Shown: positions 1 through 64,000 of the stretch, one piece after another
How positions within the stretch are numbered: position 1 is the first letter of the stretch
Layout: every line of letters begins with the position of its first letter
Source: Geodermatophilus amargosae
GTDB taxonomy: Bacteria > Actinomycetota > Actinomycetes > Mycobacteriales > Geodermatophilaceae
NCBI RefSeq assembly: GCF_900116515.1
Contig: NZ_FPBA01000003.1
Coordinates: 124,001 to 188,000 of the forward strand
Reading direction: 5' to 3'
Length of the DNA: 64,000 nt
Made by a program: the position numbers and the translations under genes
The notes under the pieces: model-generated
Seen by the model: only the letters and a program-made list of their open reading frames with translations
What the model was told of the DNA's origin: nothing
Database searches by the model: none

Positions 1-2
1 AC

Positions 3-719
3 GTCCTCTCCGGCGGCCGGCTCAACCCCGGCGTCAGCGTGGGCCCGCCGATGCACTGGGACGACGTCAAGGACGCGCTCTACCCCGACACCGCCGACGT
101 CGAGGACTTCTCCTACACGCGCGTGGAGCGGCTGCTGCGCCTGGTCGCCGGCGAGCCCGCGACGTCGTTCGCCGGGCGCGAGGGCGTCGTCGAGGAGTGG
201 TCGGACCGGGTGCAGCCGCACTCCCCCGGCCTGCGCGACCGCCTCTGGTACGGCGGCGGCAGCACCCGGTCGGCGGAGTGGGCCGGAGACGCCGGCATGC
301 ACTTCCTGACCAGCAGCGTGGTGAAGGCCGAGGATGGCTCGACCGACTTCGCGCAGATCCAGGCCGCGCAGGTGCGGGCCTTCCGCGAGGCCAACCCGGC
401 CGGGCGGGTGTCGCAGGGCCTGGTCGTCATCCCCACCGACAGCGCGACGCCCGACCAGCGCGAGCGCTACGCCGCCTACGTCGAGGCGCGCACCCCGCGC
501 ACCGGCAGCCCGCAGGGGCCGGCGCGGCTGCTGTACGCGCCCGACCTGGTCGGGTCCTCCGAGCAGATCGCCGAGGCGCTGTACGCGCACGCCGGCTTCC
601 GCGAGGTGACCGAGGTGGTGTTCGCCCTGCCGTTCAGCTTCGCCGAGGCCGACTACACGCAGATCCTCACCGACACCGCCGAGCGCCTCGGCCCGCTGCT
701 GGGCTGGTCCCCCCGGTGA
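3..719 (+). CDS. LLM-class flavin-dependent oxidoreductase, C-terminal part
   Basis: Partial gene: the frame is open from the window edge (…SGGRLNPGVSVGPPMHW) to TGA at 719, so the N-terminus lies outside. The visible part matches the C-terminal half of luciferase-like (LLM) F420/FMN oxidoreductases: a YGGGSTRSAEWAGDAGMHF strand-turn followed by an insertion and the final helices. Such enzymes oxidise or reduce small organic substrates with a reduced flavin; the substrate is not readable here. The stop overlaps the GTG of the next gene (GTGA, 716-719), so the two are probably translated together. Family assignment is fairly sure, substrate unknown. Confidence 0.8.
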   Translation, partial: VLSGGRLNPGVSVGPPMHWDDVKDALYPDTADVEDFSYTRVERLLRLVAGEPATSFAGREGVVEEWSDRVQPHSPGLRDRLWYGGGSTRSAEWAGDAGMHFLTSSVVKAEDGSTDFAQIQAAQVRAFREANPAGRVSQGLVVIPTDSATPDQRERYAAYVEARTPRTGSPQGPARLLYAPDLVGSSEQIAEALYAHAGFREVTEVVFALPFSFAEADYTQILTDTAERLGPLLGWSPR

Positions 720-1891
720 CCGACGCCGACGCCGCGGTCACCGCCCTCCGCGCGCAGGGCTCGCTCAAGTGGTCGCGGCACCCGGAGGCGCTCGGCGCCT
801 GGGTGGCCGAGATGGACCTCGGCACCGCGCCCGCGGTCACCCGGGCGCTGCACGCCGCCGTCGACCGCGGGCTGTTCGGCTACCTGCCCGACTGGCTCGC
901 CGACGACCTGTCCCGGGCGACGGCCGGCTTCCTGCGCGGCCGGCACGGGTGGGAGGTGCCGGCGGAGCGGATCCGGCCGCTGGCCGACGTCCTCGCCGGC
1001 CTGTCCGCGGCGATCACCCACCTGTCCCGGCCGGGGTCGCCCGTGGTCCTGCCGACCCCGGCCTACATGCCGTTCCTCGAGGTGCCGCCGGCCCTGGGCC
1101 GGGAGGTGCTCGAGGTGCCGATGGCCCGCGACGGCGACCGGTTCGTGTACGACCTCGACGCGCTCGACGCAGCCTTCCGCGCCGGCGGGCACCTGCTGGT
1201 GCTGTGCAACCCGCACAACCCGGTCGGCCGGGTGCTCGAGCCGGCGGAGATGACCGCGATCGCCGAGGTGGTCGACCGGCACGGCGGGCGGGTGTTCTCC
1301 GACGAGATCCACGCGCCGCTGGTCTTCCCCGGTCACCGGCACGTCCCCTACGCCTCGCTCGGCGAGACCACCGCCGGCCACACGCTCACCGCCACCAGCG
1401 CGTCCAAGGCCTGGGACCTGCCCGGCCTCAAGTGCGCGCAGCTGGTGCTCAGCAACGACGCCGACGCGCAGCTGTGGGCCGAGGTCGGGCACGAGGCCGA
1501 GCACGGCGCCTCCACGCTGGGCGCCGTCGCGAACGTCGCCGCCTACACCGAGGGGCTGGGCTGGCTCGAGGAGGTGCTCGGCGTCCTCGACCGCAACCGC
1601 CGCCTGCTCGCCGACCTGGTCGCCGAGCACCTGCCCGGCATCCGCCACCGGCCGCCGGAGGGCACCTACCTCGCCTGGCTGGAGGGGTTCGGCGTGCCCG
1701 ACCCCGGCGACCACCTCCTGCGCGAGGCCGGGGTGGCGGTGGTGGACGGCGCCCGGTGCGGCGCCGCCGGCCGGGGCGCGGTGCGGCTCAACCTGGCCAC
1801 GCCCGAGCCGGTGCTGCGGCGCATCGTCGAGCAGATGGGCGCCGCGCTCCCACCCCGCCAGGTCGCGTCCTCCCCTGGGGCCACCCGGTAG
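716..1891 (+). CDS. MalY/PatB-type PLP aminotransferase (cystathionine beta-lyase-like)
   Basis: About 391 aa, usual length for the MalY/PatB class of fold-type I PLP enzymes, which cleave C-S bonds (cystathionine, Cys conjugates) or act as aminotransferases in the cytoplasm. Seen in the protein: NPHNPVGRV near residue 165, SDEIHAPL near 200 (the PLP-binding Asp), and SASKAWDLPGLKCAQ with the Schiff-base Lys near 231. The GTG start at 716 overlaps the stop of the upstream LLM gene by 4 bp; longer in-frame starts would run into that gene. The 3' end faces a convergent DUF3237 gene whose frame stays open for about 225 bp antisense to it. Confidence 0.88.
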   Translation: MTDADAAVTALRAQGSLKWSRHPEALGAWVAEMDLGTAPAVTRALHAAVDRGLFGYLPDWLADDLSRATAGFLRGRHGWEVPAERIRPLADVLAGLSAAITHLSRPGSPVVLPTPAYMPFLEVPPALGREVLEVPMARDGDRFVYDLDALDAAFRAGGHLLVLCNPHNPVGRVLEPAEMTAIAEVVDRHGGRVFSDEIHAPLVFPGHRHVPYASLGETTAGHTLTATSASKAWDLPGLKCAQLVLSNDADAQLWAEVGHEAEHGASTLGAVANVAAYTEGLGWLEEVLGVLDRNRRLLADLVAEHLPGIRHRPPEGTYLAWLEGFGVPDPGDHLLREAGVAVVDGARCGAAGRGAVRLNLATPEPVLRRIVEQMGAALPPRQVASSPGATR

Positions 1892-2331
1892 ACGCGGTAC
1901 TCCACCCGCTTCCCGGGCACCAGGCGTCCCTCGGCCACGAGGACCGTGTGGTTCACCCAGGCGTACCGCTCGTCGCCGGTCTCCAGCCGCGGGGTGGTGA
2001 CGAAGTACTGGTCGCCGAAGTCCGTCGCCGTGCCCCCGCCCTGCACGAGCGTGACCACAGCCGGGGTCAGCTGCAGGAGCCCCGCGTACTGGAGGTGGAC
2101 GTGGGCCCGGTCCACCGTCTGCATCGTCGTCCGCACGTCGAGCCGGCCGAACCCGTCGGCACCGACCAGCATCCAGTCCGCACTCCCGCCCATGAGCGTG
2201 CCCTTCAGGCGGTCCCCGAGACCTCGCCGCCGGTGATCGTCCCCTCGATGCGGTTCCCCGTACGGCCCGGGCCCGACGACATGGGGCTCGAGGTCGGCGT
2301 GGTGGTCGAACTCCGGCACCAGGTACGGCAC
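1666..2331 (-). CDS. DUF3237-family protein, with an apparent compensated double frameshift
   Basis: GTG start at 2331 has an AGGGGGG ribosome site just upstream. The frame begins VPYLVPEFDHHADLEPHVVG and later reads GDRLKGTLMGGSADWMLVG and DGFGRLDVRTTMQTVD, typical DUF3237 signatures (small beta-barrel, function unknown). Between two four-base homopolymers (plus-strand CCCC at 2256-2259 and 2214-2217) the conserved sequence (NRIEGTITGGEVSG) lies in another frame, so about 14 residues are mistranslated unless the sequence has two errors. Family similarity ends near 1880, but the frame stays open to 1666, antisense to the aminotransferase. True extent is therefore uncertain. Confidence 0.6.
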   Translation of the reverse strand: MPYLVPEFDHHADLEPHVVGPGPYGEPHRGDDHRRRGLGDRLKGTLMGGSADWMLVGADGFGRLDVRTTMQTVDRAHVHLQYAGLLQLTPAVVTLVQGGGTATDFGDQYFVTTPRLETGDERYAWVNHTVLVAEGRLVPGKRVEYRVYRVAPGEDATWRGGSAAPICSTMRRSTGSGVARLSRTAPRPAAPHRAPSTTATPASRRRWSPGSGTPNPSSQAR

Positions 2332-2435
2332 GGCGTCCCCCCTCGGGACGAGGGCGGGCCGAGCGCCCGCCCGGGGCCCGGAGATCCCGCTGCCACGGTG
2401 TGGAGGTCGAGGGGACCGCGTCCGTTCCGCCCGGC

Positions 2436-3806
2436 TCACCGGGCGTCGGCCTCCACCGCCTCGAACGCCTTGCGGGCGGCGATGAGCACCGGGTCCCACA
2501 CCGGGGCGAACGGCGGGGCGTAGGACAGGTCGAGGGAGAGGACCTCGTCGACGGTCATCTCGTTCCAGATGCAGATGGCCAGGGCGTCGACCCGCTTGGC
2601 CGCGCCCTCCTGGCCGACCACCTGGGCGCCGAGCAGCCGGCCGCTGCGCCGCTCGGCGATCATCTTGACCCGGATGGGACTGGCGCCCGGGAAGTAGCCG
2701 GCCTTGGTGGTGGAGTCGACCGCGGCGGCGACGAAGGAGTACCCGGCCGCATCGGCCTCGGCCTCCGACAGTCCGGTGCGGGCGGCCTCGGTCGCGCAGA
2801 TCTTCGTGATCGCCGTCCCGATGACGCCGGGGAACGTGGCGTAGCCGCCGCCGATGTTGATCCCGGCCACCCGGCCCTGCTTGTTGGCGTGCGTGCCGAG
2901 GGCCACCACCACCCGCTGCTTCGACAGCCGGTGCACCGACTCCACGCAGTCGCCGGCCGACCACACGCCGGGCACCTGCGTGCGCATCCGCTGGTCGACG
3001 GCGATCCCGCCGGAGGTGCCCAGCGGGATGCCGGCCTCCTGCGCCAGCCGCACGTTCGGCCGCACCCCGAGCCCGAGGACGACGAGGTCGGCGGGCAGCT
3101 CGCGGCCGCTCTCGGTGACCACCGCGCGCGCCCGCCCGTCGGGGCCGACGTCGATGCCCGCGACGCCGTCGGAGAGGACCAGCTCGATGCCCTCGGCGCG
3201 GACGGCGTCGGCGATGTACCGGCCGATGTCCGGGTCGAAGGTGCCCACCGGCTGCGGCGACTTGTCCACCACGGTGACGTCGAGCCCGCGCACGCGGCAG
3301 GCCTCGGCGATCTCCAGGCCGATGTAGCCCCCGCCGATGACCACCACCTTCTGCACGCGCCCGCTGTCGAGCTCGGTGCGCAGCGCGACGCCGTCGTCGA
3401 GGACCTGGACGCCGTACACGCCCTGGGCGTCGATGCCCTCCACCGGCGGGCGCATGGGGACGCTGCCGGTGGCGTACACGAGCTGGTCGTAGGGCTCGGT
3501 GCCCTCGGTGCCGGCGTCGAGGTCGTGCCAGTGGACGACGCCCTTGTCGGTGTCGATGCCGACGACCTCGGTCCGCATGCGGACGTCCAGACCGGCCGCG
3601 CGGTGCTGCTCGGGCGTGCGGGCGATCAGGTCGTTCTCGGTGTCGACGGTGCCGGAGATCCAGTACGGGATGCCGCAGGCGGAGTAGGAGGTCGCGCGGC
3701 CGCGCTCGAACATGACGACGTCGAGGTCGGGCCGCCGCTTCCTGGCCTGCGACGCCGCGCTGCCGCCTGCGGCGTCGCCTCCGATGACGACGAGTCGGGT
3801 GCTCAC
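2436..3806 (-). CDS. CoA-disulfide reductase-like FAD/NAD(P)H oxidoreductase
   Basis: 456 aa, the usual size for the Cdr/Nox subgroup of pyridine nucleotide-disulfide oxidoreductases. An N-terminal FAD Rossmann motif (VVIGGDAAGGSAA), then SYSACGIPYWI with the single redox Cys at residue 44, a second NAD(P)H Rossmann motif (VVVIGGGYIGLEIAEA), the FAD segment GVWSAGDC, and a C-terminal dimerisation domain. Members with one Cys in this position reduce CoA disulfide or persulfide, or reduce O2 to water; the sequence does not decide which. It is alone on the minus strand, head-on to the flavodoxin-like gene's 3' end 25 bp away. Confidence 0.85.
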   Translation of the reverse strand: MSTRLVVIGGDAAGGSAASQARKRRPDLDVVMFERGRATSYSACGIPYWISGTVDTENDLIARTPEQHRAAGLDVRMRTEVVGIDTDKGVVHWHDLDAGTEGTEPYDQLVYATGSVPMRPPVEGIDAQGVYGVQVLDDGVALRTELDSGRVQKVVVIGGGYIGLEIAEACRVRGLDVTVVDKSPQPVGTFDPDIGRYIADAVRAEGIELVLSDGVAGIDVGPDGRARAVVTESGRELPADLVVLGLGVRPNVRLAQEAGIPLGTSGGIAVDQRMRTQVPGVWSAGDCVESVHRLSKQRVVVALGTHANKQGRVAGINIGGGYATFPGVIGTAITKICATEAARTGLSEAEADAAGYSFVAAAVDSTTKAGYFPGASPIRVKMIAERRSGRLLGAQVVGQEGAAKRVDALAICIWNEMTVDEVLSLDLSYAPPFAPVWDPVLIAARKAFEAVEADAR

Positions 3807-3831
3807 CCCGGCAGGCTATGGCCGTCCGGGG

Positions 3832-4281
3832 CTACAGGCTCACCGCGACGGTGGCGGCGAGCTCCCGCGCCGCCTCCAGGTCCTCCTTGGTGGACGCGCC
3901 GGTGAGGCTGAGCGGGGCGGCGACCTGCTTCCACCGCAGGGCGCCGGTGATCGTGCCGATGGCCTTGAGGGCGCCGGCGGTGTCGTCGCCGCCGTGCACG
4001 TAGACGCCGAACGGCAGGCCGACGGTCGCGTCGAGGCAGGGGTAGTAGACGGTGTCGAAGAAGTGCTTGAGCGCCCCGCTCATGTAGCCGATGTTGGCCG
4101 GGGTGCCGAGCACGACGCCGTCGGCGGCGAGCAGGTCGGCGGGGCCGGCCGACAGCGCCGGGCGGACCTCGAGGTCGACCTCCTCGACCATCGCGGCGCC
4201 CTCGCGGACCGCCTCCAGCACCGCCTGCAGGTTCGGCGAGGGCGTGTGGTGGACGACGAGCAGCCGCGGCATGCCCGCCAT
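3832..4281 (-). CDS. Flavodoxin-like / NADPH-dependent FMN reductase-fold protein
   Basis: 149 aa. Starts MAGMPRLLVVHHTPSPNLQAVLEAV, a flavodoxin-type first strand and phosphate-binding loop, followed by GVVLGTPANIGYMSGALKHFFD, the second FMN loop of NAD(P)H:quinone-reductase-like flavodoxins. It probably binds FMN and carries electrons or reduces quinones in the cytoplasm. An inner ATG at 4272 (MPRLLVV) is an equally good start. It lies just upstream of the CoA-disulfide-reductase-like gene on the same strand (25 bp gap), so the two may share a transcript. Confidence 0.75.
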   Translation of the reverse strand: MAGMPRLLVVHHTPSPNLQAVLEAVREGAAMVEEVDLEVRPALSAGPADLLAADGVVLGTPANIGYMSGALKHFFDTVYYPCLDATVGLPFGVYVHGGDDTAGALKAIGTITGALRWKQVAAPLSLTGASTKEDLEAARELAATVAVSL

Positions 4282-4399
4282 CCTGCGCCGCCGGCGTGCG
4301 CGGTGCGGCCGGCTCCCCGATGATCATCGCCGGCGGCAGGGGGACGCACGGTGCCCGCCGGATCGAGTCGGACGCACCGGACAGGAGAGGCCCCCCGCC

Positions 4400-4648
4400 G
4401 TGAGTTCCTTCCGCTACAAGCCGAGCAGGCCGGCCGCCGTCCTCGGGATCGTCGTCGGCGTCGGGATGCTCGCCTTCGGCATCACGCAGTTCGGGGACGC
4501 GAGCGGCGGCGGCCTCGCCTTCCTCGTGTCCTGGTGCGCCGTGGTCGTCGGGATCACCGCGCTGAACACGTGGGCGGCCTTCTCCGAGCGCGGGTCCCTG
4601 GGCACGTTCGTCTCCGACCGGGACGATGCCCCGCCTGCCGGCCGCTGA
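4400..4648 (+). CDS. Small two-helix membrane protein
   Basis: 82 aa from a GTG at 4400 with an AGGAGAGG site about 10 bp upstream; longer frames to the left have no such site. Two hydrophobic segments (about residues 9-27, AAVLGIVVGVGMLAFG…, and 36-56, LAFLVSWCAVVVGITALNTW) and a short polar C-tail ending SDRDDAPPAGR. No family recognised; function unknown. It is divergent from the flavodoxin-like gene and is followed 28 bp downstream by a VOC gene. Confidence 0.7.
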   Translation: MSSFRYKPSRPAAVLGIVVGVGMLAFGITQFGDASGGGLAFLVSWCAVVVGITALNTWAAFSERGSLGTFVSDRDDAPPAGR

Positions 4649-4676
4649 CCTCCGCGGAGGTGGCAGGGTCGGGGCC

Positions 4677-5036
4677 GTGTTCGAGGGACTGCACCACGCA
4701 CAGCTGGCCATGCCGCGCGGCGAGGAGGAGGCCGCGCGGGCCTTCTTCGCCGGCGTGCTCGGGATGACCGAGGTCGAGAAGCCGCCGGTGCTGGCCGCGC
4801 GCGGTGGCGCGTGGTTCCGCGCCGGCGGGCTGGAGCTGCACCTCGGCGTCGAGGACGACTTCGTCCCGGCCCGCAAGGCCCACCCGGGGATCCTCGTCAG
4901 CGACCTCGACGAGCTGGTGCGGCGCCTCGGCGCCGCCGGGCAGCAGGTCACCTGGGACGCCGACTTCCCGGGCTTCCGCCGCGTCCACGCGCACGATCCC
5001 TTCGGCAACCGCCTGGAGTTCCTGCAGCCCGCCTGA
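4677..5036 (+). CDS. VOC-superfamily (glyoxalase/bleomycin-resistance fold) protein
   Basis: 119 aa with the single-VOC layout: GLHHAQLAMPRGEEEAARAFF (first metal-ligand strand), a middle LELHLGVEDDF, and a C-terminal DPFGNRLEFLQP with the last metal-binding Glu. The start is taken as GTG 4677 (VFEGLHHAQL), where the fold begins and a GGAGG lies upstream; an in-frame ATG at 4626 would add an unrelated tail. VOC proteins isomerise, cleave or sequester small metabolites; this one is not assignable further. Confidence 0.78.
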   Translation: MFEGLHHAQLAMPRGEEEAARAFFAGVLGMTEVEKPPVLAARGGAWFRAGGLELHLGVEDDFVPARKAHPGILVSDLDELVRRLGAAGQQVTWDADFPGFRRVHAHDPFGNRLEFLQPA

Positions 5037-5064
5037 CGTCAGCTCTGCTCGCTAGCGTCCGGCC

Positions 5065-5427
5065 ATGACCGTCGACCTCTTCGCGGGGATCCCCGTCGGC
5101 GACCGCGAGCGTGCGCTGGACTGGTACGGGCGCCTGTTCGGCTCGGAGCCGGCCTTCGTGCCCGACGACGTCGAGGTCGTGTGGGAGCTGGCCGAGCACC
5201 GGTACGTCCACACCGAGCTGAAGCCCGACCATGCCGGGCACGCGAGGGTCACCGTCTTCGTCGACGACCTCGACGGACGGGTCGCGGCCACGAGGGCACG
5301 CGGTCTCGAGCCCACGTCGCGGGAGACGTACGGGAACGGCGTCCGCAAGGTCACCTACCGCGACCCCGACGGCAACGAGATCGGCTTCGGCGGCGCCCCG
5401 GTCGACGCAGAGAGCCCCGCCTCGTGA
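5065..5427 (+). CDS. VOC-superfamily protein, coupled to the downstream cyclase-fold gene
   Basis: 120 aa: LFAGIPVGDRERALDWYGRLFG at the start, VWELAEHRYVHTEL in the middle and VTYRDPDGNEIGFGG near the end, the standard two betaalphabetabetabeta halves of a VOC monomer. Its TGA at 5425-5427 overlaps the GTG of the next gene (5424), which implies translational coupling. Substrate unknown; the pairing with a terpenoid-cyclase-fold protein is the only functional hint. Confidence 0.8.
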   Translation: MTVDLFAGIPVGDRERALDWYGRLFGSEPAFVPDDVEVVWELAEHRYVHTELKPDHAGHARVTVFVDDLDGRVAATRARGLEPTSRETYGNGVRKVTYRDPDGNEIGFGGAPVDAESPAS

Positions 5428-6350
5428 CGGTGGTGGACTGGCTCCTCGACGGCGACCCCGCGATCCGGTGGCAGGTCGTGCGCGACCTGCTCGACGCCCC
5501 GGCCGACGTCGTCGCCGCCGAGCGGGCACGGGTGGCCACCGAGGGCTGGGGCGCCCGGCTGCTCGCGCTGCGCGACCCGGACGGGCAGTGGGCCGGCGGT
5601 GCCTGCTTCCCGGCGTCGGGGTGGGACGGCGGTGGCGGCCAGCCCTGGACGGCGACGCTCCCCACCCTCGTGCTGCTGCGCGATCTCGGTCTCGACCCCG
5701 GCTCCCCTGCGGCGCGCGAGACGGCGGCACTCGTGCGGGAGAACTGCCGCTGGGAGCACGCCGGGCAGCGGTTCTTCGACGGCGAGGTCGAGGCCTGCAT
5801 CAACGGCCGGACCGTCGCCGTCGGCGCGTGGCTCGGCGAGGACGTCGACGGCATCGTGCGACGACTCCTCGACGAGCAACTGGACGACGGGGGGTGGAAC
5901 TGCTGGACCGAGTACGGCAACACGCGGTCGTCGTTCGACTCGACTCCCAACGTGCTCGAGGGACTGCTGGCGTACGAGCGCGCCACCGGCGCGGACACCG
6001 CGGCAGCGCGCTCCCGCGGGGAGGAGTACCTGCTCGATCGGTCACTGTTCCGGCGGCGCAGCACCGGCGAGGTGGTCTCCCCCGGCTACCTGTCCCTCTC
6101 GTTCCCGCCGTACCGGCACCACGACGTGCTGCGGGCACTCGACCACCTCCGCGATGCCGGCGGCACACCGGACCCGCGGCTGACCGAGGCGCTGGAGCTG
6201 CTGCGCGAGAAGCAGCAGCCCGACGGCACCTGGCTGCTCGAGGACCCCCACGAGGGCGCCGTGCACCTCCCGCTCGAGGACGGCGACGGCCCGCCCAGCC
6301 GCTGGAACACCCTCCGCGCGCTGCGCGTGCTCCGCTGGGCCGGGAACTGA
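5424..6350 (+). CDS. Squalene-cyclase/prenyltransferase-fold (alpha/alpha-barrel) protein
   Basis: 308 aa starting at the GTG that overlaps the VOC stop. It begins VVDWLLDGDPAIRWQVVRDLL and contains repeated QW-like helices: DPDGQWAGGACF, LDEQLDDGGWNCWTEYGN and LREKQQPDGTWLLEDP. These resemble the alpha/alpha6 barrel of terpenoid cyclases and prenyltransferase beta subunits, but there is no DxDD or zinc-site signature that would make it a true cyclase. Many actinobacteria carry such stand-alone proteins of unknown role. Coupling to a VOC protein suggests a shared small-molecule substrate (inference). Confidence 0.7.
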   Translation: MTVVDWLLDGDPAIRWQVVRDLLDAPADVVAAERARVATEGWGARLLALRDPDGQWAGGACFPASGWDGGGGQPWTATLPTLVLLRDLGLDPGSPAARETAALVRENCRWEHAGQRFFDGEVEACINGRTVAVGAWLGEDVDGIVRRLLDEQLDDGGWNCWTEYGNTRSSFDSTPNVLEGLLAYERATGADTAAARSRGEEYLLDRSLFRRRSTGEVVSPGYLSLSFPPYRHHDVLRALDHLRDAGGTPDPRLTEALELLREKQQPDGTWLLEDPHEGAVHLPLEDGDGPPSRWNTLRALRVLRWAGN

Positions 6351-6401
6351 GCAAGGAACGTCCTCCCCGGGCGCCCGGGATGGGCCCTAGCGTCCCGGGC
6401 C

Positions 6402-7170
6402 ATGACGGACCCGCGGACGTGGTTGGTGGCCGGCGCGAGCTCGGGCTTCGGCGAGGCGATCGCGCGGACCGCCCTGTCGCACGGCGACACGGTGGTCGGC
6501 GTCGCCCGCTCGGCGGACCGCCTGTCGGCCCTGGCGTCCGAGGACTCGCCCGGCCGCTTCGTGCCGCTGGTGCTCGACGTCCTGGAGGTGGCACGGTTCG
6601 ACGTCGCCGAGCGGACGGTCCGCGACGTCGTCGCCGGGGTCGGGCGGCTCGACGTCCTGCTGAACAACGCCGGCCGCACGCAGGTCGGCGCACTGGAGGA
6701 GACCACCGAGGACGAGTTCCGCGCGCTGTTCGAGCTGCACGTCGTCGCCCCGGCCGCGCTCACCCGGGCGGTGCTGCCGGTCTTCCGGCGGGCAGGTCAC
6801 AGTGCCGGGTTTCAGCGTGTACTGCGCGACCAAGGCGGCGCTCGAACTGCTCACCGAGACCCTCGCCGACGAGGTGCCCGGCGACCGCTTCGTCGTCGTC
6901 GAGCCGGGCGCCTTCCGGACCGGGCTGTTCGGCGGCGGCGCCCCGGTGCTGTCCCGCGAGCTGCCGGCCTACCGGGACACGGTCGGCCCGACGCGGCGGG
7001 CGACGCCGCACGCGTTCGTCAGCGACGTCCGGGCCGAGGCCGTCCGGCGTCGGCTGGCGGCGGGCGCGACGGTGGCCGCGGTGGCCGGCGAGGTCGGCGT
7101 CGACCCACGCCAGCTCCGCCGGCTGCACCGCCGCTGCGTCGGCGAGCCGCTGCGGGGGCACCCGGGCTGA
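6402..7170 (+). pseudogene. Short-chain dehydrogenase, broken and fused to an AraC-type HTH remnant
   Basis: From ATG 6402 the frame reads a normal SDR N-terminus: WLVAGASSGFGEAIARTAL, cofactor loop, and DVLLNNAGRTQVG. At about 6800 the frame changes and around ten to fifteen residues including the catalytic Ser strand are missing; the next frame resumes at VTVPGFSVYCATKAALELLTETLADEV, which has the YxxxK motif. After TGLFGG…AYRDTVGPTRR (about 6990) the SDR tail is replaced by EAVRRRLAAGATVAAVAGEVGV followed by a short basic segment, which looks like the helix-turn-helix of an AraC regulator. The gene is thus both frameshifted and chimeric, most likely inactive. Confidence 0.75.
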
Positions 7171-7195
7171 CCTGGCATCCGGCAGGATCCCGTCC

Positions 7196-7765
7196 GTGGT
7201 GACGAATCCCCGGATCGGGCCGGTCGAGCGAGCGACGGGCCGGACGTGGGACGAGTGGCTCCGCTTCATGGACGGCATCGGCGCGCAGGACCTCGACCAC
7301 GGGCAGATCGCGCTGCAGGTGTACGAGGAGCTCGGCGACGACTTCGCGCAGCGCGGCTGGTGGACGCAGTCGGTGACCGTGGCCTACGAGCAGCACATCG
7401 GCCGGCGCGTCCCCGGCCAGCGCCCCGACGGCACCTTCCAGTACAGCGTGAGCAGGGCGACGTCGCTCGGCATGGCCGAGCTCATGGAGCGGTGGCGGGC
7501 CTTCGCCGACGGCGACGCGGGGGTGCAGGAGGTCCTCGCCGGCGGGGACGTCAAGGTCAGCGGCACCGACCGGCGGATCACCTGGCGGACGAGGGCCGTC
7601 GACGGCTCGTCGGTCGTGGTCACGAGCGAGCCGAAGAGGAACGGGACGGCGTCGCTCGTGGCCACCCAGATCGGCGTGCCGAGCCTCGAGGCGAACGACG
7701 AGGCCCGCGAGCGGTGGACGGCCGTCGTCGAGCGCTTCCTGGCCGGCGTGCAGCCCGGACGCTGA
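7196..7765 (+). CDS. SRPBCC/AHSA1-like domain protein with N-terminal DUF4287-like segment
   Basis: About 189 aa. The N-terminal third (RATGRTWDEWLRFMDGIGAQDLDHGQIALQVYEEL … GWWTQSVTVAYEQHIG) is the helical segment commonly found before AHSA1-type START folds; the rest (FQYSVSRATSLGMAELMERW … ITWRTRAVDGSSVVVTSEPK) fits the START barrel. Such proteins bind hydrophobic ligands; no enzyme activity can be claimed. Two adjacent GTG codons (7196, 7199) are possible starts, with GGCAGGA about 8 bp upstream. Confidence 0.65.
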   Translation: MVTNPRIGPVERATGRTWDEWLRFMDGIGAQDLDHGQIALQVYEELGDDFAQRGWWTQSVTVAYEQHIGRRVPGQRPDGTFQYSVSRATSLGMAELMERWRAFADGDAGVQEVLAGGDVKVSGTDRRITWRTRAVDGSSVVVTSEPKRNGTASLVATQIGVPSLEANDEARERWTAVVERFLAGVQPGR

Positions 7766-7923
7766 GCGCAGGACCCGGCCGGGGGCCGACCGCCCGTCGT
7801 CGACCTGCGGTCGGCCCAGGGGGCGCAGACCGCCACAGGTCGACACCCGGGGACCGCGGAGCCCGCCGACGTCGCCCGTCGGGGTGTGGCGCACTGCCGC
7901 CGGAGCCCGGCCTCGCGCAGCAT

Positions 7924-7968
7924 GGGCCCGCCGGGTCCGGCGGGTCCGGCGGGCCCGGCGGGCCCGGC
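7924..7968. repeat. Five-copy 9-bp GC tandem repeat
   Basis: Five consecutive 9-bp units of the form GGG(C/T)CC(G)GC sit upstream of the next gene's start. One reading frame through them gives GSG/GPG repeats and the opposite strand gives GPAGPAG, but neither is part of a supported gene. Probably a slippage-prone spacer. Confidence 0.6.
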
Positions 7969-7995
7969 GGGCGCGAGCGGGCGGAGGAGAGCGCG

Positions 7996-8424
7996 ATGAT
8001 GCCCCGAGGTCTCTGGGCCGGCGTCGGCCTGGCGGTCGGCCTGGTGGCGGGCGCCGGGCTCGTCGAGGCCTACCACTGGCTGGAGGACGACAGCAGCCGG
8101 CGCCACGTCGACCTCGGGAGGTTCGTGGACAGCGGGGGCGACCCGTCGGCACTGCCCGGGGGGCGCTGGGCGACCGACGAGGTCTGCGACGAGGAGGTCC
8201 CCTGCATCCAGGCGGTGCGGTCGGACGCGCTGACCGTGTACCGGTTCGCCGACCGCGACGAGGCCGTGGCCCTGGCACGGAGCTTCGCCGGCGAGGCCCA
8301 CCTCTCCGGCTGGATCGTCGTGCGCTTCGAACCCGGCGCCCTCACCGCCGCCGAGCGGGTGTCCTTCGCCAGCGACCTGGACTGCATCGACGTCGGCGTC
8401 GCCGAGGGCGGGCTGGAGTGCTGA
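7996..8424 (+). CDS. Membrane-anchored hypothetical protein with extracytoplasmic domain
   Basis: 142 aa from ATG 7996 (or 7999), with GGAGGA 8 bp upstream. Residues about 5-24 (LWAGVGLAVGLVAGAGLVEAY) form one N-terminal membrane segment; the rest is soluble, with four Cys (CDEEVPC, DCID, C-terminal LEC) that could pair outside the cell. It ends EGGLEC. No family recognised. The segment WIVVRFEPGALTAAER resembles the end of a small alpha/beta domain, but no function can be assigned. Confidence 0.65.
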   Translation: MMPRGLWAGVGLAVGLVAGAGLVEAYHWLEDDSSRRHVDLGRFVDSGGDPSALPGGRWATDEVCDEEVPCIQAVRSDALTVYRFADRDEAVALARSFAGEAHLSGWIVVRFEPGALTAAERVSFASDLDCIDVGVAEGGLEC

Positions 8425-8531
8425 CGGCGACGGCGACGGCGAGGACGTGCGGCGAGGCGCAGGACGGGCCGCGGGGCACGTCCGGGCGGCGGGGCGTGGT
8501 CGGGCGCCGTCGCCGGCCCTAGCGTGGCCGG

Positions 8532-9110
8532 ATGGCCATCGAGGTCGCCCCGGCGACGAGTGCGCGGTTCGACGACGTCGCGACGGTCCTCGGTCCGAGG
8601 AACCCGGACGCGAACGTCTGCTGGTGCCTCAGCCACCGGCTCGACTCCAGGACCAACCGCGAGCTGGTCGGGCCGGCACGCGGGGAGTTCGTCCGCGAGC
8701 TGACCGGCCGCCCGGTCGCCCCGGGCGTGCTCGCGTACGACGGCGGCGAGGTGGTCGGCTGGACAGCCGTCGCGCCGCGGGCGGAGCTCCCCTTCGAGCG
8801 CTCGCGGAAGATCCCGCACGTCGACGACCTGCCCGTGTGGTCGCTGTGGTGCGTCCGGGTGCGGCCCGGCCACCGCGGTCAGGGGATCGCGCACGCGCTC
8901 GTCCGCGGCGCCGTGGAGTACGCCGCGTCGAACGGCGCCCCGGCCGTCGAGGGCTACCCGGTGGACAACGAGGGCCGGAAGGTCGACCTGACCATGGCCT
9001 ACGTCGGCACGCGGAGCCTGTTCGAGAAGGCCGGCTTCACCAAGGCCGCGGACACCGACGCCGTCGCCGGGGGCTTCCCCCGCGTCCTCATGCGCCGCGC
9101 CCTCCCCTGA
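8532..9110 (+). CDS. GNAT-family N-acetyltransferase
   Basis: 192 aa. The acetyl-CoA binding motif A is clear: LWCVRVRPGHRGQGIAHALVRGAVEYA (R/Q-x-x-G-x-G/A), followed by EGYPVDN and the C-terminal FEKAGFTKAADT strand. N-terminal NVCWCLSH is typical of a GNAT subgroup often annotated only as acetyltransferase. Substrate unknown. It ends next to a strong hairpin shared with the convergent alcohol dehydrogenase. Confidence 0.82.
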   Translation: MAIEVAPATSARFDDVATVLGPRNPDANVCWCLSHRLDSRTNRELVGPARGEFVRELTGRPVAPGVLAYDGGEVVGWTAVAPRAELPFERSRKIPHVDDLPVWSLWCVRVRPGHRGQGIAHALVRGAVEYAASNGAPAVEGYPVDNEGRKVDLTMAYVGTRSLFEKAGFTKAADTDAVAGGFPRVLMRRALP

Positions 9111-9135
9111 CGGCTGAGAGCAGTGCGACCAGCCG

Positions 9136-9168
9136 CCGGCCGGGCGCCCCCGATCGGCGCCCGGCCGG
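9136..9168. terminator. Bidirectional terminator hairpin
   Basis: Two perfect 13-bp arms (9136-9148 and 9156-9168, starting CCGGCCGGG) separated by a 7-nt loop lie between the ends of the convergent GNAT gene (9110) and alcohol dehydrogenase gene (9173). No U-tract, as is common in actinobacteria. Confidence 0.75.
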
Positions 9169-9172
9169 TCGC

Positions 9173-10297
9173 TCAGTCGAAGAGGACGACCCCCCGGATG
9201 TTCCGGCCGGCCTTCATGTCGTCGAAGCCCTCGGCGACCTGCTCCAGCGAGTAGGTCCGCGTGATGAGCTCGTCGAGCTTGAGCGTGCCGGCCACGTACT
9301 GGGCCAGCAGGTTGGGGACGTCCCACCGCGGGTTGCACCCGCCGAAGAGCGCGCCCTGCAGCCGCTTCTGGAACACCGTGAACATCGTGCCGTTGATCGG
9401 GATGCCGCCGGCCTGGCGCATGCTCCCGGTACCGGTGAGGACGACCGTGCCGGCCTTCCGGATGGAGGCCACCGCCTCGGCGATGTGGTCGCCGGTGACG
9501 ACGCCGACGGCCACGACGGCCGCGTCGGCGCCCTGGCCGTTCGTCATGGACCGGGCCAGCTCGGTGGCCTCGGCCATGGTCTCGGCGGTGTGCGTCGCGC
9601 CCAGCTGCTTGGCGGTCTCGCGCTTGAACTCGACCGGGTCGACGGCGATGACCGCCCGGGCGCCGATGGCCCGGGCAGCCTGCACGCTGTTGATCCCGAT
9701 CCCGCCGACGCCCATGACGATGACCACGTCGCCGCTCTGGGCGTCGGACATCTTGGTGACCGATCCCCACCCGGTGGGGACGCCGCAGGCGACGAGCGCC
9801 GCCTTGTCCAGCGGCAGGTCGGGGTCGATCTTCACCGCCGACCGGGCGTCGACGACGGTGTGCTCGCTCAGCGCGGCGAGGCCGTAGGCCTGGCCCACCG
9901 GCCTGCCCTGGTAGGACATCCGGAAGCTGCTCGGGTCCTCGATCCGGGCACCGGTGAACAGTCGCGCGCCGAGGTCGCAGAGGTTCTGCCGGCCGGTCGA
10001 GCACATCCGGCACCGTCCGCAGACCGCCACGAAGCTGAGCACCACGTGGTCCCCTTCGGCCCACCCGGGAGTGTGGGGTCCGACGCCGACGACGACGCCG
10101 GCGCCCTCGTGGCCACCGGCGAGGGGCAGCCGGAGGGGCGGGGCGCTCCCGGGTGGGACGTCGTGGTCATCGGTGTGGCACAGCCCGACGGCGGCCATCT
10201 TGACGAGCAGTTCGCCCTCACGGGGTCCGTCGAGGTCGACCTCGGTGACCTCGTACCGGCCGGGCTGGGTGTGGAGTACGGCACTGCGTGTCTTCAC
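9173..10297 (-). CDS. NDMA-dependent-type alcohol dehydrogenase (zinc MDR family)
   Basis: 374 aa from GTG 10297, with GAGGAG 7 bp upstream; the in-frame ATG at 10315 is less well placed. Catalytic zinc ligands Cys40 (GLCHTDDH) and His63-Glu64 (GGHEGAG), structural zinc Cys93/96/99/107 (CGRCRMC…C), and the NAD motif GVGGIGINSVQAA. The sequence resembles the Rxyl_3153-type NDMA-dependent dehydrogenases, which hold NAD tightly and are known to need mycofactocin as electron acceptor. An mftD gene lies 28 kb away in this window. Substrate probably a short or medium alcohol (inference). Confidence 0.85.
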   Translation of the reverse strand: MKTRSAVLHTQPGRYEVTEVDLDGPREGELLVKMAAVGLCHTDDHDVPPGSAPPLRLPLAGGHEGAGVVVGVGPHTPGWAEGDHVVLSFVAVCGRCRMCSTGRQNLCDLGARLFTGARIEDPSSFRMSYQGRPVGQAYGLAALSEHTVVDARSAVKIDPDLPLDKAALVACGVPTGWGSVTKMSDAQSGDVVIVMGVGGIGINSVQAARAIGARAVIAVDPVEFKRETAKQLGATHTAETMAEATELARSMTNGQGADAAVVAVGVVTGDHIAEAVASIRKAGTVVLTGTGSMRQAGGIPINGTMFTVFQKRLQGALFGGCNPRWDVPNLLAQYVAGTLKLDELITRTYSLEQVAEGFDDMKAGRNIRGVVLFD

Positions 10298-10383
10298 GGC
10301 TGCTCCTCGCTGCATCCGAGAGGGATGGAGTGGCCACACTGGGAAGCGGAGGGTAACGACAGACACTCACTCGCGGGAGTCGG

Positions 10384-11139
10384 TCAGCTGCGGATCGCGG
10401 CCAGCAGCTCGGCGCGGGCGGTGGCCAGCGAGGGGCCGTACCAGGTGAGCGCCCGGCCGGACACCAGCACCGAGCGGACGCCGGGGAACGCCTCGGGGCC
10501 GTCGTCAGTGGTGAAGGGGTACGGCTCGTCGGGCAGCAGGACGACGTCGGGCCGCGCGGCCAGGACGTCGTCGACCGGCACGTGCGGGTAGCGGTCCTCC
10601 CCCGCGTCGAAGACGTTGACCAGCCCGAGCCGGGCGAGCACGTCGCCGGTGAAGGTCCGGGGGCCGACGACCATCCACGGGTCCCGCCACACCGGCACGG
10701 CGCACCGCAGCGCCGGTGCCGGCACCGGGCGCGCCCACTCGGCGGCGGCCGTCGTCAGCCAGCCGGGCTCGGGCACGGCCAGCGCCTCGGTGAGCAGCCG
10801 GCGCATCGAGGCCAGCGCGTCGTCCACCGACTCGATCACCGTCACCCACACCGCCATCCCGGCGGCGCGCAGCCGGTCGACGTCGAGGCGCCGGTTCTCC
10901 TCCCGGTTGCAGACCACGAGGTCCGGCCGCAACGCCTCGATCGCCGCACGGTCGGGGTTCTTGGTCCCCCGCACGCGCGGCACGTCGAGGTCCGCCGGGT
11001 GCGCGCACCAGTCGGTCGCGCCCACCAGCCGCTCGGGCACGGTGACCGCCAGCGCCTCGGTGAGCGAGGGCACCAGCGACACCACCCGCCGGGCCGGCCC
11101 CGCCAGCGGCACCGGCTCCCCCAGGTCGTCCTCAGACAT
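10384..11139 (-). CDS. Soluble helical-backbone metal receptor (BtuF-like cobalamin-binding protein)
   Basis: 251 aa. RRVVSLVPSLTEALAVTVPERLVGATDWCAHP and LRPDLVVCNREENRRLDVDRLRAAGMAVWVT match BtuF-type periplasmic-binding folds for vitamin B12, yet there is no signal peptide or lipobox, so it should stay in the cytoplasm. The ATG at 11139 overlaps the stop of icmF by 8 bp; an upstream in-frame ATG at 11157 lies deeper in icmF. Coupling to a B12 enzyme suggests a role in cobalamin handling (inference). Confidence 0.75.
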   Translation of the reverse strand: MSEDDLGEPVPLAGPARRVVSLVPSLTEALAVTVPERLVGATDWCAHPADLDVPRVRGTKNPDRAAIEALRPDLVVCNREENRRLDVDRLRAAGMAVWVTVIESVDDALASMRRLLTEALAVPEPGWLTTAAAEWARPVPAPALRCAVPVWRDPWMVVGPRTFTGDVLARLGLVNVFDAGEDRYPHVPVDDVLAARPDVVLLPDEPYPFTTDDGPEAFPGVRSVLVSGRALTWYGPSLATARAELLAAIRS

Positions 11140-14100
11140 TCCGGCGGTACTGGCCACCCACCTCGAAGAACGCCTCGGAGACCTGGCCCAGCGAGCAGAC
11201 CCGGACGGCGTCCATCAGCGCGGCGAACACGTTGCCGCCCGACGTCGCCGCCTCCTGCAGCGCCGCGAGCGCGGCGGGCGCCTCGTCGGCGTGGCGGGCC
11301 TGGAAGTCGGCCAGCCGGTCCAGCTGCGACTGCTTCTCCGCCTCGGTGGCCCGGGCGAGCTCCACCTTCCTCGGCGGGGCCTCGTCCCGGTGCGGGTCGA
11401 GGAAGGTGTTGACGCCGACGATCGGCAGGCTGCCGTCGTGCTTGCGGTGCTCGTAGAGCATCGACTCGTCCTGGATGCGGCCGCGCTGGTAACCGGTCTC
11501 CATGGCGCCCAGCACGCCGCCGCGCTCGGCGATCCGGTCGAACTCGGCCAGCACCGCCTCCTCGACCAGGTCGGTGAGCTCCTCGACGACCGCCGAGCCC
11601 TGCAGCGGGTTCTCGTTGCCGGCGAGTCCCCACTCCCGGTCGATGATCATCTGGATGGCCAGCGCTCGGCGCACCGAGTGCTCCGACGGCGTCGTCACCG
11701 CCTCGTCGTAGGCGTTGGTGTGCAGCGAGTTGGCGTTGTCGTAGATCGCGCAGAGCGCCTGCAGCGTCGTCCGGATGTCGTTGAAGTCCATCTCCTGCGC
11801 GTGCAGGGACCGGCCCGACGTCTGCACGTGGTACTTCAGCTGCTGCGAGCGGGCGCCGGCGCCGTAGCGGTCGCGCATCGCCACCGCCCAGATCCGGCGG
11901 GCCACCCGGCCGATCACCGTGTACTCGGCGTCCATGCCGTTGGAGAAGAAGAACGAGAGGTTGGGCGCGAAGTCGTCGATGGACATCCCGCGCGCCAGGT
12001 ACGCCTCGACGTAGGTGAAGCCGTTGGCCAGCGTGAAGGCGAGCTGGCTGATGGGGTTCGCCCCCGCCTCGGCGATGTGGTAGCCCGAGATCGACACCGA
12101 GTAGAAGTTGCGCACCCGGTGGTCGATGAACCACTGCTGGATGTCGGCCATGCAGCGCAGCGCGAACTCGGTCGAGAAGATGCAGGTGTTCTGGCCCTGG
12201 TCCTCCTTGAGGATGTCGGCCTGCACCGTGCCGCGGACGTTGGCCAGCACCCAGGCGCGGATCTCCTCGGCCTCGGCCTCGTCGGGCTCGCGGCCCTCGT
12301 CGGCGCGGAAGGCGTCCAGCCGCTGCTCGATCGCGGTGTTGAGGAACATCGCCAGGACGGCGGGCGCGGGCCCGTTGATGGTCATCGACACCGACGTCGT
12401 GGGCGAGCACAGGTCGAACCCGTCGTAGAGCACCCGCATGTCGTCGAGCGTGGCGATCGAGACGCCGGAGGTGCCGACCTTGCCGTAGACGTCGGGCCGC
12501 GGCTGCGGATCGCGGCCGTAGAGGGTCACCGAGTCGAACGCCGTGGACAGCCGGGTGGCCTCGTTGCCGGCCGACAGGACCCGGAACCGCCGGTTGGTGC
12601 GGAACGCGTCGCCCTCGCCGGCGAACATCCGCGCCGGGGCCTCGCCGGCCCGCTTGAAGGGGAAGACGCCGGCCGTGTACGGGAAGGAGCCCGGCAGGTT
12701 CTCCCGGCGCAGGAAGCGCAGCAGGTCGCCGGCGTCACTGGTGCGCGGCAGCGCGACCCGCGGCACCGCCGTCCCGCTGAGCGTCTGCCGCTTGAGCGGC
12801 GTGCGGATCTCCTTGCCGCGCACGGTGTAGACGAACTCGTCGCCGGAGTACTGCTCCACCCGCGCCGGCCACTCGTCGAGCAGCGCCCGCACCTCGGGCA
12901 GCACCTGGCGGTCGGCGGCGGCGGCCGCCTCGCGCGCGGCCTCGGCCGCATCCCCGTCGAGCACCTCGGCCGCGGTGGTCAGGTGCTGGCGGCGCCGGAC
13001 GACGGCGGCCTGCTCCTCGGTGACCCGGTGGTGACCCCGCACCGCCTCGGCCACCTCCGCCAGGTACCGCGCCCGCGAGGCCGGCACCACGCTGGTCAGC
13101 CCGGTCGAGGCGCGGACGTCGACCTGCGGCAGCACCCCGGCGCCGGCGGGCAGGCCCTGCTCGACGAGCAGCCCGAGGAGGTGCTGGTACAGCGCGGTGA
13201 CGCCGTCGTCGTCGAAGCGGGCGGCGCTGGTGCCGAACACCGGCATCCCCTCCCACGGCTGACCGAAGGCCTCGCGGTTGCGCACCATCTGCCGGGCGAC
13301 GTCGCGGCGCGCGTCCTCGGCTCCGCGCCGCTCGAACTTGTTGATCGCCACGACGTCGGCGAGGTCGAGCATGTCGATCTTCTCGAGCTGCGAGGCGGCG
13401 CCGAACTCCGGCGTCATGACGTAGAGCGAGACGTCGCTGAAGGGCACGATCGCCGCGTCGCCCTGCCCGATGCCCGGCGTCTCCACGACGACCAGGTCGA
13501 AGCCGGCGGCCTTGACCGCGGCGAGGACGTCGTCGAGGTGTCCGGGCACCTGCGCGCCAGCCGTGCGGGTGGCCATCGAGCGGAAGAAGGTGTGCGATCC
13601 CTCGCTGGACTCCAGCGCGTTCATCCGGATCCGGTCGCCGAGCAGCGCGCCGCCGCCCCGGCGGCGGCTGGGGTCGATCGCGACGACGGCGACCCGCAGC
13701 TTGTCCTCCTGGTCGCGGCGCAGCCGGCGCAGCAGCTCGTCGGTGAGCGAGGACTTGCCCGACCCGCCGGTGCCGGTGATGCCGAGGACCGGCACCGTGC
13801 GCCCGGCGGCGGCCTCACGGACCCGTGCGGCCAGCGCCTCGTCGGCGCCGGCCTCCAGCACGGTGATCGCCCGCGCCAGCGCCCGCGGGTCGCCGGTGAG
13901 CAGCGCGTCCACGTCGGGGCCCTCGGTGGCGAGGTCGACGTCGCAGGCACGGACGAGCTCGTTGATCATCCCCGGCAGGCCGAGCCGGGCGCCGTCCTCG
14001 GGGCTGAACACCCGCACGCCGCGCTCGGCGAGCAGCGCGATCTCCTCGGGCACGATCACGCCCCCACCGCCGCCGAACACCTGCACGTGTCCCGCCCCGG

Positions 14101-14368
14101 CCGCGGCCAGGCGCTCCTTGAGGTAGCTGAAGTACTCGACGTGCCCGCCCTGGTAGCTGGAGACGGCGACGCCCTGCACGTCCTCCTCGACGGCGGCCCG
14201 CACCACCTCGTCGACGCCGCGGTCGTGGCCGAGGTGGACGACCTCCGCGCCCTGGCTCTGCAGCAGCCGCCGCATCACGTTGATCGCGGCGTCGTGCCCG
14301 TCGAACAGGCTCGCCGCCGTGACGAACCGGACGGGGTGGACGGGCACGTGCAGCTCCGCGGACGCCAT
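11132..14368 (-). CDS. icmF: Fused isobutyryl-CoA mutase/GTPase
   Basis: 1078 aa from ATG 14368. Order of domains: B12-binding (residues about 10-140, SLFDGHDAAIN lower-ligand loop), MeaB-type G-protein chaperone (P-loop GITGTGGSGKSSL near 197-209, later INKFERRGAEDA), linker, then the TIM-barrel acyl-CoA mutase (YGRDPQPRPDVYGKVGTSGVSI; C-terminus SEAFFEVGGQYRRN). This is the IcmF architecture, which interconverts isobutyryl- and n-butyryl-CoA and carries its own GTPase for B12 loading; some homologues prefer pivalyl- or isovaleryl-CoA. A near-perfect palindrome sits 22 bp upstream of the start. The BtuF-like gene is coupled downstream. Confidence 0.93.
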   Translation of the reverse strand: MASAELHVPVHPVRFVTAASLFDGHDAAINVMRRLLQSQGAEVVHLGHDRGVDEVVRAAVEEDVQGVAVSSYQGGHVEYFSYLKERLAAAGAGHVQVFGGGGGVIVPEEIALLAERGVRVFSPEDGARLGLPGMINELVRACDVDLATEGPDVDALLTGDPRALARAITVLEAGADEALAARVREAAAGRTVPVLGITGTGGSGKSSLTDELLRRLRRDQEDKLRVAVVAIDPSRRRGGGALLGDRIRMNALESSEGSHTFFRSMATRTAGAQVPGHLDDVLAAVKAAGFDLVVVETPGIGQGDAAIVPFSDVSLYVMTPEFGAASQLEKIDMLDLADVVAINKFERRGAEDARRDVARQMVRNREAFGQPWEGMPVFGTSAARFDDDGVTALYQHLLGLLVEQGLPAGAGVLPQVDVRASTGLTSVVPASRARYLAEVAEAVRGHHRVTEEQAAVVRRRQHLTTAAEVLDGDAAEAAREAAAAADRQVLPEVRALLDEWPARVEQYSGDEFVYTVRGKEIRTPLKRQTLSGTAVPRVALPRTSDAGDLLRFLRRENLPGSFPYTAGVFPFKRAGEAPARMFAGEGDAFRTNRRFRVLSAGNEATRLSTAFDSVTLYGRDPQPRPDVYGKVGTSGVSIATLDDMRVLYDGFDLCSPTTSVSMTINGPAPAVLAMFLNTAIEQRLDAFRADEGREPDEAEAEEIRAWVLANVRGTVQADILKEDQGQNTCIFSTEFALRCMADIQQWFIDHRVRNFYSVSISGYHIAEAGANPISQLAFTLANGFTYVEAYLARGMSIDDFAPNLSFFFSNGMDAEYTVIGRVARRIWAVAMRDRYGAGARSQQLKYHVQTSGRSLHAQEMDFNDIRTTLQALCAIYDNANSLHTNAYDEAVTTPSEHSVRRALAIQMIIDREWGLAGNENPLQGSAVVEELTDLVEEAVLAEFDRIAERGGVLGAMETGYQRGRIQDESMLYEHRKHDGSLPIVGVNTFLDPHRDEAPPRKVELARATEAEKQSQLDRLADFQARHADEAPAALAALQEAATSGGNVFAALMDAVRVCSLGQVSEAFFEVGGQYRRNV

Positions 14369-14389
14369 GCCCGAACGGTAGGCCCGATT

Positions 14390-14407
14390 TAGTAGGACGT
14401 CCAACTA
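14390..14407. promoter_or_regulatory. 18-bp palindromic operator upstream of icmF
   Basis: The sequence TAGTAGGACGTCCAACTA reads as an inverted repeat with 8 of 9 positions paired. It lies 22 bp before the icmF ATG and 53 bp before the divergent phosphatase gene, the position and size of a TetR-family operator. No regulator gene is adjacent, so the binding protein is unknown. Confidence 0.65.
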
Positions 14408-14460
14408 CTCTCCGGTAGCCCCGGCGTGTCCACGGTCCCCTCGCCGGGGAGGATGGGCCG

Positions 14461-16314
14461 GTGGGTCAGCACCTGCCGGTTCCGGACTGGGCGCGCGTCT
14501 TCGACGCGGCGCCCGCGCCGTTCCTGCTGCTGACCCCCGGCCTCGTGATCGTGCACGCCAACCGGGCCCGTCTGGAGGCGACCGGCACGACGCTCGAGGA
14601 CCAGGTCGGACGGCACCTGTTCGAGGCCTTCCCCATGCCGCCCGACGACCCCGCCGCGGACGGACTGGTCAACCTGCGGGCCACCCTCGAGGAGGCGCTG
14701 GAGACCCGCCGTCCGGTCGTCATGCCGATCCAGAAGTACGACATCCCGCGGGCCGGCGGCGGCTTCGAGGAGCGCTACTGGAGCCCGGTGCACGTGCCGG
14801 TCCTCGACGAGGAGGGGGAGGTCGCCTTCCTGCTGCACCGCTCCGACGACATCACCGACTACGTGCGGCAGCGGGAGGAGGCGCGCGGCGAGGTCGACCG
14901 CGGGCAGCGGCGGGTGGCCGACGTGGAGGCCGACCTGTACCGCCGCACGCGTGAGCTCGAGGAGCTCAACGCCGACCTCCGCGCGCTCGGCGAGCGGCAG
15001 CGGCGCACCGCGCGGGCGCTGGCGGGTCTGGCCGCGACCGTGTCGGCCCTGGCGGCGGCGGAGACGCGCGCGGACCTGGTCTCCCGGCTGTCCGGGCACG
15101 GCCGGGAGGTGCTCGGCGCCGACCTGCTCGTGCTCGCCCTGCCGGAGCCGGGCACCGGGGACCTCGTCCTCACCGCGCCGGGACGACTGCTCGGCTCCCG
15201 GGTGGCCGCCGGCGCGCAGCACCCCGCCGCGGTCGCCGCCGCCGGTCGCGCCGTCCTCGTGCCGCACGCCGGGGCCCAGCCGCCGCCGGAGCCGGGGCTG
15301 CAGGCGTGGGCGGCCCTCCCGCTGCGGTCCGGTGGCCGGCTGCTCGGCTCCCTCACCGTCGGCTGGCGCACGCCGCAGTCCCTCGAGGACGACGACGTGC
15401 GCGTCCTGGACGCCGTCGCGGTGCAGACCGCTCAGGCGCTGGAACGCGTCGGACGCCTCGAGGACGAGCGCCGCGCCGCCTCGGTGGCCCGTAATCTGGC
15501 CGAGAGCCTGCAGCGCTCGATGCTCACCGAGCCGCCGCACCGGCCCGGTCTCGACGTCGCCGTCCGCTACCGGCCGGCCGCGCGCGAGGCCGAGGTCGGC
15601 GGGGACTGGTACGACGTGTTCGCCGGCGGCGCGGGCACGACCCTGGTGATCGGCGACGTGACCGGCCACGACGTGGATGCGGCCGCGGTCATGGGCCAGG
15701 TGCGCAACCTGCTGCGCGGCATCGCGCACGCGGTGTCGGGGCCGCCGTCGCGGGTGCTGGGCACGCTCGACCGCGCCCTGGCCGACCTCGGCGTCTCGAC
15801 GCTGGTCACCGCCGTGCTCGCCTGCGTCGGTCCCGCGGCCGAGGGCGGAGGCGGGCGGTCGCTGACCTGGTCGACCGCGGGGCACCCGCCGCCGCTGCTC
15901 GTCCCGCCCGCGGGGCGGCCCCGGCTGCTCGACCGGGCGGGCGGCCTGCTGCTGGGCGTCCGTCCCGGCGCTCTGCGCACCGACGTCGAGGAGACGCTGC
16001 CGCCGGGGAGCACCGTCGTCCTCTACACCGACGGCCTCGTCGAGCGCCGCGACGCCGACCTCGACGCGGGCCTCGCGCGGCTGCTGGACGCCGCCGCGGA
16101 CCTGCCCGGGCGCCCCGCCGACGACGTGTGCGACGCGCTGCTGTCCCGGCTGGCGCCGGACCGGTCCGACGACGTCGCCCTGCTGGCGCTGCGGGTGCTG
16201 CCCGCCGGCGACCGGCCGCGCGGGAACCCCTCGCCAGGTCCGGGGCGTGGTGTCAGAGTGCCCGCCGTCCCCGAACCGAACGGAGCTGTTCCCCCATGGC
16301 CTTCCGCAACCTGA
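14461..16314 (+). CDS. PAS-GAF-PP2C (RsbU/SpoIIE-type) serine phosphatase
   Basis: 617 aa from GTG 14461 with GGGGAGGA upstream. Residues 1-140 form a PAS domain (FDAAPAPFLLLTPGLVIVHAN), then a coiled coil (about 140-185), a GAF domain (190-340) and a PP2C-type phosphatase domain (GGDWYDVF, IGDVTGHDVDAAAVMGQ, TAGHPPPLLV, LYTDGLVERRD), including the metal-binding Asp residues. These proteins dephosphorylate STAS anti-anti-sigma factors in partner-switching stress responses. No STAS or kinase gene is adjacent. The tail after about residue 580 overlaps the next gene by 19 bp. Confidence 0.88.
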   Translation: MGQHLPVPDWARVFDAAPAPFLLLTPGLVIVHANRARLEATGTTLEDQVGRHLFEAFPMPPDDPAADGLVNLRATLEEALETRRPVVMPIQKYDIPRAGGGFEERYWSPVHVPVLDEEGEVAFLLHRSDDITDYVRQREEARGEVDRGQRRVADVEADLYRRTRELEELNADLRALGERQRRTARALAGLAATVSALAAAETRADLVSRLSGHGREVLGADLLVLALPEPGTGDLVLTAPGRLLGSRVAAGAQHPAAVAAAGRAVLVPHAGAQPPPEPGLQAWAALPLRSGGRLLGSLTVGWRTPQSLEDDDVRVLDAVAVQTAQALERVGRLEDERRAASVARNLAESLQRSMLTEPPHRPGLDVAVRYRPAAREAEVGGDWYDVFAGGAGTTLVIGDVTGHDVDAAAVMGQVRNLLRGIAHAVSGPPSRVLGTLDRALADLGVSTLVTAVLACVGPAAEGGGGRSLTWSTAGHPPPLLVPPAGRPRLLDRAGGLLLGVRPGALRTDVEETLPPGSTVVLYTDGLVERRDADLDAGLARLLDAAADLPGRPADDVCDALLSRLAPDRSDDVALLALRVLPAGDRPRGNPSPGPGRGVRVPAVPEPNGAVPPWPSAT

Positions 16315-17075
16315 TGGCGAAGCTCGGCGCCGGCAACGCCACCGTCGACGCCGTCCTCGACAACCCGACGACCACCCCCGGTGGCACCGTCACCGGCACC
16401 GTGCACCTCACCGGCGGCCAGGTCGCCCAGGAGATCAACGAGCTCCGCGTGTCCCTGCAGGCCACCGTCGAGGTGGAGAGCGGAGACCACGAGTGGAAGG
16501 AGAACGTCACCTTCGGCACCGCGCCGATCGCCGGCGCCGGCCGGATCGAGGCGGGCGCCCGGGCGGCGGTCCCGTTCAGCTTCCCGGTGCCGTGGCAGTG
16601 CCCGTTCACCTCGCTCGACGGCTGGTCGCTGCGCGGGGTGAAGATCGGTCTGCGCACCCGGGTCGACATCCCCGGCGGCACGGACCCGGGCGACCTCGAC
16701 GCGGTCACCGTCGAGCCGCTGCCGGTGCAGCGCACGGTCATCCAGGCGCTGACCGGCCTGGGCTTCGCCTTCCGCGGCGCCGACGTGGAGAAGGGCCGGC
16801 TGGCCGGCAGCGACCTGCCCTTCTACCAGGAGGTCGAGTTCGCCCCGCCGTCGTCGCTGCGCGGGCGGGTCAACGAGCTCGAGGTGACCTTCCTGGCCTC
16901 CCCGCACGGCGTCGAGGTCGTCCTCGAGGTCGACCGCCGCGGCGGCCTGCTGACCGAGGGCCGCGACGTGGGCGCCCGCCTGCACCTCTCGCACGGCGAC
17001 ACCGACGTCTCGGCGGTGGCCGCCCAGCTCGACGCAGCCGTCCGCCAGCTCGGTGGCCGGCGCGGCTGGTTCTGA
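16296..17075 (+). CDS. Spo0M-family sporulation-control-like protein
   Basis: 259 aa. Starts MAFRNLMAKLGAGNATVDAVLDNPTTTPGGTVTGTVHLTGG and carries the arrestin-like beta-sandwich of Spo0M (VPFSFPVPWQCPFTSLDG, VRLGLRTRVDIPGG-like segment, ending QLGGRRGWF). Spo0M proteins occur in many non-sporulating actinobacteria and are thought to act in stress or cell-division control; exact role unknown. ATG 16296 overlaps the phosphatase end by 19 bp, and its stop overlaps the next gene's presumed CTG start. Confidence 0.87.
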   Translation: MAFRNLMAKLGAGNATVDAVLDNPTTTPGGTVTGTVHLTGGQVAQEINELRVSLQATVEVESGDHEWKENVTFGTAPIAGAGRIEAGARAAVPFSFPVPWQCPFTSLDGWSLRGVKIGLRTRVDIPGGTDPGDLDAVTVEPLPVQRTVIQALTGLGFAFRGADVEKGRLAGSDLPFYQEVEFAPPSSLRGRVNELEVTFLASPHGVEVVLEVDRRGGLLTEGRDVGARLHLSHGDTDVSAVAAQLDAAVRQLGGRRGWF

Positions 17076-17671
17076 CGCTCGACCGGGGAACGGCCGCCGC
17101 GCGGCTGCGGGACCTCCCGCGCCGCGCGGCCGGCCGCCCCGAGCTGCGCCAGGCCGCCGTCGCGGTGTGCGTGACGGAGGAGCCGGGCGGGCCGGCCCTG
17201 CTGGTGACCCGGCGGGCGGCGCGGCTGCGGGCGCACGCCGGGCAGTGGGCGCTGCCCGGCGGCCGGCTCGACCCCGGCGAGACGCCCGTGCAGGCCGCGC
17301 TGCGCGAGCTCACCGAGGAGGTCGGCCTCGAGCGCGGCCCGGACGACGTCGTCGGACTGCTCGACGACTACGTGACCCGCTCCGGCTACGTGATGACGCC
17401 GGTGGTCGTGTGGGCCGGGAACGCCGGGGAGCTGCGCCCCGCCGAGGCCGAGGTCGCCGCGGTGTACCGGGTGTCGCTGACCGACCTCGACGTCGACCCG
17501 GTGCTGGTGACGATCCCCGAGTCCGAGGCGCCGGTCATCCGGCTGCCGCTGCTGGGCGGCTGGGTGCACGCCCCGACCGCGGCGGTCGTGTACCAGTTCT
17601 GCCAGGTCGCCTGCCGCGGGTTGCACACCCGCGTCGCCCACCTCGAGCAGCCGGTGTTCGCCTGGCGCTAG
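17072..17671 (+). CDS. Nudix hydrolase with presumed CTG start
   Basis: 199 aa. The Nudix box is complete: GRLDPGETPVQAALRELTEEVGL (GX5EX7REUXEEXGU), preceded by AHAGQWALPGG, as in CoA-pyrophosphatase-like enzymes. The family N-terminus (TLDRGTAAARLRDLPRRAAGRPELRQAAVAVC) is in frame, but no ATG, GTG or TTG precedes it; the nearest GTG (17165) would cut off the first strand. CTG at 17072 overlaps the Spo0M TGA as CTGA, the same geometry as the GTGA couplings nearby, so it is taken as start. It hydrolyses a nucleoside diphosphate derivative. Confidence 0.8.
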   Translation: MTLDRGTAAARLRDLPRRAAGRPELRQAAVAVCVTEEPGGPALLVTRRAARLRAHAGQWALPGGRLDPGETPVQAALRELTEEVGLERGPDDVVGLLDDYVTRSGYVMTPVVVWAGNAGELRPAEAEVAAVYRVSLTDLDVDPVLVTIPESEAPVIRLPLLGGWVHAPTAAVVYQFCQVACRGLHTRVAHLEQPVFAWR

Positions 17672-18072
17672 CGTCCGGCCGGCGCGCGATGCCAGCGGAC
17701 GGCGCCGTAGGAGGCCAGCGCCAGCACGATGCCCGACAGCGCGGCGCTCCTCGCCGCCACGTCGCCCTCCGCGCGCGAGGTCCACACCGCCGCCGCGTCG
17801 AGGCCGGTGAGCAGCAGCGTCACCTCGGTGGTGCGCCTCGCCTGCGGCGCCGGGGTGACCAGCAGCGCCGCGCCCATCGCGATGTTGCGCGCGGCGCCGA
17901 GCCGCACGAGCAGCGGCAGGGCGACGTCCCCCTGCGCCGCGTCGGGCCGCACACCCAGCGCGCCGGCGATCCACCGGGGCGCGAACAGCGCCGCCGTCCC
18001 GATCCAGATCGACAGCGACCCGACGGCCTTGCGGGTGACGTCCCAGTCCTGGCTTCCGACGCGGCTGCTCAC
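17668..18072 (-). CDS. Small multi-pass membrane protein
   Basis: 134 aa from GTG 18072, coupled by a GTGA overlap to the upstream gene. It has three to four hydrophobic segments (GSLSIWIGTAALFAP, LVRLGAARNIAMGAALLV, EVTLLLTGLDAAAVW, SGIVLALASYGAVRW), a layout like DoxX- or DUF4267-type proteins. No function known. Its stop overlaps the convergent Nudix gene end by 4 bp. Confidence 0.65.
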   Translation of the reverse strand: MSSRVGSQDWDVTRKAVGSLSIWIGTAALFAPRWIAGALGVRPDAAQGDVALPLLVRLGAARNIAMGAALLVTPAPQARRTTEVTLLLTGLDAAAVWTSRAEGDVAARSAALSGIVLALASYGAVRWHRAPAGR

Positions 18073-18626
18073 GAGCTGCCCTTGCCCGCGACGTGCCTGG
18101 TCGAACCGGCGGTCAGCACGAGCACCACCGCCAGGAACGGCAGCGTCACCGCGCTGGCCACGACGTCGCTGACGGTCGCGACGGTGAAGGCCCCGGCCGA
18201 CGGCGCGTCCAGCGGGCCGATCACCCGCTCGAGCCCGAGCGCGGCCACCGACGCGGGCAGGGTCAGCAGCGCCGACACCGCGCCGCCGAGCACCACCCCG
18301 GCGAGCACCGCGAGCGGAGAGGTCCGCACCGCCCGCAGCGCGGTCGCCGTCCCCCGGCCGAGCGCGCCGCCCGGCCGCACCCGGCCGGTGCCGGGCAGGT
18401 CGGTGAGCGCGCCGGTCAGCCACAGCTGAGCGATCAGGCCGGTGGTGAAGCCGACGAGGTCGACCAGCAGCGCGGAGGCGAGACTCGGGTCGCGGTAGAC
18501 CAGCAGCTGGCGCAGCACGTCGGGCACGGTGTTCACCAGAGTGACCGCCAGCGCGAGCGCGTAGACCCGCCCGGCGTGCCGGCCCAGCAGCGCCAGGCTC
18601 CCGCGGACGATCCCGCCGACGGTCAC
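18069..18626 (-). CDS. Integral membrane protein, glycerophosphodiesterase-membrane-domain-like
   Basis: 185 aa from GTG 18626, overlapping the methyltransferase stop by 4 bp. Begins VTVGGIVRGSLALLGRHAGRVYALALAVTLVNTVP and has five or so hydrophobic segments with a DLVGFTTGLIAQLWLTGALTDL core, as in the membrane domain found ahead of some glycerophosphodiester phosphodiesterases and in stand-alone actinobacterial proteins. Function unknown. Middle gene of a three-gene minus-strand operon. Confidence 0.65.
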   Translation of the reverse strand: MTVGGIVRGSLALLGRHAGRVYALALAVTLVNTVPDVLRQLLVYRDPSLASALLVDLVGFTTGLIAQLWLTGALTDLPGTGRVRPGGALGRGTATALRAVRTSPLAVLAGVVLGGAVSALLTLPASVAALGLERVIGPLDAPSAGAFTVATVSDVVASAVTLPFLAVVLVLTAGSTRHVAGKGSS

Positions 18627-19255
18627 GTGCGGGTGGCGACGGCCTGGATCCACCGGTCGCCCGCCGCCCGCCGCAGCCGCGCGGCCGGCACCTCGAGGCC
18701 GTGCGCCCGCAGCTCGGCGAGCAGCTCGTCGGTGGAGAAGCGGTCGGCCGGGTGGCGGGAGACCGCGCGCAGCCACGGCGCGTCGACGAAGCGGGCGGTC
18801 ATCTCGGTGAGCGCCAGCTGCCCGCCGGGGCGCAGCACGCGGGCGGCCTCGGCGACGGCGGCACGCCAGTCGGCGATGTGGTGCAGCGCGTGGAAGTCGA
18901 CGACGAGGTCCGCGCTGGCGTCGTCGACCGGGAGGGCGGTGGCGTCCCCCACCCGGAAGGTGACCCGCTCACCGAGGTCGGCGCAGGCCATCCGGGCGCG
19001 GCCGACGGTGGCCGGGTACAGGTCGAACGCGGTCACGTCGGTGGCGCCCAGCTGCTCGACGGCGACCCGGGTACCCAGGCCGCGGCGGCCGGTGCCGATC
19101 TCGACGGCGCGCTGCCCGCGGGCCCCCAGACGACGCAGGATGGCGCCCTCGACCCGCAGGCCGATCTCGTAGCGGATCCGCGAGTCGACCCACAGGCGGT
19201 TGGCGTCGACGAAGGTGGGCGGCACGGTGCTGCTGCCGCGCTGGTCGGGAGGCAT
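18623..19255 (-). CDS. Class I SAM-dependent methyltransferase
   Basis: 210 aa. SAM motif I AVEIGTGRRGLGTRVAVEQLG, motif II DLYPATVGRARMAC, acidic loop VGDATALPVDDASADLVVDFHALHHIADW and ARVLRPGGQLALTEMTARF: a UbiE/COQ5-like small-molecule methyltransferase fold. Substrate unknown. First gene of the operon with two membrane proteins; all junctions are 4-bp GTGA overlaps, so the three proteins probably act together. Confidence 0.83.
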   Translation of the reverse strand: MPPDQRGSSTVPPTFVDANRLWVDSRIRYEIGLRVEGAILRRLGARGQRAVEIGTGRRGLGTRVAVEQLGATDVTAFDLYPATVGRARMACADLGERVTFRVGDATALPVDDASADLVVDFHALHHIADWRAAVAEAARVLRPGGQLALTEMTARFVDAPWLRAVSRHPADRFSTDELLAELRAHGLEVPAARLRRAAGDRWIQAVATRT

Positions 19256-19272
19256 GCCGCGGCGCTACCCAC

Positions 19273-20163
19273 TCAGACCGCGAGTGCACCGTAGACGTCG
19301 CGGGCGTGGTCGAAGACCAGGAAGTGGCCCTCGCCGGCGAACCAGTGCGCCGTGCAGTTGGGCAGCATCCCGGCCAGCACCCGGCCGAGCGCCACCGGCA
19401 CCTGCCAGTCCTGCGTGCCGTGCCAGACGTCGACGTGCTGGCGCACCTCGCCCACCGGGAAGCCCCACGGCCGGAACAGCAGCGCCCGGTCCTCGGCCAG
19501 CGCCGCGACGCCCTGGCGCATCCCCTCGGTGAAGGCGCGGGCCATGACCCGCCGGACCGCGGGGCGGCCGAGCACCCGGCGGTCGGCGGGGTTGAGCCGC
19601 AGCTGCAGGTAGCGCGGCAGCAGCTGCGGGCGGACGGTCAGCGGCGCGAACACCGGCCGCAGCAGCGCCGCCGTCGCCGGGGAGGGCCGGTGCACGGCCG
19701 CGCGGACCGACGTCGGCAGCCAGCCCGGCCACGGCCACGGCACGTCCGGCGGCGGGGCGCCGCCGAGGATCCCCACGGTGGTCACCCGGTCGGGCATCGC
19801 GTGCGCGCAGGCCAGCGCGTAGGCCGCCCCTCCGGACAGCGACAGGGCGGCGAAGCGGTCGATGCCCAGCGAGTCCAGCAGCTGGGCGACGTCGCCGGGC
19901 CAGTCGGTCACCCGCCGGCCCGGCTGCGGGTCCGAGCGCCCGAAGCCGGGCCGGTCGGGCACGACCAGCCGCACGCCCCAGCGGCGGTAGGCGCCGGCGT
20001 CGTCGACGTGCCGCTCGAGCCGGGAGCTCGGGGAGCCGTGGCAGCCGAGCACCGGCCGCCCGTCGGGGTCGCCCCACTCGGCGTAGGCCATCGTGCGGCC
20101 GTCGCGCAGCTGAAGCCGGCCCTCGCGGGGCCCGTCGGCGGTGTCGGTGTGCCCAGGGTGCAT
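19273..20163 (-). CDS. Alpha/beta hydrolase
   Basis: 296 aa. Oxyanion region HGSPSSRLE, the nucleophile elbow LSLSGGAAYALA (Ser), PDRPGFGRSDP before it, and a late GEGHFLVFDHARD with the catalytic His. This is a standard soluble alpha/beta hydrolase near the haloalkane-dehalogenase/esterase group; substrate unknown. The gene stands 17 bp upstream of the methyltransferase on the same strand, so it may head the operon. Confidence 0.82.
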   Translation of the reverse strand: MHPGHTDTADGPREGRLQLRDGRTMAYAEWGDPDGRPVLGCHGSPSSRLERHVDDAGAYRRWGVRLVVPDRPGFGRSDPQPGRRVTDWPGDVAQLLDSLGIDRFAALSLSGGAAYALACAHAMPDRVTTVGILGGAPPPDVPWPWPGWLPTSVRAAVHRPSPATAALLRPVFAPLTVRPQLLPRYLQLRLNPADRRVLGRPAVRRVMARAFTEGMRQGVAALAEDRALLFRPWGFPVGEVRQHVDVWHGTQDWQVPVALGRVLAGMLPNCTAHWFAGEGHFLVFDHARDVYGALAV

Positions 20164-20193
20164 GTCGCCGGGCCTACCCCGGGCGTGGGCGGC

Positions 20194-20441
20194 TCAGCCC
20201 CCGTCGGGTGCGAGGTGCACGTAGAGGTACGCCTCGACGTCGCCGCCGTCCGTGGCGACGGGAGCCAGGACCCGCTCGTAGCCGGTTCCCTCGAACGCGT
20301 CCCACCGGGACCAGGGTGCGGGCAGGTCGGCGGACTCCAGGACCTCGACCTCGACCACCGGGCCGGCGGGGTCGAGGGAGACCGCGGGAAGCCGAGGGCT
20401 GCGCCCCAGCCCTCCTCGACGAGCCGCCGGTCCCCGTTCAT
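20194..20441 (-). pseudogene. Gamma-glutamylcyclotransferase (AIG2-like) remnant
   Basis: On the minus strand, from an ATG at 20441, the frame reads LVEEGWGAALGFP; it then switches by one base near 20390 to AVSLDPAGPVVEVEVLESADLPAPW, WDAFEGTGYERVLAPV and EAYLYVHLAPDGG before TGA at 20194. These are the second half of a GGCT/AIG2-fold protein, including the DAFEG segment with the catalytic Glu. The YGTLxxG N-terminus is missing. Either a decayed gene or a sequence error plus an unusual start. Confidence 0.55.
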
Positions 20442-20521
20442 CCCGGAGATCCTCGGGCGGTGACCGGTCCCGGCGCGATCCGACGCGGGGCCCCGTCGAC
20501 GGAGCTCCGGTGGAGCCCGGA

Positions 20522-21256
20522 TCAGAACCCGGCCTGGCTCACCCCGTACTCGGCCTGCGCGGGGGTGAACCCCTCGAACTCCAGCTGCTCGATGAGCCCG
20601 GAGCGCGAGAACGAGGTGAAGTCGAGGTAGTCCCTCGCGGACTGGGCAGCCTGCTCGTTCCAGTCGACGCCCAGGCTGTCGACGGCCCAGGTCGCGTCAC
20701 CGGTCGAGAAACCCTCGAACTCCAGCTGCTCGATGAGTCCGGAGCGCGAGAAGGCGGTGAAGTCGAGGTAGTCCCTCGCGGACTCCTGGGCGTTCTCCTG
20801 ACCGATGGTCAGGTCCGGTGCCGGTGCCGGTGCCGGAGCCGGAGCTGGCCTGGGAGTGGGAGCCGGATCCGGAGCGGGCGCAGGGGCGGGCGCTGGCGCT
20901 GGCGCAGGAGTCGGGGCGACCTCCTGGACGGACGAGGTCGGAGCAGAGGATGCCTTCGAGGCGGGCGCCGACGTCTCTGCCACGGGCGCGCTGGAGCTGG
21001 CGGCGGGGACGCTGTCGGTGTCCTCCTTCGGCCCCACGGCTGCGCCCAGCACGGCCAGCGCCAGCACCCCGGCCGGGATGGCGAACCGCTTCCGTTTGAA
21101 CCAGGGGCGGCCCGGCGGTGTGGGCAGCCCCGCGCCGGGCGGCGTGGGCTGCTGCCAGGGGCCCTGCGGAGCGCCGAACGGCTGCGTGGGCGGCGGCTGG
21201 TACGGGTAGCCGGCCTGGGGCTGGTCGGCCGGGGGCATGGAGCCGGGCTGGGTCAC
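20522..21256 (-). CDS. Membrane-anchored protein with two Ltp repeats
   Basis: 244 aa: a Pro/Gln-rich cytoplasmic N-tail, one membrane segment (about residues 59-73, FAIPAGVLALAVLGAAVG), a long Pro-Ala linker (PAPAPAPAP…), and two Ltp repeats of about 46 residues (SARDYLDFTAFSRSGLIEQ / SARDYLDFTSFSRSGLIEQ, each followed by LEFEGF). Ltp domains (PF07553) occur in surface lipoproteins, including phage superinfection-exclusion proteins; here the anchor is a membrane helix, not a lipobox. The two repeats are near-identical at DNA level. Function in actinobacteria unknown. Confidence 0.78.
   Translation of the reverse strand: MTQPGSMPPADQPQAGYPYQPPPTQPFGAPQGPWQQPTPPGAGLPTPPGRPWFKRKRFAIPAGVLALAVLGAAVGPKEDTDSVPAASSSAPVAETSAPASKASSAPTSSVQEVAPTPAPAPAPAPAPAPDPAPTPRPAPAPAPAPAPDLTIGQENAQESARDYLDFTAFSRSGLIEQLEFEGFSTGDATWAVDSLGVDWNEQAAQSARDYLDFTSFSRSGLIEQLEFEGFTPAQAEYGVSQAGF
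20570..20784. repeat. Intragenic direct repeat encoding the two Ltp domains
   Basis: Two stretches of about 70 bp (near 20572-20644 and 20709-20784), starting TCGAACTCCAGCTGCTCGAT, are almost identical and encode the paired Ltp repeats. This points to a recent duplication or gene conversion inside the gene. Confidence 0.65.
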
Positions 21257-21516
21257 GAGGGCTGCTCCTGCGTCGCTGACACGAAGATCCTGGATGCGTT
21301 ACTACGGAGTATCGCCACCGTCGTCCGCGTCTTGACCCCAGTCGGGAACGGTTCGGTGGCGGGCGCTCCGGCTCCTGGGGCAGCGGGTCGTCACAGGGGC
21401 CCGGGCGCGACTCGCCACCCCTACGGGCTGCCGTCGGTGACCACGTCGGCGCAGCAGACGCCCGGGACCTCGGCTGCCGCGGTCGCGAACCTGCGCACCG
21501 CGGCGGAGCCCGCGGA

Positions 21517-22095
21517 TCAGGCCCGGCGGCCCAGGAGTGCGAGCACCCGCTCCTCCCGGCCGGCGTCGCCGGGCACCTCGACGGCGGGGCGGCAGATGCC
21601 GTCCGTGTAGAGGGTGTCGCCCCAGGTGCTGACGCCGGACTCGATGCGGCCGAGCTCGGCGTCGGTGAGGCCGGCGTCCTGTCCGGTGGCGCGGGCGAGG
21701 TCCCAGCGGTGCACCACCATGTCCCAGACGTAGAACCGGGCGAGGGTCTCCCCCACCGTCGTCGGGCCGAAGAAGCCGTCGTAGGACTCGTCGGCGACGG
21801 CCGGGTCGGACAGGGCGGCGAGCACCCGGCCGGCGTGTGCCCGGAGCGCGGCGGCGGGGTCGGCGGCGACGTCGGGCGCGGGACCCAGGTCGATCCCGCG
21901 GCCGGTGAGGAACTCGCGCTGGGTGTCGACCACGTGCGTGACGACGTCGCGGGCGGACCAGTCCTCGCAGGGCGTGGCGGCGTCCCAGCCGGCGGCGGGG
22001 ACGGCGTCGGCGACGGCCAGCAGCGGCTCCAGGACGGCGGCGTAGTCGGTGGCGGTCGGGGTGCCGGTGGGGACCGGGGCGGAGGGGGCGTCCAT
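21517..22095 (-). CDS. TIGR03086-type / mycothiol-dependent-isomerase-fold metal-binding protein
   Basis: 192 aa from ATG 22095. Helical-bundle DinB/MDMPI pattern: VLEPLLAVADAVPAAGWDAATPCEDWSARDVVTHVVDTQREF with the metal-binding His, FYVWDMVVHRWDLARATG with a second His pair. These proteins bind zinc or nickel and some transfer mycothiol or maleylpyruvate; most have no known substrate. It is divergent from an AraC regulator only 37 bp away, which probably controls it. A 261-bp stretch downstream (21257-21516) holds no convincing gene. Confidence 0.78.
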   Translation of the reverse strand: MDAPSAPVPTGTPTATDYAAVLEPLLAVADAVPAAGWDAATPCEDWSARDVVTHVVDTQREFLTGRGIDLGPAPDVAADPAAALRAHAGRVLAALSDPAVADESYDGFFGPTTVGETLARFYVWDMVVHRWDLARATGQDAGLTDAELGRIESGVSTWGDTLYTDGICRPAVEVPGDAGREERVLALLGRRA

Positions 22096-22132
22096 GACGG
22101 CAGCATCGGCGATGCGGCAACCTGGCGTCTTG

Positions 22133-23041
22133 ATGGAACCCGACAGCGCTCCCGTGCACCGCCGCGACACGATCGAGCGGGCGCACCTGCGGGACCCGCG
22201 GGACGCCTCGCACGTCATGTACCGCTACGAGACGACGGGACCGATGGCCGCGCTGGTGCAGCGGACGTGGATCCCGGTGTGGTCGGTGCCGCCGGGTGAG
22301 GAGGCCGTCCAGCGGGTGCTGCAGTACCCGGTCTGCCTCGTCGTCGTCACCCCGGGCTACGCCCGCTTCTACGGCGTGGTGTCCGGGCTGTCGACGACGA
22401 CGCTCACCGGCGAGGGCTGGGCGGCCGGCGTCATGCTCACCCCGGCGGCCGGTGCGCTCGTCGCCGGCGGGCCGGTGTCGGCGTACACCGACCGGTCCGT
22501 CGACGTCGCCGAGGTCCTGGGGGACGACGGCGACCGGCTCGCCGCGCGGGTGCGCGCGGCGATGGCCGGCGACCCGCACTCGCCCGACGCGCACGCAGCC
22601 GCGCGGGCCGCCTACGACGACGCCCTGCGGCGCTTCCTCCCGGTCGACGGGGAGGGGCTGCTCGTCGACCGGCTCGTGGCGCTGGTGGAGTCGCGGCCGG
22701 ACCTGACGCGGGTCGACCAGCTGTGCGCCCAGACGGGGCTGTCCGAGCGCGCGCTGCAGCGGCTGGCGGCCCGCCGGCTGGGGCTGTCCCCGAAGTGGCT
22801 GGTGCAGCGGCGCCGGCTGCAGGAGGCCGCCGAGCGGCTGCGCGACCGGACGGCGACGGCCGCCCAGGTCGCCGCCGACCTCGGCTACGCCGACCAGCCG
22901 CACCTGACCCGCGACTTCGCCCGGGTCACCGGGATGACCCCCGGGGAGTTCACCGCGCGGTACGCGCCGGGCCCGGCGGGGCCCGGTACGGCGGGGGTCA
23001 GCCGGCCGTCGTCTGCCGCTCCGGCTCGATCCAGACGGTGA
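22133..23041 (+). CDS. AraC-family transcriptional regulator with DUF6597-type sensor domain
   Basis: 302 aa from ATG 22133. The N-terminal half (HVMYRYETTGPMAALVQRTWIPVWSVP … YPVCLVVVTPGYARFYG) is the DUF6597-like ligand domain; the C-terminal HTH_18 pair is TRVDQLCAQTGLSERALQRLAARRLGLSPKWLVQRRRLQEA and TAAQVAADLGYADQPHLTRDFARVTGMTPGEF. Transcribed away from the TIGR03086 gene; a GCATCggcGATGC repeat (22103-22115) lies between them. The 3' end overlaps the convergent PPOX gene by 44 bp. Confidence 0.87.
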   Translation: MEPDSAPVHRRDTIERAHLRDPRDASHVMYRYETTGPMAALVQRTWIPVWSVPPGEEAVQRVLQYPVCLVVVTPGYARFYGVVSGLSTTTLTGEGWAAGVMLTPAAGALVAGGPVSAYTDRSVDVAEVLGDDGDRLAARVRAAMAGDPHSPDAHAAARAAYDDALRRFLPVDGEGLLVDRLVALVESRPDLTRVDQLCAQTGLSERALQRLAARRLGLSPKWLVQRRRLQEAAERLRDRTATAAQVAADLGYADQPHLTRDFARVTGMTPGEFTARYAPGPAGPGTAGVSRPSSAAPARSRR

Positions 23042-23411
23042 CCCGCTCGGTCGTGATGTTCTCCGCCGGGTAGGGCCGGCCGTCGTACTTCTGCGACAGC
23101 TCGTCGATGTGCGCCCGCGCCTCCGGCCCGGTCGTCGTCTCCGACACCCGGCCGCGCACCTCGGCGTAGCGGTACGGGTTCCCCTCGTCGCGGATGGCCA
23201 GGGTGACCCGCGCGTCTCTCTTGAGGTTCTCGAACTTGCGCCGTCCGGTCTCGGTGTTCACGTAGAGCCGCTCCCCGTCGGTGCCCACCCAGATGTACTG
23301 CGTCTGGATGCGCCCGCTGGGCAGCAGGGTGCTGATCGCCGCGTAGTTGGGGCCCTCCGCCAGCTCGCGGGTGACCGGGTGGAGCTCGGGACCGTCCTGG
23401 GTGTCTGCCAC
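22998..23411 (-). CDS. PPOX-class F420-dependent-type oxidoreductase
   Basis: 137 aa split beta-barrel: NYAAISTLLPSGRIQTQYIWVGTDGERLYVNTETGRRKFENLKRDARVTLAIRD, then RYAEVRGRVSETTTGPEARAHIDELSQKYDG. This layout is that of small F420-binding PPOX enzymes common in actinobacteria, which reduce or decolorise small molecules or bind F420/FMN. No catalytic residue can be named. Its end overlaps the AraC gene tail antisense. Confidence 0.82.
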   Translation of the reverse strand: MADTQDGPELHPVTRELAEGPNYAAISTLLPSGRIQTQYIWVGTDGERLYVNTETGRRKFENLKRDARVTLAIRDEGNPYRYAEVRGRVSETTTGPEARAHIDELSQKYDGRPYPAENITTERVTVWIEPERQTTAG

Positions 23412-23619
23412 GGGCGGTCCCTACCCGCGGCCGGTCGCGCCACGCGCCTCCGGGCGTGCCCCGAGCGCCCCGGGACGACGGCGCCGTCCTGGCTGTCGCG
23501 TCACACAGCCGGCGTGCCCCGGGGTCCGTCCCCGCCGTCCGAGGGTCCTGCGACGACCGGGACCCCGACGCCCACAGCCGACTCGCACGGCCGGGACCGC
23601 CCTGCTCGGAGTGACTCGG

Positions 23620-24327
23620 GTGAACCCCGCGGACGACCGGCTCTCGGCCGCTCTCCTCGACCTCGGACTCGTGCCGGTGGACCGCCCACTGCCCCTCGTG
23701 ATGGAGCAGGTCGCCGACCTGGCCGCCGAGGTGCTCGGAGGACGGCCGGCCCTGTCGGTGACCGTCGTCGGGTCCGAGGGCGGCAGCACCGTGTCCACGA
23801 GCTCACCGGTGGCCGCCGAACTCGACGGCGTGCAGTACCGCACCGGGAACGGCCCCTGCCTGGAGGCCGCGACCCGTGGCCGGATGCTCCTCGTCGAGGA
23901 CTCGGGGACCGAGCGACGGTGGCCGGACCTCGCCCGGACCGCCGCCGAGGCCGGCCAGCGCGGCGTCGTGTCGACGCCCTTCCCGTCCCGGGATGCCGTG
24001 ACGGGCGGGCTCGACGCCTACGTGCAGTCGCCCCCGGCACCCGGCGCGGGGCCCCGGGAGCGCGTGGAGCGGTTCTCCCGCCACGCCGTCGTCCCCGTGG
24101 CCAACGCCCTGCTCCACGCGCGGGCGCTGCAGCTGACCGAGCACCTGCAGGTGGCACTCGAGTCCCGCGCGGTCATCGACCACGCCACGGGCATCCTGAT
24201 GGAGCGCTTTCCGCCTCACCGCCGGTCAGGCGTTCGACGCCCTCGCCCGCGTCTCCAACCGGACCGACACCGAGGTCCGCGACGTCGCCACGGAGCTCGT
24301 GGACACGGGGCAGGTCCACCGGAGTGA
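23620..24327 (+). pseudogene. GAF-ANTAR regulator with a frameshift in the ANTAR domain
   Basis: From GTG 23620 (CGGAG 9 bp upstream; GTG 23611 also possible) the protein has a GAF domain (LSVTVVGSEGGSTVSTSS, YRTGNGPCLEAA, ISxPF-like STPFPSRD) and the ANTAR start ALESRAVIDHATGILMERF. At a TTT run (24208-24210) one base is extra: in the next frame the rest of ANTAR is intact (RLTAGQAFDALARVSNRTD, EVRDVATELVDTG). As written the protein ends in an unrelated Arg-rich tail at 24327 and would not bind RNA. The true frame has no close stop before the convergent MFS gene. Confidence 0.7.
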
Positions 24328-24367
24328 GCCGGCGCGCGCAGCGCTGTGTGCACGCGGCCGGCCGGCG

Positions 24368-25900
24368 TCAGTGGTGCCAGGCGTGGGCGTGACCGTGCAC
24401 GCCGTCGGCCTCGTCGTCGGCGGCCGCGGCGGCGTCCTCGGCGCGGTTGCGGCGCAGGTCGACCACGCCGAGCACCAGCGCGGCCACGGCGCCCAGCACC
24501 GACACGGCCAGTCCCGCGGCCGCCGCGGCCGGGTAGTCGTCGCCGGTCGCCGAGAGGACGAGGTAGAACAACCCCGGCAGCGCCGCCGTGCCGATCGCCG
24601 CCCCGAACCGCTGCGCCGTCTGCAGGCCGCCGCCGGCCGAGCCGGCCATCGACACCGGCACGTCGCGCAGGGTCATCGTGATGTTCGGCGAGATGACGAA
24701 CCCGCCGCCGATGCCGCCCACGAGCAGGGCCGGCGCGATCGCCCACCCGGCGGCCGACGGCGGCACCAGCAGCAGGACGACCGCCGCGGCGGCCAGCCCG
24801 AGGACGACGCCCGAGAGCCCGAGGACCGTCAGCCTCCGCCCGTACCGCTCGACCAGCCGCCCGGCCACCACGGCCGCGGACGCCGACCCGAGGGCGAACG
24901 GCGTCACCGCCAGACCCGACTGCAGCGGCGTGTAGCCCAGGCCGGTCTGGAAGAACAGCGCCAGCACCAGCCAGATGCCGCTGAACCCGACGAAGTAGAC
25001 GGTGCCCAGCGCCGCGCCGATGCCGTAGCCGCGGGTCTGCGTGACCAGCCGCGGGTCGAACACCGGCTGCCCGTCGTGCGCCACCACCCGCCGCTCCCAG
25101 GAGACGAACGCCACGAGGAGCGCCGCCCCGGCACCGAAGAGCCACCACAGCTGCGCCAGCCCGCCGGACTCCGCCTGCACCAGCGGGAACAGCACCGCCA
25201 GCGCACCGGCGCCGAGCAGCAGCACCCCGACGACGTCGATCCGCCCGCGCCCGCCGCCCCCGCCGCGGGGCAGCAGCCGCAGGGCCAGCGCGAACGCGAC
25301 GACGCCGATCGGCACGTTGACGTAGAACAGCCACCGCCAGCCGTCGGCCCCGTCGGCCAGCCCGAGGATCGCGCCGCCGACGACCGGGCCCACGGCGGTG
25401 GAGATGCCGACCGTGGCGCCGAACAGGCCGAACGCCCGCCCGCGCTCGCCGCCGCGGAACAGCTGCTGGATCAGCGCGGAGTTCTGCGGCGCCAGGCACC
25501 CGGCGGCCAGCCCCTGCACGAGCCGCGCGGCGATCAGCCAGGCGACCGACGGCGCCGCCCCCGCCGCGGCGCTGGACAGCACGAAGCCGGCCAGCCCGAG
25601 GAGGAACAGCCGCCGCCGGCCGAAGGCGTCACCGAGCCGCCCGGCGGGCACCAGCATCAGCCCGAAGGTGAGCGCGTAGCCCGACACCACCCACTGCACG
25701 GTCGCCGGGGTGGCGCCGAGGTCGCGCTGCAGCGAGGGCAGGGCCACGGACACGATGCTGACGTCGAGCAGGCTCATGAAGCCGACGACGAGGGTGACCG
25801 ACAGCGCGCTCCACCGCTTCGGGTCCGGGTGGTACTCCTCGGCGGCGGACTCCGCCTGCAAGGAGCCCGGGGCGGCGTCGGTCGATGCGCGTGGCGGCAC
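24368..25900 (-). CDS. MFS multidrug exporter, DHA2 (EmrB/QacA) family
   Basis: About 510 aa with 14 predicted membrane segments. Motif A GRLGDAFGRRRLFLLG after TM2, SLLDVSIVSVALPSL in TM1 (DHA2 Asp), motif C region GATVGISTAVGPVVGGAI in TM5. The C-tail is His-rich (HGHAHAWHH). It should export drugs or toxic metabolites by proton antiport. GTG 25900 (GAGG upstream) is preferred over the in-frame ATG at 25939. RidA lies upstream on the same strand with a hairpin between. Confidence 0.86.
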   Translation of the reverse strand: MPPRASTDAAPGSLQAESAAEEYHPDPKRWSALSVTLVVGFMSLLDVSIVSVALPSLQRDLGATPATVQWVVSGYALTFGLMLVPAGRLGDAFGRRRLFLLGLAGFVLSSAAAGAAPSVAWLIAARLVQGLAAGCLAPQNSALIQQLFRGGERGRAFGLFGATVGISTAVGPVVGGAILGLADGADGWRWLFYVNVPIGVVAFALALRLLPRGGGGGRGRIDVVGVLLLGAGALAVLFPLVQAESGGLAQLWWLFGAGAALLVAFVSWERRVVAHDGQPVFDPRLVTQTRGYGIGAALGTVYFVGFSGIWLVLALFFQTGLGYTPLQSGLAVTPFALGSASAAVVAGRLVERYGRRLTVLGLSGVVLGLAAAAVVLLLVPPSAAGWAIAPALLVGGIGGGFVISPNITMTLRDVPVSMAGSAGGGLQTAQRFGAAIGTAALPGLFYLVLSATGDDYPAAAAAGLAVSVLGAVAALVLGVVDLRRNRAEDAAAAADDEADGVHGHAHAWHH

Positions 25901-25960
25901 GGTGAGGCCTCTTCCGGTGGTGCAGCGGGCGCCCGGCACGGCGATCCCGCCCGGCCGGGG

Positions 25961-25988
25961 GGCGCGGCCGCCCTCCGGCCGCCGCGCC
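25961..25988 (-). terminator. Probable terminator after the RidA gene
   Basis: An 8-bp perfect stem (GGCGCGGC with GCCGCGCC) extends inward by three more pairs after one mismatch, with a short CTCC loop. It lies between the end of the RidA gene and the start of the MFS gene on the same strand. Confidence 0.45.
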
Positions 25989-26067
25989 GTGCTGCCCTAC
26001 CCGGTCGCGCACCACCGACACGCACCCGTGCCGGTGGCGGTCACCCCGGGCCGTCGCTCCGAGCCCG

Positions 26068-26475
26068 TCACTCCAGGACGGCGGTCGCGTCCACCTCGAC
26101 GAGCAGGTCCGGCTCGGCCAGCGCGGCCACCGGGAGCAGGGTCACCGGCCGGGTGAGGTCGCACCCCAGCTTCGCCGCGGCCCGCCCCACACCCTCGCCG
26201 AGCGCGGCGAGCTTGGAGGGGTCCCAGTCGACGAGGTACAGGGTCACCTTCGCGACGTCGTCGAAGCTGCCGCCGACGGCGTCGAGCGCGGTGGCGACGT
26301 TGAGGTAGGCCTGCTCGACCTGGGCGGCGAGGTCGCCGGCGCCGACGGGTTCGCCGGTGGCGGTGCGGGCCACCTGGCCGGCGAGGTAGACGGTGCGGCT
26401 CCCGCGGGCGACGGCCATCTGGCGGTAGACGCCGGGGACGGGCAGGCCGGGCGGGTCGATCAGCTCGACGGTCAC
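26068..26475 (-). CDS. RidA/YjgF/UK114-family protein
   Basis: 135 aa, typical length. VYRQMAVARGSRTVYLAGQVARTATGEPVGAGDLAAQVEQAYLNVATALDAVGGSFDDVAKVTLYLVDW is the RidA core. Canonical RidA deaminates reactive enamines with a conserved Arg in a C-terminal xRxxV strand; here the matching strand reads PVTLLPVAALAEPDLLVEVDATAVL without that Arg, so it may be a Rid subfamily member without deaminase activity. Divergent from a TetR gene, with a palindrome between them. Confidence 0.82.
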   Translation of the reverse strand: MTVELIDPPGLPVPGVYRQMAVARGSRTVYLAGQVARTATGEPVGAGDLAAQVEQAYLNVATALDAVGGSFDDVAKVTLYLVDWDPSKLAALGEGVGRAAAKLGCDLTRPVTLLPVAALAEPDLLVEVDATAVLE

Positions 26476-26505
26476 GGTTCCTCCTGAGGGGTGGTCGGGA
26501 CTGAA

Positions 26506-26522
26506 CCATAGCGTTGCTATGG
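26506..26522. promoter_or_regulatory. Perfect inverted repeat operator between RidA and TetR genes
   Basis: CCATAGC, three bases GTT, then GCTATGG: a perfect 7-bp inverted repeat 12 bp before the TetR start and 30 bp before the RidA start. Likely the autoregulatory site of the TetR protein and the control point of the RidA gene. Confidence 0.72.
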
Positions 26523-26534
26523 CATGATGGTCCA

Positions 26535-27146
26535 GTGCCCCGTCGACCCGATCCCGCCGTCCGTCTGCTCCTCGTCGAGCGGGCGGCCCGGATGCTCGCC
26601 GCGCGCGAGCCGGTGACCCTGCGTGCGCTGGTGGAGGGCACCGGTGCCTCGACGATGGCGGTCTACACGCACTTCGGCGGGATGCCCGGGCTGTGGAGCG
26701 CGGTCCGGCAGGAGGGCTTCACCCGCCTGGCGGCCCGGCTGGCCGCCGTCCCCCGGACCGACGACGCGGTGCACGACCTCGCCGCCCTCGGTGTGGCCTA
26801 CGCCCGCACGGCCCTGGAGCACCCGGAGCTGTACCGGGCGATGTTCGACGCCGGCGCCGACCTCGCCGACGAGGCGGCCGCCGACGCGTCGTTCGACCGG
26901 CTGGTGGCCGCGGCGGCCCGGGCGCGCGACGAGGGCCGGCTGGCCCCCGGCGCCGACCCGCGCACGCTGGCCACCCAGGTCTGGGCCGCCGGGCACGGGC
27001 TCGTCTCGCTGGTCGTGCAGGGCGTGCTGCCTGCCGAGGTCCTCGCGCCGCTGGCCACCGGGACGACCGTGGCCCTGCTGGCCGCCGCCGGGGACGACAT
27101 CGACCGGTGCCGCGCCTCGGTGGAGGCGGCGTGGGCGGCCGGCTGA
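26535..27146 (+). CDS. TetR/AcrR-family transcriptional regulator
   Basis: 203 aa from GTG 26535. The N-terminal HTH reads RLLLVERAARMLAAREPVTLRALVEGTGASTMAVYTHFGGMPGLWSAVRQEGF (usual K/R-YxHF end of the recognition helix as VYTHF). The C-terminal helical domain (EHPELYRAMFDAGAD … TQVWAAGHGLVSLVVQGVL) binds an unknown ligand, as in TetR_C_33-type repressors. It probably represses itself and the divergent RidA gene through the palindrome just upstream. Confidence 0.86.
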   Translation: MPRRPDPAVRLLLVERAARMLAAREPVTLRALVEGTGASTMAVYTHFGGMPGLWSAVRQEGFTRLAARLAAVPRTDDAVHDLAALGVAYARTALEHPELYRAMFDAGADLADEAAADASFDRLVAAAARARDEGRLAPGADPRTLATQVWAAGHGLVSLVVQGVLPAEVLAPLATGTTVALLAAAGDDIDRCRASVEAAWAAG

Positions 27147-27198
27147 CGGCGCAAGAACGGTCGGGCGCGGGAGGCGGCCGGGTCGCCAGACTCGTCGT

Positions 27199-28122
27199 GT
27201 GACCCCACCCGGCCGCGACCGCCTCCGCGAACTGCTCGACGCCGTCCTCGACGAGGACAACCGGACGCTCTCCGACATGGCCGGGGACGCCTACGCCTCG
27301 CCGTTCCACTTCAGCCGGCAGGTGTCCGGCGGCGCCGGGGAGTCCCCGGTCGCGCTGCGCCGCCGGGTGGTGCTGGAGCGCGCGGCCTGGCAGCTGCGGC
27401 AGGGCACGAGCGTCACCGACGCCGCCTTCGCCGCCGGCTACGAGTCGATCGAGGGCTTCAGCCGGGCGTTTGCGCGCGCCTACGGCCGCAGTCCCGGTTC
27501 GGCGGCCGCGGGCGGCGCCGGGCGGGACGCCCACTGGCTGCCCGCGCCCAACGGCATCCACTTCCACCCGCCGTCGTCGCTGTGGGTGTCCGACGAGCCG
27601 GCCCGCCGCGGCGGCGACGAGGTCACCGCACTGCTGGTGCACCACGGCGTCGAGGACACCCGCGCCCTGCTGGAGCTGGCCAAGGGCCTGCCCGCCGAGG
27701 AGTACCGGCGGGTGCGGGCACCGGGCCTGTCGGTGCTGCCCTGGGACGGCGCCGAGGAGACGCTGGCCGCCGTCCTGGACACCCTCGTGTGGACGACGGA
27801 GGTGTGGGTGGCCTCCCTCGAGGGCGGCGACGCCCCCGTCCGCGGCGCCGACGACCCTGCCGCGCTGCTCGACCGGCACGACGCCGTCGCGCCGCGCTGG
27901 CTGGCCGCCGTCCGCGAGATCGCCCGCCGCGGCGCCTGGGGCGACCGGCTGGTCGACGCGCTGTGCGAGCCGCCGGAGAGCTTCGTCCTCGGCAGCGTCG
28001 TCGCGCACGTCCTCACCTTCTCCGCGCACCGCCGGCTCCTGGCCCGGCACTGGCTGCGCGAGGCCGGTGTCGCGGTCGACACCGGCGACCCCATCGAGTG
28101 GCTCTCCCGGAGGGAACGATGA
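27199..28122 (+). CDS. AraC-type HTH protein with C-terminal DinB-like domain
   Basis: 307 aa from GTG 27199. Residues about 1-95 form the HTH_18 pair (LDEDNRTLSDMAGDAYASPFHFSRQVSGGAGESPVALRRRVVLERAAWQL and TSVTDAAFAAGYESIEGFSRAFARAYGRSPG). Residues about 110-300 resemble a DinB four-helix bundle (LLVHHGVEDTRALLELAKGLPAEEYRR … VVAHVLTFSAHRRLLARHWLREAG) with His residues in place for metal. It is coupled by ATGA to a RibD-fold gene, its probable target or partner. Confidence 0.8.
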   Translation: MTPPGRDRLRELLDAVLDEDNRTLSDMAGDAYASPFHFSRQVSGGAGESPVALRRRVVLERAAWQLRQGTSVTDAAFAAGYESIEGFSRAFARAYGRSPGSAAAGGAGRDAHWLPAPNGIHFHPPSSLWVSDEPARRGGDEVTALLVHHGVEDTRALLELAKGLPAEEYRRVRAPGLSVLPWDGAEETLAAVLDTLVWTTEVWVASLEGGDAPVRGADDPAALLDRHDAVAPRWLAAVREIARRGAWGDRLVDALCEPPESFVLGSVVAHVLTFSAHRRLLARHWLREAGVAVDTGDPIEWLSRRER

Positions 28123-28667
28123 CCCGCACCGTCTACTACACCGCCACCACGCTCGACGGCTTCATCGCCGACCCGCAGCACTCCCTGGACTGGCTGCTCA
28201 CGCGGGAGGCCGACCACGAGGGGGCGATGGGCTACAAGGCGTTCGAGAAGACCGTCGGGTCGCTGGTCATGGGCGCCTCGACCTACCAGTGGCTGCGCGA
28301 CAACGGCGGCCCGGACGCCTGGACCTACGACCAGCCGGCCTGGGTGCTCACCCACCGCACGATGGAGCCGTACGCCGGCGCCGACATCCGGTTCACCGCC
28401 GTCGACTCCCGGGAGGACCTGCTCGCGCTGCACGCGGAGCTGGTCGCGGCCGCCGGGGACCTCGACGTGTGGGTGGTCGGCGGCGGCCCGGTGGCCGCGC
28501 AGTTCGCCGACGCCGGACTCCTCGACGAGGTGGCCGTGTCGATCGCGCCGGTGACCCTGGGCGCCGGGGCGCCGCTGCTGCCCACGCACGTGGAGCTGGT
28601 GACCCGCGAGGTGGCGCAGAACGGCGAGTTCGCCGTCGTGCGCTACGACGTCGTGCGTCCCGGCTGA
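28119..28667 (+). CDS. Dihydrofolate reductase-fold (RibD C-terminal-like) protein
   Basis: 182 aa: YYTATTLDGFIADPQHSLDWLL, a mid LVMGASTYQWL, then DVWVVGGGPVAAQFADAGLLDEVAVSIAPVTLGAGAPLL. This is the NADPH-binding RibD-C/DHFR fold; members reduce unidentified substrates. ATG 28119 overlaps the upstream AraC-DinB stop. A second member of the family lies convergent 114 bp away. Confidence 0.83.
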   Translation: MTRTVYYTATTLDGFIADPQHSLDWLLTREADHEGAMGYKAFEKTVGSLVMGASTYQWLRDNGGPDAWTYDQPAWVLTHRTMEPYAGADIRFTAVDSREDLLALHAELVAAAGDLDVWVVGGGPVAAQFADAGLLDEVAVSIAPVTLGAGAPLLPTHVELVTREVAQNGEFAVVRYDVVRPG

Positions 28668-28684
28668 CCGCCCGGTCGCCATGT

Positions 28685-28771
28685 CGACACCTCGACGGGA
28701 CGACACCTCGACGTGCCGATCCGTCGACATGACGATCCGTCGACATGACGATCCGTCGACGTGCCGATCCG
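28685..28771. repeat. 16-bp tandem repeat, five copies plus a partial one
   Basis: Units at 28685, 28701, 28717, 28733 and 28749, with a 7-bp partial unit at 28765. The two central units are identical (CGATCCGTCGACATGA); outer ones vary at a few positions but keep the spacing. Most contain GTCGAC or a close variant. The array fills the gap between two convergent RibD-fold genes. A CATGTCGAC at 28680 can pair with GTCGACATG inside the array. Confidence 0.8.
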
Positions 28772-28781
28772 GGCGCAGGCG

Positions 28782-29333
28782 TCAGCCCGGCTCGACGCGG
28801 TAGCGGCAGTGGGTCACGCTCGGCGCGGAGACCACCCGGACCGGGGTGAGCCGCAGCGCGCGGCTGGGGCGGGTGAACAGCGGCAGCCCGTCGCCGACCA
28901 CGATCGGGACGACGTGCAGCTGCACCTCGTCGACCAGGCCGGCGGCGAGGCACTGGCGGGCGACGTCGGCACCGCCGCCGACCGCCACCCACCGCTCCCC
29001 CGCCAGCTCCGCCGACCGCGCCACCGCGGCGGGCACGCCGGCCACGAACTCGAAGCGCACCGGCCCGGCCGGCAGCGGGTCCGGCGGCCGGTGGGTCACC
29101 ACCACGTGCGGCACGTCGTAGGGCGTCTCGTCCCAGCCCTGGGCGTCGTCGGCCGTCCCGTAGGCGGTCCGCCCGACGAGGATCGCGCCGGTGTCGGCCA
29201 CCATCGCCTCGACGACGGGCCGGCTGGCCTCGGGAGGGTCGAAGAACCAGTCGTAGAGGCCGACGTCGGTCCCGCCGGGACCGCTCACCAGGCCGTCGAG
29301 GGAGACCGCCATGTCCAGCAGCACGCGCGCCAT
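28782..29333 (-). CDS. Dihydrofolate reductase-fold (RibD C-terminal-like) protein
   Basis: 183 aa: VLLDMAVSLDGLVSGPGGTDVGLYDWFF, AILVGRTAYGTADDAQGWDETPYDVPHVVVTHRPPDPL, WVAVGGGADVARQCLAAGLVDEVQLHVVPIVVGDGLPLF. Same fold as the convergent neighbour but clearly diverged. A likely NADPH-dependent reductase of unknown substrate. Confidence 0.83.
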   Translation of the reverse strand: MARVLLDMAVSLDGLVSGPGGTDVGLYDWFFDPPEASRPVVEAMVADTGAILVGRTAYGTADDAQGWDETPYDVPHVVVTHRPPDPLPAGPVRFEFVAGVPAAVARSAELAGERWVAVGGGADVARQCLAAGLVDEVQLHVVPIVVGDGLPLFTRPSRALRLTPVRVVSAPSVTHCRYRVEPG

Positions 29334-29371
29334 GCGGGGAGGACCGCCCGCGCCGGCCGGACTGAGCGGCG

Positions 29372-29971
29372 TCAGGCGCTGCGGATCACCGAGACGTCGA
29401 ACTCGACCTGGATGCGGTCGCTGACCAGCACGCCGCCGGTGTCCAGCGGGGTGTTCCAGACCAGGCCCCAGTCGCTGCGCTTGATCGACAGCGCGCCCTC
29501 GAAGCCCACACGGGTGTTGCCGAAGGGGTCCTTCGCCGACCCGGTCAGGGTGAACTCGACCGTCACCGGCCGGGTGACGTCGCGGATGGTGAGGTCGCCG
29601 GTGACCTCGAAGGTCTCCTCGTCGACCTGCTCGACGTCGGTGGAGGAGAACACCATCTCCGGCCAGCGCTCGACGTCGAGGAAGTCCGGGGAGCGCAGGT
29701 GCGCGTCCCGGTCGGCCTGCCCGGTGTCGATGCTCGCCGTCCGGATCCGGATCGACACGCTGCTCGCCTCGGGCTTCAGCGTGTCCAGGTGGGCCTCGCC
29801 GGCGAAGTCGGTGAACGCGCCGCGGACCGTCGTCACCATCGCGTGCCGCGCGCGGATGCCGATCCGGGTGTGCGCCACGTCGATCGTGTAGTCGCCCGAG
29901 ACGTCGGCCAGTGCGACCGTCGCCGCGTCGAAGTCGGTGGGGCTGCCCTCGGGTGCCCGGTGCTTCGCCAC
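29372..29971 (-). CDS. YceI-family lipid-binding-fold protein
   Basis: 199 aa from GTG 29971. YTIDVAHTRIGIRARHAMVTTVRGAFTDFAGEAHLD, then VSIRIRTASIDTGQADRDAHLRSPDFLDVERWPEMVFSSTDV and LTIRDVTRPVTVEFTL: the YceI lipocalin-like barrel that binds polyisoprenoid or amphiphilic ligands. There is no signal peptide, so it is probably cytoplasmic, as in many actinobacterial copies. Confidence 0.87.
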   Translation of the reverse strand: MAKHRAPEGSPTDFDAATVALADVSGDYTIDVAHTRIGIRARHAMVTTVRGAFTDFAGEAHLDTLKPEASSVSIRIRTASIDTGQADRDAHLRSPDFLDVERWPEMVFSSTDVEQVDEETFEVTGDLTIRDVTRPVTVEFTLTGSAKDPFGNTRVGFEGALSIKRSDWGLVWNTPLDTGGVLVSDRIQVEFDVSVIRSA

Positions 29972-30062
29972 GTGTCCGTCCTTCCCCCTCGCAGGCCCCC
30001 CATCCTCGCCGATCAGGACGACGGTGCCACCGCCGGGCTCCTCCGAGGAGGGACCGACCGGC

Positions 30063-30872
30063 TCAGCGGCCCGGGCGGAACGGGTTGCGGCCGGGCCGGA
30101 ACAGCGTCTCCTGGGTCAGGCTCGCGGCCAGCACGCCGTCGCGGGTGGTGACCGACCCGGTGTACCAGCCCCGTCCGCCGGAGACGGTGTGCGGGACGAG
30201 GTCCATGAGCACCCAGGCGTCGAGCCGGGCCGGCCGGTGGAACCACACCGCGTGGTCCAGCGTCGGGCCGGGCGCGGCCTCGTCCTCCGGCAGCGCCGAG
30301 AGCCCGGTGCCGATGTCGGAGAGGTAGGCGAGCGCGCAGGCGTGCACCAGCGGGTCGTCGGGCAGCGCCACGGTCGACCGGGACCAGAAGCGGGTCGGCA
30401 TGTGAGCCGCCTGCCACGGCTGGGACGGCGTCCGCCCCTCCATCGTGAAGAGCCGCGGCAGGGTGAACGGTGCGCACTCCGCCGGGTCCTCGGCGGCCGG
30501 GGCGGCCGCCACCTGCACGTCGGGCCCGGCGGTCGGCGCCTGGAACGACGCCGACATCGACAGCACGACCTCACCGCCCTGCACCGCCACCACCCGGCGG
30601 GCGGAGAACGAGCCGCCGTCGCGGTCCCGGTCGACCCGGAAGACGGTGGGCCGGGCGGCGTCGCCGCTGCGCAGGAAGTAGCCGTGCAGCGAGTGCGCCA
30701 GCCGGTCGGGCGCGACCGTGCGGCCGGCCGCGAGCAGCGCCTGCGCGGCGACCTGGCCGCCGTAGAGCGGCAGCGGGTCGGGAAAGACCAGGGTGCTGCG
30801 GTAGAGGTCGCGGTCGACCTCCTCGAGCGTCAGGACGTCGAGCAGCGTGGGATCCCCCGCGGTGGCGCTCAC
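30063..30872 (-). CDS. tesB: Acyl-CoA thioesterase II
   Basis: 269 aa double hot-dog protein from GTG 30872. N-terminal half: YRSTLVFPDPLPLYGGQVAAQALLAAGRTV, LAHSLHGYFLRSGD, FSARRVVAVQGGEVVLSMSASFQ. C-terminal half: LDHAVWFHRPARLDAWVLMDLVPHTVSGGRGWYTGSV and LAASLTQETLFRPG. This is the TesB pattern with the Asp/Thr/Gln active-site set. It hydrolyses medium- and long-chain acyl-CoAs; lies downstream of a thiolase and fits fatty-acid breakdown. Confidence 0.9.
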   Translation of the reverse strand: MSATAGDPTLLDVLTLEEVDRDLYRSTLVFPDPLPLYGGQVAAQALLAAGRTVAPDRLAHSLHGYFLRSGDAARPTVFRVDRDRDGGSFSARRVVAVQGGEVVLSMSASFQAPTAGPDVQVAAAPAAEDPAECAPFTLPRLFTMEGRTPSQPWQAAHMPTRFWSRSTVALPDDPLVHACALAYLSDIGTGLSALPEDEAAPGPTLDHAVWFHRPARLDAWVLMDLVPHTVSGGRGWYTGSVTTRDGVLAASLTQETLFRPGRNPFRPGR

Positions 30873-30888
30873 GACCGCCGAACGTAAC

Positions 30889-30926
30889 GGCGCCCGGGGC
30901 CACCCCTGCGGGCGGCCCCGGGCGCC
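30889..30926 (-). terminator. Terminator after the thiolase gene
   Basis: Perfect 13-bp arms (30889-30901 and 30914-30926, starting GGCGCCCGG) with a 12-nt loop lie between the thiolase end (30940) and the tesB start (30872), so tesB likely has its own promoter. Confidence 0.65.
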
Positions 30927-30939
30927 GGGGGTCGGGCCG

Positions 30940-32082
30940 CTACAGCAGCTCGAGGATGGTGGCGTTGGCCTGGCCGCCGCCCTCGCACATGGTCTGCAGG
31001 CCGTAGCGGATGCCGTTGTCGCGCATGTGGTGCACGAGCGTGGTCATGATCCGCGCGCCGGAGCCGCCGAGCGGGTGCCCCAGCGCGATGGCGCCGCCGT
31101 TGGGGTTGAGCGCCTTGGCGTCGGCGCCGATGTCGGCCAGCCACGCGAGCGGCACGGGGGCGAAGGCCTCGTTGACCTCGAAGGCGCCGATCTCGTCGAT
31201 CGACAGGCCCGACTTGGCCAGCGCCTTCTGGGTCGCCGGGATCGGGGCGGTGAGCATGACCACCGGGTCGCTGCCGGCGAGGACGGCGGTGTGCACCCGG
31301 GCGATGGGCGTGAGGCCCAGCTCGGCGGCCTTCTCCGACGTCGTCATCAGCAGCGCGGCCGCGCCGTCGGAGATCTGCGAGGAGTTGCCGGCGGTGATGA
31401 CGCCGTCCTCGCGGAAGGCGGTCTTCAGCGTGCCGAGCTTCTCCACCGTCGACTCGCGGATGCCCTCGTCCTGGCTGACCACGGTGCCGTCGGGCGTGGT
31501 CACCGGCGCGATCTGGGCGTCGAAGCGGCCCTCGGCGCGGGCGGCGGCGGCCTTCTCGTGCGAGGCGACTGAGAACTCGTCGCACTGCTGGCGGGACAGG
31601 CCCCAGCGCTCAGCGATGGTCTCCGCACCCAGCCCCTGGTTGATCTTCGCACCGGCGTAGCGCTCGGCGAACCGGGTGCCGAAGGGGTCGGCGTCCTTGC
31701 GCGCGGTGCCCATGGGCACGCGGCTCATCGACTCGACGCCGCCGGCCACGACGACGTCGTACTGCCCGGCGACGAGCCCGGCCGCGGCGAAGTGCACCGA
31801 CTGCTGCGAGGACCCGCACTGCCGGTCGACGGTCACGCCGGTCACCGTCTCCGGCCAGCCCGCCGCCAGCGCGGCGGTGCGCGCGATGTCGAAGGTCTGC
31901 TCCCCGACCTGGGAGACACAGCCCCAGATGACGTCCTCGATCTCGGCCGGGTCGATGCCGGCCCGCTCGGCCAGGGACGTGAGGACGTGCGCGGACAGGT
32001 CGACCGGGTGCACCCCCGACAGCCCGCCGTTGCGCTTGCCCACGGGCGCGCGCACCGCCTCGACGATCACCGCGTCACGCAT
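30940..32082 (-). CDS. Acetyl-CoA C-acyltransferase (thiolase)
   Basis: 380 aa. Nucleophilic Cys89 (VDRQCGSSQQSVHFAA), GHPLGGSGARIMTTL with the catalytic His, and CEGGGQANATI with the second Cys. DVIWGCVSQVGEQTFDIART near the N-terminus places it among degradative/steroid-type thiolases of actinobacteria. It cleaves 3-ketoacyl-CoA with CoA in beta-oxidation. No dehydrogenase gene is adjacent. Confidence 0.92.
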   Translation of the reverse strand: MRDAVIVEAVRAPVGKRNGGLSGVHPVDLSAHVLTSLAERAGIDPAEIEDVIWGCVSQVGEQTFDIARTAALAAGWPETVTGVTVDRQCGSSQQSVHFAAAGLVAGQYDVVVAGGVESMSRVPMGTARKDADPFGTRFAERYAGAKINQGLGAETIAERWGLSRQQCDEFSVASHEKAAAARAEGRFDAQIAPVTTPDGTVVSQDEGIRESTVEKLGTLKTAFREDGVITAGNSSQISDGAAALLMTTSEKAAELGLTPIARVHTAVLAGSDPVVMLTAPIPATQKALAKSGLSIDEIGAFEVNEAFAPVPLAWLADIGADAKALNPNGGAIALGHPLGGSGARIMTTLVHHMRDNGIRYGLQTMCEGGGQANATILELL

Positions 32083-32118
32083 GTCTGCTCCCCTCGACCA
32101 GGTGTGGTGCCCGGCACA

Positions 32119-33468
32119 CTAACCCGCGCTCCTGGCGGCGACGGCGGCCCGGGCGGGACGCCGCAGCAGGAGGCCCGCGGCCAGGGCGGCCAGCAGCGCG
32201 GCGGCGAGCCACCCCAGGCCCGCACCGGCCAGCGGCAGCGCCGTCCCCTCGCTCACCCGGACGACGAGCAGCACGACGGCGACGCCGAGCGCGGTGCCGA
32301 GCTGGGCGGCCGTGTTGAGCACCCCGGCCGCGGTCCCCTGCAGCTCCGCGGGGACGTCGGTCCCGAGCGACGTGGCGGCCACCGAGGACAGCCCGATGCC
32401 CAGCCCCGAGACGGCGACCCCGGCCGACACCACCCACGGCCCGAGCCCCGCGCCGAGCAGGGCCGCGGTACCGGCGGCGATGACGGCCAGGCCCGCGGCG
32501 GCGGTGGCGCGCGCGGAGACCGACCGCATCACCCGGGCCGAGAGGGCCGCGCCCCCGACGACGCACACGCTGAAGGGCAGCAGCGCCAGCCCGGTGGCCG
32601 TCGCACCCAGCCCCTCGCTGCCCTGCAGGTGCAGCGTGGCCACGGTGACCGCCGAGCTCGTCGTCGCGGTGTTGGCCGCCGAGGCGAGCACGCCGCGGCG
32701 CAGGCCGGGGTGCCCGACGGCGGTGCGCGGCAGCAGCGGGTCGCGGGCCCGGCGCTCGACGGCGGGCAGCGCCGACGCGGCGGCGAGGCCGGCCACGAGC
32801 AGCCCGGCGCCGGCGGCCCGGTGCGCGCCGTCCTCGAGCAGCGACGCGCCCGCCACGACCGCCGCCACGGCCGCGACGAGCACCGCCGCGCCGGCCAGGT
32901 CGAGGGGCCCGCCGCGCTCACGCGGGGTGGGCGGCGCGGTGCGGCGCACGGCGACCACGAGCAGCACCGCCAGCGGCAGGTTCCCCCAGAACAGCAGCCG
33001 CCACCCGGCGAGGTCGGTGAGCACGCCGCCGAGGACCAGCCCGCTCGCGCCGGCCGCCGCCCCGGTGGCGCTCCACGCGGCCAGCGCCCGCCGCCGCGCC
33101 GGCCCCTCCTCGGTCGCGGCGGTCAGCAGGCGCAGCGCGGTGGGCACCGAGAGCGCGGCCGCCGCACCCAGGGCGCCGCGAGCGGCCACCAGCACCCCGA
33201 CCGACGGGGCGACCGCCGCCGCCAGGGACGCCGCGCCGAAGCCGGCCAGCCCCACCGACAGCACCCGCGCGTGCCCGAACCGGTCGCCCAGGCGGGCCGC
33301 GAGCACCAGCAGCGCGCCGAAGAGGACGGCGTAGACGGCCACCACCGGGGTGGCCGCCGACGCGGGCGCGCCGAGGTCGGCCAGCATCGTCGGCAGCGCC
33401 GCGATCACCAGGGTGGTGCCGAGGACGTCGACGAACTGCACCGCGCAGAGCGGGACCACCGCCGTCAT
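32119..33468 (-). CDS. MFS exporter, DHA2-like
   Basis: 449 aa, about 14 membrane helices by inspection, strongly Ala-rich. CAVQFVDVLGTTLVIAALPTMLADLG in TM1 and AARLGDRFGHARVLSVGL as motif A. The N-terminus runs directly into TM1. It is divergent from a LacI regulator with a palindrome 18 bp before its ATG, so its expression is probably repressed by that protein. Substrate unknown. Confidence 0.82.
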   Translation of the reverse strand: MTAVVPLCAVQFVDVLGTTLVIAALPTMLADLGAPASAATPVVAVYAVLFGALLVLAARLGDRFGHARVLSVGLAGFGAASLAAAVAPSVGVLVAARGALGAAAALSVPTALRLLTAATEEGPARRRALAAWSATGAAAGASGLVLGGVLTDLAGWRLLFWGNLPLAVLLVVAVRRTAPPTPRERGGPLDLAGAAVLVAAVAAVVAGASLLEDGAHRAAGAGLLVAGLAAASALPAVERRARDPLLPRTAVGHPGLRRGVLASAANTATTSSAVTVATLHLQGSEGLGATATGLALLPFSVCVVGGAALSARVMRSVSARATAAAGLAVIAAGTAALLGAGLGPWVVSAGVAVSGLGIGLSSVAATSLGTDVPAELQGTAAGVLNTAAQLGTALGVAVVLLVVRVSEGTALPLAGAGLGWLAAALLAALAAGLLLRRPARAAVAARSAG

Positions 33469-33485
33469 GCCGCGGCGGTACCCGC

Positions 33486-33503
33486 TTCTTCATCGATGAA
33501 GCA
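33486..33503. promoter_or_regulatory. LacI-type operator between MFS and LacI genes
   Basis: CTTCATCGATGAAG (33488-33501) is a perfect 14-bp palindrome with a central CG, the usual shape of a LacI-family site, and extends to TTCTTCATCGATGAAGCA with one mismatch. It sits 16-18 bp from both start codons. Confidence 0.75.
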
Positions 33504-33518
33504 CGCGAGGATCACCGG

Positions 33519-34619
33519 GTGCCGCACGACCGCCACCGCCCGGTGACCCTCCAGGAGGTGGCCGCGGCGGTCGGCGTCTCGGCCAAGACGGTGTCCAACG
33601 CGTTCTCCCGGCCCGACCAGCTCTCCGCCGCGCTGCGCGAGCGGATCCTGGCCACCGCGCGCCGGCTCGGCTATCCCGGGCCCAACCCGCTCGCTGCAGG
33701 CCTGCGGCGCGGCCGCGTCGGCGCGATCGGCGTCGCCTACGACAACGGGCTGTCCTACGCCTTCGACGACCCGGTCGCCGTCGCGCTGCTCGCCGGGGTC
33801 GCGTCGGCGGCGGAGCCGGCCGGCTCCGGGCTGCTGCTCGTGCCCGGCTCGTCCGACCCCGCGCGGCGCCTGGCCGCGGTGAGCGACGCCGTCGTCGACG
33901 GGCTGGTCGTCTCCTCGGTGGGCGACGACGACCCGCTGCTCGCGGCGGCGATCGTCCGCGGGCTGCCGCTCGTCGTCGTGGACCAGCCCCGTCCGGACCG
34001 GCTCGCCGCGCTCGGGGCGCCGGGGACGCCGTGGGTGGGCGTGGACGACCGCGCCGCCGCGGCGGCCGTGGCCGGGCACCTGCTCGACCTCGGGCACCGG
34101 CGGCTGGCCGTCGTCTCCTTCGGGATGCACCGGGACCCGATCACCCCCGGGCTGGTGGACGAGCGGGCGCAGGCGGCCGCCACCTACGCCGTCACCCGTG
34201 ACCGGCTGGCCGGCTACCGCGACGCCGCGCGGCGCGCCGGGCTCGACTGGGCGGGCGTCCCGGTGTTCCACGGCGGCGACAGCACGCCCGAGGTCGGGGA
34301 GGTCGGCGCGGATGCCGTCCTCGCCACCGACCCGCGTCCGACGGCGCTGCTGTGCCTGAGCGACCGGCTCGCGGAGGGCGCGTTGCAGGCGGCGGCCCGG
34401 CTCGGCCTGCGGGTGCCCGGGGACCTGTCGGTCGCCGGCTTCGACGACGCCGCGACGGCGCCCGGCCTCGGCCTCACCACCGTCCGCCAGCCGACCCGCG
34501 AGAAGGGCCGGGCGGCCGGTCAGGCCCTGCTGGACCTGCTGGCCGCCCGGCCCGCCCCCGCGCCGCGGAGCCTGCCCGCGGAGCTCGTCGTCCGGACCTC
34601 GACGGGCCCGCCCGCCTAG
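33519..34619 (+). CDS. LacI-family transcriptional regulator
   Basis: 366 aa from GTG 33519. HTH: VTLQEVAAAVGVSAKTVSNAFSRPDQLSAALRERILATARRLGY with the hinge PNPLAAGLRRGRVGAIGV. The periplasmic-binding-like domain follows (GLVVSSVGDDDPLL, WVGVDDRAAAAAVAGHLLDLGHRRLAVV, DRLAEGALQAAARLGLRVPGDLSVAGFDD). Its C-terminus overlaps the crotonase gene end by 4 bp. It probably represses the divergent MFS gene and itself; ligand unknown. Confidence 0.9.
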   Translation: MPHDRHRPVTLQEVAAAVGVSAKTVSNAFSRPDQLSAALRERILATARRLGYPGPNPLAAGLRRGRVGAIGVAYDNGLSYAFDDPVAVALLAGVASAAEPAGSGLLLVPGSSDPARRLAAVSDAVVDGLVVSSVGDDDPLLAAAIVRGLPLVVVDQPRPDRLAALGAPGTPWVGVDDRAAAAAVAGHLLDLGHRRLAVVSFGMHRDPITPGLVDERAQAAATYAVTRDRLAGYRDAARRAGLDWAGVPVFHGGDSTPEVGEVGADAVLATDPRPTALLCLSDRLAEGALQAAARLGLRVPGDLSVAGFDDAATAPGLGLTTVRQPTREKGRAAGQALLDLLAARPAPAPRSLPAELVVRTSTGPPA

Positions 34620-35392
34620 CGCCCCTTCCAGACCGGCTTGCGGCGCTCGGCGAACGCGGTCGCGCCCTCGCGGGCGTCCTCGGAGGCGAACACCGGCTCG
34701 ATGAGCGGCTGCTGCCTCGCCCAGGCCTCCTCGGCCGTCCAGTCGGAGGTGCTGCGCGCGATCTGCTTGGTCACGGCGACCGCCAGCGGGCCGTTGGCGG
34801 CGATGACCTCGGCCAGCGCGACGGCGGCCTCGAGCGCACCGCCCTCGTCGACGACGCGGTTGACCAGCCCGACGGCGGCGGCCCGCTCGGCGTCGACCGG
34901 CTGCCCGGTCAGCAGCATCTCCATCGCGACGGCGTGCGGCACCCGCCGCGGCAGGAACAGCGCGGCACCGCCGGCGGCGATCAGCGACCGGGACACCTCG
35001 GGCACGCCGAAGCGCGCCGACCGCCCGGCGACGACGAGGTCGCAGGCGAGCACCAGCTCGAACCCGCCGGCCAGCGCCCACCCCTCGACGGCGGCCAGCA
35101 GCGGCTTGCGCGGCGGCGTCTGGGTGATCCCGCACAGCCCGCGCCCCTCGATCGAGGGCCGCTCGCCGCGCAGGAACGCCTTGAGGTCCATGCCGGCGGA
35201 GAACGTGCCGCCGGCACCGGTGAGCACGCCGGCGCGCAGGTCGTCGGAGGCGTCGAGCTCGTCCACGGCGTCGGCGACGCCCCGGGCGACCGCGCCGTCC
35301 AGGGCGTTCTTGGCCTGCGGCCGGTTGATGGTGATCACCTGGACGGCGCCGCGGCGCTCGACCAGCACGGACTCGGTTCCGGGCTCGCTCAC
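34616..35392 (-). CDS. Enoyl-CoA hydratase/isomerase (crotonase) family protein
   Basis: 258 aa from GTG 35392 with GGAGGAGG upstream. Oxyanion-hole segments ALDGAVARGVADAVDEL, FSAGMDLKAFLRGE and EGWALAGGFELVLACDLVVAGRSARFGVPEV carry the conserved Glu position of hydratases; KPVWKGR ends the protein. It hydrates or isomerises an enoyl-CoA. Next gene upstream is a CoA-transferase, 47 bp away, so the block may degrade a branched or methyl-branched acid. Confidence 0.88.
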   Translation of the reverse strand: MSEPGTESVLVERRGAVQVITINRPQAKNALDGAVARGVADAVDELDASDDLRAGVLTGAGGTFSAGMDLKAFLRGERPSIEGRGLCGITQTPPRKPLLAAVEGWALAGGFELVLACDLVVAGRSARFGVPEVSRSLIAAGGAALFLPRRVPHAVAMEMLLTGQPVDAERAAAVGLVNRVVDEGGALEAAVALAEVIAANGPLAVAVTKQIARSTSDWTAEEAWARQQPLIEPVFASEDAREGATAFAERRKPVWKGR

Positions 35393-35438
35393 TGCTGGGC
35401 CTCCTCCTCCGCGGCGCACCGCGGCTCGTGCGTCCCCG

Positions 35439-36554
35439 TCATCGGGGGCGCGACCACTCCTCCAGCACGGCCGCGGCGTCGGCCGGGCCGGGCGGCACCG
35501 GGGCGGGCGGCCCCGCCGGCGTGCGGGAGAACCGCGGCGCCGGGGCGGCCTGCCGGACGCCGTCGACGTCCACGAGCGTGCCGCGGGCGGCCAGGTGCGG
35601 GTGCTCGGCGGCCTCGTCCGACGTCAGGACCGGCGTGACGCAGGCGTCGGTGCCGTCGAAGACGCGCTCCCAGTGCTCCCGCGGCTGCGCGGCGAACGCG
35701 GCGGTGAACAGCTCCCGCAGCCGCGGCCAGCCGCGCGGGTCGGCCTGCGCCGGCAGGTCCTCCCCGGCCAGCCCCAGCCCGTCCAGCAGCGCCGCGTAGA
35801 ACTGCGGCTCCAGCGCGCCGACGGCGACGAAGCGGCCGTCGGCGCAGGCATAGACGTCGTAGTAGGGCGCGCCGCCGTCGAGGACGTTGGTGCCCGGCCG
35901 GTCCGACCACAGCCCCATGCCGCGCATCGACCACAGCATCTGCGAGATCAGCGCGACGCCGTCGACCATGGCGGCGTCGACCACCTGGCCGCGGCCCGAG
36001 CGCGACCGCTCGTGCAGCGCGGCCAGGATGCCGACCAGCACCAGCATCGACCCGCCGCCGTAGTCGGCGACCAGGTTCAGCGGCGGGCGGGGCACCTCAC
36101 CGGGCCGGCCGAGGGCGGCCAGGGTGCCGGTGAGCCCGAGGTAGTTGACGTCGTGGCCGACCCGGTCGGCCCACGGCCCGTCCTGCCCCCACCCGGTCAT
36201 CCGCGCGTAGACCAGACCCGGCGCGCGCTCCAGGCAGGCGTCGGGGCCGAGGCCCAGCCGCTCGGCCACGCCGGGGCGGAAGACGTCGAGGAACACGTCG
36301 GCGTGCCCGGTCAGGCCCAGCACCAGGTCGCGGCCCTCGGGCGTCTTCACGTCGACGGCGAGCGAGCGCCGGCCGCGCATCACGACGTCGCGCGCCGCAC
36401 CGCCCAGCGACAGCCCGCCGGAGGGCCGCTCCACCCGGACGACGTCGGCGCCGAGGTCGGCCAGGACCATCGCCGCGTGCGGGCCGGGCCCGATGCCGCC
36501 GAGCTCCACCACCCGCAGGCCGGCCAGCGGTCCCCCGGTTCCGCCCCCGCTCAC
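35439..36554 (-). CDS. CaiB/BaiF-family CoA-transferase, alpha-methylacyl-CoA racemase-like
   Basis: 371 aa from GTG 36554, which overlaps the upstream stop as [40 protein letters not shown], then [34 protein letters not shown] and [21 protein letters not shown]. The [11 protein letters not shown] motif with its HD pair is that of alpha-methylacyl-CoA racemase. It probably epimerises 2-methylacyl-CoA so that beta-oxidation can proceed, consistent with the crotonase next door. Confidence 0.88.
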
Positions 36555-37255
36555 GTCCGGGTCCGCAGGTGCCGGTCGAAGAAGCGCAGGATGCGCGCCC
36601 ACGCGTCCTCCGCCGACGGCCCGTGGTGACCGACGCCGAGCACCTTCCCCAGCGCGGTGAGGGGCCCCGCGTCGTGGCGGTTGAGGAACGAGTGCCCGGC
36701 GTCGGGGTACTCCTTCACGTCGTGCTCGACGCCGAGGTCGGTGAGCACCCGGTCCAGCCGGCCGGCCGCGCCGCGCAGCGCGACGTCGCGGCGGCCGTAG
36801 CTGCCCACCACCGGGCAGGCGCCGGCGAGCACCCGCTCGGCGTCCGCGGGCAGCGGGCCGTAGTTGGGCGCCGAGACGTCGAACCCGCGGGTGGCGCCCA
36901 TCAGCGCGAACTTCCCGCCCATGCAGAACCCGAGGACCCCGATCCGGCCGGTGCAGTCGTCCCGGCCGGCGAGGAACCGGCGCGCGGCCTCGAGGTCGCC
37001 GAAGGCCGGGCCCTCGCCGCGGTTGAGCGACCGGAACGTCGAGCGCAGGCAGCGCACCGCGCCCCCGGCGGTGAACAGGTCCGGCGCGACGGCGAGGTAG
37101 CCCGCCGCGGCCAGCCGGTCGGCGTGCTGCCGCACGTCGTCGGTGAGACCGAAGACCTCGTGGACGACGACGACACCGGGCCAGGGCCCCTCGCCCACCG
37201 GCGGGACGGCCAGGTGGGCGGACAGCTCCGGCGCGCTCGCGCCGCCGGGGATCAC
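36551..37255 (-). CDS. Dienelactone hydrolase-family protein
   Basis: About 234 aa. [38 protein letters not shown], nucleophile elbow [16 protein letters not shown] (catalytic Cys as in dienelactone hydrolase) and [15 protein letters not shown] with the His. GTG 37255 is the first good start; the frame stays open to 37435, where no ribosome site is seen. Such enzymes open lactones or hydrolyse esters. Coupled to the racemase gene by 4 bp. Confidence 0.83.
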
Positions 37256-37310
37256 GGTGGTGGGCAGGTCGGCCTCCCGGGTCGCAGCGGCAGCGCAGGC
37301 GCCGCCGACG

Positions 37311-37832
37311 CTAGCCCGCGGGTGTGTCGCCCGTCTTCCCGGCCCGTTCGTGCCCGGCCGGCGTCGCCACCACCTCCCGCGGGCCCCCGACCTCGTGCCC
37401 GGCGGCACAGCGCAGGGACAGCGACACCGGCGCACCGCAGTCGCGGTGCGAGAGCTCCAGGGGCGGGGTGCCGTCGGCGGCCAGCCACCGGTCGCCCCAC
37501 TGCATCAGGGCCACCACCGCCGGGTAGAGGTCGCGGCCGCGCTCGGTGAGCCGGTACTCGGAACGCTGCCGGGCACCCTCGTCGCGGTAGGGCACGCGGA
37601 CGAGCAGGTCCTGGGCCACCAGCGAGTTCAGCCGGTCGGTGAGCACCGCCTTCGGTGCGCCGAGCGCACGCTGCAGGTCGGCGAAGCGCCGCACGCCGAG
37701 GAACGCCTCGCGCAGCACCAGGAGGCTCCACTTCTCCCCCACCACGGCGAGGGTGCCGGCGACCGAGCAGCGCGCGCGGTCGTAGACGTCGAGGGCGGTG
37801 CCGTCGGGGGCGGGCGGTGTGTCGGCCGTCAC
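37311..37832 (-). CDS. HxlR-family transcriptional regulator
   Basis: 173 aa from GTG 37832. The winged helix is classic Hxl[64 protein letters not shown] and [31 protein letters not shown]-terminal extension (about residues 120-173) has two Cys (HRDCGAP, RCAAGHE) that could sense redox or metal. A 6-bp inverted repeat lies 23 bp upstream. Confidence 0.87.
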
Positions 37833-37854
37833 GGGTGCAGCGTAGGTCACGCTG

Positions 37855-37871
37855 GGTTCGCTTGACGAACC
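37855..37871. promoter_or_regulatory. Inverted repeat upstream of the HxlR gene
   Basis: GGTTCG and CGAACC are separated by CTTGA, giving a perfect 6-bp inverted repeat between the HxlR start and a divergent 22-codon ORF. A plausible HxlR binding site. Confidence 0.55.
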
Positions 37872-37895
37872 ATGCACTCGGGAGGATGGTTGGAC

Positions 37896-37964
37896 ATGCA
37901 GACCCAGCAGGTCGGAGCCGGAATCCGTGTGACCGGCGCCGCACCCGCACGGGCCCGCCGGTGA
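37896..37964 (+). CDS. Possible 22-aa small ORF
   Basis: ATG at 37896 has a strong GGAGGA 9 bp upstream and opens a 22-codon frame (MQTQQVGAGIRVTGAAP…RR). It ends before the next small gene. With an inverted repeat just upstream it could be a leader peptide or small protein. No homologue is recognised, so it rests on the ribosome site alone. Confidence 0.35.
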   Translation: MQTQQVGAGIRVTGAAPARARR

Positions 37965-38027
37965 CGACCGGAGGTGGCCGCCGCCGTGGACCGTCACGGA
38001 CGTGACACCGCCTGAGAGGGACCCGAC

Positions 38028-38171
38028 ATGACCCGCCTGAGCACCGCCCTGGCCACCGCCCGCAGCACCCGCGCCCGCCGCCGCGACGAGCGCGAGCTGC
38101 AGCGAGCCCTCGCCACCGCCCCGACGCAGGAGTCCGCGCACGAGATCGCCGCGCTGGCCGCCCGCTTCTGA
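38028..38171 (+). CDS. Small hypothetical protein (47 aa)
   Basis: ATG 38028 with GAGAGGG 8 bp upstream; 47 codons: MTRLSTALATARSTRARRRDE, then RELQRALATAPTQESAHEIAALAARF. The pattern of an N-terminal basic helix followed by ATAPT.ESAHEIAAL resembles small proteins I associate with high-GC actinobacteria, of unknown function. It is amphipathic and contains no Cys. Confidence 0.6.
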   Translation: MTRLSTALATARSTRARRRDERELQRALATAPTQESAHEIAALAARF

Positions 38172-38269
38172 GCACCGGCCGGGTCCGCCCGGCGCACTCC
38201 CCCGACAGCCCCGTGGCCACCGGCCGCGGGGCTGCCCCGTTCCCGGGCGGTGGTGGTTCCCCGGCGGTG

Positions 38270-38311
38270 GTGTGCGCCACACTCCGCCGCTAGAGTGGCA
38301 CTGAGTGCCAC
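38270..38311. promoter_or_regulatory. Two inverted repeats upstream of mftD
   Basis: GTGTGcgcCACAC (38270-38282) and GTGGCACtgaGTGCCAC (38295-38311) lie in tandem, the second a perfect 7-bp repeat 39 bp before the mftD start. CACTC and GAGTG (38280-38297) add a third overlapping symmetry. Probably operator sites for one or two repressors. Confidence 0.55.
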
Positions 38312-38349
38312 CGGGGCCGGCCCGGCGGGACGGACGAACGGAGACACTC

Positions 38350-39594
38350 GTGGCGAACGCGTGGTTCGAGACGGTGGCCGAGGCCCAGCGGCGCGCGAAG
38401 CGCCGGCTCCCCAAGGGCGTCTACGGCGCCCTGGTGGCCGGGTCGGAGAAGGGCCTGACCGTCGACGACAACATCCGGGCCTTCGAGGAGCTGGGTTTCG
38501 CGCCGCACACCGCGGGCCTGGCCAACGAGCGCCGGATGGCCACCCGCGTCATGGGCCAGGACGTGTCGATGCCGGTCCTGATCAGCCCGACCGGCGTGCA
38601 GGCCGTGCACCCCGACGGCGAGGTCGCCGTCGCCCGCGCCGCGGCCGCCCGCGGCGTGGCGATGGGCCTGTCCTCGTTCGCCAGCAAGCCGGTCGAGGAG
38701 GTCGTCGCGGCCAACCCGCAGACCTTCTTCCAGATGTACTGGGTGGGCACCCGCGAGGAGATGCTCGCCCGCATGGACCGGGCCAGGCGCGCCGGCGCCG
38801 TCGGCATGATCGCCACCCTCGACTGGTCCTTCGCCTACGGCCGCGACTGGGGCAGCCCGTTCATCCCCGCGAAGATCGACTTCGAGGCCGCCCGCCGCTA
38901 CGCGCCGCAGGTGCTCATGCGCCCGCGCTGGCTGGCCGCCTTCGCGAGGACCGGCCGCATCCCGGACCTCACCGTCCCCAACATGGTCGCCACCCCGGGC
39001 GAGCAGGCGCCCACCTTCTTCGGCGCCTACGGCATGTGGCAGGCATCCCCCATGCCCGGCTGGGACGACCTCGCCTGGCTGCGCGAGCAGTGGGACGGGC
39101 CGTTCATGCTCAAGGGCGTCATGCGCGTCGACGACGCGAAGAAGGCCGTCGACGCCGGCGTCACCGCCATCTCGGTGTCCAACCACGGCGGCAACAACCT
39201 CGACGGCACCCCCGCCTCCATCCGCGCCCTGCCGGCGGTGGCCGAGGCGGTCGGCGACCAGGTCGAGGTGCTCCTCGACGGCGGCATCCGCCGCGGCACC
39301 GACGTCGCCAAGGCCCTCGCCCTGGGCGCCAAGGCGGTCATGATCGGCCGCGCCTACCTCTGGGGCCTCGCCGCCAACGGGCAGGCCGGCGTAGAGAACG
39401 TGCTCGACCTGCTGCGCGACGGCCTCGGCTCCGCACTCACCGGCCTGGGCCGCGACTCGGTGGCCGACCTGGCCCGCGACGACCTGGTCATCCCACCCGG
39501 CTTCGAGCGGCGCCTGGGCGTCGAGGGCCCCGACGCACCGGTCGAGTCCGTCGAGTCGGTCCCCGCGCGCAACCGCCGCAGCCGCAGCGCCTGA
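38350..39594 (+). CDS. mftD: Pre-mycofactocin synthase MftD (alpha-hydroxyacid-oxidase family)
   Basis: 414 aa from GTG 38350 (GGAG upstream). It begins MANAWFETVAEAQRRAKRRLPKGVYGALVAGSEKGLTVDDNIRAFEELGFAPHTAGL and carries FMN-enzyme motifs ISPTGVQAVHPDGEVAVARAAAARG, SVSNHGGNNLDGTPASIRALP and LLDGGIRRGTDVAKALALGA. This is the MftD pattern; MftD oxidises the cyclised Val-Tyr product to the alpha-keto, redox-active pre-mycofactocin. No mftA, B, C, E or F is in the window, so the gene is separated from the usual cluster. A hairpin follows. Confidence 0.85.
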   Translation: MANAWFETVAEAQRRAKRRLPKGVYGALVAGSEKGLTVDDNIRAFEELGFAPHTAGLANERRMATRVMGQDVSMPVLISPTGVQAVHPDGEVAVARAAAARGVAMGLSSFASKPVEEVVAANPQTFFQMYWVGTREEMLARMDRARRAGAVGMIATLDWSFAYGRDWGSPFIPAKIDFEAARRYAPQVLMRPRWLAAFARTGRIPDLTVPNMVATPGEQAPTFFGAYGMWQASPMPGWDDLAWLREQWDGPFMLKGVMRVDDAKKAVDAGVTAISVSNHGGNNLDGTPASIRALPAVAEAVGDQVEVLLDGGIRRGTDVAKALALGAKAVMIGRAYLWGLAANGQAGVENVLDLLRDGLGSALTGLGRDSVADLARDDLVIPPGFERRLGVEGPDAPVESVESVPARNRRSRSA

Positions 39595-39601
39595 CCGCCG
39601 C

Positions 39602-39635
39602 CGGCCGGGGTCCCCTGAGCCGAGGACCCCGGCCG
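39602..39635 (+). terminator. Terminator after mftD
   Basis: Perfect 12-bp arms (39602-39613 and 39624-39635, starting CGGCCGGGG) with a 10-nt loop lie 7 bp after the mftD stop, before the SARP-type gene. Confidence 0.7.
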
Positions 39636-39707
39636 TGCCCCCTTGGTGTGGGACCTGCCACAGCCGCTCGGCGTCGCGGCCTGTGCCGACCTATGCTCGC
39701 GCCCGCC

Positions 39708-42700
39708 ATGGATACCGCGGGGGCCGGGACCGTCGGGTTCAGGGTGCTGGGCGGGGTCACCGCCGTCCGCGACGGCGTCCCCCTCGACCTCGGCGGCCGG
39801 CGGCAGCGCTCGGTCGTCGCCCGGCTGCTGGTGGCCGGCGGCCACGTGGTCCCCGCCGAGGTGCTCGTGGCCGACCTGTGGCGCGGCGCCTCCCGGCCGA
39901 CGCGCTCGGGACGCTGCAGGCGCACGTCAGCCACCTGCGCCGGGTGCTCGAGCCCGGCCGGGCCCCGCGCACGCCGGCCCGGCTGCTGGTCACCGTCCCG
40001 CCCGGGTACGCGCTGCGCCCGGCCGACGACGCCGTCGACGTGCTGCAGGCGGTGCGGCTGCTCGACGAGGGCGACCGGCTCGCCGCGACCGACCCCGCCG
40101 AGGCGCGGCAGCGCTACGGCGCGGCCATCGACCTGTGGCGCGGCCCGGCCTACGCCGAGTACGCCGACGAGCCGTGGGCCGCGCCGGAGGCCGCCCGCCT
40201 GGACGAGCTGCGGCTCACCGCCGTCGAACGGCGGGCCGCCGTCGCCCTCGAGGCCCCGGGCGGGCGCGACCCCCTCCCGCAGCTGCGGGCGCACGTGGCC
40301 GAGCACCCGCTGCGCGAGGAGGGCTGGCGGCTGCTCGCCCTCGGTCTCTACCGCGCCGGCCGGCAGGGCGAGGCCCTGGGCGCCCTGCGCGAGGTGCGGA
40401 CCCGGCTGGCCGACGAGCTCGGCGTCGACCCCGGCCCGGAGCTGCGGGCGCTGGAGGAGGCCGTGCTGGCCCAGGCGCCCTCCCTCCTGCCGGTGCGCCG
40501 GCCGGCCCCCGCGGTCGGCCGCCCGGCGCCGTCCCCCGAGCCCTCGCCGCCGCCACCCGCCGTCACCGCTGCGGCGGAGGTGCCCCGGCCGGTCGGCCGC
40601 GAGACCGAGCTGGCCGCACTGCACGCCGCGGCCGGGCGGGCCGCCGCCGGCTCGGTCGAGGTCGCCCTGCTCGCCGGGGAGGCGGGCAGCGGCAAGACCA
40701 CGGTGCTCGACCACCTGCGCGCCGAGCACGCCCGGCGCGGCTGGGCGACGCTGGCGGTGTCCTGCCCGGAGACCGACGGCGCCCCGCCCGGCTGGCCGTG
40801 GGCCGCCGCGCTGCGCGCGCTGGCCGCCGGGACCCCGCCGGCCGACCCCGCTCCCCTGGCGGCGCTGCTCACCGACGACGCCCCCGCCCTGCCCGGCGAC
40901 CCGACCGGGCACCGCTTCCGGCTGCACCGCGCCGTCGCCGCCTGGCTGGCCGCCGTCGCCGCGCGGGCGCCGCTGCTGGTGACCGTCGACGACCTGCACC
41001 GCGCCGACCGCGAGACCACCGCACTGCTCCTGGACCTGCTGCCGGCCCTCGCCGGGTGCCGCGTGCTGGTCGTCGCCGGGCACCGCCCCGAGGAGAGCGC
41101 CGGGCTGGCCGACGTCCTCGCCGCCCTCGCCCGCCGGTCCCCCCTCGGCCTCCCGCTGCGCGGCCTGGACGCCGCCGCCGTCGACGAGCTGGTCGAGGAC
41201 TGGGCGCTCACCCCGGTCGACCGCCGCACCCGCGCCGCGATCGCCGCCCGCGCCGACGGCAACCCCTTCTACGTGCGGGAGCTGCTGCGGCTGGTCGACT
41301 CCGGCGCCGAGGTGGCCTCCGTGCCCGGCACCGTGCGCGACGTCGTCCGCCACCGGCTGGCCGGCCTGCCGGCGCGCACCGGCACCCTGCTGAAGCTGGC
41401 AGCGGTGATCGGCCGCGACGTCGACGCCGAGGTGCTGCTGTCGGCCGCGGCCCCGGCCGGCGGTGGCACTGACGAGGACGAGGAGGCGCTGGTCGAGGCC
41501 CTGGAGACCGCACTGGTCAGCGGGCTGCTGGTCGAACCCGGGCCGGGGCAGCTGCGGTTCGTGCACTCCCTGGTGCGCGACACCCTCTACGAGGACCTGT
41601 CCTCCCTGCGCCGGACCCGCCTGCACGGGCGGGTGGCCGCCGTCCTCGAGCGGCTGCGGCCCGACGACGTCACCGCGCTGGCCCACCACGCCGCCGCGGC
41701 CGGGCCCGGCTCCGCCGCGGCGGCCGCCCGCTGGGCGCAGGCGGCCGCCGAGCTCGCCGGGCGCCGGTTCGCCCACGCCGACGCCGCCGTGATGTGGGGA
41801 CGCGCGGCCGAGGCGCACCGCGTGGCCCGGCCCGGCGACACGGTGGGGCTCGCCTGGCTGCTCGGCGCGCAGGCGCACGCGTCGGCGCGGGCGGGCGCGG
41901 TCGGCGAGGCCCGCGCCCTGCGGGCCCGCGCCCTAGCGGTGCTGCCCGAGGACGCGCCGGCGGAGCTGACCGCGGGCGTGCTGCTGTCCTCGGACGTGCC
42001 GACGTTCTGGAACGCCTGGGTCGACCCCGTGGACGACCGGTTCGTCGCGCGCACCGAGTCCGCGATCGCCGCCCTGCCGGTCGGGGACCCGCAGCGGACC
42101 CGGCTGCTCGCGCTGCTGGCCACCGAGCTCGAGGAGCGGCACGAGGCGCGGGCCGTCGAGGCGTCGGGGCAGGCGGTGACCGAGGGCCGGCTCGGCGGGG
42201 ACCCGCTCGCGCTGGCCCACGCGTTGGCGGCCCGGCAGTTCCACGCGGTGGGCGGGCCCGACCGCAGCGAGGCGACCGCGCTGGGCACCGAGCTGCTCGA
42301 CCTCGCCCGGCGCGAGGGCTTCGGCTTGTTCGAGGCGGTGGCGCGGCTGATGCTCCTGCAGGACACCTGCGCGGTGCTCGACCTCGACGCCGCCGACACG
42401 CACGCCGCGGAGGCCGAGCGCCTGGCCGCGGCACACGGGCTGCCGCTGCTGCACGGCATCGCCCGCTGCTACGTCGGCATGCGCGCCGCCGTCGCGGGAC
42501 GGGTGGCCGAGGCCGAGGCCGCCTACGACGTCGCCGAGCAGGCCCTGCTCGCGGCCGGGTACTACCCCGAGATCACGCGGGCGCTGCGGCTGCACACCCA
42601 GCTCGGCCTGCAGCTCGGGAGCCCGGAGGCGCAACCGGTCGCGCCCGAGGAGATCGCCGCCATGGTCCCGATCTCGCCCGAGATCTCCACCGAGACCTGG

Positions 42701-43066
42701 GCCCTGACCCTGGTGCTGGCCGGGCGGACGGACGAGGTGCGAGCTCTGTGCCCACCGCACTCCCGCGCGGTCCGCGACCTGTTCACGCCGTTCTTCGAGT
42801 TCGTCCGGGGCGAGGTGGGGCTGGCCCTCGGCGACGCCGCGCGGATGGCCGAGGCCGAGGCCGAACTGCTCCCCTACCGGGACGGCGTCTGCGGGACCGA
42901 GACGGCCCTCATGGCCTTCGGCCCGACGGCGACGCTGCTCGCCCGCCTGGCCGCGGCGCGCGGCGACCGGGAGGCGGCCGAGGCGCACCGCGCGGTGGCG
43001 GTCGCCGTGGCCGAGCGCACCGGACACCCCGGGTGGCTCGCGGCCGCCCGTACCGCCCTCGACTGA
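39708..43066 (+). pseudogene. SARP/AfsR-type BTAD-AAA transcriptional regulator, frameshifted near codon 60
   Basis: ATG 39708 opens a winged-helix start (FRVLGGVTAVRDGVPLDLGGRRQRSVVARLLVAGGHVVPAEVLVADLWRG). At 39883-39897 one base is missing; the next frame continues PADALGTLQAHVSHLRRVLEPG, the BTAD domain, a NACHT/AAA ATPase (P-loop GEAGSGKTTVLDHLR near 40680) and a long helical TPR-like C-half to 43066. Joined, it is about 1119 aa, the usual size for such regulators of secondary metabolism or stress. As written no full-length product is made, unless the base is a sequencing error. Confidence 0.78.
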
Positions 43067-43081
43067 GGAGCCTTCGTAGCG

Positions 43082-43789
43082 CTAATGGCTGCCCCGGCCG
43101 GACACGAGGTCGCGACGGCGGCGCCAGCGCGGCTCGGCCGCCCGGAGGAGCACCCGCAGCGGCGGGGGCGTCGCGGCCAGCAGCCCGGCGCGCTCGGCGG
43201 GGGTGGCGCAGGCGTCGGCGACCTCCGCCAGCGCGAAGGCCGCCTGCCGCAGTCCGGACCCGCGCGCGCAGACGGCCTCGTAGCGGGCCAGGTCGCGTAC
43301 CGAGACGCACCGGCGCAGCACGGGGAACACCTCGCGCTCCTCCTCCTCGACGTGCTCGTCCAGCACGACGGCCAGCTCCGCGAGGACGGCGGCCAGCGCG
43401 GGCGCGGCGCCCGGGGCGGCGGCGAACGCCGTCAGCGCGCTCCCGGCCCGGCCGAGCAGCGCGCGGAGGACGGCGTGGTCCTCGGTGAGCGGATCGAGGT
43501 CCGCACCGTGCGCGCCGGCGCTGGCGGCGACCACCGGCCACAGGACGGCGTCCTCCCGCGCGGTGTGCGCGTGCACCTCCCGCAGCACGGCCCGGCCGAA
43601 GCCGACCACCGCCTGCCGCCGCCGGGGCGACCACGGACCGCCGGCGGCGGCCTCCTCCGCGACGTCGGCCAGCAGCCGGCAACCACGTCGCAGCGCGCGG
43701 TGCGCCAGCGCCAGGCGGGCGACGTCGACCTCGGGATCGCCGGGCCGGCGGGGCGTGACGGGGAACGGCAGCGGTGCGGTCGCGGTCAC
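43082..43789 (-). CDS. Hemerythrin HHE-domain protein
   Basis: 235 aa from GTG 43789. His/Glu metal ligands in order: LAHRALRRG, LREVHAHTAREDAVLWPVV, TEDHAVLRALLG, LDEHVEEEEREVFPVLRRC. This is the HHE four-helix bundle that binds a di-iron centre, O2 or NO; many actinobacterial copies act in redox stress. The C-terminal 60 residues are an Arg-rich tail. Confidence 0.82.
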   Translation of the reverse strand: MTATAPLPFPVTPRRPGDPEVDVARLALAHRALRRGCRLLADVAEEAAAGGPWSPRRRQAVVGFGRAVLREVHAHTAREDAVLWPVVAASAGAHGADLDPLTEDHAVLRALLGRAGSALTAFAAAPGAAPALAAVLAELAVVLDEHVEEEEREVFPVLRRCVSVRDLARYEAVCARGSGLRQAAFALAEVADACATPAERAGLLAATPPPLRVLLRAAEPRWRRRRDLVSGRGSH

Positions 43790-43909
43790 GGTGCGACGGT
43801 CCCCCGGACCGGTTGCCGGTGACTTGCAGCCGACTGCCCGGGTGCCGGAAGGGCGAGGGGTCGCCGCGCGTTGCACCGGCCACGCACCCCCGTCCCCAGG
43901 AGCTCCTCC

Positions 43910-44899
43910 ATGCGCATCCCGCTGTCCGTGCTCGACCTCGCCCCTGTCGCCCGGGGGGAGACCTACGGCAGCAGCATCGCCGCCAGCGTCGCCCTGGCGC
44001 AGGCCGCGGAGGAGGCCGGCTACACGCGGGTCTGGTACGCCGAGCACCACAACATGCCCGCGATCGCGTCGTCGGCCACCAGCGTGCTGGTCGCGCACGT
44101 GGGCGCGCACACCTCGACGATCCGGCTCGGCGCCGGAGGCGTCATGCTGCCCAACCACTCGCCGCTGACGATCGCCGAGCAGTTCGGCACGCTCGAGGCG
44201 ATGTACCCCGGGCGCATCGACCTCGGCCTGGGCCGCGCGCCCGGCTCGGACCAGAACACCATGTACGCGCTGCGCCGTGACCCGGCCTCGGCCGAGCGGT
44301 TCCCCCAGGACGTGCTGGAGCTGCAGGGCTACCTGACCGGCCACTCGCGGGTGCCCGGCGTGCAGGCCGTCCCCGGCCGCGGGGCGCACGTGCCGCTGTA
44401 CGTGCTCGGCTCGTCGATGTTCGGCGCGGGTCTCGCCGCCGCACTCGGCCTGCCGTACGCCTTCGCCTCGCACTTCGCCCCGCAGCTGCTCGAGCCCGCG
44501 GTGGCCGCCTACCGGCGCGACTTCCGCCCCTCCGAGCAGCTCGACGCCCCCTACGTCATCGCCGGCGTCAACGCGGTCGCCGCGGACACGACCGAGGCCG
44601 CCCGCGAGGCGCTGCGGACCACGCGCCGCCGCCTGGCCGTCGGTCTGTTCGGCCAGGGCCGCGACCTCGACGACGCCGCCGCGGACCTGCTGCTGTCCTC
44701 GGGCGCCGGCCGGCACGTCGACGGGATGCTCACCCACACCGCCGCCGGCACGCCCGCCGAGGTGCGCGAGGCGCTCACCGACTTCGCCCGCCTCGCCGAC
44801 GCCGACGAGCTGATCGTGGCCCACCAGGCGCCCACCACCGAGGTCCGGCTGCGCTCGGTCGCCCTGACCGCCGAGGCGATGGAGTCCGTCCCCGCCTGA
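43910..44899 (+). CDS. LLM-class flavin-dependent oxidoreductase
   Basis: 329 aa from ATG 43910, with an AGGAG site upstream. [59 protein letters not shown] and [40 protein letters not shown] are the group-1 luciferase-like signature (MsnO8-type). It is FMN-dependent; substrate unknown. A weak hairpin (44905-44938) follows. Confidence 0.88.
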
Positions 44900-44904
44900 G
44901 CGAG

Positions 44905-44938
44905 CCGACAGCGCCACGGCGGCCCTCCGGGCTGTCGG
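44905..44938 (+). terminator. Possible terminator after the LLM gene
   Basis: CCGACAGC and GCTGTCGG, perfect 8-bp arms around an 18-nt loop, begin 6 bp after the stop codon of the LLM gene. Confidence 0.4.
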
Positions 44939-44974
44939 GGCGAGCGAGACCCGGGGGTCCGGGAGACTGCGGAC

Positions 44975-46627
44975 GTGCACGCCGAGACCGTCATCCTGCT
45001 CGTCCTGGCCGCGGTCGCGGTGATCGTGGCGGCCCGCTGGCTGGCCGGCCGCACCGGCCTGCCCGCGGCCGCCCTGCTCACCGTGGCCGGGCTGGTCTAC
45101 GGGTTGCTGCCCGGACCGAACCTCACGCTCGACCCCGACATCGTCCTCAGCGTCCTGCTGCCGCCGCTGCTCTACAGCGCCGCGCTGGACTCCTCGCTCA
45201 TCGCCATCCGCGCCAACATCCGCACCGTCGTCAGCCTCTCGGTGCTGCTCGTGCTGGTCACCGCACTGGTCATCGGGGCCGGGTTCGCGCTGTGGGTGCC
45301 CGGCGCCACGCTCGCCGCCGGCATCGCCCTCGGCGCCGCCGTCGCCCCGCCGGACCCGGTGGCCGCGCTCGCCATCGGCCGCCGGGTCGGGCTGCCGCCC
45401 CGGCTGGTCACGCTCATCCAGGGCGAGGGGCTGCTCAACGACGCGACCGCGCTGACCCTGCTCACCGTCGCGGTCACCGCGGCGCGCGGCGAGGGGTTCT
45501 CCACCTGGTCGGCACTCGGCTCGTTCGCGACGGCCGCCGCCGGCGGTGTGGCCGCCGGGCTGGTCGTCGCCTACGGCGTCCGGCCGCTGCGCCGGCTGCG
45601 CCGCGACCCGCTGGCGTCCAACGCGATCTCCCTGGCCACGCCGTTCATGGCCTACCTGCTGGCCGAGTCGGTGCACGTGTCCGGGGTGCTGGCCGTCGTC
45701 GTCGCCGGGCTGGTGATCGCGCACAACGCGCCCTACTGGACGTCGGGGGCCACCCGGCTGCAGACCGACGCCTCCTGGCGGCTGGTCGACTTCCTGCTCG
45801 AGGGCATCGTCTTCCTGCTCATCGGCCAGCAGCTGCCCGCCGTCATCAGCGGTCTGGGCCAGTACGCGCCGTCGACGGTCGTCGTCGCGTCGGTCATCAC
45901 CGTGGGCGCGGTGCTGCTGGTCCGGCCGCTGTGGCTGTGGCTCACCGAGCACGCGCCGCAGGCGCTGCACGTGCGGCTGAGCGGCGCCCCGGCCGCCGAC
46001 GAGGACGACGACCCGAGCACCCCGCCGCGGCAGCTGTCCGGCCGGGAGATCACCGTGCTGAGCTGGGCCGGCACCCGCGGGGTGATCAGCCTGGCCGCCG
46101 TCTTCACCATCCCGCTGGTCACCGACAGCGGCGACCCCTTCCCCGACCGCGACCTGCTGCTGTTCTGCGCCTTCCTCGCCGTGCTGGTCACCCTGGTCGG
46201 GCAGGGCGCCACGTTCGCGCCGCTCGTGCGCCGGCTGGGCCTTCGGGCCGACGCCGCCGACGCCGCCCGGCAGCGCAACCAGGCGCGGATGGCCGCCGTC
46301 GAGGCGGGGCTGACCCGGCTCGACGAGCTGCAGGCCGAGCAGCACGACCACGTCGACGACGCCGCCATCGAGTCGATCCGCGCCGCGCTGAGCACCCGGC
46401 TGGAGCGCTACCGGCGGCGGCTGGAGACGCTCGAGGACGCCGAGGGCGAGGTGCCGATGTCGCCCCAGTACGAGGCGGCGCTGCGGGTGCGCCGGGCGGT
46501 CATCGACGCCGAGCGCGACGAGCTGCTGCGCTGGCGGGACCTCGGCCGGCTGCCCGACGAGGGCCTGCGCACGCTGGAGCGCGAGCTCGACCACCAGGAG
46601 CACCTGCTCCCGGCGCGTCCCCTCTAG
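44975..46627 (+). CDS. Na+/H+ antiporter, CPA1 family
   Basis: 550 aa from GTG 44975. Twelve or so hydrophobic segments including LGAAVAPPDPVAALAIGRRVGLPPRLVTLIQGEGLLNDATALTLLTV, which holds the DP and ND ion-binding residues of NhaP/NHE-type exchangers. The last 110 residues are a cytoplasmic coiled-coil tail (LDELQAEQHDHVDDAAIESIRAALSTRLERYRRRLETLED). It exchanges Na+ or K+ for H+ at the membrane. Ends 4 bp inside the convergent SMP-30 gene. Confidence 0.9.
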   Translation: MHAETVILLVLAAVAVIVAARWLAGRTGLPAAALLTVAGLVYGLLPGPNLTLDPDIVLSVLLPPLLYSAALDSSLIAIRANIRTVVSLSVLLVLVTALVIGAGFALWVPGATLAAGIALGAAVAPPDPVAALAIGRRVGLPPRLVTLIQGEGLLNDATALTLLTVAVTAARGEGFSTWSALGSFATAAAGGVAAGLVVAYGVRPLRRLRRDPLASNAISLATPFMAYLLAESVHVSGVLAVVVAGLVIAHNAPYWTSGATRLQTDASWRLVDFLLEGIVFLLIGQQLPAVISGLGQYAPSTVVVASVITVGAVLLVRPLWLWLTEHAPQALHVRLSGAPAADEDDDPSTPPRQLSGREITVLSWAGTRGVISLAAVFTIPLVTDSGDPFPDRDLLLFCAFLAVLVTLVGQGATFAPLVRRLGLRADAADAARQRNQARMAAVEAGLTRLDELQAEQHDHVDDAAIESIRAALSTRLERYRRRLETLEDAEGEVPMSPQYEAALRVRRAVIDAERDELLRWRDLGRLPDEGLRTLERELDHQEHLLPARPL

Positions 46628-47466
46628 GGACGGCCGGCACGGGGGACGTCGACCGTCGCGACCTCGATCCGGCCGGCCCGCGGGCCGCCCTCGGCCCAGG
46701 TGGGCGCGGTGCAGACGAACAGCGTGCGGCCGTCGTCCCCGCCGAGCGTGCAGGCGTAGGACGGCGACCCCGACCCGACGGCGACCCGCCCGGTGACCTC
46801 GCCGCCCTCGCGCACGCGCAGCACCTCGGCCGTGCGGGCCGTGGCGAACCAGACGTGCCCGTCGGCGTCGAGGCAGATGCCGTCGGGCGCCAGCCCCGGC
46901 GTGTCGGCGAACACCCGGCGGCCCGACAGCGAGCCGTCGTCGGCCACGTCGAAGGCGGTCAGCCGGGCGCCGTACGTCTCGGCGACGACGAGGGTGCGCC
47001 CGTCGTCGCTGAGCGCCATGCCGTTGGGGAACCGCAGGTCGTCGGCGACGACGACCGCGGTGCCGTCGGGGTCCACCCGTACCAGCCCGGTCGGCTCGAC
47101 CGGTGCGCCGCCGACCAGGTCGAAGCCGAAGCTGCTGACGTAGGCCCGCCCGGCGGCGTCGACCACCAGGTCGTTGGCGCGGGAGCGGGTCAGGCCGGTC
47201 AGGTCGGCGCGCACGACCGGCCCGGCGCCGGTGACCTCGAGCAGCGCCCGGCGGGTCATGGAGACGACGAGCAGGGTGCCCTCGGGCGTCCAGCCCAGCC
47301 CGGACGGCGCGTCGTCGAGGTCGAGCACCGTCGCCAGGTCGCCGTCGGGCGTCAGCGACCGGACCCGCCGGTCGTGGAAGTCGGAGAACACCAGCTGGCC
47401 CTCGTGCCAGCGAGGGCCCTCCGGGAAGCCGAGGTCGCCGGCCAGGGTCGTCGTCGTCGCGTCCAC
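46624..47466 (-). CDS. SMP-30/gluconolactonase-family protein
   Basis: 280 aa six-bladed propeller from GTG 47466. GFPEGPRWHEGQLVFSDFHDRRV (first metal Glu), LTRSRANDLVVDAAGRAYVSSFGFD (Asn/Asp ligands), FPNGMALSDDGRTLVVAETYGARL and GLAPDGICLDADGHVWFATA. It binds Ca2+ and hydrolyses sugar or aromatic lactones; no substrate can be fixed. The nearest gene, a PPOX protein, lies 34 bp upstream on the same strand. Confidence 0.87.
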   Translation of the reverse strand: MDATTTTLAGDLGFPEGPRWHEGQLVFSDFHDRRVRSLTPDGDLATVLDLDDAPSGLGWTPEGTLLVVSMTRRALLEVTGAGPVVRADLTGLTRSRANDLVVDAAGRAYVSSFGFDLVGGAPVEPTGLVRVDPDGTAVVVADDLRFPNGMALSDDGRTLVVAETYGARLTAFDVADDGSLSGRRVFADTPGLAPDGICLDADGHVWFATARTAEVLRVREGGEVTGRVAVGSGSPSYACTLGGDDGRTLFVCTAPTWAEGGPRAGRIEVATVDVPRAGRP

Positions 47467-47499
47467 GCCGCGGAGCGTAGGAGCGCGGACGGCGGTGGC

Positions 47500-48021
47500 T
47501 CAGGGGCGGTAGCGCGTCTGGCCGTGCGGTCCGCCGAAGGCCAGCACCTTGGCCGGCGCGACCCGGTAGACCCGTGCGCCGCCCTGGGTGGCAGCCCCGG
47601 AGGAGCTGACCTCCACGAACTCCTGGCCGCGCACCTCGAAGTGCCAGTCCTCGCCGTACTTGGCGTACCAGGCGGCGGCCAGCGCGGTGAGCGCCTCCGG
47701 ATCCGTCACGCGGACCGCCGTCCCCTCGACCACGACGTCGGTACCGCTGAACCAGCCCTGCGCACCCGTGCTGCCGGTCGTCACGGCCACGTGCGGGTTG
47801 GCGTCGAGGTTGCGCTGCTTCTGCTCGTCGGCGCCGGTGCAGAACGCGAAGGCGCCGTCGTGCCAGACGCCCACGAGCGGAACGGCGTGCGGGCGTCCGT
47901 CCGTGCGGACGGTGATGATCCAGTAGAGCTGGGCGTCGGTGAGCAGGCGCTCGATGTCCGCCCAGGCCGGCGGGGTGGCCGACGCGTCGCCGTAGCGCGG
48001 GTCGATCTGTCCGGTCGTCAT
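47500..48021 (-). CDS. Pyridoxamine 5'-phosphate oxidase-family FMN/F420 protein
   Basis: 173 aa from ATG 48021. IERLLTDAQLYWIITVRTDGRPHAVPLVGVWHDGAFAFCTGADEQKQRNLDANPHVAVTTG is the split-barrel core; it ends ARVYRVAPAKVLAFGGPHGQTRYRP. This is the subgroup of PPOX proteins likely to use F420 or FMN. The reaction is unknown. Confidence 0.83.
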   Translation of the reverse strand: MTTGQIDPRYGDASATPPAWADIERLLTDAQLYWIITVRTDGRPHAVPLVGVWHDGAFAFCTGADEQKQRNLDANPHVAVTTGSTGAQGWFSGTDVVVEGTAVRVTDPEALTALAAAWYAKYGEDWHFEVRGQEFVEVSSSGAATQGGARVYRVAPAKVLAFGGPHGQTRYRP

Positions 48022-48064
48022 GGGAGGTCCGACTGCTCCCGGGAGCGGGAGTCATCGGCGCGGG

Positions 48065-48745
48065 TCAGAGCCGGTCGGCGCCGGTCAGGCCGACCCGGTC
48101 GGCGCTGGCCTCCCACAGCGCGACGGCGAGGTCGTCGTCGAAGGCCTGCGGGCTGTCACGCACCGGGACGCCGCGCTCGTGGTACTCCCCCGGCTCCCAG
48201 TCGACGCCGGGCGTGCCGGTGGCCAGGCGGGCCAGCTCCGCGCCGCCGGTCTCCGGCCGGCCCATGGTCAGCCAGCGCAGGGGCGTCCGGTAGGCCGGCC
48301 GCATCCGGCTGGTGGAGCCGCGGGTCAGCCGGGTGGCCAGGCGCGCCGCGGTGCTGGAGGTGGCGACGACGGTGCCCCGGCCGGCGACCAGCGGGTCCCG
48401 CAGCAGCGCGGTGAGCAGGAACGGCGCGAGGTGGTTCACCTGCAGCGTCGTCTCGTTGCCGTCGGCGGTGTACCGCGGCCGGCCGAACACCCCGCCGGCG
48501 TTGTCGGCCAGGACGTCGATGCGGGGGTGCCGCGCGGCGAGGTCCGCGGCCGGCGCCCGGACGTCGTCGAGGCGCGCGAAGTCCGCGACCGCCGGCTCGC
48601 CGCCCACCTCCGCCGCGACGGCGGAGGTCCGCCCGGGGTCGCGGCCGACGACGACCACGGAGAAGCCGTCGGCGGCGAGCAGCCGGGCGGCCGCCGCGCC
48701 GATGCCGCTGCTGGCCCCGGTGACGACGGCGGTGCGCCGGCTCAC
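48065..48745 (-). CDS. Short-chain dehydrogenase lacking the YxxxK catalytic motif
   Basis: 226 aa from GTG 48745, coupled by GTGA to the methyltransferase. The N-terminal Rossmann half is normal: TAVVTGASSGIGAAAARLLAADGFSVVVVGRD, DNAGGVFGRPRYTADGNETTLQVNHLAPFLLTALL, VVATSSTAARLATRL. Then about 45 residues expected in this retinol-dehydrogenase-like group, with Tyr and Lys of the active site, are absent; the text passes from TRGSTSR to MRPAYRTPLRWLTMGRPETGG and ends GVDWEPGEYHERG…. Probably an in-frame deletion (around 48290-48330) leaving an inactive or altered protein. Confidence 0.75.
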   Translation of the reverse strand: MSRRTAVVTGASSGIGAAAARLLAADGFSVVVVGRDPGRTSAVAAEVGGEPAVADFARLDDVRAPAADLAARHPRIDVLADNAGGVFGRPRYTADGNETTLQVNHLAPFLLTALLRDPLVAGRGTVVATSSTAARLATRLTRGSTSRMRPAYRTPLRWLTMGRPETGGAELARLATGTPGVDWEPGEYHERGVPVRDSPQAFDDDLAVALWEASADRVGLTGADRL

Positions 48746-49314
48746 CCCTCGGTGGGGCCGGTACAGGCGAAGAGGACCGCGGGCGGCACGTTCCACGGCG
48801 TCACGCGGGTGCGGACGCCGGCGAAGCGGCGGCGCAGCTCCCCGAGCACCAGGGGCGAGTACTGGATGACCAGCGCGGTGCCGCCGGGACGCAGCGCCCG
48901 CGGCAGCTGGTCGAGCAGCCGGCGGCGCAGCCCGGCCTCCAGCGAGGTGAACGGCAGCATCGAGACGACGACGTCGGCGCGCTCACCGCCGAGGTGCGAC
49001 CCGAGGTCCTCAGCGGAGTCGCAGACGACCTGCAGCCGGGGGTCGGCGAGGCGCTCGGTCAGCCGCCGGGCCAGCTGCGGGTCGATCTCCACGGCGACCA
49101 GGCGGGCGTCGTCGCCGAGCCGGGCGAGGATCTCCCGGGTGGCCACGCCGGTGCCCGCGCCGAGCTCGACGACCAGGTCCGCCGACGGCACGTCGGCCAG
49201 GTCGAGCATCGCGCGCACCGCGGTCCGGGAGGTGGGCAGCACCGCCCCGACCTGTCGCGGGTTGTCGACGAAGGCGCGCAGCAGGCGCAGTCCGTCGGTG
49301 AGGGTCTGGGGCAC
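48742..49314 (-). CDS. SAM-dependent methyltransferase (phospholipid N-methyltransferase-like)
   Basis: 190 aa from GTG 49314 with AAGGAGG 6 bp upstream. FVDNPRQVGAVLPTSRTAVRAMLDLADVPSADLVVELGAGTGVATREIL, IEIDPQLARRLTERL, VVSMLPFTSLEAGLRRRLLDQLPRALRPGGTALVIQYSPLV: the PmtA/rRNA-dimethylase-like methyltransferase pattern. It may methylate phosphatidylethanolamine or a related amine. Upstream lipase and downstream SDR are on the same strand, suggesting a lipid-related operon. Confidence 0.8.
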   Translation of the reverse strand: MPQTLTDGLRLLRAFVDNPRQVGAVLPTSRTAVRAMLDLADVPSADLVVELGAGTGVATREILARLGDDARLVAVEIDPQLARRLTERLADPRLQVVCDSAEDLGSHLGGERADVVVSMLPFTSLEAGLRRRLLDQLPRALRPGGTALVIQYSPLVLGELRRRFAGVRTRVTPWNVPPAVLFACTGPTEG

Positions 49315-49324
49315 TCGTCCTCCT

Positions 49325-50200
49325 TCAGCCGGTGGTGCGGTGGGCGGTCCGGCGAGCGGTCCGGTGGGCAGTGCGGTGGGCATCGAGCCAGGCGACGACG
49401 TCGTCGAGGACGTGCTCCTTCTCCGGCTCGTTGTGCGGCTCGTGGTACAGGCCGTCCCAGATGCGGACGGTCAGGTCGTCGGACCCCGCGTGCTGCCGGA
49501 CCACCTCGCTGGCCGACGGCGGCATGAGCCGGTCGTCGCCGCCGTGGAGGACCAGCAGCGGGAGGCGCAGGCCGCGCAGCCGGGCCGGCATGCCCGCGGC
49601 GCCGAGCATCAGCTCGGTGCCGGTGCGGGCGACCATCTTCCCGTTGTGGTTGAGCGGGTCGGTCCGGTAGGCGTCGACCACCTCGGGGTCGCGGCTGATC
49701 GTCTCGACGTCGAGGGTGAGCACGCCGAGGTCCGGCGCGAGCCGGGACAGCACCGGCGCGACCACCCGCTGCACCGGGTTGGCGGTGCTGGTGTCCAGCG
49801 CCGGCGCGGAGACCACGCCACCGGAGACCCGCTCGTGCGGCTCCCCGGTGAGGTACTGCAGGGCGACCAGCCCGCCGAGGCTGTGGCCGTAGACGAACAG
49901 GGGGATGCCGGGGTGCCGGTCGGCGGCCGCGCGGGCGGTCTGCGCGACGCCCTCGACGGCGGCGGCCAGGCTGCCGATGTTGCCGCGCCGCCCGGGCGAC
50001 CGGCCGTGTCCCGGGTGGTCGGGGGCGTAGGAGGCGTACCCCGCGGCGCCGAGCCGCTCGGCGACGTGCGCGTACCGCCCGCCGTGCTCGTGCACGCCGT
50101 GGACGAGCACCACGACGCCGACCGGGTCGGGCACCGACCAGCCCTGCCAGTACTGCCCGGAGGCCAGCGTGCCCTGGCCGTGCCGCACCGCTGTGGTCAC
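49325..50200 (-). CDS. Monoacylglycerol lipase-like alpha/beta hydrolase
   Basis: 291 aa from GTG 50200 with GGGAGG upstream. VVVLVHGVHEHGGRYAHVAERLGAAGYASYAPDHPGHGRS and FVYGHSLGGLVALQYL (Ser nucleophile), then LLVLHGGDDRLMPPSAS (Asp) and LYHEPHNEPEK (His): the MAGL/lysophospholipase group. It hydrolyses monoacylglycerols or lysophospholipids. The last 17 residues are His-Arg-Thr repeats (HRTAHRTARRTAHRTTG) coded by a short tandem DNA repeat. Confidence 0.88.
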   Translation of the reverse strand: MTTAVRHGQGTLASGQYWQGWSVPDPVGVVVLVHGVHEHGGRYAHVAERLGAAGYASYAPDHPGHGRSPGRRGNIGSLAAAVEGVAQTARAAADRHPGIPLFVYGHSLGGLVALQYLTGEPHERVSGGVVSAPALDTSTANPVQRVVAPVLSRLAPDLGVLTLDVETISRDPEVVDAYRTDPLNHNGKMVARTGTELMLGAAGMPARLRGLRLPLLVLHGGDDRLMPPSASEVVRQHAGSDDLTVRIWDGLYHEPHNEPEKEHVLDDVVAWLDAHRTAHRTARRTAHRTTG

Positions 50201-50257
50201 GGGACCTCCCGGTCGATCGGATGCCGGCGCGAACCGTAGCCCGCCGCGGGCCCGCTG

Positions 50258-50446
50258 GCGCTCCGACGGCGTCGTGCGGCCACCGGCATCCGGTACGCGC
50301 GGGCGGAGCGGTTCGCCCCGCCGGTGCCCGAGCCGCCGGCCGACGGCGTCGTCGCGGCCGGCCGGGAGGTCCGCCGGGTGTGGGCCGGCTTCGCACGCGC
50401 CGGGGAGGCCGCCCCGGCGCCGCACCTGCGGGTCAGCGGGGGATGA
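50258..50446 (+). pseudogene. Type-B carboxylesterase remnant
   Basis: One plus-strand frame reads ATGIRYARAERFAPPVPEPPADG, the N-terminal segment of type-B carboxylesterases, and after a few residues REVRRVWAGFARAGEAAPAPHLRVSGG before TGA at 50446, which resembles the C-terminal end of the same family. About 400 residues between them are gone and no start codon or ribosome site is evident. A deletion relic; moderate to low certainty. Confidence 0.35.
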
Positions 50447-50449
50447 CCG

Positions 50450-50860
50450 TCAGGGGACGACGGGCTCGACGTCGCGCGTGCAGAACATGCACACCGACGC
50501 GTCGACCGGGATGAAGCTCTTGCAGTGGTCGCACTCGCGGTTGCCCTGCGCGCCGGCGGTCTCCCGTCCGGTGGCCTTCCGGATGGCCTGCACGAGGAAC
50601 ATGATCGTCACGGCGAGCAGCACGAACGACACGAACGCGGTGAGGAACGACCCGTAGCGGATCTGCGAGCCGTTGACGGTGAGGACCAGGGCGTCGAAGT
50701 CCGGCTGGCCGAAGACCGCCGCCACCAGCGGCAGGATGACGTCGCCGACCAGCGACTCGACCACCGTCGCGAAGGCGGCCCCGATCGCCAGGCCGACGGC
50801 CAGGTCCACCAGGCTGCCCGAGAAGGCGAAGTTCCGGAAGTTGGTCAGCAGTCCGCGCAC
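50450..50860 (-). CDS. mscL: Large-conductance mechanosensitive channel with C-terminal zinc ribbon
   Basis: 136 aa from ATG 50860. NFAFSGSLVDLAVGLAIGAAFATVVESLVGDVILPLVAAVFG is MscL TM1 and loop; YGSFLTAFVSFVLLAVTIMFLV is TM2. After the inner bundle start the protein continues with CDHCKSFIPVDASVCMFC (Cys110, 113, 124, 127), a zinc ribbon in place of the usual charged C-terminal helix. MscL opens under membrane tension to release solutes in osmotic downshock; a metal- or redox-binding C-tail could change gating or assembly (inference). Confidence 0.88.
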   Translation of the reverse strand: MRGLLTNFRNFAFSGSLVDLAVGLAIGAAFATVVESLVGDVILPLVAAVFGQPDFDALVLTVNGSQIRYGSFLTAFVSFVLLAVTIMFLVQAIRKATGRETAGAQGNRECDHCKSFIPVDASVCMFCTRDVEPVVP

Positions 50861-50905
50861 GATTCCTCCCCGTCCGTCCCGACGGCGGGAGCGTAGGGCG
50901 GCCTC

Positions 50906-51427
50906 TCAGCGCGGCTCGGCGGGGGTCCCCCGGGGACCGGGGCCGAGGTCGCGCTGCAGCCAGGCGACGTCGTGCCAGGCGCCGTCCTTGAAGCCCACCC
51001 GGCGGTAGGTCCCGGCCGGCTCGAACCCCAGCGCCCGGTGCAGGCCGAGGCTCGCGTCGTTGGGCAGCGCGACGCCGGCCAGCGCCACCCGGTACCCGCG
51101 GGCGGCCAACCGCTCGAACAACGCCTCGTACAGGGACCGGCCGGCACCGGTGCGCCGCCGGCCGGGCTCGAGGTAGACGCTCACCGCGCACGACCAGCGG
51201 TAGGCCTCCCGGGACATGAAGGGCCCGCCGTAGGCGAAGCCGCGCACCGCGCCGCCGTCCTCGAGGACCAGCCAGGCGTGCCGCTCCTGCGCGGCGGCGA
51301 TCCGGCGCGCCATCTCCGCCCCGGTCGGTGGCTCGGCCTCGAAGGAGACGGCGCTGCCGGTGACGTAGGGGGCGTAGACGTCCCGGCAGGCCGCGGCGTC
51401 GTCGGGTGTCGCGTCGCGCACGGTCAC
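50906..51427 (-). CDS. GNAT acetyltransferase, phosphinothricin acetyltransferase-like
   Basis: 173 aa from GTG 51427. VRDATPDDAAACRDVYAPYVTGSAVSFEAEPPTGAEMARRIAAAQERHAWLVLED and SVYLEPGRRRTGAGRSLYEALFERLAARGYRVALAGVALPNDASLGLHRALGFEPAGTYRRVGFKDGAWHDVAW match the PAT/Bar subgroup, which acetylates phosphinothricin, methionine sulfoximine or related amino acids. Natural substrate unknown. Confidence 0.88.
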   Translation of the reverse strand: MTVRDATPDDAAACRDVYAPYVTGSAVSFEAEPPTGAEMARRIAAAQERHAWLVLEDGGAVRGFAYGGPFMSREAYRWSCAVSVYLEPGRRRTGAGRSLYEALFERLAARGYRVALAGVALPNDASLGLHRALGFEPAGTYRRVGFKDGAWHDVAWLQRDLGPGPRGTPAEPR

Positions 51428-51444
51428 CCGGCCGACGCTAGCGA

Positions 51445-53091
51445 TCAGACGAGCGCCGGCGCCCCGAGGTCCGCGGTCCACAGCACCGGCTCGCCGCAGC
51501 GGCCCTGCTTGGACACGTACATCGCCTGGTCGGCCCGCTTGGTCAGCGCCGCGCCGTCGAGCCCCGGCTCGCTGCACGCCACACCGAGGCTGGCCTCCAG
51601 CCGCACCGCGCCCGCGGAGATCTCGGCCGGCACCGACAGCGCCGCCCGGATGCGGGCGCCCAGCGCGGCGGCCGCATCCGGGCCGTCGACGCCGCGGCTG
51701 ACCACGAGGAACTCGTCGCCGCCGAGCCGCCCGACGATGTCGTCCTTGCGCAGCACGCCGGCCAGCCGGTGCGCCGTGGTCAGCAGCAGCTCGTCGCCGG
51801 CGTCGTGGCCGAGGGTGTCGTTGACCGGCTTGAACTCGTCGAGGTCGACGAAGACGACCGCGGTCGGGCGCCCGCCGGGGTCGGCGAGCGCGGCCTCCAG
51901 CACCGCCATCGTCGAGGCGCGGTTGTGGCAGCCGGTGAGCGGGTCGAAGGTCGCCTTGGCGGTGAGCTCCTCACGCATACGGGCGCTGTCGGTGACGTCG
52001 GAGACGCAGACCAGCGCGCCCGAGGCGCCCTCCCGGTCGCTGAGCGCGACCAGGCTCACCGCGCACACCCGCGCCTCGCCGGCGGGGGTGCGGATGCCGA
52101 CCTCGAGCGCGGCGTCCTCGCCGTCGCCGAGTACCCGGCTCAGCGCCGTCTCGAGCGCCTCCCGGCCGGCGTCGTCGGCGACGGCGCTGAGGTCCGCCCA
52201 GCCGTCCACGGCGGGCACGCCCAGCAGCACCTGCAGCCGGGAGTTCGCGTGCACGACCTCCCGGTCGGCGGTCAGCTGCAGGATGCCCTGGGGCAGCGCC
52301 TCGGTAAGCCGGCGCAGCAGGCGCTCCTGCTGCCGCAGCGCCTCGTGCGCGGCCATCTCGTCGGACACGTCGCTCATCTGCGTGACGACGACGGCGTCGG
52401 CGGGGTCGTCGGCCGGGACGTACTGGTTCTCCAGCTCCAGCCAGGCCCACGAGCCGTCGGCGCGCCGGTGCCGCAGCCGGACCCGCTGGGACTCCTGCCT
52501 GGAGAGCAGCTCGAGCCAGTTGGCGATGGCCCGCTCCTGGTCGTCGGGGTGGACGAACTCCGAGGAGCGCTGGCCGACCATCTCCGCGGCCGTCCAGCCC
52601 AGCATCCGGGTGGTGCGCTCGTCGATCTCGGTGATGACCGCGAGCGAGGTCTTGCGGACCGTCGCCGTGCGCGGCCGCCGGGACACCTCCAGGTCGGCCA
52701 GGGGCGCGGGCCCGCGCTCGGTGGAGGCGGCGTCGAGGACCTCGAGGGCGCCCACGAACACGCCGTGCGCCTCGCGGACGTCGACGAAGGTGAGCGACAG
52801 CGCCGCCTCCGGCTCCCGGCGGCCGTGCACCGTGGCCAGGCCCACGCCGTGGGTGCGGGCGCGCTCCCATGCGGTGATGACGGTCATGGCGTCGGCGGGG
52901 AGCACGGCGTCGAGGAAGGTCGCGCGGTCGGCCGACGGTGGCATGACCCGCTCCGGCGGGACGCCGACCGAGGCCGGCATCGGGACGACCACGCCGTCGG
53001 TGGCGATCGCGGCCAGCACGGCGTCGGGAAGGCGCAGCAGCGCGGACAGGACGTCCTCGCGCTCGGCCGGCGTTCTCGGGGTGGCGGTCAC
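51445..53091 (-). CDS. PAS-PAS-GGDEF diguanylate cyclase
   Basis: 548 aa from GTG 53091. Two PAS-type sensor domains (about residues 130-250, containing MLGWTAAEMVGQRSSEFVHPDDQERA; and 255-375, RRLTEALPQGILQLTADREVVHAN) precede a GGDEF domain (TFDPLTGCHNRASTMAVLEAAL … RLGGDEFLVV near 455). The active GGDEF signature indicates synthesis of c-di-GMP from GTP. An I-site RxxD upstream of it is not obvious. No membrane segment, so a cytoplasmic sensor. No EAL domain present. Confidence 0.9.
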   Translation of the reverse strand: MTATPRTPAEREDVLSALLRLPDAVLAAIATDGVVVPMPASVGVPPERVMPPSADRATFLDAVLPADAMTVITAWERARTHGVGLATVHGRREPEAALSLTFVDVREAHGVFVGALEVLDAASTERGPAPLADLEVSRRPRTATVRKTSLAVITEIDERTTRMLGWTAAEMVGQRSSEFVHPDDQERAIANWLELLSRQESQRVRLRHRRADGSWAWLELENQYVPADDPADAVVVTQMSDVSDEMAAHEALRQQERLLRRLTEALPQGILQLTADREVVHANSRLQVLLGVPAVDGWADLSAVADDAGREALETALSRVLGDGEDAALEVGIRTPAGEARVCAVSLVALSDREGASGALVCVSDVTDSARMREELTAKATFDPLTGCHNRASTMAVLEAALADPGGRPTAVVFVDLDEFKPVNDTLGHDAGDELLLTTAHRLAGVLRKDDIVGRLGGDEFLVVSRGVDGPDAAAALGARIRAALSVPAEISAGAVRLEASLGVACSEPGLDGAALTKRADQAMYVSKQGRCGEPVLWTADLGAPALV

Positions 53092-53274
53092 CTCGGGCGG
53101 ATCGGCGCGGCCCGCCCGGACCTTGAGCCTCCGGTGCGCGGGAACTCACCCTCTGGGGTCGGTCCTCGGCGCGTCGCCCGATCGGGTGGCACGATGGCAT
53201 CACGGTGCCCGCCGTTCGAGACGCCGGACGGTGCGGCAAGCCGACTCCGGGTCTCCCCGGCTGGAGGTGTCGCA

Positions 53275-54015
53275 GTGCGCCCTGCGGCCATGACGACGAC
53301 CGTCCCCGCCACCCGGTCCGATCCGGACCTCGCCGGGTGGCTGCTCGACGCCGCACGGCGGTGGCACGCGGCCGGTGACCCCGCCGCGGCGGTGCGCGCC
53401 GTCACCGACGACCTCGCCGCCGCGCTCCCCTCCACCTGCAGCGTGGCGGTCACCCTGCTCGGCCCCGGCCGGGTGCCCCTGGCCCCCGTGGGCGGTGCCG
53501 GTCCGGCTGCCGCGCTCGACGCCCTCCAGGTCCGCCACGACACCGGACCGCTGGCCGCCGCGCTCGCGGGGACGCCGTCGGGCAGCGCCGACCTCGGCCG
53601 GGACCCGCGCTGGCCGGCCCTCGCCGGGCCGGTCGCCGCCGCGCGGGTGCGGCGGGCGATCAGCCTGCCGCTGGACACCGGGCGCGAGGTGGTCGGCGCG
53701 CTGTCGGTGTACGTCACCGGCCCGGGCCCCGGGCCGGACCGGGCGGTCCTGGTGCCGGTCGCCGGGCACGCCGCCCTGGCACTGCGCACGCTGCAGCGGA
53801 CGCAGCACCTCACCGTCGCCCTCGCCAGCCGCGACGTCATCGGCCAGGCCAAGGGGGTGCTCATGGAGCGCTACCGGATCACCGCCGACTCCGCGTTCGG
53901 CATCCTCGTCCGCGCCTCGCAGGACACCCGCCGCAAGGTCCGCGACATCGCGGCCCTGATCACCGAGACCGGGGAGGCACCTCCTCCCGACGGGCCGCCG
54001 GAGGGTCTCCCGTGA
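53275..54015 (+). CDS. GAF-ANTAR RNA-binding antiterminator
   Basis: 246 aa from GTG 53275 (GGAGG 8 bp upstream; ATG 53290 is an alternative). A GAF-like domain (SVAVTLLGPGRVPLAPVGG … RRAISLPLDTGREVVGALSVYV) is followed by ANTAR: LASRDVIGQAKGVLMERYRITADSAFGILVRASQDTRRKVRDIAALITETG. ANTAR domains bind dual-hexaloop RNA and prevent termination. It is the first gene of a three-gene cassette joined by 4-bp overlaps; its stop overlaps the next GTG (54012). Confidence 0.87.
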   Translation: MRPAAMTTTVPATRSDPDLAGWLLDAARRWHAAGDPAAAVRAVTDDLAAALPSTCSVAVTLLGPGRVPLAPVGGAGPAAALDALQVRHDTGPLAAALAGTPSGSADLGRDPRWPALAGPVAAARVRRAISLPLDTGREVVGALSVYVTGPGPGPDRAVLVPVAGHAALALRTLQRTQHLTVALASRDVIGQAKGVLMERYRITADSAFGILVRASQDTRRKVRDIAALITETGEAPPPDGPPEGLP

Positions 54016-54824
54016 CCCGCGGCGGGCACGCCTTCGTCCTCCTCGACAGCGAGGAGGCCCACACGCAGGTCGTCGGGGACTTCGTGATCGAGGGTGTGCG
54101 GCGCGGTGAGTGCGTCCTGCTCGCCGGGCTCGGCGCGCGGGAGCGGCGGCTGTGGAGCCGGCTCCGCCGCTCCGGTGTCGTCCGGGAGGGGTGGCAGCCC
54201 TCGGCGACGACGGCGGTGCGGCTGGTGCCGCCGGACCCGGACCGGCTGGCGGAGGCGGTCGCGGGGGCGCTGGCGGAGGGCTACGCCGGTGTCCGGTTCT
54301 CCGGCGCGATCACCACCCCCGGCGTCAACGCCTTCGAGGCCGCCGTCGCCCCGCTGGTCGCCGAGCACCCGGTCACCGTGCTCTGCCCGTACTTCCGCTC
54401 CCAGCTCGAACCGGGGCAGCACGAGGCGCTCACCGCCCTCCACGACACGGAGGTCGACGTGGCTCCTGTGTACGACGACGGGGTCTTCCGCCTCACCCGC
54501 CGCGGCGAGCTGCTGTACCTGGCCGGCGAGCTGGACTCGGGCAACGCCGACGCGCTGCGCGCGGTGCTGCAGGCGACCCTCGCGGCCGGTGGCCGCCCCG
54601 CCTCCTGGGACGTCGCCGACCTGCACTTCCTCGACGTCGGCGCCGCCGACTCGCTGGTGGCCGCGGCCGCCGGGCCGCCGGGGCTCACCCTGGTCGGCGC
54701 GTCCCGGCTGACCGCCCGGCTGGTACGCCTGCTCGCCGACCGGCACCCCGACCGCACCGTCGACCTGGTCGACGCCCTCGCCGACGCCCCTCCCGACGAC
54801 GCCGCCGAGGGTGCCCACCGGTGA
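54012..54824 (+). CDS. MEDS-STAS two-domain signalling protein
   Basis: 270 aa from GTG 54012. Residues about 1-155 are a MEDS (DcmR-type sensory) domain: GHAFVLLDSEEAHTQVVGDFVIEGVRRGECVLLAGLGARERRLW, VTVLCPYFRSQLEPGQHEALTALHDTEV. Residues about 165-260 form a STAS-like domain (RRGELLYLAGELDSGNADALRAVL, WDVADLHFLDVGAADSLVAAAA) with an Asp-Val-Gly in the usual phosphoserine loop, so control by phosphorylation is uncertain. Probably the antagonist side of a partner switch. Confidence 0.8.
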   Translation: MTRGGHAFVLLDSEEAHTQVVGDFVIEGVRRGECVLLAGLGARERRLWSRLRRSGVVREGWQPSATTAVRLVPPDPDRLAEAVAGALAEGYAGVRFSGAITTPGVNAFEAAVAPLVAEHPVTVLCPYFRSQLEPGQHEALTALHDTEVDVAPVYDDGVFRLTRRGELLYLAGELDSGNADALRAVLQATLAAGGRPASWDVADLHFLDVGAADSLVAAAAGPPGLTLVGASRLTARLVRLLADRHPDRTVDLVDALADAPPDDAAEGAHR

Positions 54825-55729
54825 CGGGGACGGACGCGGCGCCGGTGCACCGGTGCGCGTTCCACACCGGCCGGGCCCAGGCCGGCGCGGTCACCGCGGA
54901 GCTGTGCCGGCGCGCATTGGCGGCGGGCTCGCCGGTGGTGGCGCACGTCGACGACGGCGTACGGGCGCTGCTCCCCGCGCGGGTGGCCGGCGCCGTCGCC
55001 TTCGCGCCGCAGGAGGCGCTGGTCGAGACGCCGCTGGCCGCGCTGGCCGACGCCTGGGCCGACCACCTCGGCAGGGCGCCGGCCGGGGTGGTGACGGTGG
55101 TCTGCCAGCAGCCGTTCTCGCTCGCGCCCGACCTCGGGCACTGGCGCACGGCCGAGGAGACGACGACCGCCCTGGTCGCGGAGCGCCCGCTGGCGGTGAC
55201 CTGCCTGGTCGACACAGAGGAGGGACCGCCCGAGCGGCTGGCTCTGGCCCGCGGGGTGCACCCGGTGCTGTGGGTCGACGGCACCGACGTGCCCAACCCC
55301 GACCTGCGGCTGCGCGCGGGCCCGCCCCGGACCGGCGGCGTGCTGGTGGCCGACCGCCTGCTCGATCCCCGGGCGGCCGCGGAGAACCGGCGCTGGTGGC
55401 ACGCGTGCCTGACCGCCGCCGGCCTGGACCGGACCCGGCGCGAGGAGCTGGTGCTCGTGCTGCACGAGGCCGTCGGCACGGTGGCCGCACTGGACGGCGG
55501 ACCGGGCGGCCTGCGCGTGCGCATCACCCGGGACGGCGCGGAGGTCGCCTGCGAGGTGCACGCCCGCGGCGGGTGCCCCCTGCTGCCGCCGCACGCGGTG
55601 CCCGACGATCGCCGGCTGCTCATGCTCTGGCTGGCCGAGAAGGTCTCCCCCGCGGTGTCGCTGGCGGTGCTGCCGTCGGGAACGGGGAGCCGCATCGTGG
55701 TGCGGGCGCTGGACCCCGACCGGGCCTGA
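54821..55729 (+). CDS. MEDS-HATPase (anti-sigma/serine-kinase-like) protein
   Basis: 302 aa from GTG 54821, overlapping the MEDS-STAS stop. Residues about 8-155 are MEDS-like (HRCAFHTGRAQAGAVTAELCRRALAAGSPVVAHVDDGVRALL … VTVVCQQPFSLAPDLG); residues about 180-300 resemble a GHKL ATPase (RRWWHACLTAAGLDRTRREELVLVLHEAVGTVAAL, VACEVHARGGCPLLPP, LMLWLAEKVSPAVSLAVLPSGTGSRIVVRAL). The N-box Asn normally after HEAV is not clear, so kinase activity is doubtful. Partner of the preceding STAS protein by coupling and domain type. Confidence 0.77.
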   Translation: MTGTDAAPVHRCAFHTGRAQAGAVTAELCRRALAAGSPVVAHVDDGVRALLPARVAGAVAFAPQEALVETPLAALADAWADHLGRAPAGVVTVVCQQPFSLAPDLGHWRTAEETTTALVAERPLAVTCLVDTEEGPPERLALARGVHPVLWVDGTDVPNPDLRLRAGPPRTGGVLVADRLLDPRAAAENRRWWHACLTAAGLDRTRREELVLVLHEAVGTVAALDGGPGGLRVRITRDGAEVACEVHARGGCPLLPPHAVPDDRRLLMLWLAEKVSPAVSLAVLPSGTGSRIVVRALDPDRA

Positions 55730-55808
55730 GCCCATCCCCGCGTGTCGCGCACCCTGCCGCCCGGTGTCTCGTTGCCCACCGGGGGTGGTCGCGCGATGAC
55801 CGACGGGG

Positions 55809-56156
55809 ATGCTCGGGAGGGCCTGGTGGACCCGCGGCGGCCGGCGACGGCGCGGGGCGTGGGTGCGGGCGGCGGGGCAGGCGGAGGGCTGGCCGCCGGC
55901 CGTCGTCGACGACCTGCTCCTGCTGCTGTCGGAGGTGCTGGCCGCCGACCTGGTGGGTTCCGGGGGGCGGGTCGGCCCGCGGCCGGTGCGGCTGCTCGAC
56001 GGCGGCGCCGGCCTGGAGGTGCAGGTGGGCGGATGGGTGGCCGGCGGCGACCGCCTGGGGATCGCGGCGGCGGCCGTCACCACCGTGCGGCTGGAGGCCC
56101 CGGGGGACGGCTGGGTGCGGTTGACCGCGGACGGCGGGAGCCCGGCCCCGGCCTGA
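55809..56156 (+). CDS. Small HATPase-like protein, possibly degenerate
   Basis: 115 aa from ATG 55809. AWVRAAGQAEGWPPAVVDDLLLLLSEVLAADLV resembles the first helices of anti-sigma GHKL ATPases (…LLLSEVLANAV), but the Asn of the N-box is replaced and no glycine-rich ATP lid is seen; the C-half (VRLEAPGDGWVRLTADGGS) is a beta strand pair. The frame just upstream (from 55797) is different, so the start is uncertain. Could be a companion of the cassette above or a decayed copy. Confidence 0.5.
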   Translation: MLGRAWWTRGGRRRRGAWVRAAGQAEGWPPAVVDDLLLLLSEVLAADLVGSGGRVGPRPVRLLDGGAGLEVQVGGWVAGGDRLGIAAAAVTTVRLEAPGDGWVRLTADGGSPAPA

Positions 56157-56169
56157 GCCGGGGCCGGGC
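56140..56169. terminator. Terminator hairpin between convergent genes
   Basis: Perfect 13-bp arms (56140-56152 and 56157-56169, starting GCCCGGCCCC) around a CTGA loop that contains the stop codon of the plus-strand gene. It also lies 12 bp from the end of the convergent gene. Confidence 0.7.
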
Positions 56170-56180
56170 CGCGCCGGTGA

Positions 56181-56768
56181 CTACCGGCGCAGCACCTTGC
56201 CGAGCAGGCCCTTGACGGTGGACATCGGCCGGTAGGCCTGCACCAGCCAGGCGTTGCACACGATCACGCCACCGGCCAGCGCCGGGACCGCGGCCTGGGT
56301 GACCCGCTGCCGCGCCTGCCACTTCCTGATCTCCGGCGGGGTGCCGGCCGAGGGCAGCGTCGCGTCCTTGACGTCGAGGCTCCCGTCGGGACCCGCCGCC
56401 TGCTCCGCGAGCTTGCCGATCTTGGCCCCCGAGTACGCGGCGAAGGCGGTGGCGCCCGCGCCGGCCACGGTCAGTGCCGCCTTGAGCGTGCCGACCGCCC
56501 CGTAGCCCTCCTGCAGCGCCAGCCGTGCCTTGTTGGACGAGGTCAGCTGCAGCCCGGTGCCCAGCGTGGCGGCGATGCCACCCCACTGCGCCGGCGAGAA
56601 CCGGCTCCAGGCGGAGCTGGCCACCCGCACCTTGTCGATGCCGGAGGTCAGGTCGGCGCCGGACTTGTTCACGCCGGCGATGCCCATCACCGACCCGCCG
56701 AACCACAGGGCGGTGCCGAGGTCGTGCACGGCCTGCGCGATGAAGTGGTTGTCCGTGGTCGTCGTCAT
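56181..56768 (-). CDS. Hypothetical multi-pass membrane protein
   Basis: 195 aa from ATG 56768. Hydrophobic segments near LGTALWFGGSVMGIAGV, WGGIAATLGTGLQL, LKAALTVAGAGATAFAAYSGAKIG and TQAAVPALAGGVIVCNAWLVQAY suggest three to four membrane helices. MTTTTDNHFIAQAVHDLGTALWFGGSVMGIAGVNKSG is reminiscent of proteins conserved in actinobacteria without known function. Confidence 0.7.
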   Translation of the reverse strand: MTTTTDNHFIAQAVHDLGTALWFGGSVMGIAGVNKSGADLTSGIDKVRVASSAWSRFSPAQWGGIAATLGTGLQLTSSNKARLALQEGYGAVGTLKAALTVAGAGATAFAAYSGAKIGKLAEQAAGPDGSLDVKDATLPSAGTPPEIRKWQARQRVTQAAVPALAGGVIVCNAWLVQAYRPMSTVKGLLGKVLRR

Positions 56769-56796
56769 GATCCCGGCGTACCCGCGGGGTGCGGGG

Positions 56797-58233
56797 CTAC
56801 TCCGACGCGCTGGCGGTGTCGCCCTGGGCCTGCTCGCTGCCGCGCGGGCCGATCCACACCGTCTTGGCGTTCATGAACTCGTACATGCCGAGGTCGGTGA
56901 GCTCCCGGCCGTAGCCGCTCTGCTTGACCCCGCCGAAGGGCAGCTCGGGGTAGCTGGTGACCATCCCGTTGACGAACGCCATGCCGGACTGCACGTCGCG
57001 GATGAAGGTCGACCGCTCCTGCTCGTCCTCGCTCCACAGGTTCGCGCCCAGGCCGTAGGGGTGGCTGTTGGCGATGTCGATGGCCTCCTCCAGGGTGTCG
57101 ACGGTCCACAGCGCGGCCACCGGGCCGAAGACCTCCTCGTCGTAGAGGTCCATCTCCGGCGTGATGCCCGTGAGCAGGGTCGGCGCGTAGTACCAGCCGG
57201 CGCGGTCGGGACGGGTCCCGCCGACGACGACGGTCGCGCCCTTGTCCACGGCGTCCTGCACGTACCGCTCGACGTCCTCCCGGCCGGACTCGGTGGCCAG
57301 CGGGCCGACCTGGGTGCCGTCCTCCATCGGGTCGCCGACGACGAGCGCGCCCATCTTCTCGGCGAACAGCCGGGTGAACTCCTCGGCGACGTCGGCGTGC
57401 ACGAAGAACCGCTTGGCGGCGATGCAGCTCTGCCCGTTGTTCTGGCAGCGGGCGGTGACCGCCACCTCCGCCGCGCGGTCGAGGTCGGCCGAGGGCATGA
57501 CGATGTACGGGTCGCTCCCCCCGAGCTCGAGGACCGTCTTCTTCAGCGCGTCCCCGGCGATCGAGGCCACCGACTGCCCGGCGGGCGCGCTGCCGGTGAG
57601 GGTGGCGGCGGCGACCCGGTCGTCGCGCAGCACCCGCTCGATGGTCGAGGAGCCGATGAGCAGGGTCTGGAAGACGTCGGCCGGGAAACCGGCCTTGCGG
57701 AACAGCTCCTCCATGTACAGCGCGGTCTGCGGCACGTTGCTCGCGTGCTTGAGCAGCCCGACGTTGCCGGCCATGAGCGCCGGGGCGGCGAACCGCATGG
57801 CCTGCCACAGCGGGAAGTTCCACGGCATGATCGCCAGGACGACGCCGATCGGCTGGTGGACGAGGAACGCCTGCTCCGCCCCGACCGCGCCGGCGTCGGC
57901 GAGCTTGGGCTCGAGCATCGCTGGGCCGTGCTCGGCGTAGTAGCGCAGTGCCGTGACGCACTTGCCGGCCTCCGCCTTCGCCGCGGCCAGCGTCTTGCCC
58001 ATCTCGGTGACCATGAGCTCGGCGACGGCGTCGGTGTCGGCCTCGAGCGCGTCGGCGGCCGCGCGCAGCCAGCCGACACGCTCCTGCGGGCTGGTCAGCC
58101 GGTAGCTGCGGAAGGCGTCGGCGGCCCGGCCGATCTTCTCCTCGAGGGCCTCGTCCGACAGCGGCTCGTAGGTCTTGAGCGTCTCGCCGGTGGCCGGGTT
58201 GATCGTGGCGATGCTGGACTTGGACGTGGCCAT
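56797..58233 (-). CDS. NAD(P)-dependent succinate-semialdehyde dehydrogenase-like ALDH
   Basis: 478 aa from ATG 58233. VLAIMPWNFPLWQAMRFAAPALMAGNVGLLKHASNVP (cofactor), TVLELGGSDPYIVM (general-base Glu) and NNGQSCIAAKRFFVH (catalytic Cys, near 275), then TLEEAIDIANSHPYGLGANLWS and the PELPFGGVKQSGYGREL end. This is the GabD/YneI group that oxidises succinate semialdehyde to succinate in GABA or 4-hydroxybutyrate use. No GABA aminotransferase is nearby. Confidence 0.88.
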   Translation of the reverse strand: MATSKSSIATINPATGETLKTYEPLSDEALEEKIGRAADAFRSYRLTSPQERVGWLRAAADALEADTDAVAELMVTEMGKTLAAAKAEAGKCVTALRYYAEHGPAMLEPKLADAGAVGAEQAFLVHQPIGVVLAIMPWNFPLWQAMRFAAPALMAGNVGLLKHASNVPQTALYMEELFRKAGFPADVFQTLLIGSSTIERVLRDDRVAAATLTGSAPAGQSVASIAGDALKKTVLELGGSDPYIVMPSADLDRAAEVAVTARCQNNGQSCIAAKRFFVHADVAEEFTRLFAEKMGALVVGDPMEDGTQVGPLATESGREDVERYVQDAVDKGATVVVGGTRPDRAGWYYAPTLLTGITPEMDLYDEEVFGPVAALWTVDTLEEAIDIANSHPYGLGANLWSEDEQERSTFIRDVQSGMAFVNGMVTSYPELPFGGVKQSGYGRELTDLGMYEFMNAKTVWIGPRGSEQAQGDTASASE

Positions 58234-58319
58234 GGGTTCCCTCCCGCCGTCCGGCGCGCTCGGTCTGCACGCCGCCTCCGGACGATGGCCCTACCCGGTC
58301 GGCCGCCCGTCACCCGCCG

Positions 58320-59726
58320 TCACCCGACCGGCAGCCCCGAGAGCCCGGCGGCCAGGCCGAGGACGGCGCACACGCCCAGCGTGCGCAGCACCGACCACCG
58401 GATCCGGAAGAGCAGCACCGCCGCCACGACGGCGATGACGAGCGGCACGGGCCGCAGCGTGGCCGGGTCGGGCAGCTCGAACGACAGCGGACCGCCGTCG
58501 ACGTCCACGGTCCCCGAGAACAGCGTGTGGACGGCGAAGTAGACGCCCAGGTTGGCGATCACACCGACGACGGCGGCGGTGATGCCCCGCAGCGCGGCCG
58601 ACAGCGACCGGTTGCCGCGCAGCCGCTCCATGTACGGGGCACCGAGCAGCACGAACAGGAAGCTGGGCACGAAGGTCACCCAGGTGACCAGCAGCGAGGC
58701 CAGCACCGCGGCGACCCACGGGTCGAGGGTGCCGTGGGCCCGGTACGCGCCCAGGAAGGCGACGAACTGGACGACCATGATCAGCGGCCCCGGCGTCGTC
58801 TCGGCCAGCGCGAGCCCGCGCACCATCTCCCGCGGCGTGAGCCAGCCGTAGACCTCGACGGCCTGCTGGGCGACGTAGGCGAGCACCGCGTAGGCGCCGC
58901 CGAAGGTGACCACCGCGGCGCCGGAGAAGAACACGCCCTGCTGGGTGAGGACGCTGCCGGTGCCGGTCAGCACGGCGACCGCCGCGACCGGCAGCCCCCA
59001 GACGAGCAGGCCGAGGAGCAGGACCTTCACGGTGCGCCGGGCACTGGGGGCCTCGTGGTGCAGGACGTCGTCGGAGATGACCGGCGGCGGGCCGGCGTCG
59101 GGTCCCTCGGCGGCCCCCGTGCGTGGCAGGGCGGAAGGCCGCCACCGGCCCAGCGCCCAGCCCGCGAGTCCCGCCAGCGCGACCACCACGGGGAACGGCA
59201 CCGCGAACAGCGCCAGCGCGAGGAAGGCGGCCACCGCGAGGACGACGAGGGCACGGCTGTCGAGCGCCTTCTTCGCCACGCGGACGACCGCCTGGACGAC
59301 GATGGCCAGCACCGCGGCGGCGAGCCCGGTGAACAGGGCGGTGACCGCGGTCGTGGTGCCGAAGGCGACGTAGACCGCCGAGAGCGCCAGCAGCGCCACC
59401 ACGCCCGGGAGGACGAACAGGCCGCCGGCGACCAGGCCGCCGCGGGTGCCGTGCAGCAGCCAGCCGACGTAGGTGGCCAGTTGCTGGGCCTCCGGGCCGG
59501 GCAGCAGCGTGCAGTAGTTGAGCGCGTGCAGGAAGCGCCGCTGGCCGATCCAGCGCCGCTGGTCGACGAGCTCCCGCTGCATCACCGCGATCTGGCCCGC
59601 GGGGCCGCCGAAGGTCTGCAGCGAGACGAGGAACCAGGCGCGGACGGCCTCGCGGAAGGGCGGGACGGGTGCGGACGGCCGGGACCGGGCTGGCAGGGCG
59701 TCGCTGTTCGGCGGATCCGTGGGCAT
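58320..59726 (-). CDS. chrA: Chromate transporter, two-domain
   Basis: 468 aa from ATG 59726 with CAGAGGA upstream. Two CHR halves: FLVSLQTFGGPAGQIAVMQRELVDQRRWIGQRRFLHALNYCTLLPGPEAQQLATYVG and VFFSGAAVVTFGGAYAVLAYVAQQAVEVYGWLTPREMVRGLALAETTPGPLIMVVQF, each with the FGGP/FGG and PGP motifs, and about ten to twelve membrane segments. It exports chromate by a proton-driven route. No chrB regulator is visible. Confidence 0.92.
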   Translation of the reverse strand: MPTDPPNSDALPARSRPSAPVPPFREAVRAWFLVSLQTFGGPAGQIAVMQRELVDQRRWIGQRRFLHALNYCTLLPGPEAQQLATYVGWLLHGTRGGLVAGGLFVLPGVVALLALSAVYVAFGTTTAVTALFTGLAAAVLAIVVQAVVRVAKKALDSRALVVLAVAAFLALALFAVPFPVVVALAGLAGWALGRWRPSALPRTGAAEGPDAGPPPVISDDVLHHEAPSARRTVKVLLLGLLVWGLPVAAVAVLTGTGSVLTQQGVFFSGAAVVTFGGAYAVLAYVAQQAVEVYGWLTPREMVRGLALAETTPGPLIMVVQFVAFLGAYRAHGTLDPWVAAVLASLLVTWVTFVPSFLFVLLGAPYMERLRGNRSLSAALRGITAAVVGVIANLGVYFAVHTLFSGTVDVDGGPLSFELPDPATLRPVPLVIAVVAAVLLFRIRWSVLRTLGVCAVLGLAAGLSGLPVG

Positions 59727-59819
59727 GGCGTCCTCTGCAGGAGGGGTCCGTCGGGGACAGCCTGACAGGGCCCGGTCGCACAAGAGCCGGTGCACCGGCT
59801 GAGCCCGCTCCTACCGCCC

Positions 59820-60992
59820 TCACGCGGCGGGTACGAGTGCCGCCGGTGTGGTGATCTCGGTGCCGTCGGGCCGGTAGGTGCGCCATCGGCTGTCTGGTTG
59901 TCGCTCGACCCGGAACCCGTGGTGCACCTTCGTGTGGTGCCGTTCACACAGGAGGGCTGAGTTCTCCAGGCTGGTGTCGCCGCCGTCGATCCAGTGCACC
60001 AGGTGGTGGACGTCGCACCAGTGCGTGGGTGCGTCGCAGCCGGTGAACACGCAGCCGCCGTCGCGGAGTTCGGCCGCGCGGCGGAGGTGTCGGCTGGCCA
60101 GCCGCTGCTCGCGGCCGAGGTCGAGCGGGGCACCGCCGGGGCCGAACACCACGCGGGAGACGGCGCCGTCGCAGGCCAGCCAGCGGGCGCGGGCGGCGGA
60201 GATGACCGCACCGAAGCCCATCCGCCCGGCACCCGGGCCGGTGCCGGGGTCGGCCAGGTCCTGCAGCTCCACCACGACCGCGACCTGCGGCCTGTGCCCG
60301 CGCAGCGTCGGCAGGTTCCCATCAGCGAGTGCGTTGTCGGCCAGCTGGACGAGGGCGTCGCCGAGGCGCTGGGCGCGGGTGCGCTCGTCACCGGCGGGCC
60401 GGTCGGCCTGGACGAGCGACTCCAGCGCTGCCTGCAGCTTCTCGCCGCCCACGGGGTCGAGCTGACCGCGGATGCTCAACGCGCCGTCGGCATGCTTGGC
60501 CAGCGCGAGCGAGCGGCCCTCGGTGGGGTCCGGTTCGGGGCCGTCGGGGTCCAGGTCGTCGAGGTAGCGCTGCACGACCTGCACCAGGTCGGCGTGCGGC
60601 CGCTCGACCGCGACCCCGGTGAACACCGCATCGATCACCGCGAGGTCCACGCCGGCCACCGCTGCAGCGGCCAGCCGCTCGGGGGTCACCGCCCGGGCGG
60701 CGAGGGCGACCTGCTCGGCCGACACCAGCCCGGCGTCGTGCGCCTCGGCCAGGGCCGGCAGGTGCTCCAGCGCCCGCTCGTTCCGGACCAGCCGGGAGGC
60801 CTCGGCGGCCGAGAGCCGGCAGTGCCCGCGCAGCCACGACGCCATGCTCCTCAGCCCGTCGCGCTCCGGGGCCTGCGCCAGCTCCGCGGCCCGCACATGA
60901 CGAGCCAGGGCGGCGTCGATCCGGTTGCGCTCGGCGACCAGCACGGCGACGCCGTCGAGGACGTCACCACCCACCAGATCACCCGAACACAT
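59820..60992 (-). CDS. DUF222 / HNH endonuclease-signature protein (13E12-type)
   Basis: 390 aa from ATG 60992 (GTG 60974 is an alternative start). DUF222 occupies about residues 20-250; the HNH motif is GGCVFTGCDAPTHWCDVHHLVHWIDGGDTSLENSALLCERHHTKVHHGFRVER near 312-364, with CxxC and the His-His/Asn/His set intact. Proteins of this type are multi-copy in actinobacteria; the REP13E12 members of M. tuberculosis are DNA-damage regulated. A LexA-like box overlaps the start codon here. Confidence 0.88.
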   Translation of the reverse strand: MCSGDLVGGDVLDGVAVLVAERNRIDAALARHVRAAELAQAPERDGLRSMASWLRGHCRLSAAEASRLVRNERALEHLPALAEAHDAGLVSAEQVALAARAVTPERLAAAAVAGVDLAVIDAVFTGVAVERPHADLVQVVQRYLDDLDPDGPEPDPTEGRSLALAKHADGALSIRGQLDPVGGEKLQAALESLVQADRPAGDERTRAQRLGDALVQLADNALADGNLPTLRGHRPQVAVVVELQDLADPGTGPGAGRMGFGAVISAARARWLACDGAVSRVVFGPGGAPLDLGREQRLASRHLRRAAELRDGGCVFTGCDAPTHWCDVHHLVHWIDGGDTSLENSALLCERHHTKVHHGFRVERQPDSRWRTYRPDGTEITTPAALVPAA

Positions 60993-60998
60993 GTACGA
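60983..60998. promoter_or_regulatory. LexA (SOS) box-like site at the DUF222-HNH start
   Basis: CCGAACACATGTACGA matches the actinobacterial SOS consensus TCGAAC-N4-GTTCGA at 10 of 12 defined positions (first base and one base of the right arm differ). It overlaps the ATG at 60992, so the true start may be GTG 60974 or transcription may begin inside it. Confidence 0.6.
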
Positions 60999-61121
60999 AG
61001 TCTACCGCCGCAAGCGAGCTCCCGCGACCCGTATCCGCAGGTCAGGAGCTCGTCCACAGATCCGAGGCACCCCTTGACGACCCCTCCGATGAGTCCGACG
61101 CCCCGCCCGGGTCAGACCCGC

Positions 61122-61715
61122 ATGACCCTCGTGATCGGCGACATCACCGTCTCCCTCGACGGCTTCGTGACCGGCCCGGGCGCCGATCCGGAACACGGCC
61201 TCGGCAACGACGGCGACGCCATCCACGCCTGGGCGCTCGACAGCGACGACCCCGTCGACCGCGGCGTCCTCGAGCGGCACGCCGCGGCCTCCGGCGCCGT
61301 GGTCATGGGCCGGCGCACCTTCGACACCGTCGACCGGGGGTGGAGCGACGGCATGGGCTACGGCGCGGCGCAGGACGCCCGCCCGCCGTTCTTCGTCGTC
61401 ACCAGCAGCCCGCCCGAGCGCCACCGCCTGGCGGCCACCCACGACTCCACCTTCGTGACCGACGGCCCGGCCGCCGCCGTCGAGCGCGCGAGGGCAGCGG
61501 CCGGGGACCGCGACGTCTTCGTCATGGGCGGCGGCGCGCTGGTCGGCTCGTGCCTGCGGGACGGGCTGCTCGACGAGCTGCGCCTGCACGTCGCCGCCGA
61601 GGTGCTGGGCGGCGGCACGCCGCTGCTCGCCGGCGTCGGACGGCACCGGCTGACCCAGGTGGCGGTGGAGGTCTCACCGGTGTGCACCCACCTGACCTAC
61701 CGGGTCCTGCGGTAG
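61122..61715 (+). CDS. Dihydrofolate reductase-fold (RibD C-terminal-like) protein
   Basis: 197 aa from ATG 61122 (ATG 61089 would add 11 residues; neither has a strong ribosome site). VIGDITVSLDGFVTGPGADPEHGLGNDGDAIHAWAL, VVMGRRTFDTVDRGWSDGMGYG, VFVMGGGALVGSCLRDGLLDELRLHVAAEVLGGGTPLLAGVG. The third RibD/DHFR-fold gene of the window. Likely an NADPH-dependent reductase; substrate unknown. Ends 1 bp before the convergent sulfotransferase. Confidence 0.82.
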   Translation: MTLVIGDITVSLDGFVTGPGADPEHGLGNDGDAIHAWALDSDDPVDRGVLERHAAASGAVVMGRRTFDTVDRGWSDGMGYGAAQDARPPFFVVTSSPPERHRLAATHDSTFVTDGPAAAVERARAAAGDRDVFVMGGGALVGSCLRDGLLDELRLHVAAEVLGGGTPLLAGVGRHRLTQVAVEVSPVCTHLTYRVLR

Positions 61716-61716
61716 G

Positions 61717-62694
61717 TCAGGCCCGGGCGGGACGGCGGGAGCGGAAGTCGCCGCGGCCGGTGTCGCGGCGCCAGTCGTCGAAGGACTCGCCGGTGAGCTC
61801 CTCCAGCAGCGCGATGTCGGGCAGCAGCGGCGCGAGCACCGCACGCCGCACCTCGACCGGCATCTCCGGCCGGGGCGCCTTCCCCGCGTGCAGCGCCGCG
61901 ACCAGCGGCCGCGACACCTGCCGCCACACCTGCGGCGGCACGTGCGCCCCCAGGGCCGCACCGGCGCGGGCGGCCCGGGCCAGCGCCCGGTAGCGCGCGG
62001 TGTCGGCCACGTACGGCTTCACGTTCTCCGGCGCGACGGTGTGCGCGACCCCGGACTCGACGCCGAGGAAGTCGCTGACCCGGTCGAGCGTCTCGCGCGG
62101 CGTGTCGACCAGCTGCCGGTAGCGCAGCAGCAGGACCTGCGACCGCGGCAGCACCGTGTACAGGTCGCGCAACTGCTCGCCGTACCGCCCGAGGCCGCGG
62201 TAGTGCCAGAACGGCGCCCATCCGGCGGCGACCCGCGACTCCTCGAGCTCGACGGCGGTCGCGAAGTCGGCCTCGGGCTCCAGGCCGTCGGCGCGCAGGT
62301 GCACCCAGTTCGACCACGCCCGGTCCACCGGGTCCCGCACGATCGCGACGACGCGGATGCCGGGCACGTCGGCTGCCAGCCGGCGCTGCGCGGCGCGGTC
62401 GTGGAGGTAGAAGGGCGTGCTCTCCCCGCGGACGGTGCCGGCCGGCGCGCCGTCGAAGAGCCGCAGGTAGTCCTCGCGCCGCCAGATCCACTCCTGCGCG
62501 CTGTGCGCGTCACCGGGGCCGCGCTGGCCGCTGCGCGGCGGCGGCCGGCCGTCGGTGAGGTAGTGCTTCGGCTCCTTGACCGGCGACAGGTACAGCCCCG
62601 GGTGCGTGGCGAGCGCGGCGTGCAGCGCCGTCGTCCCGGCCTTCGGCGCACCGGCGACGACGAACTGCGGCAGCCGGTCGGCGTCGGTGCTCAT
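61717..62694 (-). CDS. Sulfotransferase-family protein
   Basis: 325 aa from ATG 62694. 5'-phosphosulfate loop GAPKAGTTAL (15-24), and the 3'-phosphate motif VRDPVDRAWSNW near 119-130, followed by HYRGLGRYGEQLRDLY and LLRYRQLVDTPRETLDRVSDFLG. These are PAPS-dependent enzymes that sulfate carbohydrates, lipids or peptides; the acceptor is unknown. The neighbouring propeller gene could supply a sugar context (weak inference). Confidence 0.87.
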   Translation of the reverse strand: MSTDADRLPQFVVAGAPKAGTTALHAALATHPGLYLSPVKEPKHYLTDGRPPPRSGQRGPGDAHSAQEWIWRREDYLRLFDGAPAGTVRGESTPFYLHDRAAQRRLAADVPGIRVVAIVRDPVDRAWSNWVHLRADGLEPEADFATAVELEESRVAAGWAPFWHYRGLGRYGEQLRDLYTVLPRSQVLLLRYRQLVDTPRETLDRVSDFLGVESGVAHTVAPENVKPYVADTARYRALARAARAGAALGAHVPPQVWRQVSRPLVAALHAGKAPRPEMPVEVRRAVLAPLLPDIALLEELTGESFDDWRRDTGRGDFRSRRPARA

Positions 62695-62771
62695 CGGTCG
62701 CCTGCCTGCCCCGGACGTGCCGCCGTGTACACACGGGGAGGCCTGTCCCCTCCCCCGAACGGAGCCGCCGC

Positions 62772-63683
62772 GTGACCGCGTCCGCGCCCCGCCCCCCGGC
62801 GCCCGACCGTTTCTGGTCCGACGCGGCGGTCGTCGTCGAGCCGGAGGACCCGCGCCCGGGCTCGTGGGCCGGCGGCCCGTCGGCGCAGCTCGTCGACGAC
62901 ACCTGGTGGCTGGCCTACCGGCTGCGGCGCCCGGTCGGCGAGGGCCGCGGCTTCGGCAACGTGGTGGCCCGCTCCGGCGACGGCGTGCAGTTCGAGCCGG
63001 TGGTCGCGGTCGGCAAGGACCGTTTCGGTGCTGAGTCGCTGGAGCGCCCGGCCCTCGTGCACACGCCGGAGGGCCGATGGCGGCTGTACGTCAGCTGCGC
63101 GACGCCGGGGACCAAGCACTGGCGCGTCGACCTGCTCGAGGCCGCCACCGTCGAGGAGCTCGCCACCGCCGAGCCGCGGACCGTCCTGCCCGGCAGCGCC
63201 ACGACCGCGCCCAAGGACCCGGTGGTCCGCTGGGACGGCGGCCAGTGGCACCTGTGGGCCTCGGTGCACCCGCTCGACGACCCCGGTGCCACCGACCGCA
63301 TGACCACCGAGCACGCCACCAGCCCCGACGGCGTCACCTGGACCTGGCGCGGCACCGCGCTGGCCGGCACCGAGGGCGGCTGGGACGCCCGGGGCGTGCG
63401 GTTCAGCGCGGTGGTCCTCGACGGCCCGCGCACCTGGGCGCTCTACGACGGCCGGGCCACCGCGGAGGAGAACTGGGAGGAGCGCACCGGGCTCGCCGCG
63501 ACCGACGGCGAGGGCCGCTTCCGCGCCGCGGCGGACGGCCCGTACCTGCAGAGCCCGCACGCGCCGCACGGGCTGCGCTACGCCGACGTGGTGGCGCTGC
63601 CCGGCGGCGGGGCGCGCTGGTTCTACGAGGCGACCCGCGCCGACGGTGCGCACGAGCTGCGCACCGTGGTCCTCCCCGGCTGA
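62772..63683 (+). CDS. Five-bladed beta-propeller protein, GH43/GH32-like
   Basis: 303 aa from GTG 62772. Repeated blades: DDTWWLAYRLRRPVGEGRGFGNVVARSGDGVQFEPV, LERPALVHTPEGRWRLYVSCATPGTKHWRVDLL, PKDPVVRWDGGQWHLWASVHPLDD, TTEHATSPDGVTWTWRGTAL and the last WYDGRATAEENWEERTG-type blade. The ERPAL and KDP segments resemble glycoside hydrolase propellers of clans F/J, but a full set of catalytic Asp/Glu is not assured. No signal peptide. Confidence 0.72.
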   Translation: MTASAPRPPAPDRFWSDAAVVVEPEDPRPGSWAGGPSAQLVDDTWWLAYRLRRPVGEGRGFGNVVARSGDGVQFEPVVAVGKDRFGAESLERPALVHTPEGRWRLYVSCATPGTKHWRVDLLEAATVEELATAEPRTVLPGSATTAPKDPVVRWDGGQWHLWASVHPLDDPGATDRMTTEHATSPDGVTWTWRGTALAGTEGGWDARGVRFSAVVLDGPRTWALYDGRATAEENWEERTGLAATDGEGRFRAAADGPYLQSPHAPHGLRYADVVALPGGGARWFYEATRADGAHELRTVVLPG

Positions 63684-63741
63684 GGCGGCCCGCCGGTCGG
63701 TGAGTGACGACACGCCCGCAATCTCTACCAGATCGATGCAC

Positions 63742-63771
63742 TTGACAGACATTTCCGGCGTGGGGTCACAT
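63742..63771 (+). promoter_or_regulatory. Putative promoter of the Cys leader peptide
   Basis: TTGACA at 63742-63747 is followed, at 18-bp spacing, by TCACAT (63766-63771), a weak -10. Transcription from this promoter would begin about 7 bp downstream, at the GTG of the leader peptide, implying a leaderless transcript. Confidence 0.5.
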
Positions 63772-63777
63772 GGGTCC

Positions 63778-63858
63778 GTGGCACCCGCCCTGACGCTCAC
63801 CCGCCGGTCCGCCGTGGACCTGCTGCGGGTGGCCAGCGCGCTGTGTCCGGCCGCCTGA
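63778..63858 (+). CDS. Cys-containing leader peptide (26 aa)
   Basis: GTG 63778 opens a 26-codon frame, MAPALTLTRRSAVDLLRVASALC followed by PAA. The RR..VDLLRVASALC pattern resembles short actinobacterial leader peptides that precede sulfur-assimilation or sulfur-transport genes. The Cys codon near the stop, and a leaderless start about 7 bp from the -10, match cysteine-attenuation peptides described in mycobacteria. An in-frame ATG at 63736 would lengthen it to 40 aa but would lie in the promoter. Probably senses Cys-tRNA charging to control the following gene. Confidence 0.65.
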   Translation: MAPALTLTRRSAVDLLRVASALCPAA

Positions 63859-63934
63859 GCGCCCGACACCCTCGCCACTCCGCGCCCGCCCCAGGACGGG
63901 GCCCGTGCGCGCCTGCACCCCGGAGAGCCTCCCC

Positions 63935-64000
63935 GTGACCGCCCTGCTGCCCCCCGCCCCGATCACCGCCCGCACGACCTCGACCACCGCCCGCACCACC
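63935..64000 (+). CDS. Start of a gene truncated by the window edge
   Basis: GTG 63935 with GGAGAG 8 bp upstream opens MTALLPPAPITARTTSTTARTT…, running to the end of the window without a stop. Too short to identify. Its place behind a Cys leader peptide suggests a sulfur-assimilation or transport gene (inference). Confidence 0.5.
   Translation, partial: MTALLPPAPITARTTSTTARTT

Follow-up and report, generated by a model that had tools for sequence, protein, structure and literature searches.

We consider it highly likely that the mftD gene carried by a 64,000-nucleotide stretch of the Geodermatophilus amargosae genome (the window, part of contig C64) encodes this genome's main premycofactocin synthase, and that this gene, lying outside the mycofactocin (mft) cluster, is controlled together with the mftA unit by the repressor MftR. 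Mycofactocin is a peptide-derived redox cofactor, and its genes are usually recognised by adjacency. The enzyme itself is an ordinary MftD; the new part is a dispersed mft system whose parts appear to be tied together, in every Geodermatophilus genome examined, by a shared operator that is stronger at mftD. No report of a dispersed MftR regulon was found among the open-literature matches listed; one paper among them, Haft 2011 (PMC3023750), names both mycofactocin and Geodermatophilus.

Identity of the window mftD and location of the other mft genes

The window protein scored 691.8 bits against the MftD equivalog model TIGR03966, 221 bits above the cut-off of 470.85, and 358.8 bits against the Pfam family FMN_dh (PF01070), and its best named match, at 90%, came from Geodermatophilus dictyosporus. 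It shares membership of TIGR03966 and FMN_dh, as well as the HGGNNLD signature, with the mycobacterial MftD (Rv0694 / LldD1). The lactate dehydrogenase and oxidase models remained below their cut-offs, and the candidate assignment as L-lactate dehydrogenase LldD was rejected (NF033901, 226.2 bits against a cut-off of 550; Asn, not Arg, at the substrate-binding column). The features of the locus are collected in Table 1; position 38172, from which the gene had first been delimited, is the base following a small upstream ORF, and the mftD start lies elsewhere (38350).

Table 1. Features of the mftD locus in window coordinates
Feature	Position	Strand	Description
First inverted repeat, GTGTGcgcCACAC	38270..38282	.	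Probably just the -35 area
-10-like element, TAGAGT	38291..38296	+	Shares its last two bases with the start of the palindrome
Predicted MftR operator, GTGGCACTGAGTGCCAC (second inverted repeat, GTGGCACtgaGTGCCAC)	38295..38311	.	Perfect palindrome with a one-base centre
15-base core of the predicted operator	38296..38310		G000:C64:162296-162310
GGCA-N5-TGCC core, GGCACTGAGTGCC	38297..38309
mftD, premycofactocin synthase	38350..39594	+	414 aa, GTG start, stop ends at 39594, GGAGA upstream
12-bp hairpin without T-run, possible terminator	39602..39635	+	Just 3' of mftD

The first-pass annotation had proposed checks of active-site conservation and of phylogeny against cluster-bound MftD, and both placed the protein within the family. 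Six residues that we take to form the catalytic site (Y25, presumably the N-terminal Tyr, and Y130, D158, K255, H279 and N282, to which we presumptively assign catalytic roles) were identical in all 195 MftD rows, 172 of them distinct. In the aligned lactate oxidase 7f22 the last five of these columns hold Tyr, Asp, Lys, His and Arg, and N282, Asn in 195/195 MftD, occupies the column of the Arg that in hydroxyacid oxidases presumably binds the hydroxyacid. A quick tree was built from 120 rows, comprising 101 family mftD copies out of 115 (14 copies of group g2 were omitted to limit its size) and 19 of 56 outside loci; 52 of its 117 inner branches were weak. In this tree the window MftD fell inside a 58-row Geodermatophilaceae clade (SH-aLRT 99), many members of which are cluster-bound. 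On sequence grounds the window enzyme is a genuine MftD that looks intact and belongs to a split mycofactocin cluster, and by family membership it would turn over AHDP.

The first-pass annotation had observed that mftA, mftB, mftC and mftE are absent here and had called the enzyme an orphan. The absence stood for mftA and mftC: across the source genome (5.87 Mb, 69 contigs) their matches fell on contigs C48 and C21 only, and contig C64 had neither; mftB and mftE were located beside mftC on C48 when that locus was read. The orphan label did not survive, as C48 of the same genome carries mftR, mftA, mftB, mftC, mftE and mftF, whose proteins all scored above curated cut-offs (mftC at 651 bits, mftF at 478 bits and mftR narrowly, at 228.3 against 224.9), as well as mftG (448 bits, cut-off 387.45) about 200 kb from mftC. 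In this cluster mftR (+) is divergent from mftA-mftB-mftC, which are followed by one gene, mftE, an NCS1-type permease gene, two genes and mftF; a simple gene caller was used, with at least one gene drawn too long (L014 7396-9255), including the C48 gene after mftC. Loss of mftD adjacency throughout the genus, with the operator kept, means that tools and readers relying on neighbourhood will miscall such a cluster incomplete or such an enzyme orphan.

Two mftD genes exceeded the cut-off genome-wide, the window copy on C64 and a copy on C21, with none on C48. The window copy and mftABC lie on different contigs, and laying C64 and C48 end to end would still leave more than 200 kb between mftD and mftC. 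The first-pass annotation had held that its reading would fall if an intact cluster with another mftD were found elsewhere and the window copy grouped outside MftD; the second mftD sits beside an mftA only, and the window copy groups within MftD.

The C21 genes form a pair, mftA2-mftD2 (L007 8252-9922; G000:C21, about 77.2-78.9 kb), with full-length family scores. No mftB, mftC or mftE was seen beside the pair, the neighbours being ferredoxin-like and P450 genes, and an operator-like site, CGGCACTCAGTGCAA, with 2 mismatches lies 73 bases before mftA2.

Downstream of the window mftD, the segment 39596-39650 folds at -34.6 kcal/mol (z -4.28). A scan for terminator consensus, which requires a T-run, found none after mftD, and a promoter scan of the locus found nothing; were the hairpin in Table 1 a terminator, mftD would be a one-gene unit.

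Extent of the split and the two types of mftD

The split, one of the two explanations offered by the first-pass annotation, was borne out across the lineage. Our sample comprised 112 Geodermatophilaceae genomes, in which MftD (called at E <=1e-100) was found in 101 and MftC in 99. Among the 96 good genomes (>=90% complete, <=5% contaminated), both were present in 91, both were absent in five (G032, G090, G093, G099 and G111) and none was discordant, so that the family of the window MftD occurs in good genomes only together with mftC. Of the 16 genomes that missed either threshold, eight were discordant, with MftD but no MftC in G034, G037, G081, G095 and G097 and MftC but no MftD in G036, G096 and G098, of which G096 has a piece of mftD at a contig end; this discordance is put down to incompleteness.

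With group g1 taken as Geodermatophilus, mftD was unlinked from mftC in 26/26 genomes, none of the 30 copies lying within 100 kb of mftC. Four of these genomes carry the two genes on a single contig, separated by 1.7-4.5 Mb of its length, or by at least about 0.8 Mb if the contig is circular; the status of the other 22 is read from separate contigs. With g2 taken as Blastococcus (g3 also contains some Blastococcus-named records), 23/23 genomes have one mftD at a distance of 1.3-2.1 kb from mftC, on the opposite strand; one of these genomes has an extra unlinked copy. Linkage was mixed in the remaining groups of the family. In the Rhodococcus loci retrieved mftD is directly 3' of mftC, whereas the window mftD lies elsewhere in the genome with its own predicted operator.

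Synteny points to the place from which mftD moved. The Blastococcus mft cluster (g2 and g3) has the same gene types, the same operator before mftD and an mftR divergent from mftABC, and there mftD adjoins mftR with the operator between them. In 8/8 Blastococcus-named loci compared, mftD is flanked by mftR on one side and, on the other, by homologues of the genes found 3' of mftR on C48; the corresponding slot on C48 holds a class-V aminotransferase gene, and this arrangement shows what appears to be the slot vacated by mftD.

The window type of mftD occurs in 10 of the 26 Geodermatophilus genomes, and in all ten it is accompanied by homologues of the genes at 34616-35392, 35439-36512 and 36551-37255. 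The other 16 genomes have a different mftD, with THGGNNLD where the window type has NHGGNNLD, in a separate clade of the tree. Ten of these 16 have a 74-78% homologue of the gene at 36551-37255, and mftD was absent from the 1.5 kb fetched beside it. Geodermatophilus therefore has two types of mftD, at no fewer than two locations. The 16 genomes with the other type (L017-L024, L026-L028 and L030-L034) mostly show a worn operator, TGACACTNAGTGCCA, at mftD.

These distributions bear on two other readings of the window gene. According to one, raised by the first-pass annotation, the enzyme is a relative of MftD that acts on a new substrate unrelated to mycofactocin. Its position away from mftABCEF, its neighbours, which include enoyl-CoA hydratase, CoA-transferase, thiolase and thioesterase genes, and the presence beside mftA on C21 of an mftD that might perform the mycofactocin step would fit this idea. 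We nevertheless judge it very unlikely, given the equivalog score 221 bits above the cut-off, the nesting among cluster-bound MftD, the invariant residues, the mft-type operator, and the fact that mftD never occurred without mftC in the 96 good genomes; moreover, the C21 copy is sporadic, in a clade with only two further family copies, whereas the window type is in 10/26 Geodermatophilus genomes. The second reading makes the C21 pair the functional source of MftD and the window copy a relic. Although mftA2 and mftD2 are adjacent, have full-length family scores and have an operator-like site before mftA2, the window copy is itself of full length, keeps the invariant residues and has an operator of its own, and the C21 type is rare and forms a long branch that falls outside the main clade of the family, grouping among family copies only with G040:C36 and G029:C15; that the window copy is a relic seems to us very improbable. 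The window gene stays the preferred candidate for the main premycofactocin synthase.

Predicted MftR operators at mftD and mftA

The first-pass annotation had described two inverted repeats upstream of mftD as a compound operator marking tight regulation. Both repeats exist as written (Table 1). The first was rejected as an operator, being a perfect palindrome at the same distance from the operator in 3/10 window-type genomes, in a comparison that allowed no gaps (in G042 a near copy is displaced by one base). The second is conserved beyond chance: a site with <=2 mismatches was found within 300 bp before one mftD in 26/26 Geodermatophilus genomes and in 0/4768 control 300-bp windows. The compound operator therefore comes down to a single real site; the other repeat, in the -35 area, is unsupported. 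The second repeat is very probably an MftR operator, a predicted role in which its conservation supports the tight regulation that had been proposed.

Within the 5.87 Mb source genome the exact pattern, TGGCACTNAGTGCCA, occurs once, and its reversed control does not occur. At <=2 mismatches there were nine sites against eight for the reversed pattern, so the count proves nothing and only placement is informative. At mftD the site overlaps a promoter-like element: among 92 mftD promoters with an operator of <=1 mismatch, 59 have TANNNT at the -10 place, against a background of 72 in 33,925 positions over all upstream stretches, those 59 included.

The site resembles the one known from mycobacteria. 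In M. smegmatis, MftR protects TCCATTCTGGCACTCGATGCCATATAT at -79 to -53 of mftA in a DNase footprint (PMC8728441), and the same paper gives the operator consensus as T-N2-GGCA-N5-TGCC-N2-A and reports that single replacements did not abolish MftR binding. The M. smegmatis operator and the window site share GGCA-N5-TGCC, and their 15-base cores agree at 13/15 positions (by eye, on the reverse strand); the window site has no match to the outer T and A of the consensus.

Across the 112 family genomes the exact pattern gave 73 sites in 67 genomes, compared with one for the reversed pattern. Of these copies, 67 precede mftD (66 lie <=400 bp before a complete mftD and one precedes an mftD cut by a contig end), two precede mftA (G080 and G106), three are at mycofactocin-coupled SDR genes and one is elsewhere, so that 72/73 precede mft genes or a mycofactocin-coupled SDR gene; the unexplained copy (G058:C14) is near a gene that by eye resembles a transposase. 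A site with <=2 mismatches precedes 96 of the 115 family mftD copies, and the 19 copies without one include six linked copies of g5, g6 and g7 and four accessory Geodermatophilus copies (G000:C21, G040:C36, G053:C14 and G058:C12). Outside the family (55 of 56 outside loci, L125 being left out), a <=3-mismatch site preceded mftD in 4/20 loci whose fetched stretch lacked mftC, 10 of these 20 having been fetched with <10 kb on a side, and in 2/35 loci with mftC in the stretch (Compostimonas and Herbiconiux); a private operator at mftD is therefore not general. The four loci (L070, L071, L073 and L076), from Acidiferrimicrobium, Amycolatopsis (two) and Pseudonocardia, have mftD and no mftC in the fetched stretch, and their operator-like site is about 50-52 bases before the aligned mftD start.

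A weaker copy of the operator, with 2-4 mismatches, begins 57-61 bases before mftA in 25 of the 26 Geodermatophilus genomes, compared with the footprint at -79 to -53 of mftA in M. smegmatis; in the remaining genome, G048, a search upstream of mftA found no operator site. In the source genome this copy, TGGCACTCGGTGTCT, has 3 mismatches and lies 59 bases before mftA, and 2/200 shuffles were as good. At most 2/200 shuffles were as good in 20 of the 25 genomes; 7-12 of 200 were as good in G042, G044, G046, G063 and G064, where the fixed position is the better argument. Because mftD promoters supplied the pattern, only the M. smegmatis footprint and mftA test it independently.

For the same reason, the greater strength at mftD than at mftA is partly built in. 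Symmetry was also considered as the number of complementary pairs between half-sites (seven possible), using sites found by means of the mftD consensus, a choice that favours mftD. The mftD site was the more symmetrical in 24 of the 25 Geodermatophilus genomes, with a tie in one; in the 34 genomes of other groups in which both sites were read, mftD had more pairs in 27, an equal number in seven and fewer in none. The M. smegmatis mftA site has 5/7 pairs by this count. The greater symmetry at mftD is the ground for a bolder reading of mftD as the main gate.

Another TetR-type repressor might bind the palindrome, in which case mftD would be regulated apart from the mftA unit. The source genome has two MftR-like TetR genes (61.3 and 146.3 bits; cut-off 224.9) whose products could bind similar palindromes. 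Nonetheless, in 25/26 genomes the same palindrome recurs upstream of mftA, next to mftR, at a constant position, exact copies precede mftA in G080 and G106, the site matches the MftR footprint, and in Blastococcus-named loci the operator lies between adjoining mftR and mftD genes. Regulation by another repressor is thus improbable, and MftR is the preferred regulator of both units.

A model for joint control of the dispersed units

The enzyme steps of mycofactocin synthesis are known from mycobacteria and are assigned here by family membership. MftA would be made from the C48 cluster, MftC, with MftB, would join its Val-Tyr end, which MftE would excise, MftD from the window locus would convert AHDP to premycofactocin by oxidative deamination, and MftF would glycosylate the product. 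From gene placement and the conservation of both operator sites, we infer MftR binding, repression and its effector as follows. MftR, a TetR-type repressor whose gene lies beside mftA, would occupy GTGGCACtnaGTGCCAC, which sits directly on the mftD promoter, as well as the weaker palindrome before mftA, and the two unlinked units would be shut and opened together, the effector in M. smegmatis being long-chain acyl-CoA. PMC11778925 describes both the conversion of AHDP to premycofactocin by MftD and derepression through MftR by acyl-CoA esters. Separated mft units can probably still be controlled together. Against this model stand the degenerate mftA site of the source genome, with its 3 mismatches, and the score of MftR, barely above the cut-off.

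In M. smegmatis one protected region is described, before mftA, whereas here there are at least two unlinked predicted sites, the better one at mftD. Overproduction of MftR in M. smegmatis lowered mftD about 80-fold, the most of any mft gene (PMC8728441). We offer as a tentative and rather doubtful extension that mycofactocin synthesis is gated most tightly at MftD. With a near-perfect palindrome at mftD and a worn one at the mftA operon, the precursor might be made and stored as AHDP, the redox-active centre being formed only on a stronger acyl-CoA signal, and selection for separate control might have let mftD leave with its operator kept. The conserved palindrome points to formation of the redox centre as a main control point.

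The conserved palindrome also defines a testable MftR regulon outside mycobacteria, which would include a mycofactocin-coupled dehydrogenase in three genomes. In these genomes of group g8 (L274, L275 and L276, from G075, G080 and G082) the exact operator precedes an SDR gene above the TIGR03971 cut-off, a further predicted site relative to M. smegmatis, hinting that the regulon includes a client enzyme; the three sites share their gap with a divergent gene and could serve that gene instead.

In the source genome itself, the two MftR-like TetR genes (TIGR03968, 61.3 and 146.3 bits) are each divergent from an SDR gene (TIGR03971), at L133 898-2376 (G000:C42) and L135 632-2157 (C61), and the gaps contain palindromes resembling the MftR operator (TTGCACTGAGTGCAA and TGGCACGCGGTGCCA, respectively). 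Finally, the region of the window near mftD (30063-37255) carries acyl-CoA thioesterase, thiolase, enoyl-CoA hydratase, CoA-transferase and dienelactone hydrolase genes, and these neighbours are of note because M. smegmatis MftR answers to long-chain acyl-CoA.
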